NCBI RefSeq assembly: GCF_000296695.1
Contig: NZ_BAFK01000001.1
Span: 1 to 64,000 of the forward strand
DNA length: 64,000 bases
Direction of reading: 5' to 3'
DNA from: Rheinheimera nanhaiensis E407-8
Lineage (GTDB): Bacteria > Pseudomonadota > Gammaproteobacteria > Enterobacterales > Alteromonadaceae
The translations under genes and the position numbers were made by a program. Below, in pieces: positions 1 to 64,000 of the stretch; the stretch's first letter is position 1, and each line of letters begins with the position of its first letter. Under the pieces are notes generated by a model. It worked only from the letters and a program-made list of their open reading frames with translations, ran no database searches and was not told the origin of the DNA.

Positions 1-1
1 T

Positions 2-589
2 GCTCAAGCCATAGAGCTTGACCCCGGTGTGCTGGCCATTCGTATTTACTGGACTGTATTTGCCAATAGACAAGCTGTTTATGAAATGTATGAGCCGCAT
101 GAATATAAAGATAAACTACCTGCACAACAAATTCAGTTATTTTTGGATGACAATATACCAGTGCAGTTGCTGCGGAATGAGGGCACTTTATATAATTATG
201 AATCTTTTGTCCGCTCCGGTTTCCGCTATTTTCCTCATACTGCGCCTTCACAGACTGAGAGTATGTGGCAGCAAACCTATTCTGAGTTTTATAACCGGAT
301 CTTTTTAAGCAGTGATATTGAAGATAAGGCGACAACAAGTACCCTCAACCGTTACAAACGAAACATGGTTTCAGGCGTTACCGCTCTAGAACTTGCTGGT
401 GGTTTGTTTAACGCCCCTTTTGCCATCTTCCTGTATATTGGAGATAAACCAGCCAGCGCAGAGATCATGGTTCCACAACAGGATCTGGCAGCACGTTCAA
501 CAGAAAACTACGACCCAACACTGTTTTTCCGAGTTCGTGTACCGAACGAGCTGACGCCCGTACTAAACCAACCGTATCGGCAAGAATAG
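2..589 (+). CDS. Unrecognised protein, 5' end outside window
   Basis: The frame is open from the first bases of the window to a TAG stop, so the N-terminus lies upstream. The GTG at 29 is probably internal, because coding-like sequence (AQAIELDPG) precedes it. The visible ~195 residues are rich in aromatic and charged residues and show no signal peptide. One hydrophobic patch sits near ALELAGGLFNAPFAIFLYIG. I do not recognise a family. The following small lipoprotein on the same strand, about 100 bases on, may belong to the same transcription unit. The function is unknown. It is probably a real gene, since frame and composition match its neighbours. Confidence 0.6.
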   Translation, partial: AQAIELDPGVLAIRIYWTVFANRQAVYEMYEPHEYKDKLPAQQIQLFLDDNIPVQLLRNEGTLYNYESFVRSGFRYFPHTAPSQTESMWQQTYSEFYNRIFLSSDIEDKATTSTLNRYKRNMVSGVTALELAGGLFNAPFAIFLYIGDKPASAEIMVPQQDLAARSTENYDPTLFFRVRVPNELTPVLNQPYRQE

Positions 590-598
590 ACCATCAGT

Positions 599-685
599 AT
601 GGAACCCCAACCAATACTAACAGCACGCATAACACTGCCAATAGCAGCAGAGCCCGAATTTACCCAACCGATTAGCTGGGGTTAA
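599..685 (+). CDS. Possible 28-residue small ORF
   Basis: An ATG-to-TAA frame of 28 codons fills the gap between the truncated gene and the small lipoprotein and ends 4 bases before the lipoprotein ATG. The peptide begins MEPQPILTARITLP and ends ISWG. No convincing ribosome binding site was seen upstream. It could be a leader peptide, a remnant or chance. There is no family evidence. Confidence 0.2.
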   Translation: MEPQPILTARITLPIAAEPEFTQPISWG

Positions 686-689
686 CATT

Positions 690-914
690 ATGCGTTTTGT
701 CTTGCTACTGTTGGTTACGTTAGCCAGCATAAGTTGCTCTAAGCCCGAACCCGCTAACCTTAGTGTCGCTAAGCAGCAAGTTAAACTTGGCGAACACGAC
801 CCTAAGCAGTACTCGCTGCTAAATGAGCAAATGGTCTACAACCACCGGATAGCAATAGTGCAAAAAAACAGCGAAAGTAAAACTGCTTACCTAAAGCTTG
901 TTACCGCGCTATAA
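690..914 (+). CDS. Small putative lipoprotein
   Basis: This 74-residue protein has a short hydrophobic signal (MRFVLLLLVTLASISC). A cysteine at residue 16 follows a weak lipobox (S-I-S-C), after which the chain becomes polar. If processed, it would be an acylated, membrane-anchored periplasmic peptide of ~59 residues. No domain is recognised. The last six bases overlap the 3' end of the convergent tag gene. It may be co-transcribed with the truncated gene upstream. Confidence 0.5.
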   Translation: MRFVLLLLVTLASISCSKPEPANLSVAKQQVKLGEHDPKQYSLLNEQMVYNHRIAIVQKNSESKTAYLKLVTAL

Positions 915-1487
915 GGCGGCGACAGCTGGATGGCGGAAGCAATTGACGTGATGATCGTTCACCATGCCGCAGGCCTGCATATGGGCGTAAATAATGGTTG
1001 AGCCAACAAACTTAAAGCCGCGCTGTTTTAAGTCTTTGCTAAAAGCATCCGATTCCGGGCTGGTGGCGCGGTAATCTGCCGGGCTGGCAATATGGTTTTG
1101 CTGCGGCTTACCGCCAACAAACTGCCATTGGTAGTTGCTAAAGCTACCAAATGCCGCCTGCACTTCTAAAAAGCGCGCAGCATTGTTAATGGCGGCGGCA
1201 ATTTTTAACCGGTTGCGGATAATGCCGGGGTTTTGCAGTAATTCTGCCGCTTTAGCCTCGTCAAAAGCCGCCACTTTCACCGGGTCAAAGTTGGCAAAAG
1301 CAGCGCGATAGCTGTCGCGTTTTTTCAGCACCGTGTACCAACTCAGCCCGGCCTGAGCGGCTTCCAGGGTTAAAAACTCAAATAGTTTATTGTCGTCATA
1401 TACCGGCACGCCCCATTCGGTGTCATGGTAGGCGACATAGTCAGGTTTGCTTAAGTCGACCCAGTGGCAGCGGCACGGTGTATTCAT
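909..1487 (-). CDS. tag: DNA-3-methyladenine glycosylase I
   Basis: Base-excision repair enzyme that removes 3-methyladenine from alkylated DNA. The 192 residues align end to end with E. coli Tag. The motif YHDTEWGVP lies near residues 20-28, Glu42 sits in LTLEAAQAGLSW (the base-recognition glutamate of the family), and RGFKFVGSTIIYAHMQACG lies toward the C-terminus. The structural zinc ligands appear conserved: Cys7, His21, His179 and Cys183. The start codon overlaps the stop of the upstream M20 gene by one base (TAATG), so the two are probably translationally coupled. No regulatory (Ada) site was recognised. Identity is firm. Confidence 0.95.
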   Translation of the reverse strand: MNTPCRCHWVDLSKPDYVAYHDTEWGVPVYDDNKLFEFLTLEAAQAGLSWYTVLKKRDSYRAAFANFDPVKVAAFDEAKAAELLQNPGIIRNRLKIAAAINNAARFLEVQAAFGSFSNYQWQFVGGKPQQNHIASPADYRATSPESDAFSKDLKQRGFKFVGSTIIYAHMQACGMVNDHHVNCFRHPAVAAL

Positions 1488-2812
1488 TATTGTTTCTCTG
1501 TCGTTGGCGGATTGGCTAAGTAATCCAGTGCTAAACCGGTAAGAGCCCGCACACCGTTAACTAAGGCATCTTCGTTTACATCAAACATCGGCGAATGGTT
1601 TGGCGGTACTTCACTCAGTGGCTTGCCTTCGGGGGAGATACCTAAAAAGAAGAATACGCCTGGAATTTGCTGTTGGTAAAACGAGAAATCTTCCGCGCCG
1701 GTTATCGGTTTAATTGGCGCGACACCTTTTTCGCCGGCCGCCCACTTCAGGCTTGGCATGGCCCAGTCGGTCAGCGTCGGGTCGTTCCAGGTAACAGCGG
1801 CAAAATTATGTACATGAAAATGTGCCTCGGCGCCGCTGGCTTTGGCAATATGCTCGCTGGTGTGCGCCATGCGGGCGATTAAGTCTTCGCGCATCTCGCT
1901 GTCAAAGGTGCGGATGGTGCCCTCTAATTTCACGTCGTCGGGAATAATGTTCCAGCGAATACCGCCATGTACCTGGCCAAACGACACTACCGCCGGTGCT
2001 TTGGTAACATCAATTTGCCGCGCTGGGATCAGGTTTATGGCGTTAATCAGCTGGCCGGTAACGTTAATCGGGTCTATACCGCGCCAGGGTGACGAGCCAT
2101 GTACCTGTTTGCCTTTAACCGTAATTTGAAAGCTGTCAGCCGCGGCCATAATACCTTCAGTTTTTACCTGCAACTGACCAGGTTCGCCCGGCCAAACGTG
2201 TAAGCCAAAAATGGCCGACGGGCTGGGGTTGGCAAATAAACCTTCTGCCAACATCATTTTAGCACCGCCTTCTTCGCCGGCCGGTGGGCCTTCTTCAGCC
2301 GGCTGAAACACAAACATAATAGTACCGGCAATGTCGGCGCGTTGTTTGGCCAGTACTTCGGCTGCACCCATCAGCATAGCCACATGGGCATCGTGGCCGC
2401 AGGCGTGCATTACGCCGGTTTGCTGGCCGTTAAACTCGCTCACTACCTTTGACGCAAACGGCAAGCCGGTTTGCTCGGTCACCGGCAGGGCGTCCATATC
2501 AGCGCGCAGCGCTACCACTGGGCCGGGTTTGCCACCTGTTAAAATACCGACCACACCGGTATGGGCGATGCCGGTGCGCACTTCCAGCCCGAGTTTTTCC
2601 AGGTGTGCGGCTACTTTAGCCGCGGTGCGCACTTCGCGGTTAGACAGTTCCGGGTGCTGGTGAATATCACGGCGCCAGCTAATCACTTTGGGCATCACCT
2701 GTTCAATGTGTTTGCTTAGCTCAGTGCGTGATTCCGCTAAGACGACAGGGCTATGGAATAAGGGGAGGATTGCCAAACCTGTTTTTGTCAAACTTAGTAG
2801 TGAACAGCGCAT
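1487..2812 (-). CDS. Secreted M20 metallopeptidase / N-acyl amino acid amidohydrolase
   Basis: Zinc-dependent amidohydrolase of the M20D (hippuricase / IAA-amino acid hydrolase) group, 441 residues. An N-terminal signal sequence (about residues 1-26, ending VVLAES) predicts periplasmic location. Family motifs are present: RRDIHQHPELS, RADMDALPV, HACGHDAH at 136-143 with the metal-binding Cys138 and His140, PAEEG at 171-175 with the catalytic glutamate pair, and a late GAEDFSFY. It probably hydrolyses N-acyl or aromatic-amide amino acids, but the substrate cannot be read from sequence. The start is supported by GGAG upstream of the ATG. It heads a two-gene unit with tag. Confidence 0.88.
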   Translation of the reverse strand: MRCSLLSLTKTGLAILPLFHSPVVLAESRTELSKHIEQVMPKVISWRRDIHQHPELSNREVRTAAKVAAHLEKLGLEVRTGIAHTGVVGILTGGKPGPVVALRADMDALPVTEQTGLPFASKVVSEFNGQQTGVMHACGHDAHVAMLMGAAEVLAKQRADIAGTIMFVFQPAEEGPPAGEEGGAKMMLAEGLFANPSPSAIFGLHVWPGEPGQLQVKTEGIMAAADSFQITVKGKQVHGSSPWRGIDPINVTGQLINAINLIPARQIDVTKAPAVVSFGQVHGGIRWNIIPDDVKLEGTIRTFDSEMREDLIARMAHTSEHIAKASGAEAHFHVHNFAAVTWNDPTLTDWAMPSLKWAAGEKGVAPIKPITGAEDFSFYQQQIPGVFFFLGISPEGKPLSEVPPNHSPMFDVNEDALVNGVRALTGLALDYLANPPTTEKQ

Positions 2813-2944
2813 AGTAGCTCCAGATAATGTGCATTGCGTAGTACCATAAGCGCCGGCAGCGAAAATGGCAATTGTTGCTGGATAATTGCCTTAAGCTTGG
2901 GTAATGTCAGACCAGTTGCTTACGCATAGGCTTAATACACATTA

Positions 2945-3706
2945 ATGCAGTTACATATTCTCAAAGGCTATATTCAAAACATTTATCTGGTGCAGGAAGA
3001 TGCGGGTTTATTACTGCTCGATGGCTGCAGCCGGGCGGATATTGCTACCCTATGTGATTACATTGAGCAGCACTTAGCCTTGCCGTTAAGCGCGCTAAAA
3101 CTGATTATGGTTACCCATATGCACCCCGATCATGCCGGTGGCGCCCATAAACTGCGGCGCTTAACCGGTGCGCAAATTGCCTGCCACCCGAAAGCGCGGC
3201 GCTGGTATGCCGGTTTACTCGGGCGCACTGCGCATTTAATTGATGTTAGCCTGACCTGGTGGGTCGCCAACCGGCTGGGTAAGGCAAAAAAACATATCTG
3301 GTATAACCCGATTTTAAAGCCTGACCTGCTACTGCTGGACGGGCAATCGCTGCCGGGCTTTGCCGACTGGCAGGTGCTGTACACGCCGGGCCATACTGAT
3401 CATGACCTTTCACTGCTGCATGTGCCGACAAAGCAGCTGTATATTGCCGATCTGATTGTCTCAGTAAAAAAACGCCTGGTGCCGCCATACCCGGTGTGCC
3501 ACCCGAACCAGTATAAACAGTCATTAAAGCGGGTCAGTGACCTTGCGCCCAACCAGCTGTATTTTGCCCACCTGCCGCCCCGCGCGGCGGCGAGTATAAA
3601 CTTTGACGCCATTTTGGCTCAGGCACCTACTTTACCGAAAAATCACTGGCATTCGATGAAAAATCGCATTTTGCACACACTGGGCCGGCAGACCAAGCAA
3701 CACTGA
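2945..3706 (+). CDS. MBL-fold metallo-hydrolase
   Basis: A 253-residue metallo-beta-lactamase-fold protein without a signal peptide. The dinuclear metal motif is THMHPDHAGG (His58, His60, Asp62, His63). Further ligands are likely in YTPGHTDHD and in the late FAHLPP segment. Layout resembles the glyoxalase II-like hydrolase branch, but the physiological substrate cannot be inferred. The gene diverges from the M20 gene across ~130 bases and stands alone. The beta-amylase-like gene follows after ~90 bases on the same strand with no clear link in function. Confidence 0.8.
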   Translation: MQLHILKGYIQNIYLVQEDAGLLLLDGCSRADIATLCDYIEQHLALPLSALKLIMVTHMHPDHAGGAHKLRRLTGAQIACHPKARRWYAGLLGRTAHLIDVSLTWWVANRLGKAKKHIWYNPILKPDLLLLDGQSLPGFADWQVLYTPGHTDHDLSLLHVPTKQLYIADLIVSVKKRLVPPYPVCHPNQYKQSLKRVSDLAPNQLYFAHLPPRAAASINFDAILAQAPTLPKNHWHSMKNRILHTLGRQTKQH

Positions 3707-3796
3707 GGCTATTGCTGCTTTTGTCGTGTTTGAACAACACTTGGTGAAAAGAATACGGTGTAATTGCCATTTACTACTGATAACGGATGGCTAACC

Positions 3797-5167
3797 ATGC
3801 GCCTGCTTCTACTGTTACTGCTTTTTGTTTCCTGTTGTCTTCATGCTTTTAGCGCTAATGTGATGGCACCCTTGTTAGTGCAGGACAGAGATACTTTTCG
3901 TCAGCAGTTACAGATTGCCAAGCAGATAGGAGTTGAGGGTGTCTCTGTTGATGTTTGGTGGGGGCTGGTTGAAGAGCGCGGCGATCAGCAGTTCAACTGG
4001 CAATACTACGACGAAATTTTTGCCGACATTCGCGGCGCGGGCCTCAAAATTATGCCAATTATGGCATTCCATCAATGTGGAGGTAATGTTGGCGATGACT
4101 GTGATGTGCCATTGCCTGCGTGGGTTTGGCAACACTTTAGACCACAGGGGCTAACTATAGCTGACCTGCAATACCAAAGCGAGTACGGCAACCGGTCGGC
4201 AGAGACGCTGGCGCTTTGGGCTGACCCTTGGGCAATGCCACAATATATAGAGTTTATGAAGGCATTTGTCAGCCAGTACTCCGCCTTAGCTAAAGATATC
4301 AGCGAAATTAATATCTCTATGGGGCCGGCGGGTGAGCTGCGGTATCCGTCATATAACAGTCATGATGGCGGCCGCACCGCCTACCCAAGCCGTGGTGGCT
4401 TTCAGGCGTATTCTGCTCTGGCAGTAGCGGACTTTCGTACCAGCATGCAACAGCGCTATCAGCACATTGAGCAGTTAAACCTGGCCTGGCAAACGGCTTT
4501 TCGCAGTTTTGAACAGCTGGGACCGCCGCCAGATGCCGAAGCCTTTATAAAAAGTGGTGCCCAGTTTAATAGCGTCTACGGCCGCGACTTTATCAACTGG
4601 TATCACAGCGCCTTAGTGGCGCATGGCCAGCGTATGCTAGACGCTGCAGCAGTAGCCTTTGATGGCGTTTTTAGCCAGACAGCGCTGGGCTTTAAAATTC
4701 CGGGCATTCACTGGCAAATGACGTCTACTGGCAATTTTGCCCGTAGCGCTGAACTTGCCGCAGGGCTGATTGACAGCCAGCAAGAGTACTCGGCGGAGAA
4801 TGGTTATGGTTATCAGCAGATCGTGGCACTAGCCGCTGAGTTTAGCCGTCGGAAACGCCCGGTAGTATTGCATTTTACTGCGCTTGAAATGGACAATAAC
4901 GCCGGCGCACCCAGTTACTCGCTGGCAAAAAGCCTGGTGCAGTGGCTGGGGGCAGAAGCTGCGCGCCAGCAGGTCACATTAAAAGGTGAAAACGCACTGG
5001 CCGCTGGTGTTACCCACAAACAGGGCTGGGACAATATTGAAGCGGTATTTACCCGTGGCCATTACAGTGGCATTACCGTGCTGCGAATACAGCAGGTTAC
5101 GAGTGGCGGTGTTGGCCAGCAGCGTTTCGAACAACTGATATCAAGACAAAAAGCCTTACTCCGATAG
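3797..5167 (+). CDS. Secreted GH14 beta-amylase-like enzyme
   Basis: Glycoside hydrolase family 14 exo-amylase, expected to release beta-maltose from the non-reducing ends of alpha-1,4-glucans. The start is placed at the ATG that opens a clear signal peptide (MRLLLLLLLFVSCCLHAFSA). An upstream in-frame TTG at 3764 would bury the signal. Family hallmarks are VDVWWGLVE near 51-59, FHQCGGNVGDDC near 91-102, GPAGELRYPSY with the likely catalytic acid Glu180, and LHFTALEMD with the likely catalytic base Glu364. The mature enzyme would be ~437 residues with no starch-binding module seen. No other glucan-degrading genes flank it. Bacterial GH14 enzymes are uncommon outside Bacillus-like taxa. Confidence 0.87.
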   Translation: MRLLLLLLLFVSCCLHAFSANVMAPLLVQDRDTFRQQLQIAKQIGVEGVSVDVWWGLVEERGDQQFNWQYYDEIFADIRGAGLKIMPIMAFHQCGGNVGDDCDVPLPAWVWQHFRPQGLTIADLQYQSEYGNRSAETLALWADPWAMPQYIEFMKAFVSQYSALAKDISEINISMGPAGELRYPSYNSHDGGRTAYPSRGGFQAYSALAVADFRTSMQQRYQHIEQLNLAWQTAFRSFEQLGPPPDAEAFIKSGAQFNSVYGRDFINWYHSALVAHGQRMLDAAAVAFDGVFSQTALGFKIPGIHWQMTSTGNFARSAELAAGLIDSQQEYSAENGYGYQQIVALAAEFSRRKRPVVLHFTALEMDNNAGAPSYSLAKSLVQWLGAEAARQQVTLKGENALAAGVTHKQGWDNIEAVFTRGHYSGITVLRIQQVTSGGVGQQRFEQLISRQKALLR

Positions 5168-5192
5168 TCAATTGCCTGCTGCCGGTTGATGA

Positions 5193-6047
5193 CTACCTTA
5201 GGATCAGCAAACTGCATTTGGCTTTGCTAATCATCGCCGTGGTGGTGCTGCCGACAATAAACTGGCGGATGCGTGAATGACCGTAGGCGCCCATGACCAG
5301 CAGATCAATATTATGCTGCTGCTGATACTGATGCAGCACGGCTTCTGGTTCGCCGCCAACAATGGCGACGGTAGTCATAAAACCGGCATTGCGTAAAATG
5401 GCAGCGGCACTTGCAATTAGTGCTTCTGTGGCGTCGGTGGTGGCTCCGGCCATCACCAGGTGCACCGGTAAGCCTTTGCCCAACGGGCTGGCGGCTAACA
5501 TTTCCAGGCCTTTTAGTGCGGTGGCACTGCCATCATAGGCCAACATAATGCTGTTAGGCTCAGTGTAGCTTTGTTGGGTGAGTAATATCGGCTTGTGCAG
5601 GCTGCGGATCACCCGCTCAACATGCAGGCCCATATGGCCATGGGCATCGGCGCTGCTAAAGCCACGTTTGCCCAGTACCAGCAAGCGCGTCTCGTCTGCC
5701 AGTTCGGTTAAAGTATCTACCAGCTCACCGTGGCGTAAGCGCTCGTCTACGGCGCTTACGCCGGCCGCCTCAGCGCGCTCTTTGGCGGCATCCAACATAA
5801 TACGGCCGCGTTGTAATGCCAGTTTGGCGTGCTGGGCATCCAACTCGGCCAGCTGGGCTAATAAGGCTTCCTGGCTGCCCAGACCAATACTGCCGCTAAA
5901 GTCGGTATGTACGGTTTTATGGCTGTTATCCAGCACATGTACTACCGACATGGCGACATTAAGTTTTTTCGCTGCCCAAACCGCATAGTCACATACCGCC
6001 TGGGCATAGGGTGAGGCGTCAATACACGCCAGTACTTTTCTGCTCAT
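5193..6047 (-). CDS. Tandem universal stress protein (UspA family)
   Basis: 284 residues with two Usp domains. Domain 1 spans about 1-150 (starts KVLACIDASPYAQAV) and domain 2 about 155-284 (starts SIMLAYDGSATALKG). Only the second retains the ATP-binding loop G-x2-G-x9-G-S (GAYGHSRIRQFIVGS). In the first domain the corresponding stretch is degenerate (GKRGFSSADAHGHMG). This resembles UspE-type tandem proteins. It starts ten bases after the SulP gene on the same strand, so it is almost certainly co-transcribed and may modulate or support that transporter. It is cytoplasmic. Confidence 0.9.
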   Translation of the reverse strand: MSRKVLACIDASPYAQAVCDYAVWAAKKLNVAMSVVHVLDNSHKTVHTDFSGSIGLGSQEALLAQLAELDAQHAKLALQRGRIMLDAAKERAEAAGVSAVDERLRHGELVDTLTELADETRLLVLGKRGFSSADAHGHMGLHVERVIRSLHKPILLTQQSYTEPNSIMLAYDGSATALKGLEMLAASPLGKGLPVHLVMAGATTDATEALIASAAAILRNAGFMTTVAIVGGEPEAVLHQYQQQHNIDLLVMGAYGHSRIRQFIVGSTTTAMISKAKCSLLILR

Positions 6048-6057
6048 GTTGGATCTC

Positions 6058-7542
6058 CTAGTGGCCCATCAGTTTTTCTACTGCATCAGGGCGGTTGTGC
6101 ATAGCAAATTTATCAACTAAGGTGGCGCTGGCGTCATTTAAGCCCAGTAACTGCACATCGGTACCCTCGCGGCGGAATTTCAACACCACTTTATCCAGTG
6201 AGCTGATGGCGGTGATATCCCAAAAATGCGCTTTGCTTAAGTCTATCGTCACTTTCTCTACCGCGTCTTTAAAGTCAAAGGCGTTAACAAATTGCTCACT
6301 GGAGCTGAAAAACACCTGGCCGACCACGGTGTAGGTTCTTTCGTGGCCATCTTTGGATAAGCTGGAGCCAATATACAAAATTTGCCCGACTTTGTTGGCA
6401 AAAAACAACGCACTTAACAGCACGCCAACGAGTACGCCATAGGCCAGATTATGGGTAGCAACTACCACGATCACAGTGGCAATCATTACCACCGATGAGC
6501 TTGCCGGATTTTTGCGCAGGTCTTTTACTGAAGACCAGCTAAAGGTGCCAATTGACACCATGATCATCACTGCGACTAACGCTGCCATCGGGATCATGCC
6601 AACCCATTGATCTAAAAACACCACCATCAGTAGCAGTAAGCTGCCGGCCAATAGCGCCGATAAGCGGGTGCGACCACCAGATTTCACATTAATCACCGAC
6701 TGGCCAATCATGGCACAACCGGCCATGCCGCCAATTAAACCCGAGCCAATGTTAGCAATGCCCTGGCCAACACATTCACGGTTTTTATCACTTGAGGTGT
6801 CGGTAAAATCATCCACAATAGTGGCGGTCATTAACGACTCTAAAATACCTACAACCGCCAACGCTAGCGCATAAGGGAAGATAATTTGCAGCGTTTCCAG
6901 GTTAAGCGGCACATCTGGCCATAAAAATACCGGCAAGCTGTCGGGCAGTTCACCCATATCAGCGACGGTGCGGATATCAAGATTAAAATACACTGCTATA
7001 GCCGTTAGCACGATGATACACACCAGCGGTGAGGGGATTTTTTTCGTCACATAAGGAAACAGGTAAATAATCGCCAACCCCAGCGCTGTCATGCCGTACA
7101 CGGTAACGGTGCCGTAGGTACCGCTTAGTTCAGGCAGTTGCGCCATAAAAATCAGAATCGCCAACGCATTAACAAAGCCGGTCACCACCGAGCGCGACAC
7201 AAAGCGCATTAAATCGCCCAGTTTAAACAGGCCAAAGATAATCTGGATAACACCGGTGAGTAAGGTGGCTGCCAGCAGGTATTCCAGACCATGCTGTTTT
7301 ACCAGGGTGATCATTAACAGTGCCATAGCGCCGGTCGCGGCCGAGATCATACCCGGACGGGCACCGGCAAAGGCGATAATCACACAAATAGCAAAAGAGG
7401 CATACAAACCCACTTTGGGGTCAACGCCGGCGATAATCGAAAAGGCAATAGCTTCAGGAATAAGGGCTAAGGCTACGACAATAGCAGATAGAACATCGCC
7501 TCTAAGGTTAGAGAACCAGTTCTGTTGAATAGCTTTCAACAT
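6058..7542 (-). CDS. SulP-family anion transporter with STAS domain
   Basis: A 494-residue inner-membrane protein with about 11-12 hydrophobic segments over residues 1-385 and a cytoplasmic STAS domain at roughly 395-494. Family signatures are [19 protein letters not shown] near the N-terminus and [37 protein letters not shown] in the middle. SulP members carry sulfate, bicarbonate or other anions, with Na+ or H+. Short SulP proteins paired with a Usp gene are often annotated as bicarbonate transporters, but the ion cannot be fixed from this sequence. It is first in the operon with the Usp gene. A ~217-base intergenic stretch upstream should hold its promoter. Confidence 0.9.
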
Positions 7543-7759
7543 AAAATATCCAATGAGTTAAAACACAGGGTAAACATAAACAACACAGCATAAATTGCAC
7601 CTAAAGTTGCGCATCTCGTCGTTCTGCGTTGCCAACTGTCAACTTTACTAGCAATTAATTAAAGTGTTGCGTTGTTACACCGGCCCATCCTCATTGAATA
7701 TGTGTTGCGTTAAAAAACAGGCGCGAAGTCTACACTAAACAGGCTGCCTTTTGTAGCTT

Positions 7760-9295
7760 TTAACCCAGAACGCTGTCTGCTAAGCCGGGGCAATCGAGCA
7801 CAAAGGCGATTTTTTTCAGTGCTTTTTGCTCCAGTTGTAAGTCGGCCGCCAGCAGGCTTTGCTGTGTCAGCCAATCGGCAGGCAGCTGCAACTGCAGGTA
7901 TTGCACACCGGCGGTGGCGGTCAGTTCCGGTAAAATATCGTCACGCCGCTTTTGGTTTAACAGCACCGCCAGGCGCAGCAGCACCAACAAGCAAACTACT
8001 TGTGGCAATTGGTATAGGCTGAACGTAGGTATGTCATCGGCGCGGATTTTACGCCGGTGAAAGCGTACCAGTGTCGCAACCAGCTGTTGTTGCTCCTGGT
8101 TAAAACCGGGCAGGTTGGCGTTTTGTAAAATGTAGGCTGAATGTTTTTGTACCCCTGACGAGTTAATGTGCAGGCCCACCTCGTACAAGGTGGCCGCCCA
8201 ACCCAGCAATAACGCATCTTCATCGCTTAGCTGCCAACTGTTGCGCACCTGGCTAAACAGGGTTAAGGCGGTATGGCTTACCCGCTGAGCCTGCGCCATA
8301 TCGACATCGTAACGCCGTTGCAGGCTGGCCACGCTGTGCTCGCGGATATCCAGATGCTGCAGCCGGTCGCTCATCTCATACAGCACACCCTCGCGCAGCG
8401 CCGCGTCGCAATACACCAGCTGCTCAATTTGCAGCAGGTTAAAGGCGGCAATTAAAATGGCTAAGCCTGAGCAAATCAGCAGCTTTCTATCATCAGTTAA
8501 GCCGGGCAAATCCAGCTGATAGCTGTTTTCCTGCGCCACCAGATGATCTTTCAGTGCTAACAAATGCGCGCGTTCAATTGCATTGTTGCTAAAACCCAGG
8601 CCCACAATAATATCTCGAATCGTTTTTACTGTGCCCGAGGTGCCTACAGCCTGTTGCCAGCCGGCTGCTTTAAAGCTGCTGATAATAGGCTCCAGCTCTT
8701 GCTCGGCTTGCAAAATGGCGCGGTTAAAGCGTTTTTCGCTGATACGGCCCTGCGGGAAATGCTGCATGGCATAACTGACGCAGCCCATATTGCGGCTGCT
8801 GAGCCGAAGTGGCTGCACGCCTTCGCCGATGGCAAACTCGGTGCTACCGCCGCCGATGTCTATCACCAGCCGGCGGCCGGAAAAATGCTCAAAATGCGCG
8901 ACACCCTGATAAATAAAACGCGCTTCTTCCTGGCCGGAAATCACCTCGATAGGAAACGGAAACACCGCTTTGGCGCGGCGTAAAAAGGTAGCGGCATTAC
9001 GCGCCCGGCGCAGGGTATAGGTTGCGATAACCCGCACCGACTGGGGCGCAAAGGGCTTTAAGGTGTCGGCAAATTGCGCCAACACATTCAGGCCGCGCTC
9101 TATCGCTTCTTCGCTTAACACCAACTGATCGTTTAAGCCCTCAGCCAGCTGCACTTTTTGCTTTTCGCGGTGCAGCAGCTGAATATCGCCGGCAATCACC
9201 CGGGCAATTACCATATGAAAGGAGTTTGAGCCCAGGTCAACGGCGGCCATATAGGCCTGCGGATGCGTTAAAGGCGATTCGGTGGTGTCGGTCAT
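7760..9295 (-). CDS. ppx: Exopolyphosphatase / guanosine pentaphosphatase family (Ppx)
   Basis: 511-residue Ppx/GppA enzyme that releases orthophosphate from the ends of polyphosphate. The ASKHA-fold motifs are present: MAAVDLGSNSFHMVIARV near the N-terminus (phosphate-1 loop) and RLVIDIGGGSTEFAIG (phosphate-2). The catalytic glutamate lies in the QEEARFIY region. A C-terminal HD-like domain follows from about residue 310. The start overlaps the ppk stop by four bases (ATGA), so ppk and ppx are translationally coupled. This gives a synthesis/degradation pair as in E. coli. Choice of ppx over gppA rests on this pairing and on length. Confidence 0.93.
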   Translation of the reverse strand: MTDTTESPLTHPQAYMAAVDLGSNSFHMVIARVIAGDIQLLHREKQKVQLAEGLNDQLVLSEEAIERGLNVLAQFADTLKPFAPQSVRVIATYTLRRARNAATFLRRAKAVFPFPIEVISGQEEARFIYQGVAHFEHFSGRRLVIDIGGGSTEFAIGEGVQPLRLSSRNMGCVSYAMQHFPQGRISEKRFNRAILQAEQELEPIISSFKAAGWQQAVGTSGTVKTIRDIIVGLGFSNNAIERAHLLALKDHLVAQENSYQLDLPGLTDDRKLLICSGLAILIAAFNLLQIEQLVYCDAALREGVLYEMSDRLQHLDIREHSVASLQRRYDVDMAQAQRVSHTALTLFSQVRNSWQLSDEDALLLGWAATLYEVGLHINSSGVQKHSAYILQNANLPGFNQEQQQLVATLVRFHRRKIRADDIPTFSLYQLPQVVCLLVLLRLAVLLNQKRRDDILPELTATAGVQYLQLQLPADWLTQQSLLAADLQLEQKALKKIAFVLDCPGLADSVLG

Positions 9296-11418
9296 TCTTC
9301 TTGGCTATCAACCTGCTGTCGGCCCTGCATGCGGGCGAAGTAATCGTAGATCTGCTGCTGCGAGCGGATGCTGCGTTTATTGCCGCGTTTTACATAGGCA
9401 TTGCTTTGTCTGGCATCAATAATACGTGCCTTTACGTTATCCCGCCACTGAATATCCAGCGTGTCCAGCACTTGCTGCTTCAGACGGATATCATAAATAG
9501 GTACGCCTACTTCGACCCGCTGGTCGATATTGCGCGTCATCCAGTCAGCAGAAGAAATATACACATCGGTCTCGCCGCCGTTATGAAACACATAGACGCG
9601 GGCATGCTCTAAAAAGCGGTCTAGTACCGAAATAATCTTAATATTCTGACTTTTACCGGCAATGCCGGGCATCAGTGAGCACATGCCGCGTACAATTATG
9701 CGTATTTTTACCCCGGCCTGGCTGGCGCGGTACAGCAGCTCGACAATTTGCTGATCGACCAGGTTATTTACTTTGAGGAAAATCTCAGCCTTGCGCCCGC
9801 TCACGGCAAAGTCTATTTCCCGCTGGATCAGCGCGGTTAGCCGCGAGCGGCTCCAGGTCGGCGAGACAATCAGGTGGTTAAACTGATAAGGCCGGTAGCT
9901 GTACTCAATAAATTCAAACACCTGGCCAATTTCGCCGGTAATTTCCTGATGGCAGGTAAACAGGCTCATGTCGGTGTAAATGCGGGCGGTTTTCTCGTTA
10001 AAGTTACCGGTACCGATATGGCCATACTGCACCAGTTTGCCTTTTTCCATCCGGCTAATCAGGCACAGTTTCGAGTGAATTTTCAGTGTGGTTAAGCCAA
10101 ATACCACCTGAATACCGGCCTCGGTCATTTTGCGCGCCCAGTTGATGTTGTTTTCTTCATCAAAGCGGGCTTTAAGCTCAACCACTACAGTGACTTTTTT
10201 ACCGTTACGCACCGCATCCAATAAAGAGTGGATCACCCGTGAATGTTTTGCTACCCGGTACATGGTCATTTTAATATGAGTCACTTTAGGGTCAAACGAC
10301 GCCTGGCGCACCCACTCGGTAAAATAGCCAAAGTTATGGTAGGGGTAATACAGCAGAATATCGCCGGCCCGGATGGCATCAAAGCTGGTGGCGTACTGCT
10401 CAAATTCCGGGCTGTTAAGCGGCGGCATCGTCGGGAATTCCAGGCTTTGATGGCCGATATTGGGAAAGCCGATAAAGTCTTTAAAGTTACGGTAGCGGCT
10501 GCCGGGAATCAGCGAGTCAACCGAACTGGTGCCCAGCTGCTTGCTCAGCACTTTTAGCATTTGCTCCGGCATCGCCGCATCGTACACCAGGCGTACCGGC
10601 TCCGATTTTAACCGTTGCCGTATACCCTTGGACATCTTATCAATTAAGCTTTGGTCCAGCGTATCGCTGATATTGTACTCGGCGTCACGGGTTAGTTTTA
10701 ACGAGTAAGCCTGAATGGCGTCAAACTCGAAAAAACCGCTGAACAAGTCGGCAATACAGTGCACGATCACATCGTCCAGCAGCAAAATTTGCCGCCGGTA
10801 ATGGCCGTTTTTCTTGCGCGTGTTTAAGTGCAGCGGCAGCTCAATAAAGCGCGACAGCTCATTGGTAGGCACCTGCACTATCGCATATTCGGGTTTGCCG
10901 CTGCCGGTCATCTCGACCATCAGGTAGGTGGTGTTATCTTCCAGGGCTTTAGACAGGCTGACTTCATCGCCGGATAAAATCATCGGCGAGATATGTTTTA
11001 TCACTTCACTGCGAAAGTAACTGCGTACCCAGCTTGATTGCAGCTCGGTTAGCTTAAAGTTGTCGATAAGCTCGATATTGTGCTTGCGCAGCTCCAGCTG
11101 AATGTCGAGGTAAATGGCATTAAAACGTGCGCCCAGCTCCAACACCTGCTGCTGAATATCCTGCATCAGATGTTCGGCATCTTCCTGCTCGCTGCTTTGA
11201 TATTTTTTCAGCAAAATGCGCCGCTTGACATCGGCTACCCGCACACGGAAAAACTCGTCCATGTTGTTGGAGTAAATACCTAAAAAGCGCAGCCGTTCAA
11301 TCGGCGGGTTACGCTCGTCGGCCGCTTCCTGTAATACCCGGCCGTTAAAGGCCAGCCAGCTTAATTCACGTGGATAAGTGGGAAATTCAGTGCCAACAGT
11401 GGTGTTGGGGTGTTCCAT
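9292..11418 (-). CDS. ppk: Polyphosphate kinase 1
   Basis: 708-residue PPK1, which reversibly transfers the ATP gamma-phosphate onto polyphosphate at the membrane. The N-terminal domain begins with YPRELSWLAFNGRVLQEAAD. The two phospholipase-D-like catalytic domains follow: KLCLISRMEKGKLVQYGHIGTGNFNEKTARIYTDM-type signature positions centre on residue ~460, with the candidate phospho-histidine in LKIHSKLCLI, and the second histidine lies in FLEHARVYVFHNGG. Length is close to E. coli Ppk (688). Downstream and overlapping is ppx. The ~100 bases to the gcvR-like gene hold a GC-rich hairpin. No pho box was recognised by eye. Confidence 0.95.
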   Translation of the reverse strand: MEHPNTTVGTEFPTYPRELSWLAFNGRVLQEAADERNPPIERLRFLGIYSNNMDEFFRVRVADVKRRILLKKYQSSEQEDAEHLMQDIQQQVLELGARFNAIYLDIQLELRKHNIELIDNFKLTELQSSWVRSYFRSEVIKHISPMILSGDEVSLSKALEDNTTYLMVEMTGSGKPEYAIVQVPTNELSRFIELPLHLNTRKKNGHYRRQILLLDDVIVHCIADLFSGFFEFDAIQAYSLKLTRDAEYNISDTLDQSLIDKMSKGIRQRLKSEPVRLVYDAAMPEQMLKVLSKQLGTSSVDSLIPGSRYRNFKDFIGFPNIGHQSLEFPTMPPLNSPEFEQYATSFDAIRAGDILLYYPYHNFGYFTEWVRQASFDPKVTHIKMTMYRVAKHSRVIHSLLDAVRNGKKVTVVVELKARFDEENNINWARKMTEAGIQVVFGLTTLKIHSKLCLISRMEKGKLVQYGHIGTGNFNEKTARIYTDMSLFTCHQEITGEIGQVFEFIEYSYRPYQFNHLIVSPTWSRSRLTALIQREIDFAVSGRKAEIFLKVNNLVDQQIVELLYRASQAGVKIRIIVRGMCSLMPGIAGKSQNIKIISVLDRFLEHARVYVFHNGGETDVYISSADWMTRNIDQRVEVGVPIYDIRLKQQVLDTLDIQWRDNVKARIIDARQSNAYVKRGNKRSIRSQQQIYDYFARMQGRQQVDSQEE

Positions 11419-11481
11419 GGTCCAGCTCCCTGACTACAACTTAGGGTTACTCTATGGCAATTTTATGACAGCAAGATGAAC

Positions 11482-11511
11482 GCCGCCGCTTAAACCGGGC
11501 AAAGCGGCGGC
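11482..11511 (-). terminator. GC-rich hairpin between gcvR-like gene and ppk
   Basis: A ten-base inverted repeat (GCCGCCGCTT / AAGCGGCGGC) with a ten-base loop lies just past the stop of the minus-strand ACT-domain gene. There is no clear U-tract after it in that direction, so termination may be weak or factor-dependent. It could still separate that gene from ppk. Confidence 0.4.
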
Positions 11512-11520
11512 AATAGCGGC

Positions 11521-12027
11521 TTAAACGCCGGTTTCTACGTCTACCACTATGTCAGTGGCAATGGCTTCCAGTGCTTTTACCACTTCATCCCGGCTGACAC
11601 TGGCGGGTAACTCTACCGTAGCAACGGCATTAAACAGCGGTACGCCCCAGTTGGGTGCACTTTGCTTGCTGCTTTCAAAATGAATAATGTTGGTGCCTTT
11701 GTGTTTAATCACCGATGACAGCTCGCGTACTATGCCGGGCCTGTCGTTACCGGTAATAACAAATTTCAGCTGTTGCTGCTCGTTTAACGCACTGGGGATA
11801 CCGTGCTGAATTTTAATATCCAGATCGGTCAGCTGCTCCAGCGCTGCAGTAAGCGCTGCTAAGTCCTGCTCGGCGACTTCAATCTGCAAAATGCCGGCAA
11901 AGTAACCGGCCAGGTGGCTGAGGTTACTGGCCATCCAGTTACCATTGTGACGGCTTACCACAGTGGCCAGTTGCTCTACCAGGCCAGCTTTATCTTTACC
12001 TATTAATGTCAGTACTAACTGCTTCAT
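11521..12027 (-). CDS. GcvR-like ACT-domain regulator
   Basis: 168 residues made of two ACT domains. The first starts MKQLVLTLIGKDKAGLVEQLA (about 1-80) and the second LKFVITGNDRPGIVRELSS (about 88-165). This is the layout of GcvR, the glycine cleavage repressor partner that works with GcvA in E. coli. GcvR does not bind DNA itself. ACT domains usually bind small ligands such as glycine. The gene stands between ppk and the divergent phoU and has no obvious functional tie to phosphate. It could equally be a paralogous ACT protein of unknown target, so no symbol is given. Confidence 0.75.
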   Translation of the reverse strand: MKQLVLTLIGKDKAGLVEQLATVVSRHNGNWMASNLSHLAGYFAGILQIEVAEQDLAALTAALEQLTDLDIKIQHGIPSALNEQQQLKFVITGNDRPGIVRELSSVIKHKGTNIIHFESSKQSAPNWGVPLFNAVATVELPASVSRDEVVKALEAIATDIVVDVETGV

Positions 12028-12321
12028 TTAATTTCTTCCTGTAAAAACCTGAAACAACATCGCGGCGGCTACCCCGGATAGCGCTGAAAAAGCGTAAAAA
12101 GCCACCTGAGTGTAGCCGCCAGCCTGCAGTTTTTAAATGTATTGCTAACAATATTTGTAAATTTAACGGCTTAGCCTGCTACGGCCTGAAGGTGTTGGCG
12201 AAAAAATCAGTGGCCACCGCTGGTGCAAGGCTGGCAGTGGCGGGCGCTTTCTGCCTATACTTAGCGCATCATCCGGGGTATCAGCATTCGCCCGGTTAAC
12301 TTACCGCAAACGGAGAGCGCA
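12028..12321. other. Divergent intergenic region gcvR-like / phoU
   Basis: Nearly 300 bases separate two divergently read genes, so promoters for both must lie here. The phoU end carries GGAGAG six bases before its GTG start. I saw no recognisable protein, RNA gene or confident operator. An AT-rich patch around 12135-12170 is the likeliest promoter zone. Confidence 0.4.
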
Positions 12322-13032
12322 GTGGATAAGCTCAATTTAAGTAAACATATTTCCAGCTCCTTTAATGATGAAATTGACGAAGTGCTTAACCATGTGATGG
12401 CGATGGGTGGCCTGATTGAACAGCAGCTAAACAACGCGCTGATGGCGATTGCCAATGCCGATGTCGAGCTGGCACAGCGGGTCATCGACACCGACTTAAA
12501 AGTGAATGACTGGGAGCTGCAAATTGATAAAGAGTGCACCAGCATTATTGTAAAGCGCCAGCCGGCAGCCAGTGATTTACGCCTTATTATGGCCATTATG
12601 AAAACCATTGCTGATTTAGAGCGCATCGGCGATGAAACCCGCCGTATTGCAAGGGTCGCGCTGGAGTCGTTTAACAGTGAGCAGCAGGATTTACTGGTTA
12701 ATCTGGATAATTTAGGCCGCCATGTTGGTCAGATGCTGCACGATGTGCTGGATGCCTTTGCCCGCATGGACGTAGAAACCGCCGTGGCCGTGCATCAGGA
12801 AGATAAAAAAGTAGACCGTGAATACGAGGCCATCACCCGTCAGCTGATGACGTACATGATTGAAGATCCACGCTCTATTCCAAAAATTATGAATGTGCTG
12901 TGGTCAGCCCGCTCACTGGAGCGCATTGGTGACCGCTGTAAAAACCTGGCTGAATACATCATCTTCTTTGTTAAGGGTAAGGTGGTGCGCCACAGCAGTG
13001 CGGAAAAACTGGAGCAAGAAGCACGCAGCTGA
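12322..13032 (+). CDS. phoU: Phosphate-signalling protein PhoU
   Basis: 236-residue PhoU with two three-helix PhoU domains (about 20-105 and 120-215). The paired acidic metal-binding segments are IMKTIADLERIGDETRRIA and WSARSLERIGDRCKNLAEYI (E-x3-D type). It normally links Pst transport to PhoR kinase and limits phosphate uptake. The start is a GTG preceded by GGAGAG. No pst or phoR/phoB gene is in view. Instead it precedes a Pit accessory protein and a Pit transporter, so here it may report on low-affinity uptake. A weak terminator-like hairpin follows at 13062. Confidence 0.93.
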   Translation: MDKLNLSKHISSSFNDEIDEVLNHVMAMGGLIEQQLNNALMAIANADVELAQRVIDTDLKVNDWELQIDKECTSIIVKRQPAASDLRLIMAIMKTIADLERIGDETRRIARVALESFNSEQQDLLVNLDNLGRHVGQMLHDVLDAFARMDVETAVAVHQEDKKVDREYEAITRQLMTYMIEDPRSIPKIMNVLWSARSLERIGDRCKNLAEYIIFFVKGKVVRHSSAEKLEQEARS

Positions 13033-13061
13033 TTTTTAAGCGGTTTTATCCAAAGGTGGCG

Positions 13062-13094
13062 ACGCCCTGACGATAACACGTGCAGGGCGTTTTC
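13062..13094 (+). terminator. Weak terminator-like hairpin after phoU
   Basis: ACGCCCTG and CAGGGCGT form an eight-base stem with a 13-base loop followed by TTTTC. It would at least attenuate reading from phoU into the Pit unit. The loop is long, so strength is uncertain. Confidence 0.45.
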
Positions 13095-13183
13095 ATCTGG
13101 GATTCATTTTTCGTTTTTATTGCGCTTTGAATGCCGTTACAATGCGCGCCGACTGAAGTCAAACCAACATACGGGACCAGGCT

Positions 13184-13861
13184 ATGCCAGCAAGTACTTT
13201 TTTATCCGTGTTTGCCAAATCACCTATTAAACCGATAGAAGAACATATCCGCAAAGTACATCAGGCCAGCGAATTATTGCTGCCGTTTTTTGATGCGGTC
13301 TATCAGCAGGATTGGCAAACTGCGGCCGAGGTGCGTAAAAACATCGTCGCGTTGGAAAAGGAAGCCGACAAATTAAAACGGGAAATCCGCATTAACCTGC
13401 CACGTGGCCTGTTTTTGCCGGTAGACCGTACCGACATTCTGGAGCTGGTGTCACAGCAAGACAAAATTGCTAACAAAACCAAAGATATCACCGGCCGTGT
13501 GCTGGGCCGTGAACTGTTGATCCCGGCCAGCTTACAAACCGATTTTAAAACCTATGTGCAGCGCTGCATTGACGCTACTGCCCTGGCCAGCGAAGTGATT
13601 AACGAGCTGGATGAGTTACTGGAGACCGGCTTTCGCGGCCGCGAAGTCGATCTGGTGATCAAAATGGTCGAGCAGCTGGACGCCATTGAAGGCGACACTG
13701 ACGATATGCAAATCAAACTGCGCAAGGCCCTGCGCCTGGCTGAAAAAGAGCTAAACCCGATAGACGTGATGTTTTTATACCGCACGCTGGAGTGGATTGG
13801 CGATTTGGCCGACGTAGCGCTGAAAGTTGGTTCGCGCCTCGAAATTATGTTAGCCCGCTAA
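13184..13861 (+). CDS. Pit accessory protein, DUF47 / TIGR00153 (PhoU-like)
   Basis: 225 residues, all helical in character, of the DUF47 PhoU-like family that almost always sits before a Pit transporter. Recognisable parts are the N-terminal FAKSPIKPIEEHIRKVHQAS, the central LPRGLFLPVDRTDILELVSQQDKIAN and the C-terminal LYRTLEWIGDLADVALKVGSRLEI (E-x3-D PhoU-type metal motif). It is cytoplasmic and presumed to regulate Pit. The gap to the transporter is 18 bases with an AAAAGG-type binding site, so the two form an operon. Which step it controls is not settled for the family. Confidence 0.9.
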   Translation: MPASTFLSVFAKSPIKPIEEHIRKVHQASELLLPFFDAVYQQDWQTAAEVRKNIVALEKEADKLKREIRINLPRGLFLPVDRTDILELVSQQDKIANKTKDITGRVLGRELLIPASLQTDFKTYVQRCIDATALASEVINELDELLETGFRGREVDLVIKMVEQLDAIEGDTDDMQIKLRKALRLAEKELNPIDVMFLYRTLEWIGDLADVALKVGSRLEIMLAR

Positions 13862-13879
13862 AACAAAAAGGTTTTCCTG

Positions 13880-15145
13880 ATGGATATTATTCAATCATAC
13901 GGCTTAATTCTCATCGTTGTTGCCGCCGTGTTCGGCTTTCTGATGGCGTACGGTGTCGGTGCCAATGATGTGGCCAACGCTATGGGCACCTCAGTCGGCT
14001 CTAAAGCGTTAACTATTAAACAAGCCATCATCATTGCCGCAATATTTGAGTTTGCCGGTGCTTACCTGGCCGGCGGCTCGGTTACCTCGACTATCCGTGG
14101 TGGTATTACTGATGCGTCGTTCTTTGTCGATACGCCAGAACTGATGGCCTACGGCATGATAGCCGCATTGCTGGCAGCTGCTACCTGGTTAATAGTAGCG
14201 TCGTATTTTGGCTGGCCGGTATCGACTACCCACTCTATTGTCGGCGCTATCATCGGTTTTGCTGCGGTTGGTGTGGGTATGGATGCGGTGCACTGGAACA
14301 AAGTCGGCGGTATTGTCGGTAGCTGGGTAGTCACACCTATGCTGGCCGGTGTACTGGCCTATATGTTTTTTATGAGTGCGCAGCGGCTGATTTTTGATAC
14401 CGATAACCCGCTGGCGAACGCCAAAAAATATGTGCCGTTTTATATGGCCTTTGCTGCCTTTGTCATGACCTTGGTTACCGTGCAAAAAGGCTTGAAACAT
14501 GTTGGCTTGCATATCAGTACGGCAGAGGGCTACTACATTTCAATTGCTATTGCTGTGGTTATTGGTGTGATCGGTAAAGTGGTTATCGGTAGGTTAAAAT
14601 TTGACCCGGCCGCCGATAAAAAAATGCAGTTTAATAACGTCGAGCGCATCTTTGGTGTACTGATGATTACCACCGCCTGCTGTATGGCGTTTGCCCACGG
14701 CTCTAACGATGTAGCTAATGCGATAGGCCCATTGGCCGCTGTGGTTAGCGTTGTGACCAGTGGTGGCGAGATCAGCAGCAAGGCACAGCTAGCCTGGTGG
14801 ATCCTGCCATTGGGCGCCATTGGTATCGTTATCGGTTTAGCCACGTTAGGCGCGCGGGTCATTAAAACGGTCGGCACTGCCATTACCCATTTAACCCCCA
14901 GCCGTGGTTTTGCTGCCGAATTATCAGCGGCGTCCACCGTGGTTATCGCCTCTGGCGCTGGTTTACCTATCTCTACCACCCAAACGCTGGTGGGTGCGGT
15001 ATTAGGGGTTGGTTTAGCCCGTGGTATTGCGGCGCTTAATTTGGGCGTAGTGCGTAATATCTTTATTTCCTGGGTTATTACGCTGCCGGTAGGTGCTGGC
15101 CTGGCTATTGTGTTCTTCTACATTATGAAGGCGATTTTTGGTTAA
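13880..15145 (+). CDS. Low-affinity inorganic phosphate transporter, Pit family
   Basis: 421-residue PiT/PHO4 permease, proton- or sodium-coupled, probably importing metal-phosphate. The duplicated family signature is present: GANDVANAMGTSVGS near residues 27-41 and AHGSNDVANAIGPLA near 273-287. About ten hydrophobic segments are visible. The central loop between the two halves is short, so it is closer to the ~420-residue Pit type paired with DUF47 than to E. coli PitA (499). It is co-transcribed with the DUF47 gene and ends at a strong terminator at 15179. Confidence 0.93.
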   Translation: MDIIQSYGLILIVVAAVFGFLMAYGVGANDVANAMGTSVGSKALTIKQAIIIAAIFEFAGAYLAGGSVTSTIRGGITDASFFVDTPELMAYGMIAALLAAATWLIVASYFGWPVSTTHSIVGAIIGFAAVGVGMDAVHWNKVGGIVGSWVVTPMLAGVLAYMFFMSAQRLIFDTDNPLANAKKYVPFYMAFAAFVMTLVTVQKGLKHVGLHISTAEGYYISIAIAVVIGVIGKVVIGRLKFDPAADKKMQFNNVERIFGVLMITTACCMAFAHGSNDVANAIGPLAAVVSVVTSGGEISSKAQLAWWILPLGAIGIVIGLATLGARVIKTVGTAITHLTPSRGFAAELSAASTVVIASGAGLPISTTQTLVGAVLGVGLARGIAALNLGVVRNIFISWVITLPVGAGLAIVFFYIMKAIFG

Positions 15146-15178
15146 CAACCAGCCTAATCTGGGTAAATAGCCCGAATT

Positions 15179-15207
15179 AAAAAGCCCTCAGTGTTGAGGG
15201 CTTTTTT
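15179..15207 (+). terminator. Rho-independent terminator after Pit gene
   Basis: AAAGCCCTCA and TGAGGGCTTT form a ten-base stem with a four-base loop, followed by more T residues. It ends the Pit operon 33 bases after its stop. Confidence 0.9.
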
Positions 15208-15343
15208 GTGTCTCTCCGTTAAGTTCCAGCGTATTTAAGGCTGGTATTCGCTGAAAGTAGCTTTTCTTCTAATTCGGGTTTTATCTTACGCGCCCGGCCA
15301 GAATACTGTGGGTTAACTTCAAATGTTAGTTGAGAATAAAAAG

Positions 15344-15820
15344 TTAGAGCCGGCGCAGTATATCGAGTAAACCACCTTCTTTTAAAAGTCGATCCGACAC
15401 ATGTATTTCCTGAAAGTTTTCTTTAAATTTCAGGTTGTCGCGGCTCGCATTTATGAAAACAAAACCTTTGCTGTGGTCGTCACCAACTGCCATTACTCGG
15501 CGCACGGTCAGTTCTTCACCTGCAACTATTTCTGTTACTGAGTTTTTGCCTGACGGTTCTCCACCTTCAGCAGCAGACTTCCACAACCGATTTTCTATCG
15601 TATTAACTAACCAAGCAGCTGCAACGCGAGGGAACTCGGTTTGGTACAGCAAGATTCCCGGTTCATCCTGCCTATTTTCATACGGTGAGGGGGATTTCTT
15701 TATAAAAACTAGTTCTCCGTCTGAAGCGACAATAAACAGCTTTTCGTTATCAAACAGTAAATAATCAATATTGGCTTTAACTTGGTAGCCGGTCGGTAAA
15801 TTGTCAGTATGAAGTAACAT
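15344..15820 (-). CDS. Unrecognised protein, last gene of orphan cassette
   Basis: 158 residues, acidic/polar, with no signal peptide or membrane segment. Several short beta-like stretches are visible (YLLFDNEKLFIVASDGELVFIK; GFVFINASRDNLKF). It starts three bases after the stop of the 442-residue gene, so the two are tightly coupled. By position and size it would suit a cytoplasmic immunity or chaperone partner of that larger protein. This is inference from context only, since no family is recognised. Confidence 0.6.
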   Translation of the reverse strand: MLLHTDNLPTGYQVKANIDYLLFDNEKLFIVASDGELVFIKKSPSPYENRQDEPGILLYQTEFPRVAAAWLVNTIENRLWKSAAEGGEPSGKNSVTEIVAGEELTVRRVMAVGDDHSKGFVFINASRDNLKFKENFQEIHVSDRLLKEGGLLDILRRL

Positions 15821-15823
15821 AGT

Positions 15824-17152
15824 TCAGCCTTTGAGGGGGGTAGCAGGTAATATGGCTATAGATGACCCTAGCTCATTCACGGTTAGTGGATCTCGTTCGA
15901 AGGTAAAAGTTTCTGCAACTCCAAATTGTTGAGGTACGTCATTACCATAGCGGTTCTCACTATTAACTTTTGTTAGACCGTTCCCTGAGAACAACGAGTT
16001 AGCACCACATTCAGATTGAATCTTATGCCGTACCATAATTTTGTTGATCTTTTCGTCGTTTGCATCTATCGCCATCAAATGCTCTTTCACTGCATCAGCA
16101 TTATGCTCACTTTTTCCCGTAGTTGCATAATCAGCCATGAATGCTTCGTATTCTATAGAAAAATCATCATTTAATACTTCAGATACATCACCGAGAGCGC
16201 CTAGTTCTCTTGCTGTCAGCTCATTGTTACAGAACTCTGTCATTTTCTCGAAGGTCGGCACAAAACTTTGTCGCTCAGCTTTCGGGGGCAAGTTGTGTGT
16301 GTCAATAATGACAAGAGAGTACTCGTTAACAGGTGAATAGTCTTTTATGCCAAGTATGCATGCTAATAGCTCTGGATCAGTATCTGCTGCCTCCGCCATA
16401 TCAAACGTTGTTGCCCAGTACGGAGCTCTGTCTGAAGGACGTTTGAAGCCGAGAGTGGAAGTTTTAATAACTTCTGCGCTTCTATTAATTAAGCGAACAT
16501 GAAAGCGATCATTGGCAATATCACCTGCTTTCGCCATTGCTAACAGCTCGGCATCTGAGTATTTCGGCTGGTAGCCGCTTTGCTCAATTTGCTTGCGGCG
16601 CTCTGCCAAAATTTGCTGTGCGTGCTCCAGGCTTTCAGGTTCCACTTTCTTGGATGCTACAGGCTTTGCCACTGCACCCTCATGCCCCGCAGCTTTCGCT
16701 GCCACTGGAGCCTCTGAGGTTACCCATCCACCTTTGTTCTTAGCCGCTTTGGCGGCGGGTTTGCTGCTGGTATTGCCACTGCTGGCTGGCGCTAAGCCGC
16801 CATCGCCGATGCCATTGCCTTCGGGCTGCTTGCCCCAGCCATCGCTCAGTTGCCAGACGTGCATTTCGCCAGCAGCAAATATTTGCAATAAAGCATCACG
16901 CAACTGAAAATCAGTAAACTTCGATAAATCAAAAGCCCAAGGTTTGGCGTGTTGATACATTTCAGTCCAAATTTGGCGTAAGTTCCATGATGGTTCTAAG
17001 TCGTGCAAAAAATAGCGGCCATATACCTTGTCGTTAACGTCAGAAATGTAGCCTTCACCTAAATCAGCGTAGGCCAATAAGCAACTGCTGCACAGATAGG
17101 TTTTACCCCATTTATCTTCAAGAACTACGCCGTTGTATTGCCGGTCTTGCAT
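15824..17152 (-). CDS. Large unrecognised protein with Ala/Lys-rich linker, possible secreted effector
   Basis: 442 residues. Part 1 (about 1-125) has a CSSC motif at 22-25 and a helical segment ending LRDALLQIFAAGEMHVWQL, reminiscent of N-terminal modules of type VI-associated cargo proteins. Part 2 (about 126-190) is a low-complexity Gly/Ala/Lys linker. Part 3 (about 195-442) is a compact region with KYSDAELLAMAKAGD, a conserved-looking FHVRLINRS, YSLVIIDTHNLPP and two late histidines. I recognise no enzyme signature in part 3. Module-linker-domain layout and the small partner genes on both sides suggest a toxin-like effector, but function is unproven. No secretion apparatus is in the window. 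Confidence 0.55.
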   Translation of the reverse strand: MQDRQYNGVVLEDKWGKTYLCSSCLLAYADLGEGYISDVNDKVYGRYFLHDLEPSWNLRQIWTEMYQHAKPWAFDLSKFTDFQLRDALLQIFAAGEMHVWQLSDGWGKQPEGNGIGDGGLAPASSGNTSSKPAAKAAKNKGGWVTSEAPVAAKAAGHEGAVAKPVASKKVEPESLEHAQQILAERRKQIEQSGYQPKYSDAELLAMAKAGDIANDRFHVRLINRSAEVIKTSTLGFKRPSDRAPYWATTFDMAEAADTDPELLACILGIKDYSPVNEYSLVIIDTHNLPPKAERQSFVPTFEKMTEFCNNELTARELGALGDVSEVLNDDFSIEYEAFMADYATTGKSEHNADAVKEHLMAIDANDEKINKIMVRHKIQSECGANSLFSGNGLTKVNSENRYGNDVPQQFGVAETFTFERDPLTVNELGSSIAILPATPLKG

Positions 17153-17178
17153 CCTGCACCTTTGAATATTTATATAGC

Positions 17179-17688
17179 TTATAAGGCTGCGCCAACCACT
17201 TCATTTAGCTCGGCTTTAGATAAAAAGTCTGATTCAATTTTTATGGCGTTACCCGCGTCGTCAAATGCGAATAGGAATGACTGATCCTTACCGATACTGA
17301 AATAAATTCTTAACTTGTCACCAGCCCACCCTCCTACATCATGACCGTCTACGAACACGCCTTTGAATGCGGTCAACTCATCTGAGTTACAACTCTCATT
17401 AGTCGTAGCGGTAAATAGCACTGCAAAAAACACTTCAGCCTGACAACCAAAGTTCATGCTTTCATCTGGAGTGATATTGGAGAAAGCTAAATACTTCTTG
17501 CCTTTTTCCGCACCATAACGAAACAGCAGCAGGTGGTTTTCACCACCTATGGCTGCTACAAGCGAAGCTTTGGGAGGCACTGAAAAAATATGGTTGCTGT
17601 AGAGCAATTCTGTTTTAGCAGGACTGGTAGATGCCTGACAGCCAAGCGCGCTGAGTAAAAGCAGTATAGGTATATACGTTATTTTCAT
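17179..17688 (-). CDS. Putative lipoprotein in orphan cassette
   Basis: 169 residues with an N-terminal hydrophobic signal and lipobox-like end (LLLLSALGC), so probably an acylated periplasmic protein. The mature part has four further cysteines or near-cysteine beta strands (GCQAEVFFAVLF, ESCNSD) and a DGHDVGGWAGDKLRIYFSIG segment. No family is recognised. It starts one base after the upstream 106-residue gene ends, so the two are one transcription unit. A periplasmic lipoprotein beside an effector-like gene would suit an immunity role against a periplasm-acting toxin. This is a guess from context. Confidence 0.6.
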   Translation of the reverse strand: MKITYIPILLLLSALGCQASTSPAKTELLYSNHIFSVPPKASLVAAIGGENHLLLFRYGAEKGKKYLAFSNITPDESMNFGCQAEVFFAVLFTATTNESCNSDELTAFKGVFVDGHDVGGWAGDKLRIYFSIGKDQSFLFAFDDAGNAIKIESDFLSKAELNEVVGAAL

Positions 17689-17689
17689 T

Positions 17690-18010
17690 TTACACCCCAG
17701 ACAGCGCCATCATTATTTTCGTCTTGTAACGAAGCCCAACAACACCTTTGCAAGAGTTATATATTGCAGTATCGCCACTCTGAATACGCTTACCAATTCC
17801 TGCAAGTTGTTTCAGCACATACTTTATGCCAGATTTGGCGTAAGTAGGCCTTGGCACTAAATCCATAGAATTTGAACAAACATTCGCCTGCTCAAGTGCT
17901 TCATAAGCAACAAGTGCCGCAGCCTCGTTAACCCCTTCAGGCGTTGTTGTATTGCGCCCCCAAAAATAGTTAATCACTGTTGCTACATACTTCTTGTCGT
18001 TCACATCCAT
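17690..18010 (-). CDS. Small unrecognised protein, first gene of orphan cassette
   Basis: 106 residues, basic and helical (VNEAAALVAYEALEQANVC; SGIKYVLKQLAGIGKRIQSG), without signal peptide or membrane segment. The start ATG overlies MDVNDKKYVATVINYFWG. No better start is seen upstream. It leads a four-gene minus-strand operon (18010 to 15344) with gaps of 1, 26 and 3 bases. Function is unknown. Confidence 0.55.
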   Translation of the reverse strand: MDVNDKKYVATVINYFWGRNTTTPEGVNEAAALVAYEALEQANVCSNSMDLVPRPTYAKSGIKYVLKQLAGIGKRIQSGDTAIYNSCKGVVGLRYKTKIMMALSGV

Positions 18011-18224
18011 TGACTTAGTCCTTTTGTTTGCTAAAAAGTAAAATTTGAGTGAATTTTTTCAGCTGTGGTAAGGGTTGTCAACTAACAAAGTGCTGATATT
18101 GTTGGTCATTGCAAGGCATTAGAATGGTGCCGTCATTACTTACAGACGAACCTTGTAGGGTAACCTTATGATTAAAATAGATAAACGACACTGCAAAACT
18201 GTTGCGGCGGTAAAACTGATGAAA

Positions 18225-18248
18225 AAAGCCGCAAATTTTTGCGGCTTT
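18225..18248 (-). terminator. Terminator of the S8 protease gene
   Basis: AAAGCCGCAA and TTGCGGCTTT form a ten-base stem. On the minus strand the stem is followed by six T residues. It lies 23 bases past the stop of the minus-strand protease gene. Confidence 0.85.
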
Positions 18249-18270
18249 AAGCTATTAAGCGATACACAAC

Positions 18271-20541
18271 TTAAGGCTGATACTCACTGACCAGCGTTAA
18301 ACCGGTTACCGCGCGGTAACCATACACCGACATATGCCAGGTACCGGCTTGCGGGTTTTCTATCACACAGCTTTCTTCATTACCGTTTTTATTCGGCCGG
18401 CAATCGTAACTGCCGCTGCTAGGCTGGCTGGCGTATTTTACATACAAGTCAGCATCACCACGGCCGCCGCCGATGGTCACGCTCAGCTGCGCCATGCCCT
18501 CGGGCACTTCCAGCGTGTAATGCTGCCAGCTGCGGCGCGCCACACTAATGTTGCTGATGGTCTCGCCACCGGCATCGGGTAAATCGGGTGCCACAAAGCT
18601 GCCGGTTAAATTAACGTCAGCAAAGGCGGTATAACCAATTAATTTGACGAAATAAGTGCCTGCCTGGGCCGGATCGATCGGGCAGCTTTCGTTGTTGCCA
18701 AACAGATATGGCCGGCAATCCCAGTCAGACGCCGTTGGCTCAGCACCAAACTTGACATACAAGTCGGCATCACCGGTGCCGCCGTTCATTACGAATGACA
18801 GGTTGCTGGCGCCCTCTGGTACATTCAGCGTAAACAGCAGCTCATCACCGGCAGCACCGGCCAGCGCTGATACGGTTTCGCCATTTACTAGTTCAGTACC
18901 CGTTGGCGGCGGCGGTGGTGGCGTGTCGTCATCGTCACCGGCACAGCCGTATTGCGCCAGGTAATCTACTGCGGCTTTAGCCTGCACCAAACCAAAACCG
19001 TAAGAAGTGTCACGACCGGCAGTACCTAAATCTTCCGCGGTGGCGGCCAGCGCGCTGCGGATTTGTGCATTGGTACACTGTGGATAATGGCTCCACACCA
19101 ATGCTGCGACACCAGCCACATGTGGCGATGCCATAGAGGTCCCGCTCATCAGGCCGTAATTAGACGCACCCGAGAACAGGTAGGCATCATTGCCCAGCTC
19201 GTTCATCAGCAGGTTGCCGTCTTCCAGCGACACACTGACGGCGGCAATAGTGGTAGTGGGGTTGTCACCCAGGGTGCCACCAAAGTTACCTGACACATTG
19301 TTATAAATAATGGCGCCGACGCCACCCCCGGCCTGACAGGACTCTACTTTTTGTGCGAAGGCGACTTCACCACGCTGAATAACACAGATCTTGCCGTCAA
19401 CATCGGTACAGGTGGTAACACCCAAACCACAGCTGGCCAGTTCAGCATTAAGGTTTGCCGTGCCGGAGCCGGTCATCGGAATGACATCAAACGACTGGGC
19501 ACCCACCGCCAGGTTGGCTTCCAGTGCACCGCCTTCAGGATAGGTGCTGCGGACGTTGACGCCCGGGCCTGCCAGTTCAACCTGCGTATTGCGCTGGGAG
19601 AAATCGGCCAGCGTCTTAGTGTCGTCTACTGCTGCCACTGACACCACAGAATCATAGGACGCCGGGTAAGACATAGCGGTGTTGCCATCGTTACCGGCTG
19701 CAGCAATCAGCAGTACGCCGGCATCAAAGGCCGCTTGCATTGCATTGCGCTCGGTCACGCTGGAGCCGGCACCGCCTAAGCTCATATTAATTACAGTGGC
19801 GCCATTTTGTGCACAGGTGTCGACAGCCTGCGCCAGGCTGGACGAATAACCCCAACCATCGTCGTTAAATACTTTGACGATATGCAGCTTAAGGTGGCCA
19901 TTGGGCATCACCCCAACAATACCCACATCGTTATTCAGCGCCGCTATGGTGCCTGCAACGTGGGTGCCGTGTGGGCCGCCGGCATCAAACCAGTTGCCGG
20001 TGCCGATGTCATTGCTGCCGGTGATATTGGCGGCATTAAAATCTTCGTGCGGTAAGCCCAGGCCCGAGTCAATCACACAGACGGTCTGGTTAGAGGCAAA
20101 CTCGTCGCTGACCTGATCGGCCTGCACCATAGTAAAACCATAGGGAATTTGCTGCATCATCGGAAAACGGGGTAAATCGCGTTCGACATATTCTACTGTT
20201 GGGTCGGCTTTTAACCGCGCCAGCATTACCGGGTTTAGCTCGGCCGCCAGTGCATTGCGCTTAGCCAGTAATTTGTGTACCCGTACGCCCTGACGGCTTA
20301 AACGCTCGCCGTTGCTGCTAAGGGCAGCCAGAGCTTGCTGTTTGGTGGCTTTACTTTGTTGCAGCGCCTGCTCTTTACTCAGACCGGCTTCTTTATACTT
20401 GATGATATAGCGTTGGTTGCTGGCCTGCTCCGCAGCCTGACGCAGGCTGTCGCCTGGTGCTGCAATGGCATTCGCTACGCTGGCGGCCAGCAGGCTAACG
20501 CCAGCTAACAGCACGAGATTTTGACTTCTGGACATGTTCAC
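18271..20541 (-). CDS. Secreted subtilisin-like serine protease (S8) with PA insert and two PPC domains
   Basis: 756-residue extracellular endopeptidase. Signal peptide is about 1-27, and an I9-type inhibitory propeptide spans about 40-122. The catalytic triad is Asp158 (CVIDSG), His191 (HGTHVAGT) and Ser469 (SGTSMASPH). The oxyanion Asn is in AAAGNDGN near 284. A protease-associated (PA) domain is inserted at about 345-455 between His/Asn and Ser. A DDDD-PPPPPP linker near 535-545 leads to two pre-peptidase C-terminal domains (about 550-650 and 660-756). Each PPC carries a GDADLYVKFG/YA core and a paired-cysteine DCRP...ESC motif. It is likely a nutrient-scavenging protease whose PPC domains are removed or mediate attachment. 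It stands alone, divergent from oxyR. Confidence 0.94.
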   Translation of the reverse strand: MNMSRSQNLVLLAGVSLLAASVANAIAAPGDSLRQAAEQASNQRYIIKYKEAGLSKEQALQQSKATKQQALAALSSNGERLSRQGVRVHKLLAKRNALAAELNPVMLARLKADPTVEYVERDLPRFPMMQQIPYGFTMVQADQVSDEFASNQTVCVIDSGLGLPHEDFNAANITGSNDIGTGNWFDAGGPHGTHVAGTIAALNNDVGIVGVMPNGHLKLHIVKVFNDDGWGYSSSLAQAVDTCAQNGATVINMSLGGAGSSVTERNAMQAAFDAGVLLIAAAGNDGNTAMSYPASYDSVVSVAAVDDTKTLADFSQRNTQVELAGPGVNVRSTYPEGGALEANLAVGAQSFDVIPMTGSGTANLNAELASCGLGVTTCTDVDGKICVIQRGEVAFAQKVESCQAGGGVGAIIYNNVSGNFGGTLGDNPTTTIAAVSVSLEDGNLLMNELGNDAYLFSGASNYGLMSGTSMASPHVAGVAALVWSHYPQCTNAQIRSALAATAEDLGTAGRDTSYGFGLVQAKAAVDYLAQYGCAGDDDDTPPPPPPTGTELVNGETVSALAGAAGDELLFTLNVPEGASNLSFVMNGGTGDADLYVKFGAEPTASDWDCRPYLFGNNESCPIDPAQAGTYFVKLIGYTAFADVNLTGSFVAPDLPDAGGETISNISVARRSWQHYTLEVPEGMAQLSVTIGGGRGDADLYVKYASQPSSGSYDCRPNKNGNEESCVIENPQAGTWHMSVYGYRAVTGLTLVSEYQP

Positions 20542-20876
20542 CCTCCAGGTGATTGTTATCGTTATAGTGTGTAATGCCCGGTACTGCGCGGACTGCCTGG
20601 CTCGACATCTGGGCTGGTTTGGTTAGAAAATGTAAACAAAAATAGCTTTTATCGCCGCTTATCGCGCAAAGTGGGTATTTATGCTTGCATTTGGTTATCA
20701 AACTATAACAAATGTAAATTTTGTTCAAACTTAAAATTACAAATCGGACAAGTGAATAACTAGAGGTAGTGCTGACAAGGCCAGGTAAGCTGAAAAGCCT
20801 TGCATCTTCAGGCAGGGCAGCGTACATTTTAAACGTTTATTTAAACGACAATCGCATTTTTTAATCGGAATAAATA
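20542..20876. other. Divergent intergenic region protease / oxyR
   Basis: About 335 bases, AT-rich in the middle (20640-20760), lie between divergently transcribed genes and should hold both promoters. The protease side carries CCTCCAG (GGAGG on the minus strand) just upstream of its ATG. I saw no RNA gene or protein-coding signal. An OxyR autoregulatory site is expected here in this family but I could not place one by eye. Confidence 0.4.
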
Positions 20877-21785
20877 ATGAAGCGCTTACCCAGTGTTAAA
20901 CAGTTACAGTATTTACTGGCCTTGCACGAACATCAGCATTTTGGCCGGGCGGCAGAAGCCTGTTATATCGGCCAGTCTACGCTAAGTGCTGCCATTGCTA
21001 ACCTGGAAGAAACCATGCACGCTCAGTTGCTGGAGCGCGATCATAAAACCTTTATTTTTACCCCGCTGGGCGAAGATGTGGTGCGCCAGGCCCGTTATAT
21101 TGTTGAGCAGTGTGAAGAGCTGACCGAGTTTGCCAAATGTCAGGGTAAACCCATGGCCGGGCCATTCCGGTTGGGCTGCATTCCGACCATAGCCCCTTTT
21201 GTGTTAAGCGAAGTGATGGCAATGTGCCGCCAGCAATACCCTGAGCTGCAGCTTTTGCTGCGTGAAGATACCTCGGACAACTCGCTGCATGCGTTAGCTG
21301 AGGGGCGGCTGGATATGGTGCTGCTGGCGCTGCCCTATGAGACCGGTGCCTTTCACACCGAAGTGCTGGCCAAAGATGGCTTTAAGCTGGTGCTGCACAA
21401 AGACTGGCTGGACAGAGGCTTTAATCAGGACATTAGCCAGTGGCCGGATGAAAGTATCTTTTTGCTGGAACGCGAGCATTGCTTAACGAACCACGCAGTA
21501 AAAGCCTGCGAGCTGGAAGATAGCCGCAAAGTAAACCCGTTTTTTGCCACCAGCCTGCATACGCTAACCCAAATGGTGAACAACAAACTGGGCGTGACTT
21601 TTATGCCGCAAATGGCGATTAACAGCGGCCTGCTCGACGGCACTGAACTGGTAGCGCAAGCGCCGGGTAATGCCGCGGCTTACCGCGATATCGGCGTTGC
21701 CTGGCGGCCTACCTCAACCAAGGCTCGCAGTTACCGCCTGATGGCAGATTTAATTGCCCAGGTGCTGGCAAACAAATGCCGTTAA
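20877..21785 (+). CDS. oxyR: Hydrogen peroxide-sensing LysR regulator OxyR
   Basis: 302-residue LysR-type activator. The N-terminal winged helix-turn-helix is at about 1-60 ([31 protein letters not shown]) and the ligand/redox domain at about 90-300. Two cysteines nine residues apart, Cys202 and Cys211 ([14 protein letters not shown]), match the redox pair Cys199/Cys208 of E. coli OxyR. Peroxide sensing by disulfide formation is therefore supported. It would control catalase and peroxiredoxin genes, none of which is in the window. It is monocistronic or loosely followed by queA 73 bases on. Confidence 0.95.
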
Positions 21786-21858
21786 GCAGCGCTTTCTGTT
21801 AAACTGCGCGCTGTTTTTTCGCCGTGCCCCTCTGGTCGGTAAAGCCAAGGACCTCTCT

Positions 21859-22899
21859 ATGTCAGTAACAAGTATGCAAGTTAAAGACTTTTCATTCGAG
21901 CTGCCCGAGCAGCTGATTGCCCGTTTTCCCAAAGCCGAACGTTCATCCAGCCGCCTGCTGGCGATGGATAAACACAGCGGTGAGTTAAGCCATCATATTT
22001 TTAAAGATCTCGCCGACTTTTTGCAGCCCGGTGATTTGCTGGTATTTAACAATACCAAGGTGATACCGGCACGTTTATTTGGCCAGAAGGCCTCGGGCGG
22101 CAAGGTAGAAGTGCTGGTAGAACGTATGCTGGACAAGCAGCGCTTTTTAGCCCATGTCCGCGCCAGCAAAGCGCCGAAACCGGGCACTGAGCTGCTGCTG
22201 GAAGGCAGTGCCAAAGTGGTGATGAACCAGCGGCATGATGAATTGTTTGAGCTGCAGGTTATCGGCGATGAACCGGTACTGGACATGCTGGAGCGCTTAG
22301 GCCATATGCCGCTGCCGCCTTATATTGACCGGCCGGATACCGAGGAAGACAAAGCGCGTTACCAAACGGTGTATAACGAAAAACCCGGCGCTGTGGCGGC
22401 TCCTACCGCGGGCTTGCATTTTGATCAGCCGCTTTTAGACAAGCTAAAAGCCAAGGGCGTTGAGTTTGCTTATATTACCCTGCACGTCGGCGCCGGCACC
22501 TTTCAGCCGGTGCGGGTAGACAATGTGTTAGAGCATAAAATGCACGCTGAATATATCGAGGTGCCACAGCCGGTAGTCGATGCTATCGCCGCCTGTAAGG
22601 CACGCGGTAATAAAGTGGTGGCGGTAGGTACTACTTCGGTGCGCTCACTGGAATCTGCCGCGCAGCAGGGCGGCGGTCAGCTTGTTGCCTACAGTGGTGA
22701 TACGCAAATTTTTATCTACCCTGGTTATCAGTTTAAGGTAATAGACGCCTTAATCACTAACTTCCATTTACCGGAATCGACACTGATTATGCTGGTATCG
22801 GCGTTTAGTAGCCGCGAAAACATAATGCATGCTTACAAAACGGCGATTGCTGAGCAATACCGGTTTTATTCGTATGGCGATGCGATGTTTATCCGTTAA
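21859..22899 (+). CDS. queA: S-adenosylmethionine:tRNA ribosyltransferase-isomerase
   Basis: Penultimate-stage enzyme of queuosine synthesis, transferring the ribosyl part of SAM to preQ1 in tRNA to give epoxyqueuosine. Start is set at the ATG opening [21 protein letters not shown]. The frame extends 35 codons further up but that part overlaps the space before the AAGG binding site and does not resemble the family. Signatures are [50 protein letters not shown]-like [14 protein letters not shown] and the C-terminal [15 protein letters not shown]. 346 residues is normal length. The tgt gene for the preceding base exchange follows after ~275 bases. Confidence 0.95.
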
Positions 22900-22963
22900 C
22901 GAGATCTTTAGCGTGTCGCAGGGCTTACGGCAGGGAAATGCTAATACGGTGTCGACGAAGCTG

Positions 22964-23063
22964 GTGCCGGGTGTTCTTATGCAGCAGCGGCAGGGATGCC
23001 GCGCAGGCTGAGACAGCACAGGGACGTGCTGTTGAAGGCGGCGAAATAAGAATTTCCCGGCAC
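22964..23063. repeat. 100-bp palindromic element with two GGA-loop hairpins
   Basis: The ends form an imperfect inverted repeat (GTGCCGGGTGTTCTTAT at 22964 against ATAAGAATTTCCCGGCAC ending 23063). Inside are two perfect hairpins: 22987-23002 (GCGGCA, loop GGGA, TGCCGC) and 23013-23032 (ACAGCAC, loop AGGGAC, GTGCTGT). Both show CAGGGA(T/C)G at the apex, like the ANGGA hairpin-loop sites bound by CsrA/RsmA proteins. A similar element lies at 28002-28098. It could be a dispersed intergenic repeat family, a small RNA, or both. Confidence 0.6.
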
Positions 23064-23122
23064 TGGCTGTTGCACTGAACCCGTCTATGTCTTAGCCGTT
23101 TAGTTTATCGGGCGTAAGCTGC

Positions 23123-24318
<1,196 letters not shown>

Positions 24319-24338
24319 TCACAATTAAGGGGAAATTT

Positions 24339-24680
24339 ATGAGTTTATTTATCAGCAATGCTTATGCGCAGGCCGCACCAGCTGGACAACCACAAGGTGG
24401 TGGCTGGGATCTGATCATTATGCTGGTGGCCTTTGGTCTGATTTTCTATTTTCTGATCTACCGGCCACAGGCTAAACGCGTTAAAGAGCACCGCAACCTG
24501 ATGGCGGCGCTGGCGAAGGGCGATGAAGTATTAACCCAGGGCGGTTTAGTCGGCCGCATCAGCAAAATTGCCGAAGACAAAGACTTCGTGGTACTGGCGC
24601 TGAATGACAGCACTGAAGTAACCGTACAAAAAGCGGCTATTAGTGCTGTGTTGCCTAAAGGCACGCTGAAATCGCTGTAA
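24339..24680 (+). CDS. yajC: Sec translocon accessory subunit YajC
   Basis: 113-residue inner-membrane protein with one membrane segment at about 25-45 ([22 protein letters not shown]), followed by the conserved [33 protein letters not shown]. It associates with SecDF in the holo-translocon. AAGGGGAAA precedes its start. It is in operon with tgt and secD/secF. Confidence 0.96.
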
Positions 24681-24702
24681 TTTTCAGGAAAAGGATAAAC
24701 AG

Positions 24703-26556
24703 GTGTTAAATCAAAACCCCGTTTGGCGCTACTTTCTGGTGCTTGGCATGTTATTGCTGGCACTGGTGTATGCGTTGCCAAACCTGTACCCGGAAGATCC
24801 GGCGCTGAATATCAGCGCCACCCGGGGCGGTAGCGTAGATGACGCTACCCGGGCCCGACTGGAACAAAGCTTTATCGACGCCAATATTGCTGCTAAATCG
24901 GTAGTGCTGGAAAACGGCCAGGTACTGGCCCGCTTTAACAGCACGGAAGATCAGCTGCAGGCGCGCGAAGTTGCTAACCAGCTGTTGGGCATTAACTTTA
25001 TTACCGCGCTGAACCTGGCACCGGCAACCCCGGACTGGTTAAGCGCTATTGGTGCTTCGCCAATGAAACTGGGCCTGGACTTACGTGGTGGCGTACATTT
25101 TTTAATGGCCGTCGACATGAAAGCCGCGCTGGATAAAAACGTTAATGACATGGTGCAAACCTTCCGCGCCGATTTGCGCGAAGACAAAATCCGCTACCGC
25201 AGTGTACAGCCCGATTTAGCCAATAGCCGGGTCATTGTCAGTTTGCGTACTGCTGAAGACGTGGCAGCGGCTGAAGCGGCACTTAAAGCGCGCGACCGTG
25301 AACTGGTATTTAGCCAGGGCAGCGACGATTTAACATTGCTTGTCGGCATTAGTGAAATTCGCTTAAAAGAAATCCGCGAATATGCACTGGAGCAAAATAT
25401 CACCATTATCCGTAACCGGGTAAACGAAATTGGTGTGGCTGAGCCGCTGGTGCAGCGCCAGGGCGCAGACCGCATTGTGGTGCAGCTGCCCGGTGTGCAG
25501 GATACGGCTCAGGCGAAAGAAATTTTAGGTGCCACTGCCTCGCTGGAGTTTCGCTTAGTCGATGAAGAGGGCGATTTAGCCGCCGCGCTGGAAGGCCGTG
25601 TACCGCCTAACGCAGAGCTGTACTACACCCGCGATGGCCGCCCGCTGCTGCTGGAAAAACGGATTATGTTAACCGGTGAGCATATTACTGGCGCTAACTC
25701 GGCGTTTGATGAATACAGCCGGCCACAGGTTAGCATTAAGCTGGATGCCAAAGGCGGTAATATGTTATCGGCGGCGACCCGCGATGCTATTGGCCGGCGC
25801 ATGGCGTCGGTGTTTATTGAATATAAACCCGGTACTGAAATTGGCGCAGATGGCAACCCGATCCTGATTAAGCAGCAAGAAGTGATTAACGATGCCACCA
25901 TACAGGCCCGTTTAGGCCGTGATTTCCGCATTACCGGTATCAACTCGCCTGGCGAAGCACAAAACCTGGCCACTTTATTACGTGCAGGTGCCTTAATAGC
26001 GCCTATTCAGATTATTGAAGAGCGCACCATAGGCCCAAGCCTGGGTAAAGAGAACATTGAGCTTGGTGTAACGGCTATTCAGTGGGGCATGGTCGCCGTG
26101 CTGGTGTTTATGGTGATTTACTACAAAGCCTTTGGTGTGGTGGCTAATTTAGCATTGGTGGCTAACCTGGTGCTGATTGTTGGCGTAATGTCGATGATCC
26201 CCGGGGCTACCTTAACACTACCGGGTATGGCCGGTATTGTCTTAACAGTAGGTATGGCGGTAGACGCTAACGTACTGATCTTTGAACGTATTCGGGAAGA
26301 ATTGGCCGAAGGGCGTTCGGTGCAACAGGCTATCCATCAGGGCTATGACCGTGCCTTTGCCACCATTGCCGACTCGAATATCACCACCTTATTGGTGGCG
26401 CTGATCCTGTTTGGCATTGGTACCGGCCCGGTGAAAGGCTTTGCCGTGACGCTGGCGATCGGCATTTTAACCTCTATTTTCACGGCGGTAGTGGGTACTC
26501 GCTTAGTCGTCAATTTAATTTGGGGTGGCCGCCGTGTGCAGTCACTGCCAATCTAA
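24703..26556 (+). CDS. secD: Protein translocase subunit SecD
   Basis: 617-residue RND-type membrane protein that, with SecF, uses the proton gradient to pull preproteins into the periplasm. It uses a GTG start with AAAAGG-type binding site. One N-terminal membrane helix ([16 protein letters not shown]) is followed by a large periplasmic domain to about 445, with conserved [16 protein letters not shown] (about 124-139). Five C-terminal helices include [18 protein letters not shown] (about 523-540), which carries the proton-relay aspartate, and the conserved tail [16 protein letters not shown]. SecF follows after 10 bases. Confidence 0.96.
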
Positions 26557-26566
26557 GGAGTACGGC

Positions 26567-27514
26567 ATGAGAATATTTTACTTTAGCCAGCCGCTGAATT
26601 TTATGCGGTTAAAATGGCCGGCCATGGTGTTATCAACCTTGCTGATCCTGGGCTCTTTTGTGTCGTTTTTTACCAAGGGTATTAACTGGGGGCTGGATTT
26701 TACCGGCGGTACTGTCATTGAAGTAGGTTTTGCACAGCCGGCCGATTTGCCAGCCGTACGGCAAACGCTGACGGCTGCCGGCTATGGTGATGCCGTAGTG
26801 CAGCTATTTGGTACCAGCCGCGATGTGTTAATTCGTATACCGCTGCGTACCGATATCGATCAATCTACCCTGGGGGATAGCATTGTTTCTGTGCTAAACA
26901 GCCAGCAGGCTGAGCCGGTTACGGTGCGCCGTATTGAATTCGTTGGCCCAAGCGTTGGGCAAGAGCTCAAAGAAGACGGTGGCCTGGCCATGCTGGTGGC
27001 GCTGATTGGTATTTTGCTGTATGTCACCATGCGTTTTGAATGGCGTCTGTCGGTAGGTGCGGTAATGGCGTTGTTTCATGACGTTACCTTAACCATGGGC
27101 TTATTCTCAGTGTTACAGCTGGAGTTTGATCTGACGGTACTGGCGGCCATATTGGCGCTAATAGGCTACTCGATAAACGATACCATAGTGGTGTTTGACC
27201 GCATTCGTGAGAGCTTTCGCAAATTGCGTGACACCAGTGTCGATGACACCATAAACGATGCCATTACCTCAACGCTAAACCGCACCGTGGTCACCTCGTT
27301 AACCACGGTATTGGTATTGGTGGTGCTGTTTTATATGGGCGGCGCCTTAATACATGGCTTCGCCACCGCGCTGCTGTTTGGTATTGCTATTGGTACCTAC
27401 TCATCGGTGTATGTCGCCAGCTCTATTGCAGAAATTCTCGGCATTAGCCGTGAAGATATGCTACCGCCGCCACCGGTGGAAAAAGAGGGCGAAAATACCG
27501 ACGCCTTGCTGTAA
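26567..27514 (+). CDS. secF: Protein translocase subunit SecF
   Basis: 315 residues, partner of SecD. Start is set at the ATG (MRIFYFSQPLNFMRLKWPAM) directly after AAGGAG. The frame is open 14 codons further into secD but that part is not family-like. Motifs are GINWGLDFTGGTVIEVGF near 36-53 and the RND helix with GYSINDTIVVFDRIRESFRK. Six membrane helices are expected. It closes the tgt-yajC-secDF operon before a strong terminator. Confidence 0.96.
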   Translation: MRIFYFSQPLNFMRLKWPAMVLSTLLILGSFVSFFTKGINWGLDFTGGTVIEVGFAQPADLPAVRQTLTAAGYGDAVVQLFGTSRDVLIRIPLRTDIDQSTLGDSIVSVLNSQQAEPVTVRRIEFVGPSVGQELKEDGGLAMLVALIGILLYVTMRFEWRLSVGAVMALFHDVTLTMGLFSVLQLEFDLTVLAAILALIGYSINDTIVVFDRIRESFRKLRDTSVDDTINDAITSTLNRTVVTSLTTVLVLVVLFYMGGALIHGFATALLFGIAIGTYSSVYVASSIAEILGISREDMLPPPPVEKEGENTDALL

Positions 27515-27533
27515 TTGCGCGGTTAAAGATGCT

Positions 27534-27564
27534 AAAAATGCCAGTCACTGACTGGCATTTTTTT
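27534..27564 (+). terminator. Rho-independent terminator after secF
   Basis: AAAATGCCAGTCA and TGACTGGCATTTT form a 13-base inverted repeat followed by four more T. It lies 20 bases beyond the secF stop and ends the tgt-sec operon. Confidence 0.92.
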
Positions 27565-27586
27565 ACGCTTATTAAGGATAACTATT

Positions 27587-27961
27587 ATGAGCAAACAACA
27601 TGCCCCGGGTTTTCTGGCACTGGTAGAGCAGGCCAAAGCGCAGATCAACGAAATTAGCATTGATGAGATGCTGCAGCATAACCAACCCTATGTGCTACTG
27701 GATATCCGCGAAGATCACGAATGGCTGGCCGGTCATTTGCCAGAGGCTATGCATCTGGGAAAAGGCATTATTGAGCGCGATATTGAGCAGACGGTAGCAG
27801 ATAAAAAGCAGAAAATTGTGTTGTACTGCGGTGGAGGTTATCGTTCAGCGCTGTCAGCGCAAACGCTGCAGCAGATGGGCTATCAAAATGTGTTTAGCTT
27901 AGCCGGTGGCTACCGTGAGTGGTGCGAGCGTAAGTTACCGGTAGAAGTGCCAAAACCTTAG
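27587..27961 (+). CDS. Single-domain rhodanese-like sulfurtransferase
   Basis: 124 residues forming one rhodanese domain: VLLDIREDHEWLAGHLPEAMHLG (about 37-59) and the active loop CGGGYR starting at Cys81, the persulfide-forming residue. It is cytoplasmic, since no signal is seen. AAGGATAAC precedes the ATG. It could serve sulfur relay or thiosulfate/cyanide chemistry, and the acceptor is unknown. It starts 22 bases after the secF terminator and converges on suhB. Confidence 0.9.
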   Translation: MSKQHAPGFLALVEQAKAQINEISIDEMLQHNQPYVLLDIREDHEWLAGHLPEAMHLGKGIIERDIEQTVADKKQKIVLYCGGGYRSALSAQTLQQMGYQNVFSLAGGYREWCERKLPVEVPKP

Positions 27962-27973
27962 ACAGGTGATTTA

Positions 27974-27997
27974 GCAGGCGTGATGCGTCACGCCTGC
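27974..27997. terminator. Hairpin after the rhodanese gene
   Basis: GCAGGCGTGA and TCACGCCTGC form a perfect ten-base stem with a TGCG loop, 12 bases past the rhodanese stop. No T-tract follows on either strand, so termination is likely inefficient or it acts as an mRNA 3'-end stabiliser. Confidence 0.5.
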
Positions 27998-28001
27998 TGC
28001 T

Positions 28002-28098
28002 ATAGTCTGGAACCCCGATGCGCAGCCACAGAGTGTCTGAGCAAGCCAGGGATGGCTTGCGAGTTGCTGTGGCGAGCACAGCGGGTGTTGCAGACTAT
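28002..28098. repeat. 97-bp nested palindrome with a GGA-loop hairpin
   Basis: Three nested inverted repeats are visible. The outer is ATAGTCTG (28002-28009) with CAGACTAT (28091-28098), the middle GCCACAG (28025-28031) with CTGTGGC (28067-28073), and the inner GCAAGCCA-GGGA-TGGCTTGC (28041-28060). The apex again reads CAGGGATG, as in the element at 22964-23063. It lies between convergent genes, so it may be transcribed as part of either 3' UTR or as its own small RNA. Confidence 0.6.
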
Positions 28099-28120
28099 GA
28101 AGAAATTAACCAAAACCGAT

Positions 28121-28924
28121 TTAGCGAGACAAGGCTTCAGTTAAATGTGGCCGAATGCCTTTTAACATACCGGCCAGTACTTTCGGGCTGGCCGCGACAA
28201 TATTACCGCTGCGCATCTGGTTGCTGCCGCCGGTAAAGTCAGACACTAAACCACCGGCTTCACGCACAATAAGCTCGCCGGCAGCAATGTCCCACGGCTT
28301 TAAGCCAATTTCAAAGAAGCCGTCAAAGCGGCCAGCGGCCACATAGGCTAAATCCAGCGCGGCAGAGCCGGTACGGCGAATATCGGCAGCATCAGCTAAT
28401 AAGCTGGTAACCATAGCCGCATGTGCCGGTATATGGGTTTTGTTTTTAAACGGAAAGCCGGTGGCTAAAATAGTGCCGCCCATATCCGGCAGGTTGGTTA
28501 CCCGGATGCGGGTGCCGTTTAACTGGGCGCCGCGGCCGCGTGAGGCGGTAAATAGCTCACCGCGCAGTGGATCAAAGATCACTGCCTGGTCTAATTTACC
28601 CTGATGTTTTAACGCGATAGACACCGCAAAGTGCGGAATGCCTTTAATAAAGTTGGTGGTGCCGTCCAGCGGGTCAATAATCCATTGAAACTCGCTGTCA
28701 CTATTGCCGTAATCGCCATGCTCTTCGCCGACAATACCGTGGGTCGGGAACGATTTTTTTAACACCTGAACAATGGCTTGTTCAGCTTCTTTGTCTACAT
28801 TGGTAACAAAGTCGTTGGTGCCTTTTTGCAGTTTCTGAACCATGTCCAGCTGGCCACAGGCGCGTGCGATCACGTTACCGGCGCTGCGGGCAGCGCGAAC
28901 CGCGATGTTTAACATCGGATGCAT
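28121..28924 (-). CDS. suhB: Inositol-1-monophosphatase family protein SuhB
   Basis: 267 residues from MHPMLNIAVRAARSAGNVIA, the usual SuhB start, with AAGG upstream. An open frame 42 codons further up (to 29050) is not family-like. Metal-binding signatures are GEEHG (about 67-71), DPLDGTTNFIKGIPHF (about 84-99) and the C-terminal WDIAAGELIVREAGG. SuhB hydrolyses inositol-1-phosphate in vitro. In gammaproteobacteria it also joins the rRNA antitermination complex with NusA/NusG. It is convergent with the rhodanese gene. Confidence 0.95.
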   Translation of the reverse strand: MHPMLNIAVRAARSAGNVIARACGQLDMVQKLQKGTNDFVTNVDKEAEQAIVQVLKKSFPTHGIVGEEHGDYGNSDSEFQWIIDPLDGTTNFIKGIPHFAVSIALKHQGKLDQAVIFDPLRGELFTASRGRGAQLNGTRIRVTNLPDMGGTILATGFPFKNKTHIPAHAAMVTSLLADAADIRRTGSAALDLAYVAAGRFDGFFEIGLKPWDIAAGELIVREAGGLVSDFTGGSNQMRSGNIVAASPKVLAGMLKGIRPHLTEALSR

Positions 28925-29186
28925 AGCAATTACCTTATTTTGAAAAGAGCTGTGTAAATTTCGGTCAAAAGAGCGGCGCGTATTGTAACGGCTACAGCTA
29001 AAAAGTAAAGGTAAAACCCGCCCGGGCCGGTGATTTTGTCGCCTGTTCACGTTCTGTTACAAGCGGGTGCCACTGTCAGGTTAGTTTTAGTATAAAATCA
29101 GCTTAATTATTCAGAGGCAATTCAGTTTGCCGGTACTAGCTTGGCAGCAGGCCAGCGGTATTTTCACTCTTGATAAAGGACTTACT

Positions 29187-29921
29187 ATGAAAAGCTTAAT
29201 TGTCAGTGCGCTTATTATCACCACCCTAAGTTTAAGCGGTTGTGGTGCGCTGCATACAGCGGTGGCAAAGCGCAATCTGGATGTGCAAACCAAGATGAGC
29301 AGCTCTATTTTTCTCGATCCGGTAGAGCCTGAGCAGCGCACAGTGTTTGTCGATATTCGCAACACCTCAGATAAACCGGAGTTTGACCTTAAACCGCAGG
29401 TGATCCAAAGCCTGCAGGCACGTGGTTATCAGGTAATAGATAGCCCGAAACGGGCACATTACTGGTTGCAGGCCAATGTGCTGCAGGTGGGGCGCAGTAA
29501 TGCCCGTGACACCAATAGTGCGCTGGCAGCCGGCCCTGGTGTTGCCGGTGGCGCAGTAACCGGCTATGCGCTGCACCGTGCTACCGGCGGTAGCTCGGGC
29601 GGTGGCGCCGCTATTGGTGCGGCCGTAGGTGGCGCCATTGTTGGCACTGTGGTCGACGCCATGGTTGAAGACGTGTATTACAGCGTGATTACCGACATTC
29701 AGATCATGGAGCGCTTTGAGGGGGTCGTCAGTGAAAGCTCGCAACATCAGCTTATTCAGGGCGACAGCGGCAGCACCACCTCCAGTTACCAGCGCGACAG
29801 CAATATGCGTAAATACCAAACCCGCATTGTCAGCTTTGCCAACCAGGCCAATTTAAAATGGCCGCAGGCCGAGCCAGAGTTAACCCAGGGCATGGTACGG
29901 GCGCTGGCAGGCCTATTCTAA
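29187..29921 (+). CDS. TraT-like outer-membrane lipoprotein, copy 1
   Basis: 244 residues, the same length as plasmid TraT. Lipoprotein signal MKSLIVSALIITTLSLSGCG gives an acylated Cys at residue 19. Family regions are AVAKRNLDVQTKMSSSIFLDPVEPEQRTVF, NTSDKPEFDLKP, YWLQANVLQVG, a glycine-rich hydrophobic stretch at about 110-155 and the C-terminal KYQTRIVSFANQANLKW. TraT blocks mating-pair formation (surface exclusion) and confers complement resistance on F-like plasmids. The role of chromosomal homologues is unclear. Start is set at the ATG after AAAGGA. The frame extends 20 codons up but lacks signal features. Copy 2 follows at once. Confidence 0.88.
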   Translation: MKSLIVSALIITTLSLSGCGALHTAVAKRNLDVQTKMSSSIFLDPVEPEQRTVFVDIRNTSDKPEFDLKPQVIQSLQARGYQVIDSPKRAHYWLQANVLQVGRSNARDTNSALAAGPGVAGGAVTGYALHRATGGSSGGGAAIGAAVGGAIVGTVVDAMVEDVYYSVITDIQIMERFEGVVSESSQHQLIQGDSGSTTSSYQRDSNMRKYQTRIVSFANQANLKWPQAEPELTQGMVRALAGLF

Positions 29922-30740
29922 ATGCAACGCTGGCTGTTACTTGCTGCGGTGCTGCTGTTAAGTGGTTGCACCGCAGTGCATACCTCTGTGGCGAAACGCA
30001 ATCTGGACGTGCAAACCCGCATGAGCCAAACGGTATACCTGGACCCGGTAGAGCCAGAGCAGCGCACCATTTATCTGGATATCCGCAACACCACGGCAGA
30101 ATATCAACTGCCGCTGGCCGACGATGTGCGCAGCTTTATGCTAAGCCGCGGCTATCAGCTGGTAAGTTCGCCATTGCAGGCACAGTATTGGTTACAGGTA
30201 AATGTGCGTACGGTATTAAAAGAGCGGCCGGACAAGGTGCTGGCCGACGAATACGGCATGACACCGCAGGAAGTCAGCGAGCTGTTGCACCCGGGTATGG
30301 CACCGCCGCCCGAGCCGGAAACACCCGAGCAGCGCGCCGAGCGCTACAGCCGTAATTCGGCGGTGTTTGTTGATACGTCGATTGGCACCAATGTCGATGG
30401 CAAAGATATTGCCCGCGCCTTAGTGGTGTTGGCGGCTTTTGCCGGCGCCGAGTATATCGGCAATCAACTGGTGCAGGATAAGTACTACACCATGCTAACC
30501 GATATTCAAATCGCCGAGCGCATCAGCCCTGACAGCGGGCAAAAAGTGCAGGAGTACAGCGAACACCAGCTACGGCAGGGCGACAGCGGGGCTTTTGAGC
30601 AGCTCTGGCAGCGCGATACCGATATGCGCAAATATCAGGTGCGGGTAGTCAGTTTTGCCAATAAAGCCAACCTGAACTGGCAAGACGCCGAACAACCACT
30701 GCATCAGGGCCTGCTGCGCTCACTGGCCGGTATTTTTTAA
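29922..30740 (+). CDS. TraT-like outer-membrane lipoprotein, copy 2 (divergent paralogue)
   Basis: 272 residues. The ATG follows the stop of copy 1 without any gap, so translation is probably coupled. The signal and lipobox are MQRWLLLAAVLLLSGC (Cys16). The block AVHTSVAKRNLDVQTRMSQTVYLDPVEPEQRTIYLDIRNTT is nearly that of copy 1, showing tandem duplication. The glycine-rich central stretch of copy 1 is replaced by a longer charged/proline-rich segment (about 95-150: DEYGMTPQEVSELLHPGMAPPPEPETPEQRAERY-type). A single hydrophobic patch (IARALVVLAAFAGAEYIG) follows. The C-terminus keeps DMRKYQVRVVSFANKANLNW. Confidence 0.85.
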   Translation: MQRWLLLAAVLLLSGCTAVHTSVAKRNLDVQTRMSQTVYLDPVEPEQRTIYLDIRNTTAEYQLPLADDVRSFMLSRGYQLVSSPLQAQYWLQVNVRTVLKERPDKVLADEYGMTPQEVSELLHPGMAPPPEPETPEQRAERYSRNSAVFVDTSIGTNVDGKDIARALVVLAAFAGAEYIGNQLVQDKYYTMLTDIQIAERISPDSGQKVQEYSEHQLRQGDSGAFEQLWQRDTDMRKYQVRVVSFANKANLNWQDAEQPLHQGLLRSLAGIF

Positions 30741-30782
30741 CCGGCCGCTGTTAAGAGACCGGAATTTTTTAACCGGCCACTG
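30727..30782. repeat. 24-base direct repeat spanning two convergent stop codons
   Basis: Copies at 30727-30750 and 30759-30782 differ at two bases, with period 32 (core TTTTTTAACCGGCC). Copy 1 holds the stop of traT-like copy 2 on the plus strand. Copy 2 holds the stop of the mechanosensitive channel gene on the minus strand. Each half also reads CCGG...CCGG, so hairpins are possible. Confidence 0.6.
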
Positions 30783-32034
30783 CGTGTGTATCACCTTTAA
30801 TTACGTCACTCAGCGCCCGCACATCCATACCACTGGGGTGCTGGTAAACCCTTAAGCCAAATTCGGGCAATATCGCCAGTAAATGATCAAAAATATCCGA
30901 CTGGATGCTTTCGTACTTCAGCCAGGCGGTGGTATTGGTAAAACAATACAGCTCCAGCGGCAAGCCGTCGGCGGTAGCAGGCAACTGCCGGGCCATCAGC
31001 GTCATGTGCTGGTGAATGCCAGGGTGGCTTTGTAAATAGCGCTCAACGTAGGCGCGAAAAGTGCCAATATTGGTGATGCGCCGGGTGTTTACCGGCTCTT
31101 TGCCTTCCTCTGCCAGCTGGGTGTTCCAGTCATCAATTTCCTGCTGTTTACTGGCCAGATAGTCTTTTAACAACTTAAAGCGGCCCAGACGCTTTTTTTG
31201 CTCTGCATCTAAAAAGTGCACGCTTTGTTGATCAAGAAAAATGCAGCGCTTAATGCGCCGGCCGCCTGACTCCTGCATACCGCGCCAGTTTTTAAACGGA
31301 TCGGTCATAAAGCGGCGGGTAGGGATAGTGGTAATGGTTTTATCCCAGTTTTGTATTTTTACCGTATGCAGGGCGATATCAATCACATCGCCATCGGCGT
31401 TTAGCTGCGGCATTTCCACCCAGTCGCCTACGCGCAACACATCGTTAGAGGAAATTTGCACACTGGCCACCAGAGATAAAATGGTGTCCTGAAAAATCAG
31501 CATCAGCACCGCGGCCATCGCGCCTAAACCTGACAGCAAAATCAGCGGTGAGCGATCAAACAGCGCCGCGATAATCAGGATCAGTGTTACCGCGTAGATA
31601 ACGATTTTTAATACCTGGATATAGCCTTTAATTGGCCGTATTTTCGCATCGGGCCGCTGTTCGTAAATGGAATTGACGATATCCAACAGGTTGCTCAGCG
31701 CCAACGCGATAGTCAGCACCACAAAGGCATTACACACATTGACTATAACGGTAGCCGCGGCCTCCGGCACGCCGCTGACATAACCGATACCGGTAGAAAT
31801 AATCAGTGCCGGCACCACATTTGACAGCCGCGAGACAAAATTGAATTTTTGCACCACATGTTGCTCATTAATTGGCGTGGCGCGCAGCAGTTTAAAAATA
31901 CCGCCGATTAAAATGCGTTTTATTACAAAGTTACCCAGCCAGCTAAGGAGTAACAGCAAGGCCAATTCAGTGGGTAATTCTAATTGCGGGTAGTGCTGCA
32001 GCGTGTCTTGCAGCGGTTGTATTATTTCATCCAC
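30769..32034 (-). CDS. MscS-family mechanosensitive channel, YbdG-like
   Basis: 421-residue inner-membrane protein with about five hydrophobic helices in residues 1-185, then the MscS beta domain (SNDVLRVGDWVEMPQLNADGDVIDIALHTVKIQNWDKTI, about 195-235) and a C-terminal cytoplasmic region. Size and layout match E. coli YbdG, a miniconductance channel that releases solutes on hypo-osmotic shock. The pore helix is around GLGAMAAVLMLIFQDTILSL. It stands alone, convergent with the TraT-like pair. Confidence 0.87.
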   Translation of the reverse strand: MDEIIQPLQDTLQHYPQLELPTELALLLLLSWLGNFVIKRILIGGIFKLLRATPINEQHVVQKFNFVSRLSNVVPALIISTGIGYVSGVPEAAATVIVNVCNAFVVLTIALALSNLLDIVNSIYEQRPDAKIRPIKGYIQVLKIVIYAVTLILIIAALFDRSPLILLSGLGAMAAVLMLIFQDTILSLVASVQISSNDVLRVGDWVEMPQLNADGDVIDIALHTVKIQNWDKTITTIPTRRFMTDPFKNWRGMQESGGRRIKRCIFLDQQSVHFLDAEQKKRLGRFKLLKDYLASKQQEIDDWNTQLAEEGKEPVNTRRITNIGTFRAYVERYLQSHPGIHQHMTLMARQLPATADGLPLELYCFTNTTAWLKYESIQSDIFDHLLAILPEFGLRVYQHPSGMDVRALSDVIKGDTHAVAG

Positions 32035-32115
32035 ACTCTTTCTCCATCACCAGTGGCGTACAGCGTGGCATAGCTTACCCTGATCCAGGCTGAATGTCGT
32101 TGTGCCGACAATAGC

Positions 32116-32856
32116 TTACCAATATTGCTCTACGGTGATATTACCCGGCGCGCGGCGCAGGTTCTTTTTCAGGCCTAAGCTTTCCAGCGTGGTTTTGGTG
32201 TCTTTGATCATATCCGGGTTGCCGCACAGCATCACCTGTGAGCGGTTATTTAATGTTTGCTGGCAAGCGCGTTGCAATTCACCACTGTGGATAAGTTCGG
32301 GCAGGCGTTTATTCAGTGCGCCGCTGTGTGCCTCGCGGGTCACAATGGGCTGGTAATGCAGCTGGCCCGGGTATTGGTGCTGATATTGGCCGATTAGATC
32401 ACGGTATACCAAGTCGCCAATAGTACGCACGCTGTGCACCAGCACGATATGACCAAAGCGCTGCCATAGCTGATGCGTGCCCAGCATCGACAAATAAGGC
32501 CCAATGCCGGTGCCGCTGGCGATAAGCCATAAATTGTCACCCTCTGGTACTTCATCCAGCACAAAAAAGCCCGATGCTGGCTGGCTTAGCTCAACACTAT
32601 CGCCCATTTTAAGTTGCTGCAGCAGTGGTGATAGTTTGCCCTCAGCTACTGTGCTGATTAAGAATTCCTGCTCGCTGCTACCAGGGCTGTTTACCAGCGA
32701 ATAGGCGCGCTGTAGCCGGCCCTCGTCAGTATTTAACGCCAGCCGGACAAACTGACCGGCGGTAAAGCTAAAGGCGTCGGTTTTCACTTTTAAGCTGAAT
32801 AAATTGGCATGCCAGTGATGATTGTCGGTTACGGAGCCGCTAAGCCATTGTGCCAT
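32116..32856 (-). CDS. fpr: Ferredoxin/flavodoxin-NADP+ reductase
   Basis: 246 residues from MAQWLSGSVTDNHHWHANL, chosen because AGAGGAAA stands just upstream. The frame extends 13 codons further without family likeness. FAD-binding signature is RAYSLVNSPG (RxYS-type, about 50-59). The NADP domain starts IASGTGIGPYLSML (about 113-126), and the C-terminus ends VEQYW as in bacterial subclass I/II Fpr (a terminal aromatic residue stacking on FAD). It supplies reduced ferredoxin or flavodoxin for Fe-S and radical-SAM enzymes and oxidative defence. Confidence 0.92.
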   Translation of the reverse strand: MAQWLSGSVTDNHHWHANLFSLKVKTDAFSFTAGQFVRLALNTDEGRLQRAYSLVNSPGSSEQEFLISTVAEGKLSPLLQQLKMGDSVELSQPASGFFVLDEVPEGDNLWLIASGTGIGPYLSMLGTHQLWQRFGHIVLVHSVRTIGDLVYRDLIGQYQHQYPGQLHYQPIVTREAHSGALNKRLPELIHSGELQRACQQTLNNRSQVMLCGNPDMIKDTKTTLESLGLKKNLRRAPGNITVEQYW

Positions 32857-32980
32857 AATCAGTTTCCTCTTCGTTTGTTGCCTTAAGCCTAGCAAACAAG
32901 CGCTGTTCTACCAGCTTGGGGCTAAACTAACGCCTTAGTGCATGTTATCTTGGGCAACAAAGCCAAAATTACAAGTTATT

Positions 32981-35900
32981 ATGAGCAATACGTTTTTTCT
33001 TGCCGACTGGCAGGTAAACCCTAGCGATAATACCCTACGCCAAGGCAAACAGGTTCAGCAGTTAGAGCCCAAGGCGATGGATGTGCTGCTGTTACTGTGC
33101 CGTCATGCCGGCGAGGTATTAAGCAGCGATGACATTATTGGTCAGTGCTGGCCTGGCATCGCTACCGGCGATAACCCGCTACATAAAACACTGACCCAAC
33201 TGCGTAAAGCACTGGGCGACAGTGCCACCACACCGGTTTACATTGAAACCATTCGCAAACGTGGTTACCGCGTTATTGCCAAGGTACGCTATCCGCTGGG
33301 GCAAGAACAAAGTGTGGCCGGGCATAGCTGGCAGCAGGGCTCGCCGTTTCCCGGCCTTAAAGCCTACGATGCCAGTTATGCCAGCGTGTTTTTCGGCCGT
33401 GGCGCACAAATAGACACCTTGCTTAGCCGCATTGCGCAGCAAATTAAATTTGGCCGTGACTTTTGCTTACTGCTGGGCCCCAGTGGTAGCGGTAAATCGT
33501 CGCTGATCAATGCCGGCGTTATGCCTAACTTAATGCAGCCCGGCGGTTTTAATGGCGTAGAGGTACTTTCGTTTACCAGCCTGGATTTAGCCGATGTGGC
33601 CAAAGGCCAGTTGCTGCCCAGCCTGGCCAGCAGCTTGCTGGATTGGGAGCTTAATGATGCGCCGGTATTTGCCGGCGACAGCGCCGCCAGCCTGGCAGCG
33701 CAATTAGCACAACCAGAGCCGTTATTGCATCGATGTAAAACCTTACTCGGCAGCAAAGGGCGGCACAGCCGGCGCTTTGCCCTTTTTGTTGACCGTTTAG
33801 AGGTACTGTTATCGTCACCGCTGTTTAGCGAGCAAGAGCGCACCGGCTTTGTGGCGTTATTAGAACAATTGGCCTGCAGTGGCGCTGTGCTGGTGTTAAG
33901 TGCCTGCAGAAACGAGTTCTACCCCGATTTAGTCGACTACCCCAGCTTAATGGCCGGTAAAGCCAAAGGCGCGCATTTTGATTTAGCTGCCCCCGGCCGC
34001 GCCGACTTACTGCAAATGATCCGTTTACCGGCACTGGCCGCCGGTTTAAGCTTTGACATCGACCCCGACAGCGCCATGCCACTGGATGAGATCCTGGTGC
34101 AAGAGGCCGCCAGCAACCCCGATGCCTTACCGATGTTGCAATACACCTTACAGCAGCTGTACTTGCAGCGTAGCAGTGACAATAAATTGCTGTTAAGTGT
34201 GTATCAGGCACTGGGCGGTATTGAAGGCGCTATTGGTAAAAACGCCGAGCAGGCGATTAAAGGCTTAGGCAAAGCCGAGCAAGATTGCCTGCCAAAGGTG
34301 TTGTCCTTGCTGGTGACCCTGCGTGAAGATGAGCAAAGCATTACCAGCCGCAGTGCCCGCTTAGCTCAGCTCACCAGCAACGCCGAGCGCACCTTGGTCA
34401 ATACCATGATTGAGCAGCGGCTGTTTGTGTCTAACCTGCAGCAAGGCGAGCCGTGTTTTAGCATAGCGCACGAAGCGCTGCTTCGGCGCTGGCCGCGCGC
34501 TACTGCCTGGATCAGCGAGCATTTTGACAGCTTAAGCGTAAAAAGCCGCTTGCTGCACTTAAGCCAGCGCTGGCGTAGCGAGCAGAAAAACAGTGCTTAT
34601 TTACTGGCCGAGGGCAAACCGCTGCAAGAGGCGCTGTTGCTGCAGCAAAACACCCTGTTTCAGCTTGATAGCGAAGAGGCCGAGTTTATTCAGGCCTCTC
34701 ATGCCAAAGCGCGGTTAAAGCGCTGGACGCGCCGCGCCACTGTCAGCTTGCTTTGTGTGCTAACGGTCACCGCCATGACCATGGGTGTGCGCAGTTTTCA
34801 GGCCGAGCAACAGGCACAGCAAAAGCGGCTGGCGGCAGAAAATCTGCTCGGTTTTATGGTGGGCGATTTTGCCGACAAACTGCGCAGTATCGGTCGCATG
34901 GACTTGCTCGACGGTATCAGCAATAAAGCGCTGGAATACTTTACTGATTACAGCAGCGATGACAGCAGTTTAAGTATTGCCGCCCGCTTGCAGCACGGCC
35001 AAACGCTGGAAGCGATGGGCGAGGTGGCCTATTCGCGCGGTAAAACCGACGAAGCGGTAGCGGCGCTGCAAGCTGCCCGGGTGCAACTTGAAGCGGTACT
35101 GGCGCAGCAGCCGGATAATTTAGAGCTGCTAAAAACCCTGGGCGCCAATGCGTTTTGGCTGGGGCAGATACAGTACGACGCCAGTAACTGGCAGGCGGTG
35201 CAACCAGAGTTTGAGCGTTATTACCAGTACAGTGAGCGAATGTATGAACTGGCACCCGATAACCTCGACGCCATTATGGAGCTGTCCTACGCCACCAATT
35301 CGCTGGGCTCGCTGGCGATGCAGCGGCAGCAGTTTGATAAAGCGCGGCAGAATTTTGAGGAATCTCTGCAGTTGAGATTATTAGCACAAGCCAAACAGCC
35401 TGATAATAAGCAGTTGCTGGCAGATATCGCCAACACCCGCTCATGGCTGGCTAGTGCAGCTCTGGCGCAAGGTGATATTGCCACAGCTTTAATTGCACAC
35501 AACGAGATCCAACGCATGTTGGTTACTGCTGGCGAAAACGCTGAACTGTATCTGCTGGAAATGCTGGCAAGTAGCTACCAAATGTCTGCAGACTTATTTG
35601 ACTTTACGGGACAGACAACGGCAGCTTTAGCTAATGTTAAGTCTGCTGACATAGTCATCCGCAGAGCGTTAGCTCAGGATCCGGACAATAGCCGTTGGCG
35701 CAATTTAAAATACTATGTCTTTTATCAATCGCTTAAGTTTTCGCTAGATTTGTCAGAGCATGAAGTTAAGCAAAGTCCGTCGCAGTTAATGAGTCTGCTG
35801 AGTAGGGATGGGCTTGATTTATCAGCTACGCGTGAGCAGCAAATGCAAGCCCGGCACTGGTTGACTGCAGCGCAGATACTACTGAAAAAAGGTAATCTAC

Positions 35901-36235
35901 AATCCGCCAAAACCTATGCCGAGCAAGCTTTAATAACGTATGAGCTAGTTGTTGCAAAACATAGCGGTAATTTGCGTAACAGAGCAGGCAAAGCGAATAG
36001 TTACCTTGTGCTGGCGAGAATAACAGAAAATAAAGACTTGCCGGCGACACATCAATTTTGCCAACATGCCTTGGATGAACTCGCTGACATCGTGGTTGTA
36101 AATAGAGAACCCGATTTTACTGTACCTTATGCTCAAGCACTGGACTGTCAGGGAAAACTTAACAGCGAAAGCGAGCTTATAGCGCAGCTGCAGCAAAGTG
36201 GTGTTGTTAATTATCGTTTCAATCCGCAACTATAA
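32981..36235 (+). CDS. wHTH-STAND NTPase-TPR fusion protein, membrane-spanning
   Basis: 1084 residues from [19 protein letters not shown]. An ATG 13 codons earlier (32942) is possible. Domains: an OmpR/CadC-type winged helix (1-105, ending [15 protein letters not shown]); an nSTAND1-type NTPase starting [18 protein letters not shown], with Walker [10 protein letters not shown] at about 166-174 and Walker B-like [10 protein letters not shown]; one membrane helix at about 586-606 ([15 protein letters not shown]); and TPR-like repeats from ~640 to the end. This suggests a membrane-tethered, ligand-gated transcription regulator with an extracytoplasmic TPR sensor. Composition of the last ~270 codons is visibly more AT-rich. 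A small gene follows 11 bases on, probably in operon. The signal is unknown. Confidence 0.85.
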
Positions 36236-36246
36236 GGAAATATGTT

Positions 36247-36624
36247 ATGCCAACTACTCAAGCCGCCAGTTTAATTCAGGTTGTTGTCAATCTGGAAAAC
36301 GGTGAACCGGTATTCAGTTATCAGACTACCAGCGGCCAACCGCTACCCAACGGTGATATTACCGTTACCGAAGCGGGTACACTCACTTACCAATTGGTCG
36401 ACAATACCGGCAAAGGTTTAAAGTTTGTTGGTGTTGGTTTTACCACACCTTTTGATGGCATTATTGATGCGATTACCGTGAGCAGCGATGGTCAGTTAGT
36501 ACAAATGCTGGATATGGACCGCAGTGCCGGCAGTACTAAGTTTCAGTTTGTGCTGACGAACACCGCCAATACCTTGATGGTGCTAAGCCCAGATCCGGAA
36601 GTGAAAAACCTGCCACCAAATTAA
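36247..36624 (+). CDS. Small DP-EP-family-like protein
   Basis: 125 residues, mostly beta-strand in character ([67 protein letters not shown]), with no signal peptide. It resembles the small DP-EP family proteins found in Vibrio and Shewanella, though I base this on memory of the family and hold it loosely. It starts 11 bases after the STAND regulator with AAGGAAAT before the ATG, so it is likely its co-transcribed partner or target. A strong terminator follows. Confidence 0.7.
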
Positions 36625-36647
36625 ATCTCTGCTCCAAACTCAGAATT

Positions 36648-36669
36648 AAAGCCCCGCAAGGGGCTTTTT
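36648..36669 (+). terminator. Rho-independent terminator
   Basis: AAAGCCCC, GCAA loop, GGGGCTTT plus two T. It lies 23 bases past the small DP-EP-like gene and ends the STAND operon. Confidence 0.9.
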
Positions 36670-36774
36670 AGTCTATATAAATCAATAGATTAAATCAGAA
36701 GATTACCGAAAGGTTCGCCTGCGTATAAATAGCTAAAGTTGGCAGCAGTTAAATTAGCACTGCGGGAAAGCCAA

Positions 36775-37743
36775 ATGAACACTGCACAGCGCAACAGCCA
36801 GATACCAGCCCATGCCTTAAACGATGACAGCCCCTGGCTGGAAGATACGGCCACCAATCCTGGCCTGGATTTGGGCAGTTTTATTCAGTACCTGGCCGAG
36901 GCGGTGCTGGTGGTTAGCCCGGATGGCGTAATTGAATGCGCCAACGCCAAAGCTGCACTGCTGCTTAATTGTGTTGGCGCGCCGCTGATTGGCCGTAAGT
37001 GGCCGCAGTTTCTGGTGAGCCGCTGCCAGCAGCAATACGAGGGGCTGGTGAATATGGTAGCCAAACGCATTTTATCCCTGCAGGCCGGCCCCAGTGAAAT
37101 GGCGGTGCGCTGCGCCGATGGCGAAATAAAAGATATTGAGCTGTCAGTGTCGTTTTTACCTGAGCCCGAGGCACATTTGGTGCTGGTGATGCGCGATTTA
37201 ACCCGCTACAAGGCCGAATGCGAGCAGCTACGGCTGGAAGCCGCTACTGATGCACTGACTGGCCTGGCGAACCGGCGTGGTTTTGACGAGCAGTTGCAAA
37301 CGCAGTGGCTGCAATGTACACAAGCGCGCCGGCCGCTTAGCGTGATCATTATCGATATCGACTTTTTTAAACAGTTTAACGACCGCTACGGCCATATTCA
37401 GGGCGATGCCTGTTTGCGCAAAGTGGCCGGTGCCATAGTGCAGGCCATGCCGGTGGACGGCAAGCTGGCGGCGCGCTATGGCGGTGAAGAGTTTGCGCTT
37501 ATTTTACCTAACCATAATGAAATCAGTGCATTAAAGGTGGCGCGTGAGGTGCAGCAGGCGGTAAGGCAGTTAAGCTTTAGCGATGCCGGTTTACCCTCAA
37601 CAGTCAATGTTAGCGTCAGCCAGGGCGTGGCAACTGAAATTAACGGCCAATACCGCACCGCGCTGGCGCTGCTGTGTGCCGCGGATACGGCGCTGTATCG
37701 CGCCAAAGCGGATGGCCGCGACTGTGTTAATACCAGCAGTTAA
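36775..37743 (+). CDS. PAS-GGDEF diguanylate cyclase
   Basis: 322 residues from the ATG after GGGAAAG. An upstream in-frame TTG at 36739 is less likely. A PAS-like sensor covers about 35-145 (YLAEAVLVVSPDGVIECANAKAALLLN...LVMRDLTRYK). The GGDEF domain covers about 155-320, starting DALTGLANRRGFDEQL, with the active motif RYGGEEFALILP near 233-244. It makes cyclic di-GMP from two GTP. The N-terminal end is cytoplasmic without membrane segments. No RxxD inhibitory site is obvious in the five residues before GGEEF. It may influence the nearby type IV pilus, a common c-di-GMP target, but that is inference. Confidence 0.92.
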   Translation: MNTAQRNSQIPAHALNDDSPWLEDTATNPGLDLGSFIQYLAEAVLVVSPDGVIECANAKAALLLNCVGAPLIGRKWPQFLVSRCQQQYEGLVNMVAKRILSLQAGPSEMAVRCADGEIKDIELSVSFLPEPEAHLVLVMRDLTRYKAECEQLRLEAATDALTGLANRRGFDEQLQTQWLQCTQARRPLSVIIIDIDFFKQFNDRYGHIQGDACLRKVAGAIVQAMPVDGKLAARYGGEEFALILPNHNEISALKVAREVQQAVRQLSFSDAGLPSTVNVSVSQGVATEINGQYRTALALLCAADTALYRAKADGRDCVNTSS

Positions 37744-37792
37744 CAGCAACACTGAGATGAGTCAGTTAAGAGCAATGTTAAGCGCAGCAGCC

Positions 37793-38551
37793 TTAACAGC
37801 AAGCCAGCTGAAAGTGCACGGTTTTATCGCAGTTGCTGCGGCCGCTTTCATCGCACAGCTGCATAAAACGGATGGCATACCGGTATTTATTGCCGCTTAC
37901 GGTGGGGTACACGCCATCGGCAGGCGTGTAACGAATACGCAGTAGCTGATGCTGCTCTGTGTTGCTCTGGTAAAAGCCGTTTTCGGCGGCGACTTCACTA
38001 AACTGGCCTTTCTCGCGGCAAAAATTCAGCACAAACCCCAGCGCGTTGTGCAGCAACGCAAATTCAGCACACCAACGGTTAACATCTTGCTGGCGCTGCG
38101 TAAGCGGCATACTTAGCCAGTATTGTAATTGGGGTACGTCAAAGTAGCAGGTGCCACCGGCCATAGCAAAACGCTGGCGCAGCGGGCTTAAAAACTTATC
38201 GTCTTTTAAATTACCGACAAACTTGCCGCTTTTCAACAGCTCTGCCTGCAGCCTTACGGCCTGCTGTAACACCTTACTCAGTTTGTCGTCCGCTACCGAC
38301 GGGTGATTGGCCCAGGCCACTAAGGCGGCCTCGCAGCGCTCGCAGTCTTTTATCAGGTCTGGCCGAATATCATTTCTGTCCAGCACTTCAATCAGATCAA
38401 ACAGGATATTAAAAAACGCCAGTTGTTGGGGTTCGCTGTCTAACCGGGTTAGCTCGGCCAACTGGTTTAGCAGGTATTCCAGCTTAAGGTAGGTGCGTAG
38501 TTTTTCGTTTAGCGGGTGCTCGTACAATAGCTCGGCCATTGGTGCTGCCAT
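37793..38551 (-). CDS. zapD: Cell division protein ZapD
   Basis: 252-residue ZapD (YacF), an FtsZ-bundling protein at the division ring. Typical start LLYEHPLNEKLRTYLKLEYLLNQL and C-terminal YRYAIRFMQLCDESGRSNCDKTVHFQLACC-type positions are seen. It lies downstream of coaE with a ~28-base gap, as in most gammaproteobacteria. The small zinc-finger gene yacG, normally next, is not present after it: only 49 bases remain before the convergent cyclase gene. Confidence 0.93.
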   Translation of the reverse strand: MAAPMAELLYEHPLNEKLRTYLKLEYLLNQLAELTRLDSEPQQLAFFNILFDLIEVLDRNDIRPDLIKDCERCEAALVAWANHPSVADDKLSKVLQQAVRLQAELLKSGKFVGNLKDDKFLSPLRQRFAMAGGTCYFDVPQLQYWLSMPLTQRQQDVNRWCAEFALLHNALGFVLNFCREKGQFSEVAAENGFYQSNTEQHQLLRIRYTPADGVYPTVSGNKYRYAIRFMQLCDESGRSNCDKTVHFQLACC

Positions 38552-38579
38552 CCTGGTTGTGACAGCACCCAGCCTGATG

Positions 38580-39182
38580 TCAGTGGCGGGCCAGTTGCAG
38601 ATATTGCTGATGCAGGCGCTCTACCTGGCTGTCTAATGCTGCAATAGTGCTGTCATTGCTAATAATATCGTCGGCTTGTGCCAGCCGTTCGGTGCGCGAA
38701 AGTTGCGCCGCCATAATGGCGCGAATTTGCTGCTCGCTGGCGTTATCCCGCGCCATGGCCCGCGTTAATTGCACTGGCTCGGGTAAGTCAATTACCAACA
38801 CCCGCTGAACATACTGGTTTAGCTTATTCTCCAGCAGCAGTGGTGCCACCAGCAGCGCATAGGGCGAGCTGAGCGCATTCAGCTGGGCTAACAAGCTTTG
38901 GCGTATCGCCGGGTGCAGTAGCTGCTCTAACCAGCTTTTCGCCTCTGGCTGGCTGAAAATCGTGTCGCGCAATTTAGCGCGGTTTAAGCTGCCATCAGCT
39001 TGCAAAACACTGCTGCCAAAACGCTGGCTAATGGCATTGTGGCAAGCTGTGCCTGGCATCACCACTTCGCGTGAGACAATGTCGGCATCAACATAGTGTA
39101 CACCGCGTTTGACAAATAGCTCTGCCACTGTGGTTTTGCCGCAGCCTATGCCGCCGGTCAGGCCCACAATATAGCGCGACAA
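38580..39182 (-). CDS. coaE: Dephospho-CoA kinase
   Basis: Last step of coenzyme A synthesis: ATP phosphorylates the 3'-OH of dephospho-CoA. 200 residues with P-loop GLTGGIGCGKTT near the N-terminus (about 7-18), VDADIVSREVV (about 31-41), and PLLLENKLNQYVQRVLVIDLP. Normal length. It sits four bases after the prepilin peptidase gene, in the pilB-pilC-pilD-coaE-zapD cluster. Confidence 0.96.
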   Translation of the reverse strand: MSRYIVGLTGGIGCGKTTVAELFVKRGVHYVDADIVSREVVMPGTACHNAISQRFGSSVLQADGSLNRAKLRDTIFSQPEAKSWLEQLLHPAIRQSLLAQLNALSSPYALLVAPLLLENKLNQYVQRVLVIDLPEPVQLTRAMARDNASEQQIRAIMAAQLSRTERLAQADDIISNDSTIAALDSQVERLHQQYLQLARH

Positions 39183-39186
39183 GCCG

Positions 39187-40065
39187 TTACAGCCCTAAAT
39201 AACGCAAGTAGGCGCCGGTTAACTGCTCGCCCCATAGCAGGGCTATCCAGCCGGCAGCGGCAATATAAGGCCCAAACGGGATAGGGGTGGCTTTATCTTT
39301 ACCCTGAATGCTTAACAGTAAAATACCAATGACTGCGCCAACCACTGACGACAGTAAAATAATCAGCGGCAGCTGTTGCCAACCCAGTAAAGCACCAAAA
39401 ACGGCCATTAGCTTAAAATCGCCATAACCCATGCCTTCCTTACCGGTAAGCAGCTTAAACAGCCAGTACACGCTCCACAGGCTTAAATAACCGCAAGCGG
39501 CGCCGACAATAGCCTGCGCCGGGTTAACCATAGCTGAATCAGTCAGGCTAAACAGCAGCGCCAGCCACAGCAGCGGCAGGGTAAGCTGATCCGGCAGCAG
39601 CATTTTATCAATATCAATAAAGGTCAGTGCTATCAGTACCCAGGTTACCAAAATAAGCAGCAATGCCGGCAGGCCAAATCCCAGCTGCCAGGCCACAGTG
39701 GCTGATAACAGTGCGGTTAAGGCTTCTATTGCCGGGTAACGCGCACTTATCGATGCTTTGCAGTTACGGCACTTACCACCCAGCATCAGCCAGCTAATTA
39801 CCGGGATATTGTCATAAGCTTTAATGGCGCTTTGGCATTTAGGGCAGCGCGAACGCGGCACAGCCAGGTTAAACGGCTCAGCTTTAGCTGCATTGGCATC
39901 AGGGCTAAAATAGGCCTGATATTCCTGCTGCCATTCACGCTCCATCATAATAGGCAGGCGGTAAATCAGCACATTTAAAAAGCTGCCTACAATCAGGCTA
40001 ACGATTGTTGCCGCTAAAATAAATAGCGACGGATAATCACTTAAAAAGACTTGAATATCACTCAC
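39187..40065 (-). CDS. pilD: Prepilin peptidase / N-methyltransferase
   Basis: 292-residue inner-membrane aspartic protease (A24) that cleaves prepilin leaders and N-methylates the new N-terminus. It has the four-cysteine zinc motif CPKCQ...CRNCK (about 74-77 and 98-101). The two catalytic aspartates are in FIDIDKMLLPD and GMGYGDFKLMA (the GxGD motif). About eight membrane helices are visible. It starts three bases after pilC. It probably also serves a type II secretion system if one exists elsewhere. Confidence 0.96.
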   Translation of the reverse strand: MSDIQVFLSDYPSLFILAATIVSLIVGSFLNVLIYRLPIMMEREWQQEYQAYFSPDANAAKAEPFNLAVPRSRCPKCQSAIKAYDNIPVISWLMLGGKCRNCKASISARYPAIEALTALLSATVAWQLGFGLPALLLILVTWVLIALTFIDIDKMLLPDQLTLPLLWLALLFSLTDSAMVNPAQAIVGAACGYLSLWSVYWLFKLLTGKEGMGYGDFKLMAVFGALLGWQQLPLIILLSSVVGAVIGILLLSIQGKDKATPIPFGPYIAAAGWIALLWGEQLTGAYLRYLGL

Positions 40066-40068
40066 TGA

Positions 40069-41301
40069 TTATCCAACCACTGCGCCAAGAGAGAAGATAG
40101 GTAAGTACATAGCGACGATAAGCCCACCAATTACTACACCAAGGACCGCCATTATTACGGGCTCTAGTAATGCCGTCAGGCCATCGACAGCGTCGTCCAC
40201 TTCTTGTTCGTAAATGTTAGCAACCTTCGATAGCATGCTGTCAAGTGCTCCTGATTCTTCGCCGATTGATACCATTTGCACTACCATTTCTGGGAATTGG
40301 TCAGTTTGTTTCATAGCAAGATTCATCTGATTACCTGAAGAGACTTCCTCTCTGATAAAAAGAATTGCTGTTTTATAAATTTCATTGCCCGAAGCGCCTG
40401 CAGCAGACTCAAGAGCCTCTATCAGTGGAACGCCTGCGGCAAAAGTGGTAGATAAGGTTCGGGCAAACCTGGCTACAGCAGACTTGTTAAGAATAACTCC
40501 CAGCACCGGCAGTTTTAACAATAATGCATCGGCTGCCGTTCTAAACTTCAAGTTAGAAGAATACATTTTTTTTATGGTGTAAAAAGAAGCAACTAAAATA
40601 GCTAGCACAACCCACCAATATTGCTGTAGTCCTTCAGATATGTTGAGTACGAATTGAGTAAAGGCTGGTAATTCAGCCCCAAAGCCGGCGAATATTTCTG
40701 CGAACTGAGGCACGACAAATATTAGCAATACAGCGGTAACTATAGAGGCTATCACCATAACAGCGGCAGGATAGAACATCGCCTTTTTTATCTTCGACTT
40801 TAGCGCTTCAGATTTTTCTTTGTATATGGCTAGCCTGTCAAAAATTTGATCTAATGAACCAGAAGCTTCACCAGACTTTACCAGGTCGCAATAAAGTTCA
40901 TCGAAATACTTAGGGTGTTCACGTAAGGTATCAGACAGAGGTAAGCCCGCCTGCACTTTCACCGAAATTTTCTGCATCAAGGTACGCAAATTCTTATTAT
41001 CTGAACCATTCGCAATCAGGTCGATAGATTGTACCAAAGGTACACCCGCACCCAGCATGGTCGCCATTTGCCGGGTAACAATAGCAATATCCAGTGCAGT
41101 GATTTTTTTGCCATCACCAAACAGCGACTTTGGCTTTTTCTTAACGCCAGATGGTGTAATACCCTGCTGACGCAATAAGGCTTTTACCTCAGCAATACTG
41201 GTGCCTTTAATTTCACCGTCTACTTTACTACCCCGACGGTTAACGCCTTTATAGGTATAGCTTTCCAGCTCTTTTATTTTAAATTGTTGTGCCTGAGCCA
41301 T
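40069..41301 (-). CDS. pilC: Type IV pilus inner-membrane platform protein PilC
   Basis: 410-residue GspF-family protein that couples the PilB motor to pilin assembly. Two GspF domains occur (about 70-195 and 275-400), each with VTRQMATMLGAGVPLVQSI and FARTLSTTFAAGVPLIEAL signatures, and three membrane helices near 175-195, 225-245 and 380-400. The first ~110 codons look like the surrounding genes, whereas the remainder (about 40080-40970) is clearly more AT-rich with different codon choice. This may reflect recombination, as in many pilus loci. It lies between pilB (106-base gap) and pilD. Confidence 0.95.
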   Translation of the reverse strand: MAQAQQFKIKELESYTYKGVNRRGSKVDGEIKGTSIAEVKALLRQQGITPSGVKKKPKSLFGDGKKITALDIAIVTRQMATMLGAGVPLVQSIDLIANGSDNKNLRTLMQKISVKVQAGLPLSDTLREHPKYFDELYCDLVKSGEASGSLDQIFDRLAIYKEKSEALKSKIKKAMFYPAAVMVIASIVTAVLLIFVVPQFAEIFAGFGAELPAFTQFVLNISEGLQQYWWVVLAILVASFYTIKKMYSSNLKFRTAADALLLKLPVLGVILNKSAVARFARTLSTTFAAGVPLIEALESAAGASGNEIYKTAILFIREEVSSGNQMNLAMKQTDQFPEMVVQMVSIGEESGALDSMLSKVANIYEQEVDDAVDGLTALLEPVIMAVLGVVIGGLIVAMYLPIFSLGAVVG

Positions 41302-41365
41302 GCTTTTTGTCCTGTTGCTGCGCCTTAGGCGCGATCACTAAAATGCGGTAAACGTTAATATAAAA

Positions 41366-41404
41366 CACTTATCACTAAAAACTCACCACTCACCACTAAG
41401 CACT
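41366..41404. repeat. Short degenerate tandem repeat (CACT/CACCACT units)
   Basis: The pilB-pilC gap holds imperfect repeats of CACT(T/C)A(T/C)CACT units, read on the plus strand. The copy number is four to five by eye. No function is apparent. It could affect pilC translation because it lies within ~65-100 bases of its start. Confidence 0.4.
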
Positions 41405-41407
41405 GCT

Positions 41408-43105
41408 TTAGCCCTTAGTCACCCGGTTTACCTCGGCCAGACTGGTTAACCCAGCCGCGGCTTTTAGTAAGCCCGACTGGCGCAGGTTATTAATGCCCTC
41501 GGTTTGCGCCTGGGTGGCAATATCCAGTGAGTTACCGCCCTGCATAATAATATCGGCCATGCGGCCACTTACCGGCATTACCTCATAAATACCGACCCGG
41601 CCTTTATAGCCATTGGTGCAGTGCTCACAGCCAATCGGTTTAAACAGTTTAAGGCCAGGTAGCTGCTGGGGGGTATAGCCCTGTTTTAACAGCTCGGCTT
41701 CGGGTAGCACCTCGGGCTGTTTGCAGTGGCTACACAACCGCCGAGCCAGGCGCTGGGCAATAATAAGTGATACCGAGCTTGCCACGTTATAAGACGGCAC
41801 ACCCATATTGAGTAAACGGGTTAGCGTTTCCGGTGCCGAGTTAGTGTGCAGAGTCGATAATACCAGGTGGCCGGTTTGTGCCGCTTTAATGGCGATTTCG
41901 GCAGTTTCTAAATCCCGTATCTCACCCACCATGACCACATCAGGGTCCTGGCGTAAAAAGGCTTTTAGCGCCGAGGCAAAGGTTAAACCGGCGCGCGGAT
42001 TTACCTGCACCTGGTTAATACCGGCTAAGTTTATTTCAACCGGATCTTCAGCAGTAGAAATATTGGTTTCGCTGGTATTTAAAATGGCCAAACCGGTATA
42101 CAGCGATACCGTTTTACCTGAGCCGGTGGGGCCGGTAACCAATATCATGCCCTGCGGCTGGGCTAAGGCATCTAAATAGAGTTTTTTCTGGTTTTCTTCA
42201 TAACCTAATACATCGATACCCAACATGGCGCTGTCAGAGTCGAGGATCCGCATTACAATTTTCTCACCCCACAAGGTAGGCAGGGTGCTGACACGGAAAT
42301 CGATGGATTTTTTTGCCGACAGCTTAAGTTTAATGCGGCCATCCTGCGGTACGCGCTTTTCGGCGATATCCAGCCGCGACATAACCTTTAACCGCGCTGA
42401 TAAGCGGGTAGACAAGGCAACCGGCGGGCTGGCCATTTCATGCAAAATGCCGTCGATACGAAAGCGGATGCGGTATGTTTTCTCATAAGGTTCAAAGTGT
42501 AAGTCAGAGGCGCCTTTGCGTATCGCGTCCAGCAGCATTTTATTAATAAAGGCAATAATCGGCTGGTCTTCTTTGTCTACCTGTACGCCAGCACCGTCTT
42601 CTTCCTCTTCCTGGGCTATGCCCATAGAGCCCAAATCCCAGTCGCTGTCAGTAAAGTCGCCGCCCAGGCTGCTGTCAAACAGCTTATCAATCAGTTTATG
42701 CAGCTTGTCGTATTCAACCACCACCACTTCGGCATTTAAGCCGGTGTTAAACTCAAAATCTTCAATGGTTTGGATATTGGTCGGGTCGACTACCGCCAAA
42801 TACATATTGCGGCCACGCTTACCCAGCGGCAGCATATCGGTTTTACGGATCAGTTTTTCGTTGCGTAAATCTTCTGGCACATAGTCCAGCGAGAAGTGAT
42901 CCAGGTCCATACAAATGGCCTGGCTAATGCCGGCTGCAGCATGTGCCAATTTTTCTGCCGTTATCAGCTTTTCAGTGATTAACAGCTCGGGCAGGTTTTT
43001 GAATTGGCCGCCTTTATCGGTCACGGCTTTAGTAGCGACATCGCCATTAATAGTGCCAAGCTGCACCAGGCGTTTAAATAAAGTTGAGGTAGTAGTTACG
43101 GCCAT
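41408..43105 (-). CDS. pilB: Type IV pilus assembly ATPase PilB
   Basis: 565-residue hexameric GspE-family ATPase driving pilus extension. An N-terminal MshEN-like domain covers about 50-140, a family fold that can bind cyclic di-GMP in some members. An acidic linker (QEEEEDGAG) lies near 165-172. Walker A GPTGSGKT is at 325-332, the Asp box [10 protein letters not shown] follows, Walker B is in [14 protein letters not shown], and the His box is in [16 protein letters not shown]. Zinc-type cysteine pairs CSHC and CEHC lie near 475 and 505. It is cytoplasmic and docks on PilC. Confidence 0.97.
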
Positions 43106-43387
43106 TCAGCGCAAACATCCTGATTTTGCTAATAAGACTTAGATAAAGTTAACTGATTATGCCACTAAACGCGTGTTATTCAAGTTTATAGCTTCGTTAA
43201 TATCCAAGTGCCAAGGTCAGCGAAAGTAGTGGATTAATTAATACTTACTCTTCGAAGCTTGCTGTAATTAAAAACAATTCACTACTACGAGCTATCAGAG
43301 TCATATAAGGCACAGAAAGAGTGGGGCTAAAGCTGTACAAATAAAAAGCCAGCATTACTGCTGGCTTTAGCATCTCAAATTATTCAA
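43106..43387. other. Intergenic region between pilA and pilB
   Basis: About 280 AT-rich bases follow pilA on the minus strand and precede pilB. A terminator for pilA sits at its left end (43343-43368). The rest should hold the pilB promoter. I see no other feature. Confidence 0.4.
43343..43368 (-). terminator. Terminator of pilA
   Basis: AAAGCCAGCA and TGCTGGCTTT form a ten-base stem with a four-base loop. On the minus strand it is followed by TT and lies 20 bases beyond the pilA stop. It insulates abundant pilA message from pilB. Confidence 0.88.
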
Positions 43388-43819
43388 TTAAACTTCTGTA
43401 CAACCACGTGGAGTAGCTGAAGCTAACCAACCAGCTGGGCGGTTACCAATTTCGCAAGTCCACACGCCTGTAGCAGCTGCGCGACGTAAAGTTACCACTG
43501 CACCATCCACTGATGGATTGCCCTGTACTGTGCCTGCAATAAAGTCTGCACCCAGATCATGAGTAGAACAGGCTTGAGCACTTGGAACGTTAACGTCTGC
43601 CAGAGCGGTAGCACCAGTGGCAGGAGTAATAGCAGTACCTTGGCTAATTAAGAACTCAAAACCAGCTTCGCCATTTTTAATTTCTTTATAGCAAGACGTT
43701 ACCGCACCACCAGCAGTGTATGACTGGTACTGTGGAATTGCTACTGCAGCTAAAATACCGATAATCGCGATAACGATTAACAGTTCAATTAAGGTAAAAC
43801 CTTGTTGTACGCGTTTCAT
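43388..43819 (-). CDS. pilA: Type IV major pilin PilA
   Basis: 143-residue prepilin. A short positively charged leader MKRVQQG ends at the PilD cleavage site Gly7|Phe8, followed by the hydrophobic helix [24 protein letters not shown] with Glu5 of the mature chain. The variable domain has four cysteines. The last two (VWTC...RGC) frame the likely disulfide-bonded D-region at the C-terminus. AGGAGAAG stands upstream of the ATG. It is separated from pilB by its own terminator, as expected for a strongly expressed structural gene. Confidence 0.95.
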
Positions 43820-44250
43820 AATTTACTTCTCCTGATGTTTTAATAGCCGCTGGGGCTACACGTTATTTTGGTCATTTTTAGACAGGGCGCAAGCTAAATG
43901 TTACAAAATTTATCAGTAAAGCTTAAGTGTTTGTATGGAATGGTAATTTAGATTTTTAGTGGGCTGGCAAGCTAAGTATTATTTAGTACAAAAGTACTAG
44001 TTTTATTGCTCTAACTTAATTGCTGCTAAAGCAAGATTGCTATTGGTCGTGCTAAGCAGGCCGTTTAACGCGCTAAAAAGCGTGTTTTTAGCGGTGACAG
44101 CGGCAAATGTTAATGCTGGCTTTTTAAGCGGGTGGTAGAAAATGTCAGCAGGTTGTATAGCGGGTTGTCGAATATTGTGGTGGGTTATATATCGACCTTT
44201 GGTTTTGCAATTCTCATCTCTTTTGTCAAAGGTGGTGGTGTTGGCAGGGT
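43820..44250. other. Long intergenic region upstream of pilA
   Basis: About 430 bases between the pilA start and the stop of the HEPN-toxin gene. It is AT-rich near pilA (43880-44000) and should contain the pilA promoter. I looked for a sigma-54 GG-N10-GC box and found no convincing one. No ORF, RNA gene or repeat is apparent. Confidence 0.4.
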
Positions 44251-44724
44251 TCAGATTAAATCCCGTTCAATAAGCGCTTTGCTTAGCTGATCTGCAAATT
44301 GTGTTAGTAGCGGTATAAAACCGTGGGCGCTGTTTAGTGCTTCAGCCAATATGGCAGGGTCTTCGATATATTCGTGCACCATTTTATTGCGCAGTTGTCT
44401 GGCTACCAGCCAGTTTTCTGCAGATTGTAGCCAGCCATATTTTTCAGCTTTATTCAGGTTATCCAGTACCGGGCCGGTTTTCTCACCCAGCGCCGCCAGC
44501 ACGGCAGGTAATAATTTATCGCCGATATTGTCTTGCAAGCGGCCAAACCGACTGGCGAAGGCGTCTAATTGTTCTGATAAAGCGATGTTGGTGTCCAAAT
44601 TAGCCAAAAACTGTGAATCGATAGTTTGACTGAATAAACGATGGCTGGTTTGCTGCAGATACCGGCTCTCTTTGGCAATTACCCGCACTAAAAACTGTAG
44701 TCGTAGCTTTATATCGTCTGTCAT
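44251..44724 (-). CDS. HepT-like HEPN toxin
   Basis: 157 residues, all helical. The HEPN-family ribonuclease motif R-x4-H-x-Y occurs as RNKMVHEY with Arg112, His117 and Tyr119. It overlaps the upstream nucleotidyltransferase gene by four bases (44721-44724), the standard order antitoxin MntA then toxin HepT of type VII toxin-antitoxin systems. In characterised pairs HepT cuts RNA (tRNA ends) and is silenced when MntA AMPylates the motif tyrosine. Tyr119 is present here, so that mechanism is possible. It is longer than the usual ~130-140 residues, with extra N-terminal helices. Confidence 0.85.
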   Translation of the reverse strand: MTDDIKLRLQFLVRVIAKESRYLQQTSHRLFSQTIDSQFLANLDTNIALSEQLDAFASRFGRLQDNIGDKLLPAVLAALGEKTGPVLDNLNKAEKYGWLQSAENWLVARQLRNKMVHEYIEDPAILAEALNSAHGFIPLLTQFADQLSKALIERDLI

Positions 44725-45017
44725 AGGCGGATACCTTTAGCGGCAATATCGTGTATCGGCGTTTTTGCCACATTAGGCGCGCTAATAATCACATCAATTT
44801 TTTGTAGTCCCAATGCCAGCATTAGCTTAGCTTCTAGCTTCGCGCTTGCAATTACTGGCTGCGCTATGGGTTGCTGCAGTTCTACCAGCAAGTCGATATC
44901 ACCACCGCGTTTAGTGTCATGCATTCTGGAACCAAATAGCTTTACCACGGCATCAGTACCAAAAATTTCTTTGGTTAGCTGTGTGATGGTATTCGTTTGC
45001 TGAGTGGTTAAACGCAT
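44721..45017 (-). CDS. MntA-like minimal nucleotidyltransferase antitoxin
   Basis: 98-residue minimal nucleotidyltransferase. The catalytic motif G-S-x9-D-x-D is GSRMHDTKRGGDID (Gly29, Ser30, Asp40, Asp42). The third acidic residue is probably the Asp in KIDVIIS near 76. It would transfer AMP from ATP to the HepT tyrosine and so block the toxin. Translational overlap with the downstream HEPN gene supports a functional pair. No promoter autoregulation signal is visible. Confidence 0.87.
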   Translation of the reverse strand: MRLTTQQTNTITQLTKEIFGTDAVVKLFGSRMHDTKRGGDIDLLVELQQPIAQPVIASAKLEAKLMLALGLQKIDVIISAPNVAKTPIHDIAAKGIRL

Positions 45018-45134
45018 TCGTTCTCTTTATTGGCGAGTAATTTGATCTAAAGTGTAGCAAAGCAATGTAATGAAACACAGTTCTATAATTTAGCGCGCCC
45101 CAATTAACCTGCGGCTAACTAACCAGCCGCCAAT

Positions 45135-45809
45135 TTAACCAGCAAGAAGTGCCATACGGGCTAAAAATGCCTGGCCCCAGGGTGATACTAACCAAGCTAC
45201 CAACAGGGTATTGCCAATAATTACAAAGCCAAATTCTCGCCTGAACGAGATTTTACTGCGCTTGTGCGCCAGTTGCTGCTGGGCGATATAAGCACCGGGC
45301 CAGCCGCCGATGAGGGCAAACAGTTGCAGGCTTTCTTCCGCCAGCCGGTTACCGTGGCGGGCAATGGCAGCCTCTTTATCTATTTTATACAGCCAGTAAG
45401 TCATTAAGCTGGCTTCAACATATAACAGCGGCAGCACATAAAGTAACTTGCCAAATAGCAGCGACAGGAGCACTGCAAGGAAAAACGCCAGCCGGAAAAA
45501 CAGAGCAAACTGGCTGGCTTGCTCGATATCGGCGCTGCTACTAACTGGACGGCCACTAAGTGAGCTGTGTTTGGGTAGTGAACGCGGCGCAGCGGCTGGC
45601 TCAGTGGCAAAGCGCCAGGGTGCGGCAATGGCGCGGCCTTTTTTGTCGGTGCCTAAACTAAATTGCAGTTGATCACCTTGTTGCGGGCGGCCTTGGCTGC
45701 CGGCAAAGTCGCGGATATGAAAAAACAGTTTTTGCGCATTCTGCTGACACAAAACAAAGCCAAAGCCTTTATCGTCACGCCAGAACACTACGGTACCGGT
45801 TAATTGCAT
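45135..45809 (-). CDS. Cold-shock domain / DUF1294 membrane protein
   Basis: 224 residues. An N-terminal cold-shock-like domain (about 1-65) carries GTVVFWRDDKGFGFVLCQQ and KLFFHIRDF, counterparts of the RNP1/RNP2 nucleic-acid motifs. A polar linker (about 66-100) precedes a DUF1294 membrane part (about 105-224) with three to four helices and the typical YWLYKIDKEAAIARHGNRLAEESLQLFALIGGWPGAYIAQQ block. The fusion is widespread in proteobacteria, but its job is not known. Possibly it holds RNA at the membrane. Confidence 0.88.
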   Translation of the reverse strand: MQLTGTVVFWRDDKGFGFVLCQQNAQKLFFHIRDFAGSQGRPQQGDQLQFSLGTDKKGRAIAAPWRFATEPAAAPRSLPKHSSLSGRPVSSSADIEQASQFALFFRLAFFLAVLLSLLFGKLLYVLPLLYVEASLMTYWLYKIDKEAAIARHGNRLAEESLQLFALIGGWPGAYIAQQQLAHKRSKISFRREFGFVIIGNTLLVAWLVSPWGQAFLARMALLAG

Positions 45810-45915
45810 CGGGTTATCCTGCTGGCTGGTCTCGCTCCTTGAGACCAGCCTACTGTAGCAGAAGTTTAGTGTATCCTGGTCGAATCAGCCGGCAACTTTG
45901 TTATTTAATGTAACC

Positions 45916-46788
<873 letters not shown>

Positions 46789-46805
46789 TCAGTTCGATCG
46801 CAGTA

Positions 46806-47336
46806 TTAATGTTGGATCAGCGTTAGCTGATTACCTTGTTGGTGAAATTCTAACTGTTTCAGCGCGCTCATGCCCAGCAATATCTCGCTGCCGGCCCCGC
46901 TATTGTTTAAGCCGGGCACTATGCTGGCCGGAATATTGTTTAGCACTATATCACCCAGTTGCAGTGTATCTATGCGGCTGGCGTAAGCGGTGGTGATACC
47001 GTTGGCAGTGCTAACTTGCATAGCGCGGCCAACCGGCAAGCCCAGTTTTTCTGCCGTGGCTTGCGCTATGGCTACAGTAGTGGCGCCGGTGTCGAGCATA
47101 AAATCGACCGGCTGGTTATTCACCAGTGCTGTGCCGACATAATGGCCGGCTTTATTGCGGATAAGCACGGTACGGGTTTCGCCGCGGCTGCCCTGCACAC
47201 TGTTAAGCTGCTGGTTGGGGTTAAGCTGTTTATCAATGGTGTCGTCAAAAAACAAAAACAGCATCACCATTACAATAAGCCAGGCAATAATGGCGAAGGT
47301 CTTACCATAAGACTTTGTCGGTTCTGGTGCTTGCAT
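46806..47336 (-). CDS. Retropepsin-like aspartic protease, TIGR02281 type
   Basis: 176 residues with an N-terminal membrane helix at about 12-30 (KTFAIIAWLIVMVMLFLFF), then a single retropepsin domain. The catalytic motif is MLDTGATTVAIA (Asp82-Thr-Gly-Ala). The second conserved block is EILLGMSALKQLEFHQQGNQLTL. Such proteins would dimerise to form the active site on the periplasmic side. The substrate is unknown. It is first in a two-gene unit with nadC and divergent from ampD. Confidence 0.88.
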   Translation of the reverse strand: MQAPEPTKSYGKTFAIIAWLIVMVMLFLFFDDTIDKQLNPNQQLNSVQGSRGETRTVLIRNKAGHYVGTALVNNQPVDFMLDTGATTVAIAQATAEKLGLPVGRAMQVSTANGITTAYASRIDTLQLGDIVLNNIPASIVPGLNNSGAGSEILLGMSALKQLEFHQQGNQLTLIQH

Positions 47337-47404
47337 TCGTCAGCTCGGCCAAGGACAATAGCGCCATAGCTTACTAACCAGATTGGTTAAAGGCAAAATT
47401 TCTG

Positions 47405-47956
47405 ATGAAGCCGTGCTCGCTTGCGATAACGCAGCGCCCCAGTCCACACTGTGATGATCGCCCGCCAGGTGAGACCATCAGCCTGTTGGTGATCCATAAT
47501 ATCAGCCTGCCTGCCGGCGAATTTGCCGCCAAAGCCGCACACAGCTTTGTTGATGCACTGTTTATGGGCAGCCTGGATTGCACAGCACACCCCAGTTTTA
47601 GTGGCCTGCAGGGCGTTAGAGTGTCGGCGCACTGCGTAATATGGCGCGACGGCAGCGTATTTCAATATGTGCCTTTTGCCAAACGTGCCTGGCATGCCGG
47701 CGTCAGCCAGTTTGCCGGCCGCGAGCGCTGCAACGACTTTTCTATCGGTATTGAGTTAGAAGGCACCGACAATTTGCCTTATACTGAGCAGCAATATCAA
47801 AGCCTTATTGAGCTGACAAAAATGATCTGTCAGCAGTATCCGGCTATCACGCCACAGCGTATTACAGGCCACAGTGATATTGCGCCGGGGCGTAAAACTG
47901 ACCCCGGAGCCGCCTTTGACTGGGCGCGCTATCGCAGTGCCATTGCAACGCTATGA
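47405..47956 (+). CDS. ampD: 1,6-anhydro-N-acetylmuramyl-L-alanine amidase AmpD
   Basis: 183-residue cytoplasmic zinc amidase of cell-wall recycling. It cuts anhydro-muropeptides between muramic acid and L-Ala and so keeps AmpC beta-lactamase inducer levels low. Zinc ligands are His31 in LLVIHNISLP and the late GHSDIAPGRKTDPG (His and Asp). Typical opening SPHCDDRPPGETISLLVIH and GTDNLPYTEQQYQ are present. No signal peptide, as expected for AmpD rather than AmiD. ampE follows. Confidence 0.95.
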   Translation: MKPCSLAITQRPSPHCDDRPPGETISLLVIHNISLPAGEFAAKAAHSFVDALFMGSLDCTAHPSFSGLQGVRVSAHCVIWRDGSVFQYVPFAKRAWHAGVSQFAGRERCNDFSIGIELEGTDNLPYTEQQYQSLIELTKMICQQYPAITPQRITGHSDIAPGRKTDPGAAFDWARYRSAIATL

Positions 47957-48054
47957 TAAAACGCGTGCAACTAGGCTGTAGTGTTGAAAGTGGTACTGTC
48001 AAAAGTAACCAGGTTAAAGCGGAATAAAAAAGCGCGAACAAGGGAGTTTTAGGT

Positions 48055-48909
48055 ATGACCTTAATCAGTATGTTACTGGCATTAATTATTGAGCGCTTAG
48101 CCGTGCGCAGCGACGCCTGGCAGGCCAGCCGCTATTGCCGCAGTTATGTGCGCTTTACTGCCGGCTCTAAACTGAGTGTCCTGTCAGCACACAGCCTGGG
48201 GCAATACCTGTGGCTGGCGTTGCCGGGTGCCGTAGTTGCGCTGCTGCTGTGCTGGGTAGACAGCCATTTACTGACCTTTTTAGTTAATACGCTGTTGCTG
48301 CTGGTGGGTATCGGCTGTTGGCACTATCGTCAGCTGTACAAGCAGTATTTAAACGCCATGGACAGAGGCGATGAAGAGGCTGGTTTTATTGCTATGCAGC
48401 AAATCCGCACCCAGCTGGGCAGCGCCAGCGAGCAGTACAGCTATGGCCAGTTGTTACTTTGGCTCAATTTCCGTTACTACGCCGCTGTGGTGTTCTGGTT
48501 TTTATTGTTGGGTGCCTTTGGTGTTATTACTTATGTACTGGTGCGGCATTTGCAGGAGGCGGTTGACGAAAAAGACGCAGCCGATTACGCCGCGGTGCTG
48601 GGCAGTGACAGCAAAGTGGACTGTGTAGCCCATTGGGCGCTGTGGTTTCCGGCGCGGTTATTTGGCCTGGGTTTTGCGCTGGTGGGGCATTTCTCCCGCG
48701 CCTCTAACGCACTACTGAGTTACTTTTTAGACTTTACCGCCAGCAACGAGCAGGTGGTAATTGAAGTGGCGACCGCCGCCGAGCAAATTCCGGCCGAGAG
48801 CATTAATACGCTGGACGATACCAGCTATATGGTGCAGCTGGCTAAACGCAATATGCTGTTTTTCTTAGCCTTTACCGCCATTTTAACGCTTAGTGGCTGG
48901 CTGGGGTAA
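48055..48909 (+). CDS. ampE: Regulatory signalling modulator AmpE
   Basis: 284-residue inner-membrane protein with four to five hydrophobic helices (about 58-95, 140-165, 205-225 and 265-283). Typical start MTLISMLLALIIERLAVRSDAWQ. It belongs to the CobD/CbiB-like fold group and has been tied to beta-lactamase induction alongside AmpD. The biochemical role is unsettled. AGGGAG lies upstream. It is in operon with ampD (~98-base gap) and ends at a terminator. Confidence 0.92.
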   Translation: MTLISMLLALIIERLAVRSDAWQASRYCRSYVRFTAGSKLSVLSAHSLGQYLWLALPGAVVALLLCWVDSHLLTFLVNTLLLLVGIGCWHYRQLYKQYLNAMDRGDEEAGFIAMQQIRTQLGSASEQYSYGQLLLWLNFRYYAAVVFWFLLLGAFGVITYVLVRHLQEAVDEKDAADYAAVLGSDSKVDCVAHWALWFPARLFGLGFALVGHFSRASNALLSYFLDFTASNEQVVIEVATAAEQIPAESINTLDDTSYMVQLAKRNMLFFLAFTAILTLSGWLG

Positions 48910-48925
48910 ACCAGACTGTCAGATT

Positions 48926-48953
48926 AAAGGCGCCATCAGGGCGCCTTTTTTTA
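48926..48953 (+). terminator. Rho-independent terminator after ampE
   Basis: AAAGGCGCC, ATCAG loop, GGCGCCTTT then TTTT. It begins 17 bases after the ampE stop. Confidence 0.92.
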
Positions 48954-49041
48954 TTGGCAATATTTTACTTCACACCAGTTTCACAGCCGCTATGGCACCC
49001 TTGGGTTGTACGTTAAATACAATCTAAAACAGGTGCTCACC

Positions 49042-50001
49042 ATGAACAAAACCCGAGTGAACAAAATTGTAGTAAGTAAAGCTACCGTGAAAAAGACGCT
49101 ACTCACTATTGGCGCTGTTATTACGCTAGTAGCCGCCGGCTGGTATGTATTATTTGGCTTAAAACCCTACAGTGTTAGCGCAAGTGAGATAACGCAGCGT
49201 TATGCTTACACCTTGTCGCAACCGGTGGACCTAACATTGCAGCGCGATAACGCCGATGATCAAAGCAATGGCTACCACTTTAACTACACCAGCTTTGACG
49301 GTGCCAAAGTGAATGGCTATCTGCGTTTACCTAAGCGCTCTGAAGACAACACCACAGCGGTACCGGTGCTGATAGGTGCCCATGCTATGGGGCGCTCATA
49401 CCAGCGCTGGTGGCTGCCCAGTTACAAAGCGCGGGATACCCGGGAAAACACCGATCAGATTACTGCCATGGCACTGGCAAAGGGCTATGCTGTGGTCACT
49501 ATTGATGCCCGTAACCACGGTGAACGTAAAAATCCGGATCTGGGGATTGCTGAGCTGCTACATAATCTGCACTGGTGGGGCGAGCGCGAACCCTACGAGG
49601 CCATGCTGATAGACACGGTGCGCGACCATAGAGTGCTGCTGGATTGGCTTACAACACAACCGCAGTTTGATGCGACAAGGATTGATGTCACCGGCTACAG
49701 TATGGGCGCGCATGTCAGTTTATTGCTGGCCGCAGTAGATAACAGAGTAAATCGGGTCGCGGCTATGGTGCCGCCGCATATCAACAATTACACAGCCATA
49801 GTGGCACCACTGAATATGCTCACTGGTTTACACGATAACCCGGTGCTATTGTTTAGCGCGAATGATGATGAATATGCCAGTAAAAAGCAGAATAAAGCCT
49901 TATTTGATGCCTTACCTCATAGCGACAAACAGCACCATGTGTTTGACGGCGGCCATGTGCTGCCAGCAAGCTATGTTCAGCATTTCGAGACCTGGTTGTA
50001 A
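49042..50001 (+). CDS. Membrane-anchored alpha/beta hydrolase
   Basis: 319 residues from MNKTRVNKIVVSKATVKK. An ATG 12 codons earlier is less well placed. A single N-terminal membrane helix (about 19-40) anchors the catalytic domain, probably in the periplasm. The nucleophile elbow is GYSMGAH with Ser220. Acid and base are likely the Asp in FSANDDEYAS and the His of DGGHVLP. An oxyanion region IGAHAMGRSYQRWW precedes. It is dienelactone hydrolase/acetyl-esterase-like and the substrate is unknown. The stop overlaps the start of the response-regulator gene by one base (TAATG), so hydrolase, regulator and kinase form one unit. Confidence 0.83.
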   Translation: MNKTRVNKIVVSKATVKKTLLTIGAVITLVAAGWYVLFGLKPYSVSASEITQRYAYTLSQPVDLTLQRDNADDQSNGYHFNYTSFDGAKVNGYLRLPKRSEDNTTAVPVLIGAHAMGRSYQRWWLPSYKARDTRENTDQITAMALAKGYAVVTIDARNHGERKNPDLGIAELLHNLHWWGEREPYEAMLIDTVRDHRVLLDWLTTQPQFDATRIDVTGYSMGAHVSLLLAAVDNRVNRVAAMVPPHINNYTAIVAPLNMLTGLHDNPVLLFSANDDEYASKKQNKALFDALPHSDKQHHVFDGGHVLPASYVQHFETWL

Positions 50002-50696
50002 TGACAGCGGCAGCTAAACTTACGGTATTAGTAATTGAAGATAATCAGGCGATACAGGCGAATATCGCCGATTATTTTGCCATGCAGGGGGCTGGGGTGG
50101 ATTTTGCCCTTAATGGCCGTCATGGCGCTGAGCTGGCACTGGCACACTATTACGATGTCATCGTACTGGATTTAACGCTGCCACAGTTAGACGGGCTGGA
50201 TGTCTGCAGTTTGCTGCGGCAACAGGCCAACCGGCATATCCCAGTGTTAATGCTTACGGCACGTGACAGCCTGCAGCATAAGCTGGACGGCTTTGCCGCC
50301 GGGGCCGATGACTATTTGGTAAAGCCATTTGATTTAGCCGAATTATGGGCCCGCGTGCAGGTGCTAGCCAAGCGTCACCTGCAACACCATCACACGCTGA
50401 CGCTGGGCAATATCCGGCTAAACCGGCATCTGCATCAGGTGCATTGCGATAGCAAACTGCTGGCGCTAAAGCCAATTGGCTTTAAGCTGCTGAGTATACT
50501 ACTAGAAACCCACCCACGGCCGGTCAGCCGCACTGAGCTGTGCAGCAAGATTTGGGGTGATGAACCTACCGAATCAGACGCGCTGCGATCGCACTTGTAT
50601 CAGTTACGCAAAACCCTGCAACAGCATGGGGCGTCAGTAAGTATTGAAACCCAACTGGGTGTGGGTTTTGCACTTAAAGCCGAGTCTGCCATATGA
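50001..50696 (+). CDS. OmpR-family response regulator
   Basis: 231 residues. The receiver domain covers about 6-120 with phospho-acceptor Asp57 (IVLDLTLPQLDG), acidic pair Glu13/Asp14 (VIEDNQ), switch Thr in LMLTARD and conserved Lys in DDYLVKPF. The C-terminal winged helix (about 130-228) contains LKPIGFKLLSILLETHPRPVSRTEL and SDALRSHLYQLRKTL. It is a DNA-binding transcription regulator partnered with the overlapping kinase gene. Targets are unknown, with autoregulation likely. Confidence 0.93.
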   Translation: MTAAAKLTVLVIEDNQAIQANIADYFAMQGAGVDFALNGRHGAELALAHYYDVIVLDLTLPQLDGLDVCSLLRQQANRHIPVLMLTARDSLQHKLDGFAAGADDYLVKPFDLAELWARVQVLAKRHLQHHHTLTLGNIRLNRHLHQVHCDSKLLALKPIGFKLLSILLETHPRPVSRTELCSKIWGDEPTESDALRSHLYQLRKTLQQHGASVSIETQLGVGFALKAESAI

Positions 50697-51937
50697 CAGT
50701 GCTATCACTGCAGCGGCGTATTTTGCTCACCTTTATCGCTAGCTCGGCGTTGGTAGGGCTACTGTTTGGCGCCAGCGCCATTATTTTTGCTTACCATACT
50801 GAAGATCAGCTGTTTGCTTCGTTACTGCAAGCCGAAGCAGCTTATGCTGAGCAGCAGTTAGCGGCGGGCAGCACTGTACAGCCACGCCTGCCGTTTATCC
50901 GCTATGCCAGTGATATTGCCGCGCTGCCAAAGCCGATCCAAGCCAAGTTACAACAAGCGCCCGAGCGGCGCGAATTTGCGCTTGAGCAGGGCCAGCACTA
51001 CCATCTGATGCCGTTGTCGCGCGGCTTTTTACTGGCCGATGTAACCGATCAGCTGATTGTCAGAGCAATACGGCCACAGCTGGCAGAGTTTTTACTGCTG
51101 CTGCTCGCTGTTGTGCTACTAAGTGCTGCCGGCTTTGCCTATGTGCTGGCCAGGCGGGTACTTAAACCCTTAAACACGCTGACGCAGCAGGTTGACAGCA
51201 CGGCCCTGCAACCCGACAAGGCAGTAAGCGGTTTTGCCGACGATTTTGCCGCTGACGAAATTGGCCGTTTAGCCCAGGCGCTGCAGGCGGCCTGGCAGCG
51301 GGTGGCTGAATTTATCAGCCGCGAGCAGCAATTTACCCAGGACGTATCACACGAGCTGCGTACCCCGCTTACTGTGATGCAAGGCGCCCTGACCTTACTG
51401 CAGCATGGCCCGTTAAGCGCGCAACAACAGCAATATGTGCAGCGCCTGCAACTTGCCCAGCAGCAAATAAACCAGACCATAGACACCCTGGTGTTGTTGG
51501 CACGGGAGCAGTTGCCAGCCGCCGTGCCGGTAAAACTGTTACCTGTGGTAGAACAAAGTGTGTTGCAGCAGCAGGCTAAGTTAGCCGGCAAAGCCATTCG
51601 GTTGGAGCTGGATATTGCGCCCTCGGCACAGCTGATAATGGATCCAATGTCGCTGCTGATGCTACTAAATAACCTGATAGGCAATGCCTTTGACTATACC
51701 GCTGCAGGCGTTATTCGCATTAGCTTTGCCGGGCAGGTGCTGTCAGTACAGGATAGCGGGGCTGGGATAGATGAGCAGCTGCAATCGCAGGTATTTAACA
51801 GCGGTATTAAAGGTGCCAACAGCACCGGCATGGGCATTGGTTTGTCGCTGGTAAAACGTTTGTGTGATAAATGGCAAATTGCTTATCAGCTACAAAGTGA
51901 TAACTCGGGCACCTGTATCCGGTTAACTTTCCCCTAA
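50693..51937 (+). CDS. Sensor histidine kinase
   Basis: 414 residues. Membrane helices lie at about 9-33 and 132-153 and enclose a ~95-residue periplasmic sensor, followed by a HAMP-like segment (about 154-210). The H-box is DVSHELRTPLTVMQG with His220. The N-box is NNLIGNAFDYT, G1 is DSGAGID and G2 is GMGIGLSLVKRL. The start overlaps the regulator stop by four bases (ATGA). The periplasmic domain is not recognised, so the signal is unknown. The neighbouring hydrolase could create or remove it. Confidence 0.93.
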   Translation: MTVLSLQRRILLTFIASSALVGLLFGASAIIFAYHTEDQLFASLLQAEAAYAEQQLAAGSTVQPRLPFIRYASDIAALPKPIQAKLQQAPERREFALEQGQHYHLMPLSRGFLLADVTDQLIVRAIRPQLAEFLLLLLAVVLLSAAGFAYVLARRVLKPLNTLTQQVDSTALQPDKAVSGFADDFAADEIGRLAQALQAAWQRVAEFISREQQFTQDVSHELRTPLTVMQGALTLLQHGPLSAQQQQYVQRLQLAQQQINQTIDTLVLLAREQLPAAVPVKLLPVVEQSVLQQQAKLAGKAIRLELDIAPSAQLIMDPMSLLMLLNNLIGNAFDYTAAGVIRISFAGQVLSVQDSGAGIDEQLQSQVFNSGIKGANSTGMGIGLSLVKRLCDKWQIAYQLQSDNSGTCIRLTFP

Positions 51938-51944
51938 AATATTC

Positions 51945-51955
51945 TGGTCAGACCA
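51945..51955. promoter_or_regulatory. GntR/FadR-type half-matched operator
   Basis: TGGTCAGACCA has the TGGT-N3-ACCA core of PdhR/FadR-family operators with AATT on only one flank. It stands ~220 bases before pdhR, just after the kinase stop. It may be a second, weaker PdhR site. Confidence 0.35.
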
Positions 51956-52089
51956 ATTGATTGGCTGTTTTCCTGTCGTGCACTTTCCAGAGTTATTACT
52001 CTAACTATTTTCCGCTTTTGCCTTTGCATAGATTCTCTGCTTTATTTACTTGTTATGCAGAAACTGCTACCGTATCGCCACTAAAAATA

Positions 52090-52106
52090 AATTGGTAATA
52101 CCAATT
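52090..52106. promoter_or_regulatory. PdhR operator
   Basis: AATTGGTAATACCAATT is a perfect match to the PdhR consensus AATTGGT-N3-ACCAATT. It lies 59 bases before the pdhR start, where it would let PdhR repress pdhR-aceEF-lpd until pyruvate accumulates. Confidence 0.88.
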
Positions 52107-52165
52107 TACACGCGGCCTGTAAAACGAATAAAAACAGCGCGTACCAACAGGAAAAACAATACTGC

Positions 52166-52924
52166 ATGGCAGATTTCACCATTAAACCGGCTAAGCTTTC
52201 AGACCGCATTGTCGAGCAACTGGAAAACATGTTGCTGGAAGGCAGTTTTGCGCCGGGGCAAAAGCTGCCACCCGAGCGGGATTTAGCGCTAATGTTTGCC
52301 GTATCGCGGCCGTCACTGCGCGAGGCTATTCAAAAGCTGGAAGCCAAGGGCCTGGTGAGCCGGCGCCAGGGCGGCGGCACTTACGTTTGCGATAACCTGG
52401 CGGTGGGCTTAACCGATCCGCTGTTTGAGCTGATTGGCCGCCACCCGGAGTCACAGTTTGACTTGCTGGAGTTTCGCCACGCGTTAGAAGGCATTTGCGC
52501 ATACTACGCGGCGCTACGTGGCACCGCAGCCGATTTTGCTCAGATTAAAAAGCATTACGATGCCATTTGCTCGGCGCAGCAACTAAATGATGTAGAGCAG
52601 GAAGCCAAAGCGGTAGGCAGTTTTTACCTGGCAGTGGCGGAGGCGTCACACAATGTGGTGTTGCTGCATTTAGTGCGTGGCTTAACGCCGCTGGTCGAGC
52701 AGAATATCCGGGTAAACCTGGAAACCCTGAAGCAAAAAGACGGCATAGGCGCCAAGTTAAATGCGCACCGGCAAACACTAATGCAGGCAGTGATTAACGG
52801 CAAGCCCGAGCAGGCGCGCCAGGCCAGTAATGATCATTTGGCCTTTATTGAAGAAGCCATGCTGGATGTGGGTAAAGAGCGCTCGCGTATTGAACGCTCG
52901 TTACGTCGCAGCCAGCAGGGTTAA
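52166..52924 (+). CDS. pdhR: Pyruvate-responsive GntR-family repressor PdhR
   Basis: 252 residues. The N-terminal winged helix (about 8-75) contains LSDRIVEQLENMLLEGSFAPGQKLPPERDLALMFAVSRPSLREAIQKLEAKG. The C-terminal FCD ligand domain (about 95-235) binds pyruvate in E. coli. It lies directly upstream of aceE and downstream of a perfect PdhR box, so autoregulation of the whole operon is well supported. Length matches E. coli PdhR (254). Confidence 0.95.
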   Translation: MADFTIKPAKLSDRIVEQLENMLLEGSFAPGQKLPPERDLALMFAVSRPSLREAIQKLEAKGLVSRRQGGGTYVCDNLAVGLTDPLFELIGRHPESQFDLLEFRHALEGICAYYAALRGTAADFAQIKKHYDAICSAQQLNDVEQEAKAVGSFYLAVAEASHNVVLLHLVRGLTPLVEQNIRVNLETLKQKDGIGAKLNAHRQTLMQAVINGKPEQARQASNDHLAFIEEAMLDVGKERSRIERSLRRSQQG

Positions 52925-52987
52925 TTATTTTACTAACGCAGCGGCGCAACCATAGCGCTGGCGTGCACAACCAAAGGAAACTTCGAT

Positions 52988-55654
52988 ATGTCTGAAGTCA
53001 GTAAAGTTGACATCGACGCTCTGGAAACCAAAGAGTGGCTTGAAGCGCTGGAATCGGTAGTTCGCACACAAGGGGTAGAGCGGGCACAGTTCCTGCTGGA
53101 AAAAGTGCTGGAAGAAGCCCGGTTAGAAGGCGTAGACATGCCAACCGGTGTCACCACCAACTACATCAACACCATTCCACCGCAGCAAGAGCCGGCTTAC
53201 CCGGGCGATGTGAACCTGGAGCGACGTATCCGTTCGGTGATCCGCTGGAACGCTATTATGATCGTGCTGCGTGGCTCGAAAAAAGAGCTGGATTTAGGCG
53301 GCCACATGGCGTCGTACCAGTCTTCTGCCGCCTTTTATGAAACCTGCTTTAACCACTTCTTCCGTGCGCCGAATGAAAAAGACGGCGGCGATTTAGTGTA
53401 TTACCAGGGCCATATTTCACCGGGCATTTACGCCCGTGCCTTTGTTGAAGGCCGCTTAACTGCCGAGCAGCTCGACAGCTTCCGCCAGGAAGTCGATGGC
53501 AAGGGCTTATCGAGCTACCCGCACCCGAAATTAATGCCTGAGTTCTGGCAGTTCCCGACCGTATCTATGGGCCTGGGTCCTATCACCGCCATTTATCAGG
53601 CGCGTTTCTTAAAGTACTTAAACGGTCGCGGTTTAAAAGACACCAGCGCACAGCGCGTTTACGCCTTTTTGGGCGATGGCGAGATGGACGAGCCGGAATC
53701 ACGCGGTGCGATAAGCTTTGCCGCGCGCGAGAAGCTGGGCAATCTGTGCTTTTTAATTAACTGTAACCTGCAGCGCCTCGATGGCCCGGTTATGGGTAAC
53801 GGCAAGATCATTCAGGAATTAGAAGGCCTGTTCCGCGGCGCCGGCTGGAACGTGATCAAGGTAGTATGGGGCCGTGGCTGGGATAAGCTGCTGGCCAAAG
53901 ACACTACCGGCAAGCTGCTGCAGCTGATGAACGAAACCGTAGACGGTGATTACCAGACCTACAAAGCCAACGACGGTGCCTATGTGCGTAAGCACTTCTT
54001 TGGCCGTTATCCGGAAACCGCGGCACTGGTTGCCGATATGACTGACGAAGAAATTTTTGCGTTAAAACGCGGTGGCCATGAGCCGTCAAAACTGTTTGCT
54101 GCCTTTAAAGCGGCACAGGCCTGCACCGATAAGCCAACGGTTATCCTGGCGAAAACGGTAAAAGGTTACGGTATGGGTGAAGCGGCGGAAGGTAAGAATA
54201 TCGCGCACCAGGTAAAGAAAATGGACATGACGCATGTGCTGCAACTGCGCAAGCGTTTAGGCCTGGAAGATTATATCAGCGAAGAGCAGGTAAACGAGCT
54301 GCCGTATATCAAGCTGCCGGAAGGCTCGCCCGAGCTGGAATACCTGCATGCCCGGCGTAAAGCGCTGCACGGTTACACACCGGTACGTCTGCCTAACTTT
54401 ACCAAAGCGCTGACCTTACCAGAGCTAAGTGCCTTTGACGGCCTGCTGGAAGAGCAAAAGCGTGAAATCTCCACCACTATGGCCTATGTGCGGGCGCTGA
54501 ATATCCTGCTGAAAGATCAGCATATCGGTAAGCAAATAGTGCCGATTATTGCCGACGAAGCCCGTACCTTTGGTATGGAAGGTTTATTCCGCCAAATCGG
54601 TATTTATAACCCGGGCGGCCAGAACTATACGCCGGAAGACCGTTCAGTCGTCAGTTACTATAAAGAAGACACCGGTGGCCAGGTATTGCAGGAAGGCATT
54701 AACGAGTTAGGTGCGATGTCGTCCTGGGTGGCGGCGGCAACCTCATACAGCACCAACGATTTGCCGATGATCCCGTTTTACATTTACTACTCGATGTTTG
54801 GTTTCCAGCGCGTGGGCGATATGGCCTGGCTGGCCGGCGATCAGCAAGCGCGTGGTTTCTTATTAGGCGCCACCGCAGGCCGCACCACGCTAAACGGCGA
54901 AGGTTTACAGCACGAAGATGGCCACAGCCATATTCTGGCCGGCACGGTGCCGAACTGTATCTCGTACGACCCAACTTATGCCTATGAGCTGGCGGTAATT
55001 CTGCAAGACGGTATCCGCCGCATGTACGGCCCGGAGCAGGAAAACATTTATTACTACATCACGGTAATGAATGAAAACTACCACCACCCGGCGATGCCAA
55101 AAGGCGCCGAAGAAGGTATTCGGAAGGGTATTTATAAGCTGGAGAGCTTAAACGGCGACCGTGGCAAGGTACAGCTGCTGGGTTCAGGCACCATTTTAAA
55201 TGAAGTGCGTAAAGCCGCTGACATTTTAAGCAAAGATTATGGTGTGGCGTCAGATGTGTACTCAGTTACCTCGTTTAACGAGCTGGCGCGTGATGGCCAG
55301 GACGTTGAGCGCTTTAACATGCTTAACCCGGATGCCAAAGCGAAAACGCCATACATCGCCAGCGTAATGGGTACAGCGCCGGCTATTGCCGCCACCGACT
55401 ACATGAAAAACTATGCGGATCAGGTTCGCGCCTTTATTCCTGCGGTGTCGTACAAGGTGCTGGGTACCGACGGTTTTGGCCGCTCGGACAGCCGTGAAAA
55501 CCTGCGCCGTCACTTTGAAGTAAACGCCCACTATATAGTGGTGGCGGCGCTGACTGAGCTGGTGAAGCAAGGCGAGTTGAAAAAATCGGTAGTCAGCGAT
55601 GCGATTAAGAAATTTGGCATCGATACCGGCAAAATCAACCCGCTGTACGCATAA
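52988..55654 (+). CDS. aceE: Pyruvate dehydrogenase E1 component
   Basis: 888-residue homodimeric thiamine-diphosphate enzyme that decarboxylates pyruvate and acetylates the lipoyl groups of E2. Length equals the E. coli enzyme within one residue. Signatures are the ThDP/Mg motif [40 protein letters not shown]-type region at about 229-270, active-site His in [15 protein letters not shown] and the conserved end. AAAGGAAA stands before the ATG. It is followed by aceF after 11 bases. Confidence 0.97.
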
Positions 55655-55665
55655 GAGGATTATTC

Positions 55666-57288
55666 ATGACTATTGAAATTCATGTTCCGGATATTGGTGC
55701 AGATGAAGTTGAAGTTACCGAAATTCTGGTAAAGGTGGGCGACAAGGTTGCCGCCGATCAGTCACTGTTAAGTGTTGAAGGCGATAAAGCGTCGATGGAA
55801 GTGCCTGCGGCTGAGGCCGGTGTGGTAAAAAGCATCAACGTTAAAGTAGGCGACAAGGTAAAAACCGGCAGCCTGATCATGACTTTTGCAGGCGAAGGCG
55901 CCGCAGCGGCAAAAGAAGAAGCCAAAGCCGAAGCTAAAGCTGAGCCAAAAGCCGATGCAGCACCGGCGAAAAAAGCCAGCGGTTCTGCAGTGCAGGAGGT
56001 AAAGGTACCGGACATTGGCGGTGATGCGGTAGAAGTAACCGAGATTATGGTTAAAGTTGGCGACACCGTTGCTGCCGACCAGTCACTGCTGAGCGTTGAA
56101 GGTGATAAAGCCAGTATGGAAGTGCCGGCACCTTTTGCCGGTAAGGTAAAAGAAATCAAAATCAGTGTCGGTGACAAGGTCTCTACCGGCAGCCTGATTA
56201 TGCTGTTTGAAACCGAGGGCGGTGATGAGACAGCGCCAGCATCTGAAGCTAAAGCTGAAACAGCAAAAACCGAAGCCAAAGCTGAACCCAAAGCAGAGGC
56301 CGCACCGGCAGCCTCAGCGCCATCTGCCAGCAGCGATGGCTTTGTCGAAAACAGTGCCTATGCGCATGCGTCACCGGTTATCCGTCGTTTGGCGCGCGAA
56401 TTTGGTATTAACCTGGCCAAGGTGAACGGCACAGGCCGTAAAGGCCGGGTGGTGAAAGAAGACGTACAAAACTACGTGAAGCAGCTGGTAAAACAGGTTG
56501 AAAGTGGCGCTGGTGCCGCATCTGGTGCCGGCAATAGCATGGGCTTTGACTTAATCGCCTGGCCAAAAGTCGACTTTGCCAAATTTGGCGAAGTGGAAGC
56601 CAAGCCGCTGTCACGTATTCAGAAGTTGTCCGGCGCTAACCTGCACCGTAACTGGGTGCGCATTCCGCATGTTACCCAGTTCGATGAAGCTGATATCACT
56701 GGCCTGGAAGAGTTCCGCAAAGAGCAAAACGCGCTGGCAGATAAGAAAAAGATGGGTGTTAAGTACACGCCGCTGGTGTTTATCATGAAAGCGGTAGCCA
56801 AGGCGCTGGAAGAATTCCCCACCTTTAATAGCTCACTGTCGGAAGATGGCGCCAGTTTAATTCTGAAGAAATACGTGCATTTAGGCATAGCGGTCGATAC
56901 GCCCAATGGTCTGGTAGTGCCGGTAGTGAAAGACGTGAACAAAAAAGGCATTATCGAGCTGTCGCGCGAGCTGCAGGATATCTCGGCCAAGGCGCGCGAA
57001 GGTAAGCTTACCGCCAGCGATATGCAGGGCGGCTGCTTTACTATTTCCAGCTTAGGTGGCATTGGCGGTACGGCCTTTACGCCTATCGTGAACGCGCCGG
57101 AAGTGGCCATTTTGGGCGTGTCAAAATCGGACATTAAACCCAAATGGAACGGTAAAGAGTTTGAGCCTAAGCTGATGCTGCCACTGAGTGTATCTTACGA
57201 TCACCGCGTGATAGACGGCGCGCTGGCAGCGCGCTTTACTGCCACCCTGGCCAGCTATTTAGCCGATATTCGCCAGATCATTATGTAA
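55666..57288 (+). CDS. aceF: Dihydrolipoyl acetyltransferase (PDH E2) with two lipoyl domains
   Basis: 540 residues. Two lipoyl domains (about 2-76 and 110-185) each carry the lipoylated lysine in [11 protein letters not shown] (Lys41 and Lys148). They are separated by Ala/Glu/Lys/Pro-rich swinging linkers. The peripheral subunit-binding domain is at about 228-268 ([19 protein letters not shown]) and the catalytic core at about 300-540, with active-site [11 protein letters not shown]. coli AceF has three lipoyl domains, so two is a normal variation. The lipoyl repeats are very alike at DNA level, so copy number could change by recombination. A hairpin follows before lpdA. Confidence 0.97.
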
Positions 57289-57294
57289 AGTGCA

Positions 57295-57324
57295 GCCTTA
57301 CGGCAGAGAAAACTGCCGTAAGGC
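57295..57324. promoter_or_regulatory. Perfect 12-bp hairpin between aceF and lpdA
   Basis: GCCTTACGGCAG and CTGCCGTAAGGC enclose an AGAAAA loop, 6 bases after the aceF stop. No T-tract follows, so it is more likely a transcript-stabilising or processing stem than a terminator. It may allow separate control of lpdA. Confidence 0.7.
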
Positions 57325-57447
57325 GAAAATCTTAGGTTACACAGCGGCGGCTGTGATGTTAAAATTCCGCCACTTTTTTCGCCTGATAGCCGTACCCTAC
57401 ATACAGTTATCAATGAACCGAACTGACCCGATATAAAAGGTAATACG

Positions 57448-58860
57448 ATGAGCAACGACATTAAAACCCAAGTAGTGGTGCTGGGCGCAGGCCCTGGCGG
57501 TTACTCTGCAGCCTTCCGTGCAGCAGATTTAGGTTTAGAAGTTACCCTGGTTGAAGCCCGCAGCACCTTAGGTGGCGTGTGCTTAAACGTAGGTTGTATT
57601 CCGTCTAAAGCCTTATTACACGTTGCTAAAGTGATTGACGATGCTAAAGAGATGGCATCACACGGTGTGACCTTTGGTGAGCCGAAAATCGATTTAGACA
57701 AAATCCGTAGCTGGAAAGACAAAGTCGTTGGCCAACTGACCAACGGCCTGGCCGGTATGTCTAAAATGCGTAAAGTAAAAGTGGTTACCGGTTACGGTAA
57801 ATTTACCGGCGCCAACACCTTACAGGTTGGCGACACCAAAATTACCTTTGAACACGCTATTATCGCGGCGGGTTCAGAGCCGGTATCACTGCCGTTTATT
57901 CCAAAAGATGACCCACGCGTTATCGACTCGACCGGTGCACTGGAATTAAAAGACATTCCGGGCGAAATGCTGGTATTAGGTGGCGGTATTATCGGCCTGG
58001 AAATGGGTACCGTGTACCGTGCACTGGGTTCTAAAGTGTCAGTCGTTGAATTTGCTGATCAGTTAGTACCAGCAGCCGATGCTGATATCGTTAAAGCCTA
58101 CACCAAGTACAACAAAGACAACTACAACATTATGTTGTCGACCAAAGTGGTTGGCGTAGAAGCGAAAAAAGACGGTTTGTATGTAACCTTCGAAGGCAAA
58201 AACGCACCGGAAAAAGCGGTACGTTATGACAAGATCTTAGTCGCCGTTGGCCGTAAGCCAAACGGCGCGCTGTTAGATGCGGCCAAAGCCGGTGTTAACG
58301 TAGACGAGCGCGGCTTTATCAATGTTGATAAGCAACTGCGCACCAACGTGCCACACATTTATGCCATCGGTGACGTTATCGGCCAGCCAATGTTAGCGCA
58401 CAAAGCGGTACACGAAGGCCACGTAGCGGCCGAGGTGATCTCTGGCCTGAAGCACTTCTTCGACCCGCGTTGCATTCCATCAGTCGCCTATACCGATCCG
58501 GAAATGGCCTGGGTAGGGGTTACCGAGAAAGAAGCCAAAGAGCAGGGCTTAAAAATTGAAACCGCTACCTTCCCATGGGCAGCGTCTGGCCGTGCTATCG
58601 CTTCAGCCCGTACTGAAGGCTTCACCAAGCTGATTTTCGACAAAGAAACGCACCGTATTCTGGGTGGCGCTATTGTCGGTATCAACGCCGGTGAAATGCT
58701 GGGTGAAATCTGCTTAGCAGTAGAGATGGGTGCCGACGCCGAAGATATCGCGTTAACTATCCACGCTCACCCAACGCTGAACGAGTCTATCGGTTTAGCA
58801 GCAGAGATTTACGAAGGTTCAATCACCGACCTGCCAAACCCGAAAGCGAAGAAGAAGTAA
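57448..58860 (+). CDS. lpdA: Dihydrolipoyl dehydrogenase (E3)
   Basis: 470-residue flavoprotein that reoxidises dihydrolipoamide using NAD+ in pyruvate and 2-oxoglutarate dehydrogenases and the glycine cleavage system. FAD motif GAGPGGYSAAFRAADLG is near 12-28. The redox disulfide is GGVCLNVGCIPSKALLH (Cys-x4-Cys). The NAD motif is VLGGGIIGLEMG near 178. The catalytic His-Glu pair is in HAHPTLNES. Codon choice looks strongly biased, fitting high expression. The ~160-base gap after aceF suggests extra, independent transcription. A terminator follows. Confidence 0.97.
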   Translation: MSNDIKTQVVVLGAGPGGYSAAFRAADLGLEVTLVEARSTLGGVCLNVGCIPSKALLHVAKVIDDAKEMASHGVTFGEPKIDLDKIRSWKDKVVGQLTNGLAGMSKMRKVKVVTGYGKFTGANTLQVGDTKITFEHAIIAAGSEPVSLPFIPKDDPRVIDSTGALELKDIPGEMLVLGGGIIGLEMGTVYRALGSKVSVVEFADQLVPAADADIVKAYTKYNKDNYNIMLSTKVVGVEAKKDGLYVTFEGKNAPEKAVRYDKILVAVGRKPNGALLDAAKAGVNVDERGFINVDKQLRTNVPHIYAIGDVIGQPMLAHKAVHEGHVAAEVISGLKHFFDPRCIPSVAYTDPEMAWVGVTEKEAKEQGLKIETATFPWAASGRAIASARTEGFTKLIFDKETHRILGGAIVGINAGEMLGEICLAVEMGADAEDIALTIHAHPTLNESIGLAAEIYEGSITDLPNPKAKKK

Positions 58861-58885
58861 TTTTTCTGAGTTAAGTGTTTAAGTC

Positions 58886-58916
58886 AAAGGCCGCGAATGC
58901 GGCCTTTGTTGTTTTT
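58886..58916 (+). terminator. Rho-independent terminator after lpdA
   Basis: AAAGGCCGC, GAAT loop, GCGGCCTTT, then GTTGTTTTT. It lies 25 bases after the lpdA stop and ends the PDH operon. Confidence 0.9.
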
Positions 58917-58983
58917 GCATAACAGATATTCCAATCCACTTATCAGCACTAAAGATTCTTCTCAGCCAGTCGAAGTTAAAATG

Positions 58984-59011
58984 TTGTTATATGGTTTATA
59001 AAGTGTAAAAT
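58984..59011 (+). promoter_or_regulatory. Possible promoter of the 59-60.5 kb operon
   Basis: TTGTTA at 58984 and TAAAAT at 59006 are spaced by 16 bases in an AT-rich stretch 32 bases before the next gene start. This is a plausible sigma-70 promoter by eye. Confidence 0.4.
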
Positions 59012-59042
59012 AAAACTCTTTTTGCACATTAAGGGATCTAAT

Positions 59043-59564
59043 ATGGCGACTATTCAACTACTTATAGGTGGTTCTGCCTTAGTACCAACAGTAGGTAACA
59101 GGACGTTAAAAAAATATGAGATTGCAAAGGCGTCGACACAAGACAAAACGGTAACGCTAGACCGGGTGCTGGCCGCTCGTATACGTAATGCGCTGATGCA
59201 TGAAGTAGATTGGCTAGAAACAATGCCGGTGGGTGATTTTCGTAAATTGCTCGCTTTCCAAGGTTTTAATACCGCCAGATTTTCTGATGAGTCAATGGTC
59301 AGGGATCTGAAAACAGAAGCATCTTTATTAAGAGAAATTGCAATACGCTTACTGCGTGACGATGTGATTAAAGCTGAAACGCCAATTATTATTTCTGGAA
59401 ATGTGTCCGGTGCAGTTGGGATGGCTGCAAAGGTTTTAGGCCCAACGGCTGTGGCAAACTTTAGTTCTGTTGGTGTTACGCTGTGGTGGGATTGTAAGTC
59501 AGACTGTCGCATCGAGAGTATCCATGTCACGGATAAAAAGCTGCATAAGGTTATTAAGCCATGA
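59043..59564 (+). CDS. Unrecognised cytoplasmic protein
   Basis: 173 residues from MATIQLLIGGSALVP, with AAGGGAT upstream. A start seven codons earlier is possible. It has no signal peptide. A basic/helical middle (LAARIRNALMHEVDWLETMPVGDFRKLLAFQGF) precedes a hydrophobic Gly/Ala-rich stretch (IIISGNVSGAVGMAAKVLGPTAVANFSSVGVTLWWD) that could insert in membranes, and a C-terminal cysteine pair (WDCKSDC). I recognise no family. It overlaps the next lipoprotein-like gene by four bases, and both precede a Tai4-like immunity gene, so an effector role is conceivable but unproven. Confidence 0.6.
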   Translation: MATIQLLIGGSALVPTVGNRTLKKYEIAKASTQDKTVTLDRVLAARIRNALMHEVDWLETMPVGDFRKLLAFQGFNTARFSDESMVRDLKTEASLLREIAIRLLRDDVIKAETPIIISGNVSGAVGMAAKVLGPTAVANFSSVGVTLWWDCKSDCRIESIHVTDKKLHKVIKP

Positions 59565-60100
59565 AGAGAATACTAGCCGTTGTATTGTTAATTTCAGCCT
59601 GCAGTACATCAGCAACCAATTATCCTTACCTTGGCTGTCAGTGGTTTATTCCTGCAGAGTATAAAAAGATTTCAGATAACGAATACCGTAGACTGCCATC
59701 TGCAAATGAGCCAGAACGCTCATTTAGCTCTGTGATGTTTACCAGCGTTACGCCACAACATCTGGATACTTATGTTGAGCTGGAGAAGCTTGCAGATACC
59801 GAGGTTCTGGTGGTTTCACACCCGGCTACAAGCAATCTAAGTTTTAAATCACTGTTCGTTAATCGCAAAACCAGGCTTGGCAGCACTCTTAAAAGCGATA
59901 CTCTATTAGTATCGAAAGACGGCTTAGCAGTATCAATGCTGGACGTGGCGTCAACGGATAGCTTTCACATGACCAGCGCTTGTGTACCCGCACAGGTAGT
60001 CGAGCAGCATTACGCTGTGCAACAGCAACTGGCACAGGGTATTAAGCCGTTTCTTGAAACTGATCATGGCCTAAACATCTTAGTGCCGGCGCAAAACTGA
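59561..60100 (+). CDS. Putative lipoprotein of unknown function
   Basis: 179 residues. MKRILAVVLLISAC forms a short signal with a lipobox-like ending (I-S-A-C, Cys14). The mature part is polar with two more cysteines (LGCQWF, TSACVP) that could pair. No domain is recognised. Its ATG overlaps the stop of the previous gene (ATGA), so the two are co-translated. An envelope lipoprotein next to an unrecognised protein again suggests an immunity or envelope-stress role by context only. Confidence 0.65.
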   Translation: MKRILAVVLLISACSTSATNYPYLGCQWFIPAEYKKISDNEYRRLPSANEPERSFSSVMFTSVTPQHLDTYVELEKLADTEVLVVSHPATSNLSFKSLFVNRKTRLGSTLKSDTLLVSKDGLAVSMLDVASTDSFHMTSACVPAQVVEQHYAVQQQLAQGIKPFLETDHGLNILVPAQN

Positions 60101-60173
60101 TTTTGATGAGAAAAAGCTCGCCAAGCTGTTATTCCTAAAACGGAATATAAGAGCCGCGCGAAATAAACAGGCT

Positions 60174-60542
60174 TTGGTTATTTTTATCGATTTTTTCATT
60201 TCAAGCGGCGTTATGGCTGAGATGGCATTTAAGCAGCAAAACGAGCTAAAGCTGTTTCAGTACTATGCACAGGCCAGCTGTTTAGCCACCGCCTTTACTG
60301 AGGGTGAAATTTACGACCAGGCAGTAAGTGCGCTAAATGGTTACCGCGAGTTTGGAGCTATGCCGCTGGAAGCCTATGAAGAGTTGAACGAGCCGATACA
60401 GCAATGGTTGAAAAAGGACTATGCCACCCAAGCGGGTAAGCAAAATAACCTGATGAAATGCATTGATTTTGCCGAGTCTGAGGTCTTAACAAAGATCTAT
60501 CAGGGCTCCGCTGCTGAATCGCCGTGTAAAAGTAAAAAGTAA
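60174..60542 (+). CDS. Tai4-like T6SS amidase immunity protein (N-terminus uncertain)
   Basis: About 122 residues if the TTG at 60174 is used. An ATG at 60213 (MAEMAFKQQNELK) would give 109. The core YYAQASCLATAFTEGEIYDQAVSALNGYREFG...LEAYEELNEPIQQWLKK...NLMKCIDFAESEVL resembles Tai4, the periplasmic inhibitor of the Tae4 peptidoglycan amidase, including the M-K-C-I-D block. Tai4 is usually exported. The stretch VIFIDFFISSGVMA could be a poor signal peptide. The open frame runs further upstream without a good start, so the 5' end may be altered. No Tae4 effector is in view. Confidence 0.6.
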   Translation: MVIFIDFFISSGVMAEMAFKQQNELKLFQYYAQASCLATAFTEGEIYDQAVSALNGYREFGAMPLEAYEELNEPIQQWLKKDYATQAGKQNNLMKCIDFAESEVLTKIYQGSAAESPCKSKK

Positions 60543-60563
60543 GTTCTTTTCAAGTAAAACCAT

Positions 60564-60589
60564 CAAAAAGTCGCTTCCACGACTTTTTG
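60564..60589. terminator. Terminator hairpin between the Tai4-like and SIR2-STAND genes
   Basis: CAAAAAGTCG and CGACTTTTTG form a ten-base stem with a CTTCCA loop. T-rich sequence follows on the plus strand, and runs of T also occur on the minus strand, so it may serve both convergent genes. Confidence 0.8.
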
Positions 60590-60617
60590 ATTTTGTTAGG
60601 GGGGGGTAAGTCCTAAT

Positions 60618-62984
60618 TTAATCGTTCTTATTGGATTTTAAAAACTGAAGTATATTATTGAAATGCTGCTTTGACTCTCCAGTAAATGGCATAGATGTAG
60701 AAAGTATGTTCTTCATCAACTTATGAAGATGACCTTTATTTTTTACTGTGTTGTCAAGTAGTGAGTTAACATAGTTTTGGTTGAAATTATATTTGCTTAT
60801 TGATGAGTTATACCAGAATAAGGCTTCTTTTATAAAATCGATATTGGAGTAATTAGTAGTGAAACATAGTTTTCCATACAGGTTAGCTATAGTAAATTCC
60901 GCATTCATTGTTGTTTTATCTCGAGTGCTATCAAAAAAAGCTTTCTTTGCATAGTCAATGGCATTCATTAAGCTTGGTTGGTCTTTTAAAATTCTATCCA
61001 TTGCTTTTGCTCTTTGCAGCCAATAATCTGGGTCATTGCTAAGAATGCTCTCTAAATCACTATATAGACCTATTAATAATTTTCCTGCGCCCTCTCTCCT
61101 GAAGAAAAACTGATTAATTGTATCAAACATGATCACTTTTTTCGCAATTGGATTGAGGTCAATATTTCTGTAAAACTCCGAGATTAGTTCAATAATTATA
61201 TTTTTTGTTTTCTCTGCGCCATTTTTAATAGAAAATCCGTTTATGGCGTTGAATAGCCAGACTTTTGAATTTACCACAATTTTAAACTTAGACTTGTGAT
61301 TTCTCTCTGAACGATCTGTTTCTATTATCTCAAGTAAGGGATTAAACTTTTTTGCTAGAGCTGCGGACTCTGAATTGCCAAACCCAAGATGCCTGCTAAT
61401 GCTTATATAAACTTTATCAAGGACTGCAAGAATTAACAGTAACTTTAGTTCGTTATTTTGAATATCCTCTTTGAAATGTAAAAAATCTGCTCTTATATAT
61501 GGATAGTGAATCGATGAGTTGTACGTGTTGTTGAGTATTGTTTGTTTTCTTTTCCATTCAATAATCCCTAGAAGCGATAAGTTTCTATTTATATCTGAGG
61601 TTTCATGATCATCCAAGCTGTTTCGCAATTCAAAAAAATTATCTTCGAATTCTGGAGTCAAAAAAACATTTGATACATCAACTTCTGTTGGGTTGCAAGC
61701 GATTAATATTGAAACATTGTTATTCTTCAGTGCCTTAATTTCCTTGCGGAGAGTGTAGGCTTCTTCGTATGACACAACATTAGAGTCAATTAAAACAACA
61801 GAGTTAGATAGTCTGGTTAATTTATCTATGTCCTCAGAGCTGATTGATGAGTCTGAAGGGATATAGTAAACATTCCTATCTTTCACATGAATGGTTATTG
61901 TCTTTAAAAGTAAAGATTTTCCTGAGAATCTTCTCCCCTTAATTATTGTTACATTGTTTTTATTTATGCTATTTATTACATCCGGTGTGATGCTTCTTTT
62001 TGAAATGTAGTATGGTACGCCAAACCTTATTAGTTCACTGTTGTTGTCAAAGTTTTGCAGTAGAAAGTTTATGTTTTTGTTTTTATCTTTTTCAACTGTA
62101 AATATGTTTGATGATTTAAAGTTTTCAAAATCTATTTTATCGTCAAAATCTTCGCTATTAAACGCGGTGTTTACTATTTTGTATATTTCATCAAAGTCGT
62201 TTACAATAATCACGGTATTTATATTGTAATCTTCAAGAGAATCTAGTGTTATCGTGTCAGGAGTTTGTCTAGTGAAGAATATTCTTTTTGAACTGACGCT
62301 TTTATCTTCCTTTGCGCCAGATACTGCATGGATTATATCTATTTCCCGATCAAGGCTGCAGCCTATATAAATAATGTTGCTTTCAGATATGTCGTTTTTT
62401 AAAGCGTTAAGTATAGATTCATTTTTTGTTAGGCTTCTAATGTACTGCGCATCGGAAAATATTAAAGAGTCAGATTCTGAGTATGTTATTTCTTCAGTTG
62501 CGCATCCATGTATTTTATAAAGTAAATGGTGGTCTCTAATTCTGTGCTGTAGTTTCTTGTATGGTAATACTTTTTTAATTTTCTTATTTTCTCGCTCTAT
62601 AGCATCATCTATGTTTAACGTGTAGATGTACTTCCAATCATTATTGATAAAATCTTTTTTTAGTTTATCTAATTTTACTTCAGTGAAGTATGAGGTTAGA
62701 TCCTGTATTATTAGTTCTTTTTTAGAGTGTTTGAGATATGACTTTGAAACTTTTTTTAGATCGGAATCTTTCAGGGCTGCTATTAGGTTTTCGTCAGCAC
62801 TACTCTTAATAAGGGTTCTAATCATTATCTCTTTGAGCTGTTTTCCATCAGGAACTTTTGCGTTTTTCGCTTCACAGTTTCTTGTGAAACCAGATCCTAA
62901 AATAGGAATTAATCCAGAGCTTAAAATGCAACTTTTTATTATTTCGACTGATTTATTAAATTCTTTATCTATTATGTTTATCAC
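60618..62984 (-). CDS. SIR2-STAND protein, likely anti-phage NADase
   Basis: 788 residues. A SIR2-like domain covers about 15-275: the NAD-binding loop is PILGSGFTRNC (residues 27-37), conserved YTLNIDDAIE holds Asn124 and Asp126, the likely catalytic His is 159 (KIHGCA), and IGCSLDREID lies near 208. A P-loop NTPase follows, with Walker A GRRFSGKS (350-357) and Walker B-like SVVLID (395-400), then an alpha-helical, TPR-like sensor region to the end. This is the SIR2-STAND layout of AVAST type 5 and related abortive-infection proteins, which destroy NAD+ after sensing a phage protein. The gene is far more AT-rich than its surroundings, monocistronic and probably horizontally acquired. Confidence 0.82.
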   Translation of the reverse strand: MINIIDKEFNKSVEIIKSCILSSGLIPILGSGFTRNCEAKNAKVPDGKQLKEIMIRTLIKSSADENLIAALKDSDLKKVSKSYLKHSKKELIIQDLTSYFTEVKLDKLKKDFINNDWKYIYTLNIDDAIERENKKIKKVLPYKKLQHRIRDHHLLYKIHGCATEEITYSESDSLIFSDAQYIRSLTKNESILNALKNDISESNIIYIGCSLDREIDIIHAVSGAKEDKSVSSKRIFFTRQTPDTITLDSLEDYNINTVIIVNDFDEIYKIVNTAFNSEDFDDKIDFENFKSSNIFTVEKDKNKNINFLLQNFDNNSELIRFGVPYYISKRSITPDVINSINKNNVTIIKGRRFSGKSLLLKTITIHVKDRNVYYIPSDSSISSEDIDKLTRLSNSVVLIDSNVVSYEEAYTLRKEIKALKNNNVSILIACNPTEVDVSNVFLTPEFEDNFFELRNSLDDHETSDINRNLSLLGIIEWKRKQTILNNTYNSSIHYPYIRADFLHFKEDIQNNELKLLLILAVLDKVYISISRHLGFGNSESAALAKKFNPLLEIIETDRSERNHKSKFKIVVNSKVWLFNAINGFSIKNGAEKTKNIIIELISEFYRNIDLNPIAKKVIMFDTINQFFFRREGAGKLLIGLYSDLESILSNDPDYWLQRAKAMDRILKDQPSLMNAIDYAKKAFFDSTRDKTTMNAEFTIANLYGKLCFTTNYSNIDFIKEALFWYNSSISKYNFNQNYVNSLLDNTVKNKGHLHKLMKNILSTSMPFTGESKQHFNNILQFLKSNKND

Positions 62985-63214
62985 TTATTGCCTCTTAGTC
63001 ATTAAATGGCTTATATTTTTGAATCGATAAGTATAAATACGAAATGCATTTCTTTACTGTCGTTGAGTTTTAATTATCGTGAAGATTGTTAACTAGATTA
63101 CTTAAAATCGTATACAGGTCAAGTAATTAGTTGTCTAGTTTAAGTCTTTCGAAATCCTTATTGCCGTCGGTACCTTGTCTTTCTTGAGTATCGTTTTTAA
63201 TATTAGGACGTTTT
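62985..63214. other. Intergenic region between SIR2-STAND and NERD genes
   Basis: The left half (to about 63130) shares the low GC of the SIR2-STAND gene and should hold its promoter. The right half returns to normal composition and leads into the plus-strand NERD gene. No att-like repeat or tRNA remnant was found by eye. Confidence 0.4.
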
Positions 63215-64000
63215 ATGCGCTGGAAGCGTTTTACTTTACCGCTATTACTGCTTTTCTCCCCGCTAGCCTTGAGCCAGAAGCAATATACCGAAGCGGCGTG
63301 TTTGCTGCTGCAGCACCAAATAGTGCAATTTGCTGCTCAGCCAAATAGCCATAACTACCTAAGCGCTAAGCGTGAAGTGGATAACCACTGCCTAAACCCG
63401 ATACCGGCACCGGTAAAAGATGTGGTGCTAACTAATATTCCTGCCAAACCCGTAACCGTTAGCAGCGTTAAAAACACCGTCACCACCAAGCCGGTTAACA
63501 CTGCAACTGCCACTAAAGCCACAACACCGCCGCCGGTTAAGCCTGCGCCCGCTGCAGCACCAAAACCAGCTGATGTACTAAAGGGCTATTTTGCCCCGGT
63601 AGCAGCACTTTTTGGTGCCATATTGGCACTGCTTGGCGGTATGCTGGCAATGCTGTTGTTGCTAGTTATTGTTGTCGTCTTGATAGGATTTATTGCCGCC
63701 CGCTACGGCGCACGTATTAAAGGTGCTATGGAGGAGCGGGCGCTGCATAAAGTGCTGGTGAAAGAGCTGCCGGCCAGTTATCAGCATTACCGTAACTTGG
63801 TCATACCCACTGCCAAAGGCGATTTTACCGAGGTAGACCACCTGGTGCTTAGCCCCTTTGGTATTTTTGTCATTGAAGTAAAAAACTACCGCGGCTGGAT
63901 TTTTGGTGGCGAAAAGCAGCCGCAGTGGACGCTACAGCGCTTTCGCAGCAAGCACCCGTTTATGAACCCGCTGCACCAAAACTACAAACATACGCAGGCG
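63215..64000 (+). CDS. Membrane-anchored NERD-domain protein, 3' end outside window
   Basis: At least 262 residues, open to the window end. Signal peptide MRWKRFTLPLLLLFSPLALS (about 1-20). A Pro/Ala/Thr-rich periplasmic stretch covers about 70-125, a strong membrane helix about 133-168, then a cytoplasmic nuclease-related (NERD) domain. NERD motifs are FTEVDHLVLSPFGIFVIEVKNYRG, with the Asp and the E-x-K typical of restriction-endonuclease-like folds. It has been proposed to process nucleic acid, but activity is rarely shown. It lies next to the defence-like SIR2 gene and is divergent from it. Confidence 0.82.
   Translation, partial: MRWKRFTLPLLLLFSPLALSQKQYTEAACLLLQHQIVQFAAQPNSHNYLSAKREVDNHCLNPIPAPVKDVVLTNIPAKPVTVSSVKNTVTTKPVNTATATKATTPPPVKPAPAAAPKPADVLKGYFAPVAALFGAILALLGGMLAMLLLLVIVVVLIGFIAARYGARIKGAMEERALHKVLVKELPASYQHYRNLVIPTAKGDFTEVDHLVLSPFGIFVIEVKNYRGWIFGGEKQPQWTLQRFRSKHPFMNPLHQNYKHTQA

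Follow-up and report, generated by a model that had tools for sequence, protein, structure and literature searches.

A divergent Avs5-like SIR2-STAND gene of Rheinheimera nanhaiensis E407-8 at an apparent exchange site for defence genes

A long AT-rich gene standing by itself near one end of a contig of Rheinheimera nanhaiensis E407-8 raises the question of whether it encodes an anti-phage protein of a known kind and how it came to lie where it does. In the stretch of 64,000 nucleotides that was analysed (the window; positions 1 to 64,000 of contig NZ_BAFK01000001.1), the gene is a single open reading frame (ORF) of 788 codons with a GTG start, 6 bases 5′ of which is an AGAGG resembling a ribosome-binding site (Table 1). 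Its GC content of 0.32 is 0.19 under that of the remainder of the window, where 1-kb steps through positions 1-60,000 range from 0.41 to 0.57; a preliminary description, made from the letters alone, was thus correct in placing the base composition far under that of the neighbours. An antisense artefact was dismissed, since the overlapping ORFs of at least 60 aa on the + strand have only 62 and 134 aa. The gene has no companion, the ORF to its left being convergent and the gene to its right divergent, and a two-gene Avs system was dismissed for this reason.

Table 1. Features of the window and cassettes found after lpdA in genomes of the genus
Feature	Position	Strand	Details
lpdA-like gene (dihydrolipoamide dehydrogenase), conserved left flank	57448..58860	+	match in 31/31 genus genomes, best copy per relative 92-98% identical
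Tai4-like ORF (type VI amidase immunity family), left neighbour of cassette	60174..60542	+	Pfam Tai4 34.3 bits, cut-off 27.1
Exchanged AT-rich segment, approximate extent	60540..63205		blastn similarity limits vs genus relatives
Terminator-like symmetric hairpin between converging tai4-like and avs5 genes	60562..60591		pattern scan
avs5-like gene	60618..62984	-	788 aa; SIR2, nSTAND NTPase, helical C-terminus
Helical C-terminal half (presumed sensor)	60621..61544	-	residues 481-788; Y641, W655, Q657, K660
STAND P-loop NTPase core	61545..62009	-	residues about 326-480; Walker A GRRFSGKS 350-357; Walker B-like strand ends in D400
SIR2 domain	62190..62918	-	residues about 23-265; GSGFT 30-34, TLNID 122-126, HG 159-160, E214
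NERD-domain gene, right flank of variable site	63215..64000, continues beyond window end	+	Pfam NERD 85.6 bits; match in 26/31 genus genomes
G000, Avs5 (window gene)			PADLOC 7.7e-78
G002, SIR2-STAND	L105:1516-3822	-	PADLOC ThsA model, 4.2e-11
G003, dGTPase			PADLOC 6.4e-70
G007, Drt3a and Drt3b	L058:9902-13126	+	PADLOC 1.2e-122, 1.2e-208
G015, KAP NTPase	L051:12542-14209		Pfam weak, 21.4 bits, cut-off 20; PADLOC weak, 0.0018
G016, NACHT-NCH1 protein	L065:9861-12140		Pfam; PADLOC weak, 4.6e-6
G021, PDC-M29A			PADLOC 7e-130
G024, NsnB			PADLOC 5.6e-47
G026, Helicase			PADLOC 3.8e-140

The hairpin between the converging genes is counted once per strand, and the 3 terminator-like sites in 60,000-63,400, with 2.3 expected, are weak by number. 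An Rfam scan of 58,800-64,000 found no structured RNA near the gene, the window holds no tRNA, and no integrase is present among the five window ORFs scanned with Pfam. Of three small + strand ORFs in 59,022-60,542, one is Tai4-like (T6SS amidase immunity family) and the others reach no Pfam cut-off. Related ORFs turn up at the same chromosomal site in between 2 and 7 of 30 genomes (7/30 for the cluster of the Tai4-like ORF, which is broken in G015), and all three are possibly orphan immunity genes.

The preliminary description had proposed a SIR2-STAND candidate anti-phage gene and had pointed to AVAST type 5 (Avs5) as the established defence proteins of this make-up; membership of the Avs5 family is borne out by full-length profile matches and by the predicted fold. 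The motifs that it named are in place (GSGFT at 30-34, Asn124, Asp126, His159, and GRRFSGKS at 350-357), and the GxGx[ST], TxNxD, and H/N-G motifs of SIR2, the Walker A motif, and a single-acid Walker B (Asp400), as expected of Avs5, are present. Pfam SIR2_2 matches residues 120-256 (46.5 bits, cut-off 24.5) and nSTAND_NTPase5 matches residues 326-438 (40.8 bits, cut-off 34), both over curated cut-offs and beyond chance, whereas nSTAND3 (15.3 vs 27.2 bits) and AAA_14 fall under theirs. The window protein is the sole match to SIR2_2 at E ≤ 0.001 in its own genome; a search of that genome with nSTAND3 matched 11 other places but is uninformative, because all 14 control genomes matched too. The comparison with Avs5 profiles gave E values of 7.7e-78 for PADLOC PDLC02170 (residues 17-787) and 3.1e-89 for NCBIfam NF041814 (residues 16-781), and the PADLOC models that match are Avs5 only, plus a weak match to mad8. 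It should be noted that the NF041814 score of 299.8 bits is far under the cut-off of 1000, a threshold for naming equivalogs that does not decide family membership (the 26 aligned rows described below all match at E ≤ 0.001); functional sameness with the NF041814 reference is therefore not established. Structure prediction yields a SIR2 fold, on which point the initial proposal survives, and a C-terminal half composed mostly of helices, and the predicted fold matches chains of the solved Avs5 filament (9nah and 9nc9). The model has a pTM of 0.58 and superposes on 9nc9 with an rmsd of 23.8 Å, so that the placement of its domains is uncertain. Full-length family membership, intact catalytic and nucleotide-binding residues, a predicted Avs5 fold, and a patchy distribution are established for the window protein, and the gene very probably encodes a divergent Avs5 anti-phage STAND protein that acts alone.

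Relatives were collected with an alignment query, which confirmed 32 of 142 pattern matches in genome_contigs (21 of the 32 loci having full-length ORFs of 762-874 aa) and 5 of 202 in viral_contigs; a single-protein scan confirmed none of 40 in viral_contigs and none of 128 in genome_contigs. Two viral matches (L145 and L146) look like one match on two contigs and one was kept, giving 25 relatives and, with the window protein, 26 rows. Because TxN and HG were part of the fetching patterns, these columns are invariant partly by construction, and Avs5 proteins of the NG type could hardly be reached. The hosts in the tree belong to the Chlorobiota, Pseudomonadota, Bacillota, Bacteroidota, and Spirochaetota. 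The nearest relative found is a protein of a Chlorobaculum MAG (40% identity in the best segment, 37% aligned), which pairs with the window protein with support of 96/96; its phylum differs from that of the Pseudomonadota members of the tree, and the amino-acid make-up of its row was flagged as unusual in the tree analysis. The GC content of the gene is under that of its flanks in 25/25 relatives (median −0.18; window −0.19), and a same-strand ORF of at least 90 aa lies within 60 bp in 2 of the 25 and is lacking in 23. Therefore being AT-rich and solitary is a family-wide trait, and the lack of companion genes to which the preliminary description drew attention is true of the locus but is not special to it. 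Among neighbours within 4 kb, none recurs at more than two relative loci. The window protein has no match at 1e-5 in the phage collection and is matched by three plasmid records; a relative on an Enterococcus plasmid (L043:5977-8541) is split over two ORFs. Two viral contigs with Avs5 relatives (L148 and L149) share a nearby ORF that, by eye, we take to be a phage tail protein, and because of this Avs5 may travel on prophages.

The gene occurs in 1/31 genomes of the genus and 1/196 of the family, its own genome being included in both counts; no match was found in the other 30 genus genomes, and it is thus not universal in the genus, so that on this point too the preliminary proposal stands. 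Searches of 394 order and 369 class genomes with NF041814 returned no long match besides the gene's own genome, other matches (in 9 order and 4 class genomes) covering SIR2 or P-loop parts only; these samples were drawn evenly from larger groups, and a rare Avs5 could escape them. Gain by horizontal transfer is the simplest reading, and the gene would have arrived as one AT-rich cassette at a site between the lpdA-like and NERD-domain genes. The blastn similarity to G012 ends at about 60,539 on the left, and similarity resumes at 63,206, 9 bases 5′ of the NERD start codon, in G012, G014, G015, G016, G021, G024, and G026. Clean insertion into an empty site was rejected, because G012 has the same three left neighbours but, where the cassette would lie, a different pair of small genes together with additional DNA; this different content in the same place points to a replacement site.

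The C-terminal half had not been recognised in the preliminary description, a view that has to be given up, since homology with the solved Avs5 filament protein extends through the C-terminal half of both (residues 481-788 of the window protein). Alone, this half matches the 9nah C terminus at 3e-11 (blastp), and hhalign, with the window and Chlorobaculum sequences on one side and seven from the 9nah branch on the other, returns a probability of 99.8% over 290 columns; blastp also matches it to 25/25 full-length relatives (weakest E 0.001, in a 31-row database). Tyr641, Trp655, and Gln657 are spaced as Tyr661, Trp675, and Gln677 of PaAvs5-1, of which the tyrosine and tryptophan are described as conserved and the glutamine as invariant (PMC12931631). 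Gln657 is kept in 26/26 aligned rows, Tyr641 in 25/26, and Trp655 in 16/26; the Walker A lysine, present in the window protein, occurs in 23/26 and is not invariant. The sensor half is of the known Avs5 kind. A SIR2-STAND protein outside Avs5, having a new kind of sensor and a trigger class of its own, would accord with the low identity to the solved Avs5 (about 28%) and with the NF041814 score under cut-off, but the C-terminal homology and the Tyr/Trp/Gln signature argue against it. So does a SIR2-STAND protein of the relative G002, which exemplifies another subtype: it matches no Avs5 model (E up to 0.01), and its match to the window C terminus has an E value of 3.3. This alternative is mostly refuted already, and we give it very little credence. 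Given the divergent lineage of the window protein, a new specificity within Avs5 is possible.

What such a specificity might be can be considered in the light of published work. JADA, a protein made early by jumbo phages, elicits a response from PaAvs5 proteins of three clades with 18-21% identity; PaAvs5-1 hydrolyses NAD+ upon infection and requires Asn110, Asp112, Glu202, the Walker A motif, the Walker B glutamate, and the C-terminal helices; alanine in place of the Walker B glutamate abolishes protection, whereas glutamine retains it (PMC12931631). The published tree has four clades, and the NTPase model named there is nSTAND3 (PMC12931631). Avs5 forms filaments of homodimeric blocks, which are apparently needed for activity (PMC12700824). 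From motif and spacing, and not from alignment, the window counterparts of the PaAvs5-1 residues are probably Asn124, Asp126, Glu214, GRRFSGKS, and Asp400. By analogy with these relatives, the helical C-terminal half would keep the protein inactive in the uninfected cell until a phage protein produced in infection binds to it; the nucleotide-bound NTPase core would then let protomers build a filament that aligns the N-terminal SIR2 domains for NAD+ hydrolysis through Asn124 and His159, and the loss of NAD+ would halt phage development. For the window protein every step of this cycle, from the binding of a trigger through filament assembly and NADase activity to the arrest of infection, is inferred. 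If the machine is the same, its trigger may also be JADA, making it an anti-jumbo-phage system like the PaAvs5 proteins, since a response common to three clades of such low identity may be ancestral (PMC12931631). Against this, some Avs5 proteins also block unrelated phages and EcAvs5 is reported to be T2-specific (PMC12931631), and the last 123 residues (666-788) of the window protein are among the least conserved, with a mean majority fraction over the 26 rows of 0.29, lower only in the 266-325 linker (0.27) and highest in SIR2 (0.45) and residues 601-665 (0.43). The low conservation of 666-788 is consistent with a fast-changing sensor end, and sensing of JADA itself is a tentative proposal that we incline to doubt. 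The other course to be weighed is that the horizontally acquired gene is decayed or silent and has no present function, as might be suspected from its occurrence in a sole genome of the genus, its GTG start, and promoter-like sites in 60,000-63,400 that are not above chance (10 vs 12.0 expected); its full-length frame, intact catalytic, Walker, and hinge residues, and the AGAGG before its start make this unlikely. An active, solitary Avs5 is preferred, and the gene adds to the family a divergent branch apart from the studied enterobacterial and Pseudomonas proteins, whose apparently intact effector and diverged sensor end may help in asking whether the ancestral Avs5 sensed JADA.

The site itself was compared across the genus by the DNA 3′ of the left flanking gene, which we presume from its sequence to be lpdA. 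Thirty of the 31 genomes were compared, G004 being left out because only 435 bp separate its lpdA from a contig end; in four of them (G005, G008, G010, and G017) the contig ends within about 2.1 kb of lpdA. The genes after lpdA vary in the other 26 genomes. Large AT-rich genes (GC 0.31-0.37), each in one genome except for a dGTPase in two, are encoded on the strand opposite to that of lpdA in 10/10 cassettes singled out (G000, G002, G003, G007, G010, G015, G016, G021, G024, and G026). PADLOC matches at 1e-10 or better occur at the site in 7/26 genomes, with a further dGTPase at a contig end in G010 (8e-14), it being noted that the ten proteins submitted were picked as large and AT-rich, a choice favouring matches. 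Against the reading of an exchange site, no such cassette is seen after lpdA in 17/26 genomes; the tested lpdA-side genes of G006, G011, G013, G014, G022, G025, and G027 gave no PADLOC match at 0.001, and a pair of small genes within 932 bp is all that G030 has there. The tested genes belong to a further set of ten ORFs (143-982 aa), nine of them near lpdA and one past the NERD gene, in which the dGTPase of G010 gave the single PADLOC match. Ten control genes from the same regions (274-1046 aa, at least 1 kb 3′ of lpdA) gave one weak match (1.4e-5), a rough control that is not matched for low GC and includes one gene from a cluster in three genomes. By eye, the ORFs that come first after lpdA (up to six per region) appear ordinary in 20 regions taken from the family's other genera.

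In this genus the interval between lpdA and the NERD gene seems to be a place where defence genes are exchanged. That it is a genus-level site for single-cassette anti-phage systems, possibly exchanged by recombination in the conserved flanks without a resident integrase, is a judgement on which we are evenly divided; no integrase was found among the Pfam-scanned ORFs at the window site and in the relatives' cassettes. Several genomes have two or more NERD-domain genes separated by a few kb (from 63,215 in the window; 14029-14937 in L049), and the repeated genes may act as recombination anchors. In G007 the interval carries a Drt3a and Drt3b reverse-transcriptase pair (DRT type 3) beside a 211-aa ORF. 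In G002 a second SIR2-nSTAND gene of another subtype follows lpdA (768 aa, GC 0.35), unmatched in any of the 30 remaining genus genomes, and two SIR2-STAND proteins of differing subtype thus lie at this interval in different species. A search of the literature on defence hotspots and islands together with lpdA or Alteromonadales, judged by title and not amounting to proof, found no description of the site. The exchange site, which rests on 7 to 10 genomes and rough controls, is the more original observation and is judged to matter more than the window gene. With DRT3, dGTPase, helicase, and NTPase cassettes at a fixed spot beside a housekeeping gene, unknown defence genes become searchable by position, and if the site is what it appears to be, the KAP-type ATPase of G015 and the NACHT protein of G016 are good candidates for new defence systems.

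Among known systems, the SIR2 NADases ThsA (Thoeris) and DSR2 superpose well on the window protein mainly over SIR2 (about 250 residues at 3-4 Å), and no PADLOC model of either matches it at E up to 1. The SIR2-nSTAND protein of G002 shares with it the chromosomal site, the SIR2_2 and nSTAND_NTPase5/nSTAND3 domains, a similar length, AT-richness, and the same orientation, but its best match to the window protein lies in the SIR2 part (25% over 197 columns), with a chance-level match in the C terminus. EfAvs5 (9jap) and PaAvs5-1, -2, and -3 have the same SIR2-NTPase-helical order (PMC12931631); PaAvs5-1 has NG and a Walker A of GPAGSGKT where the window protein has HG and GRRFSGKS, and 9jap matches the window protein by profile (8.7e-19) but is absent from a single-sequence search up to E 10. 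Full-length homology is seen with NF041814 and with the Avs5 of 9nah and 9nc9 ("AVAST5 filament"), which has an identical Walker A GRRFSGKS, an HG-type SIR2 site, DSN after the Walker B-like strand, and a YWLQRAK motif in common with the window protein, although the two are only about 28% identical and the window protein lies with the Chlorobaculum protein on a separate branch.
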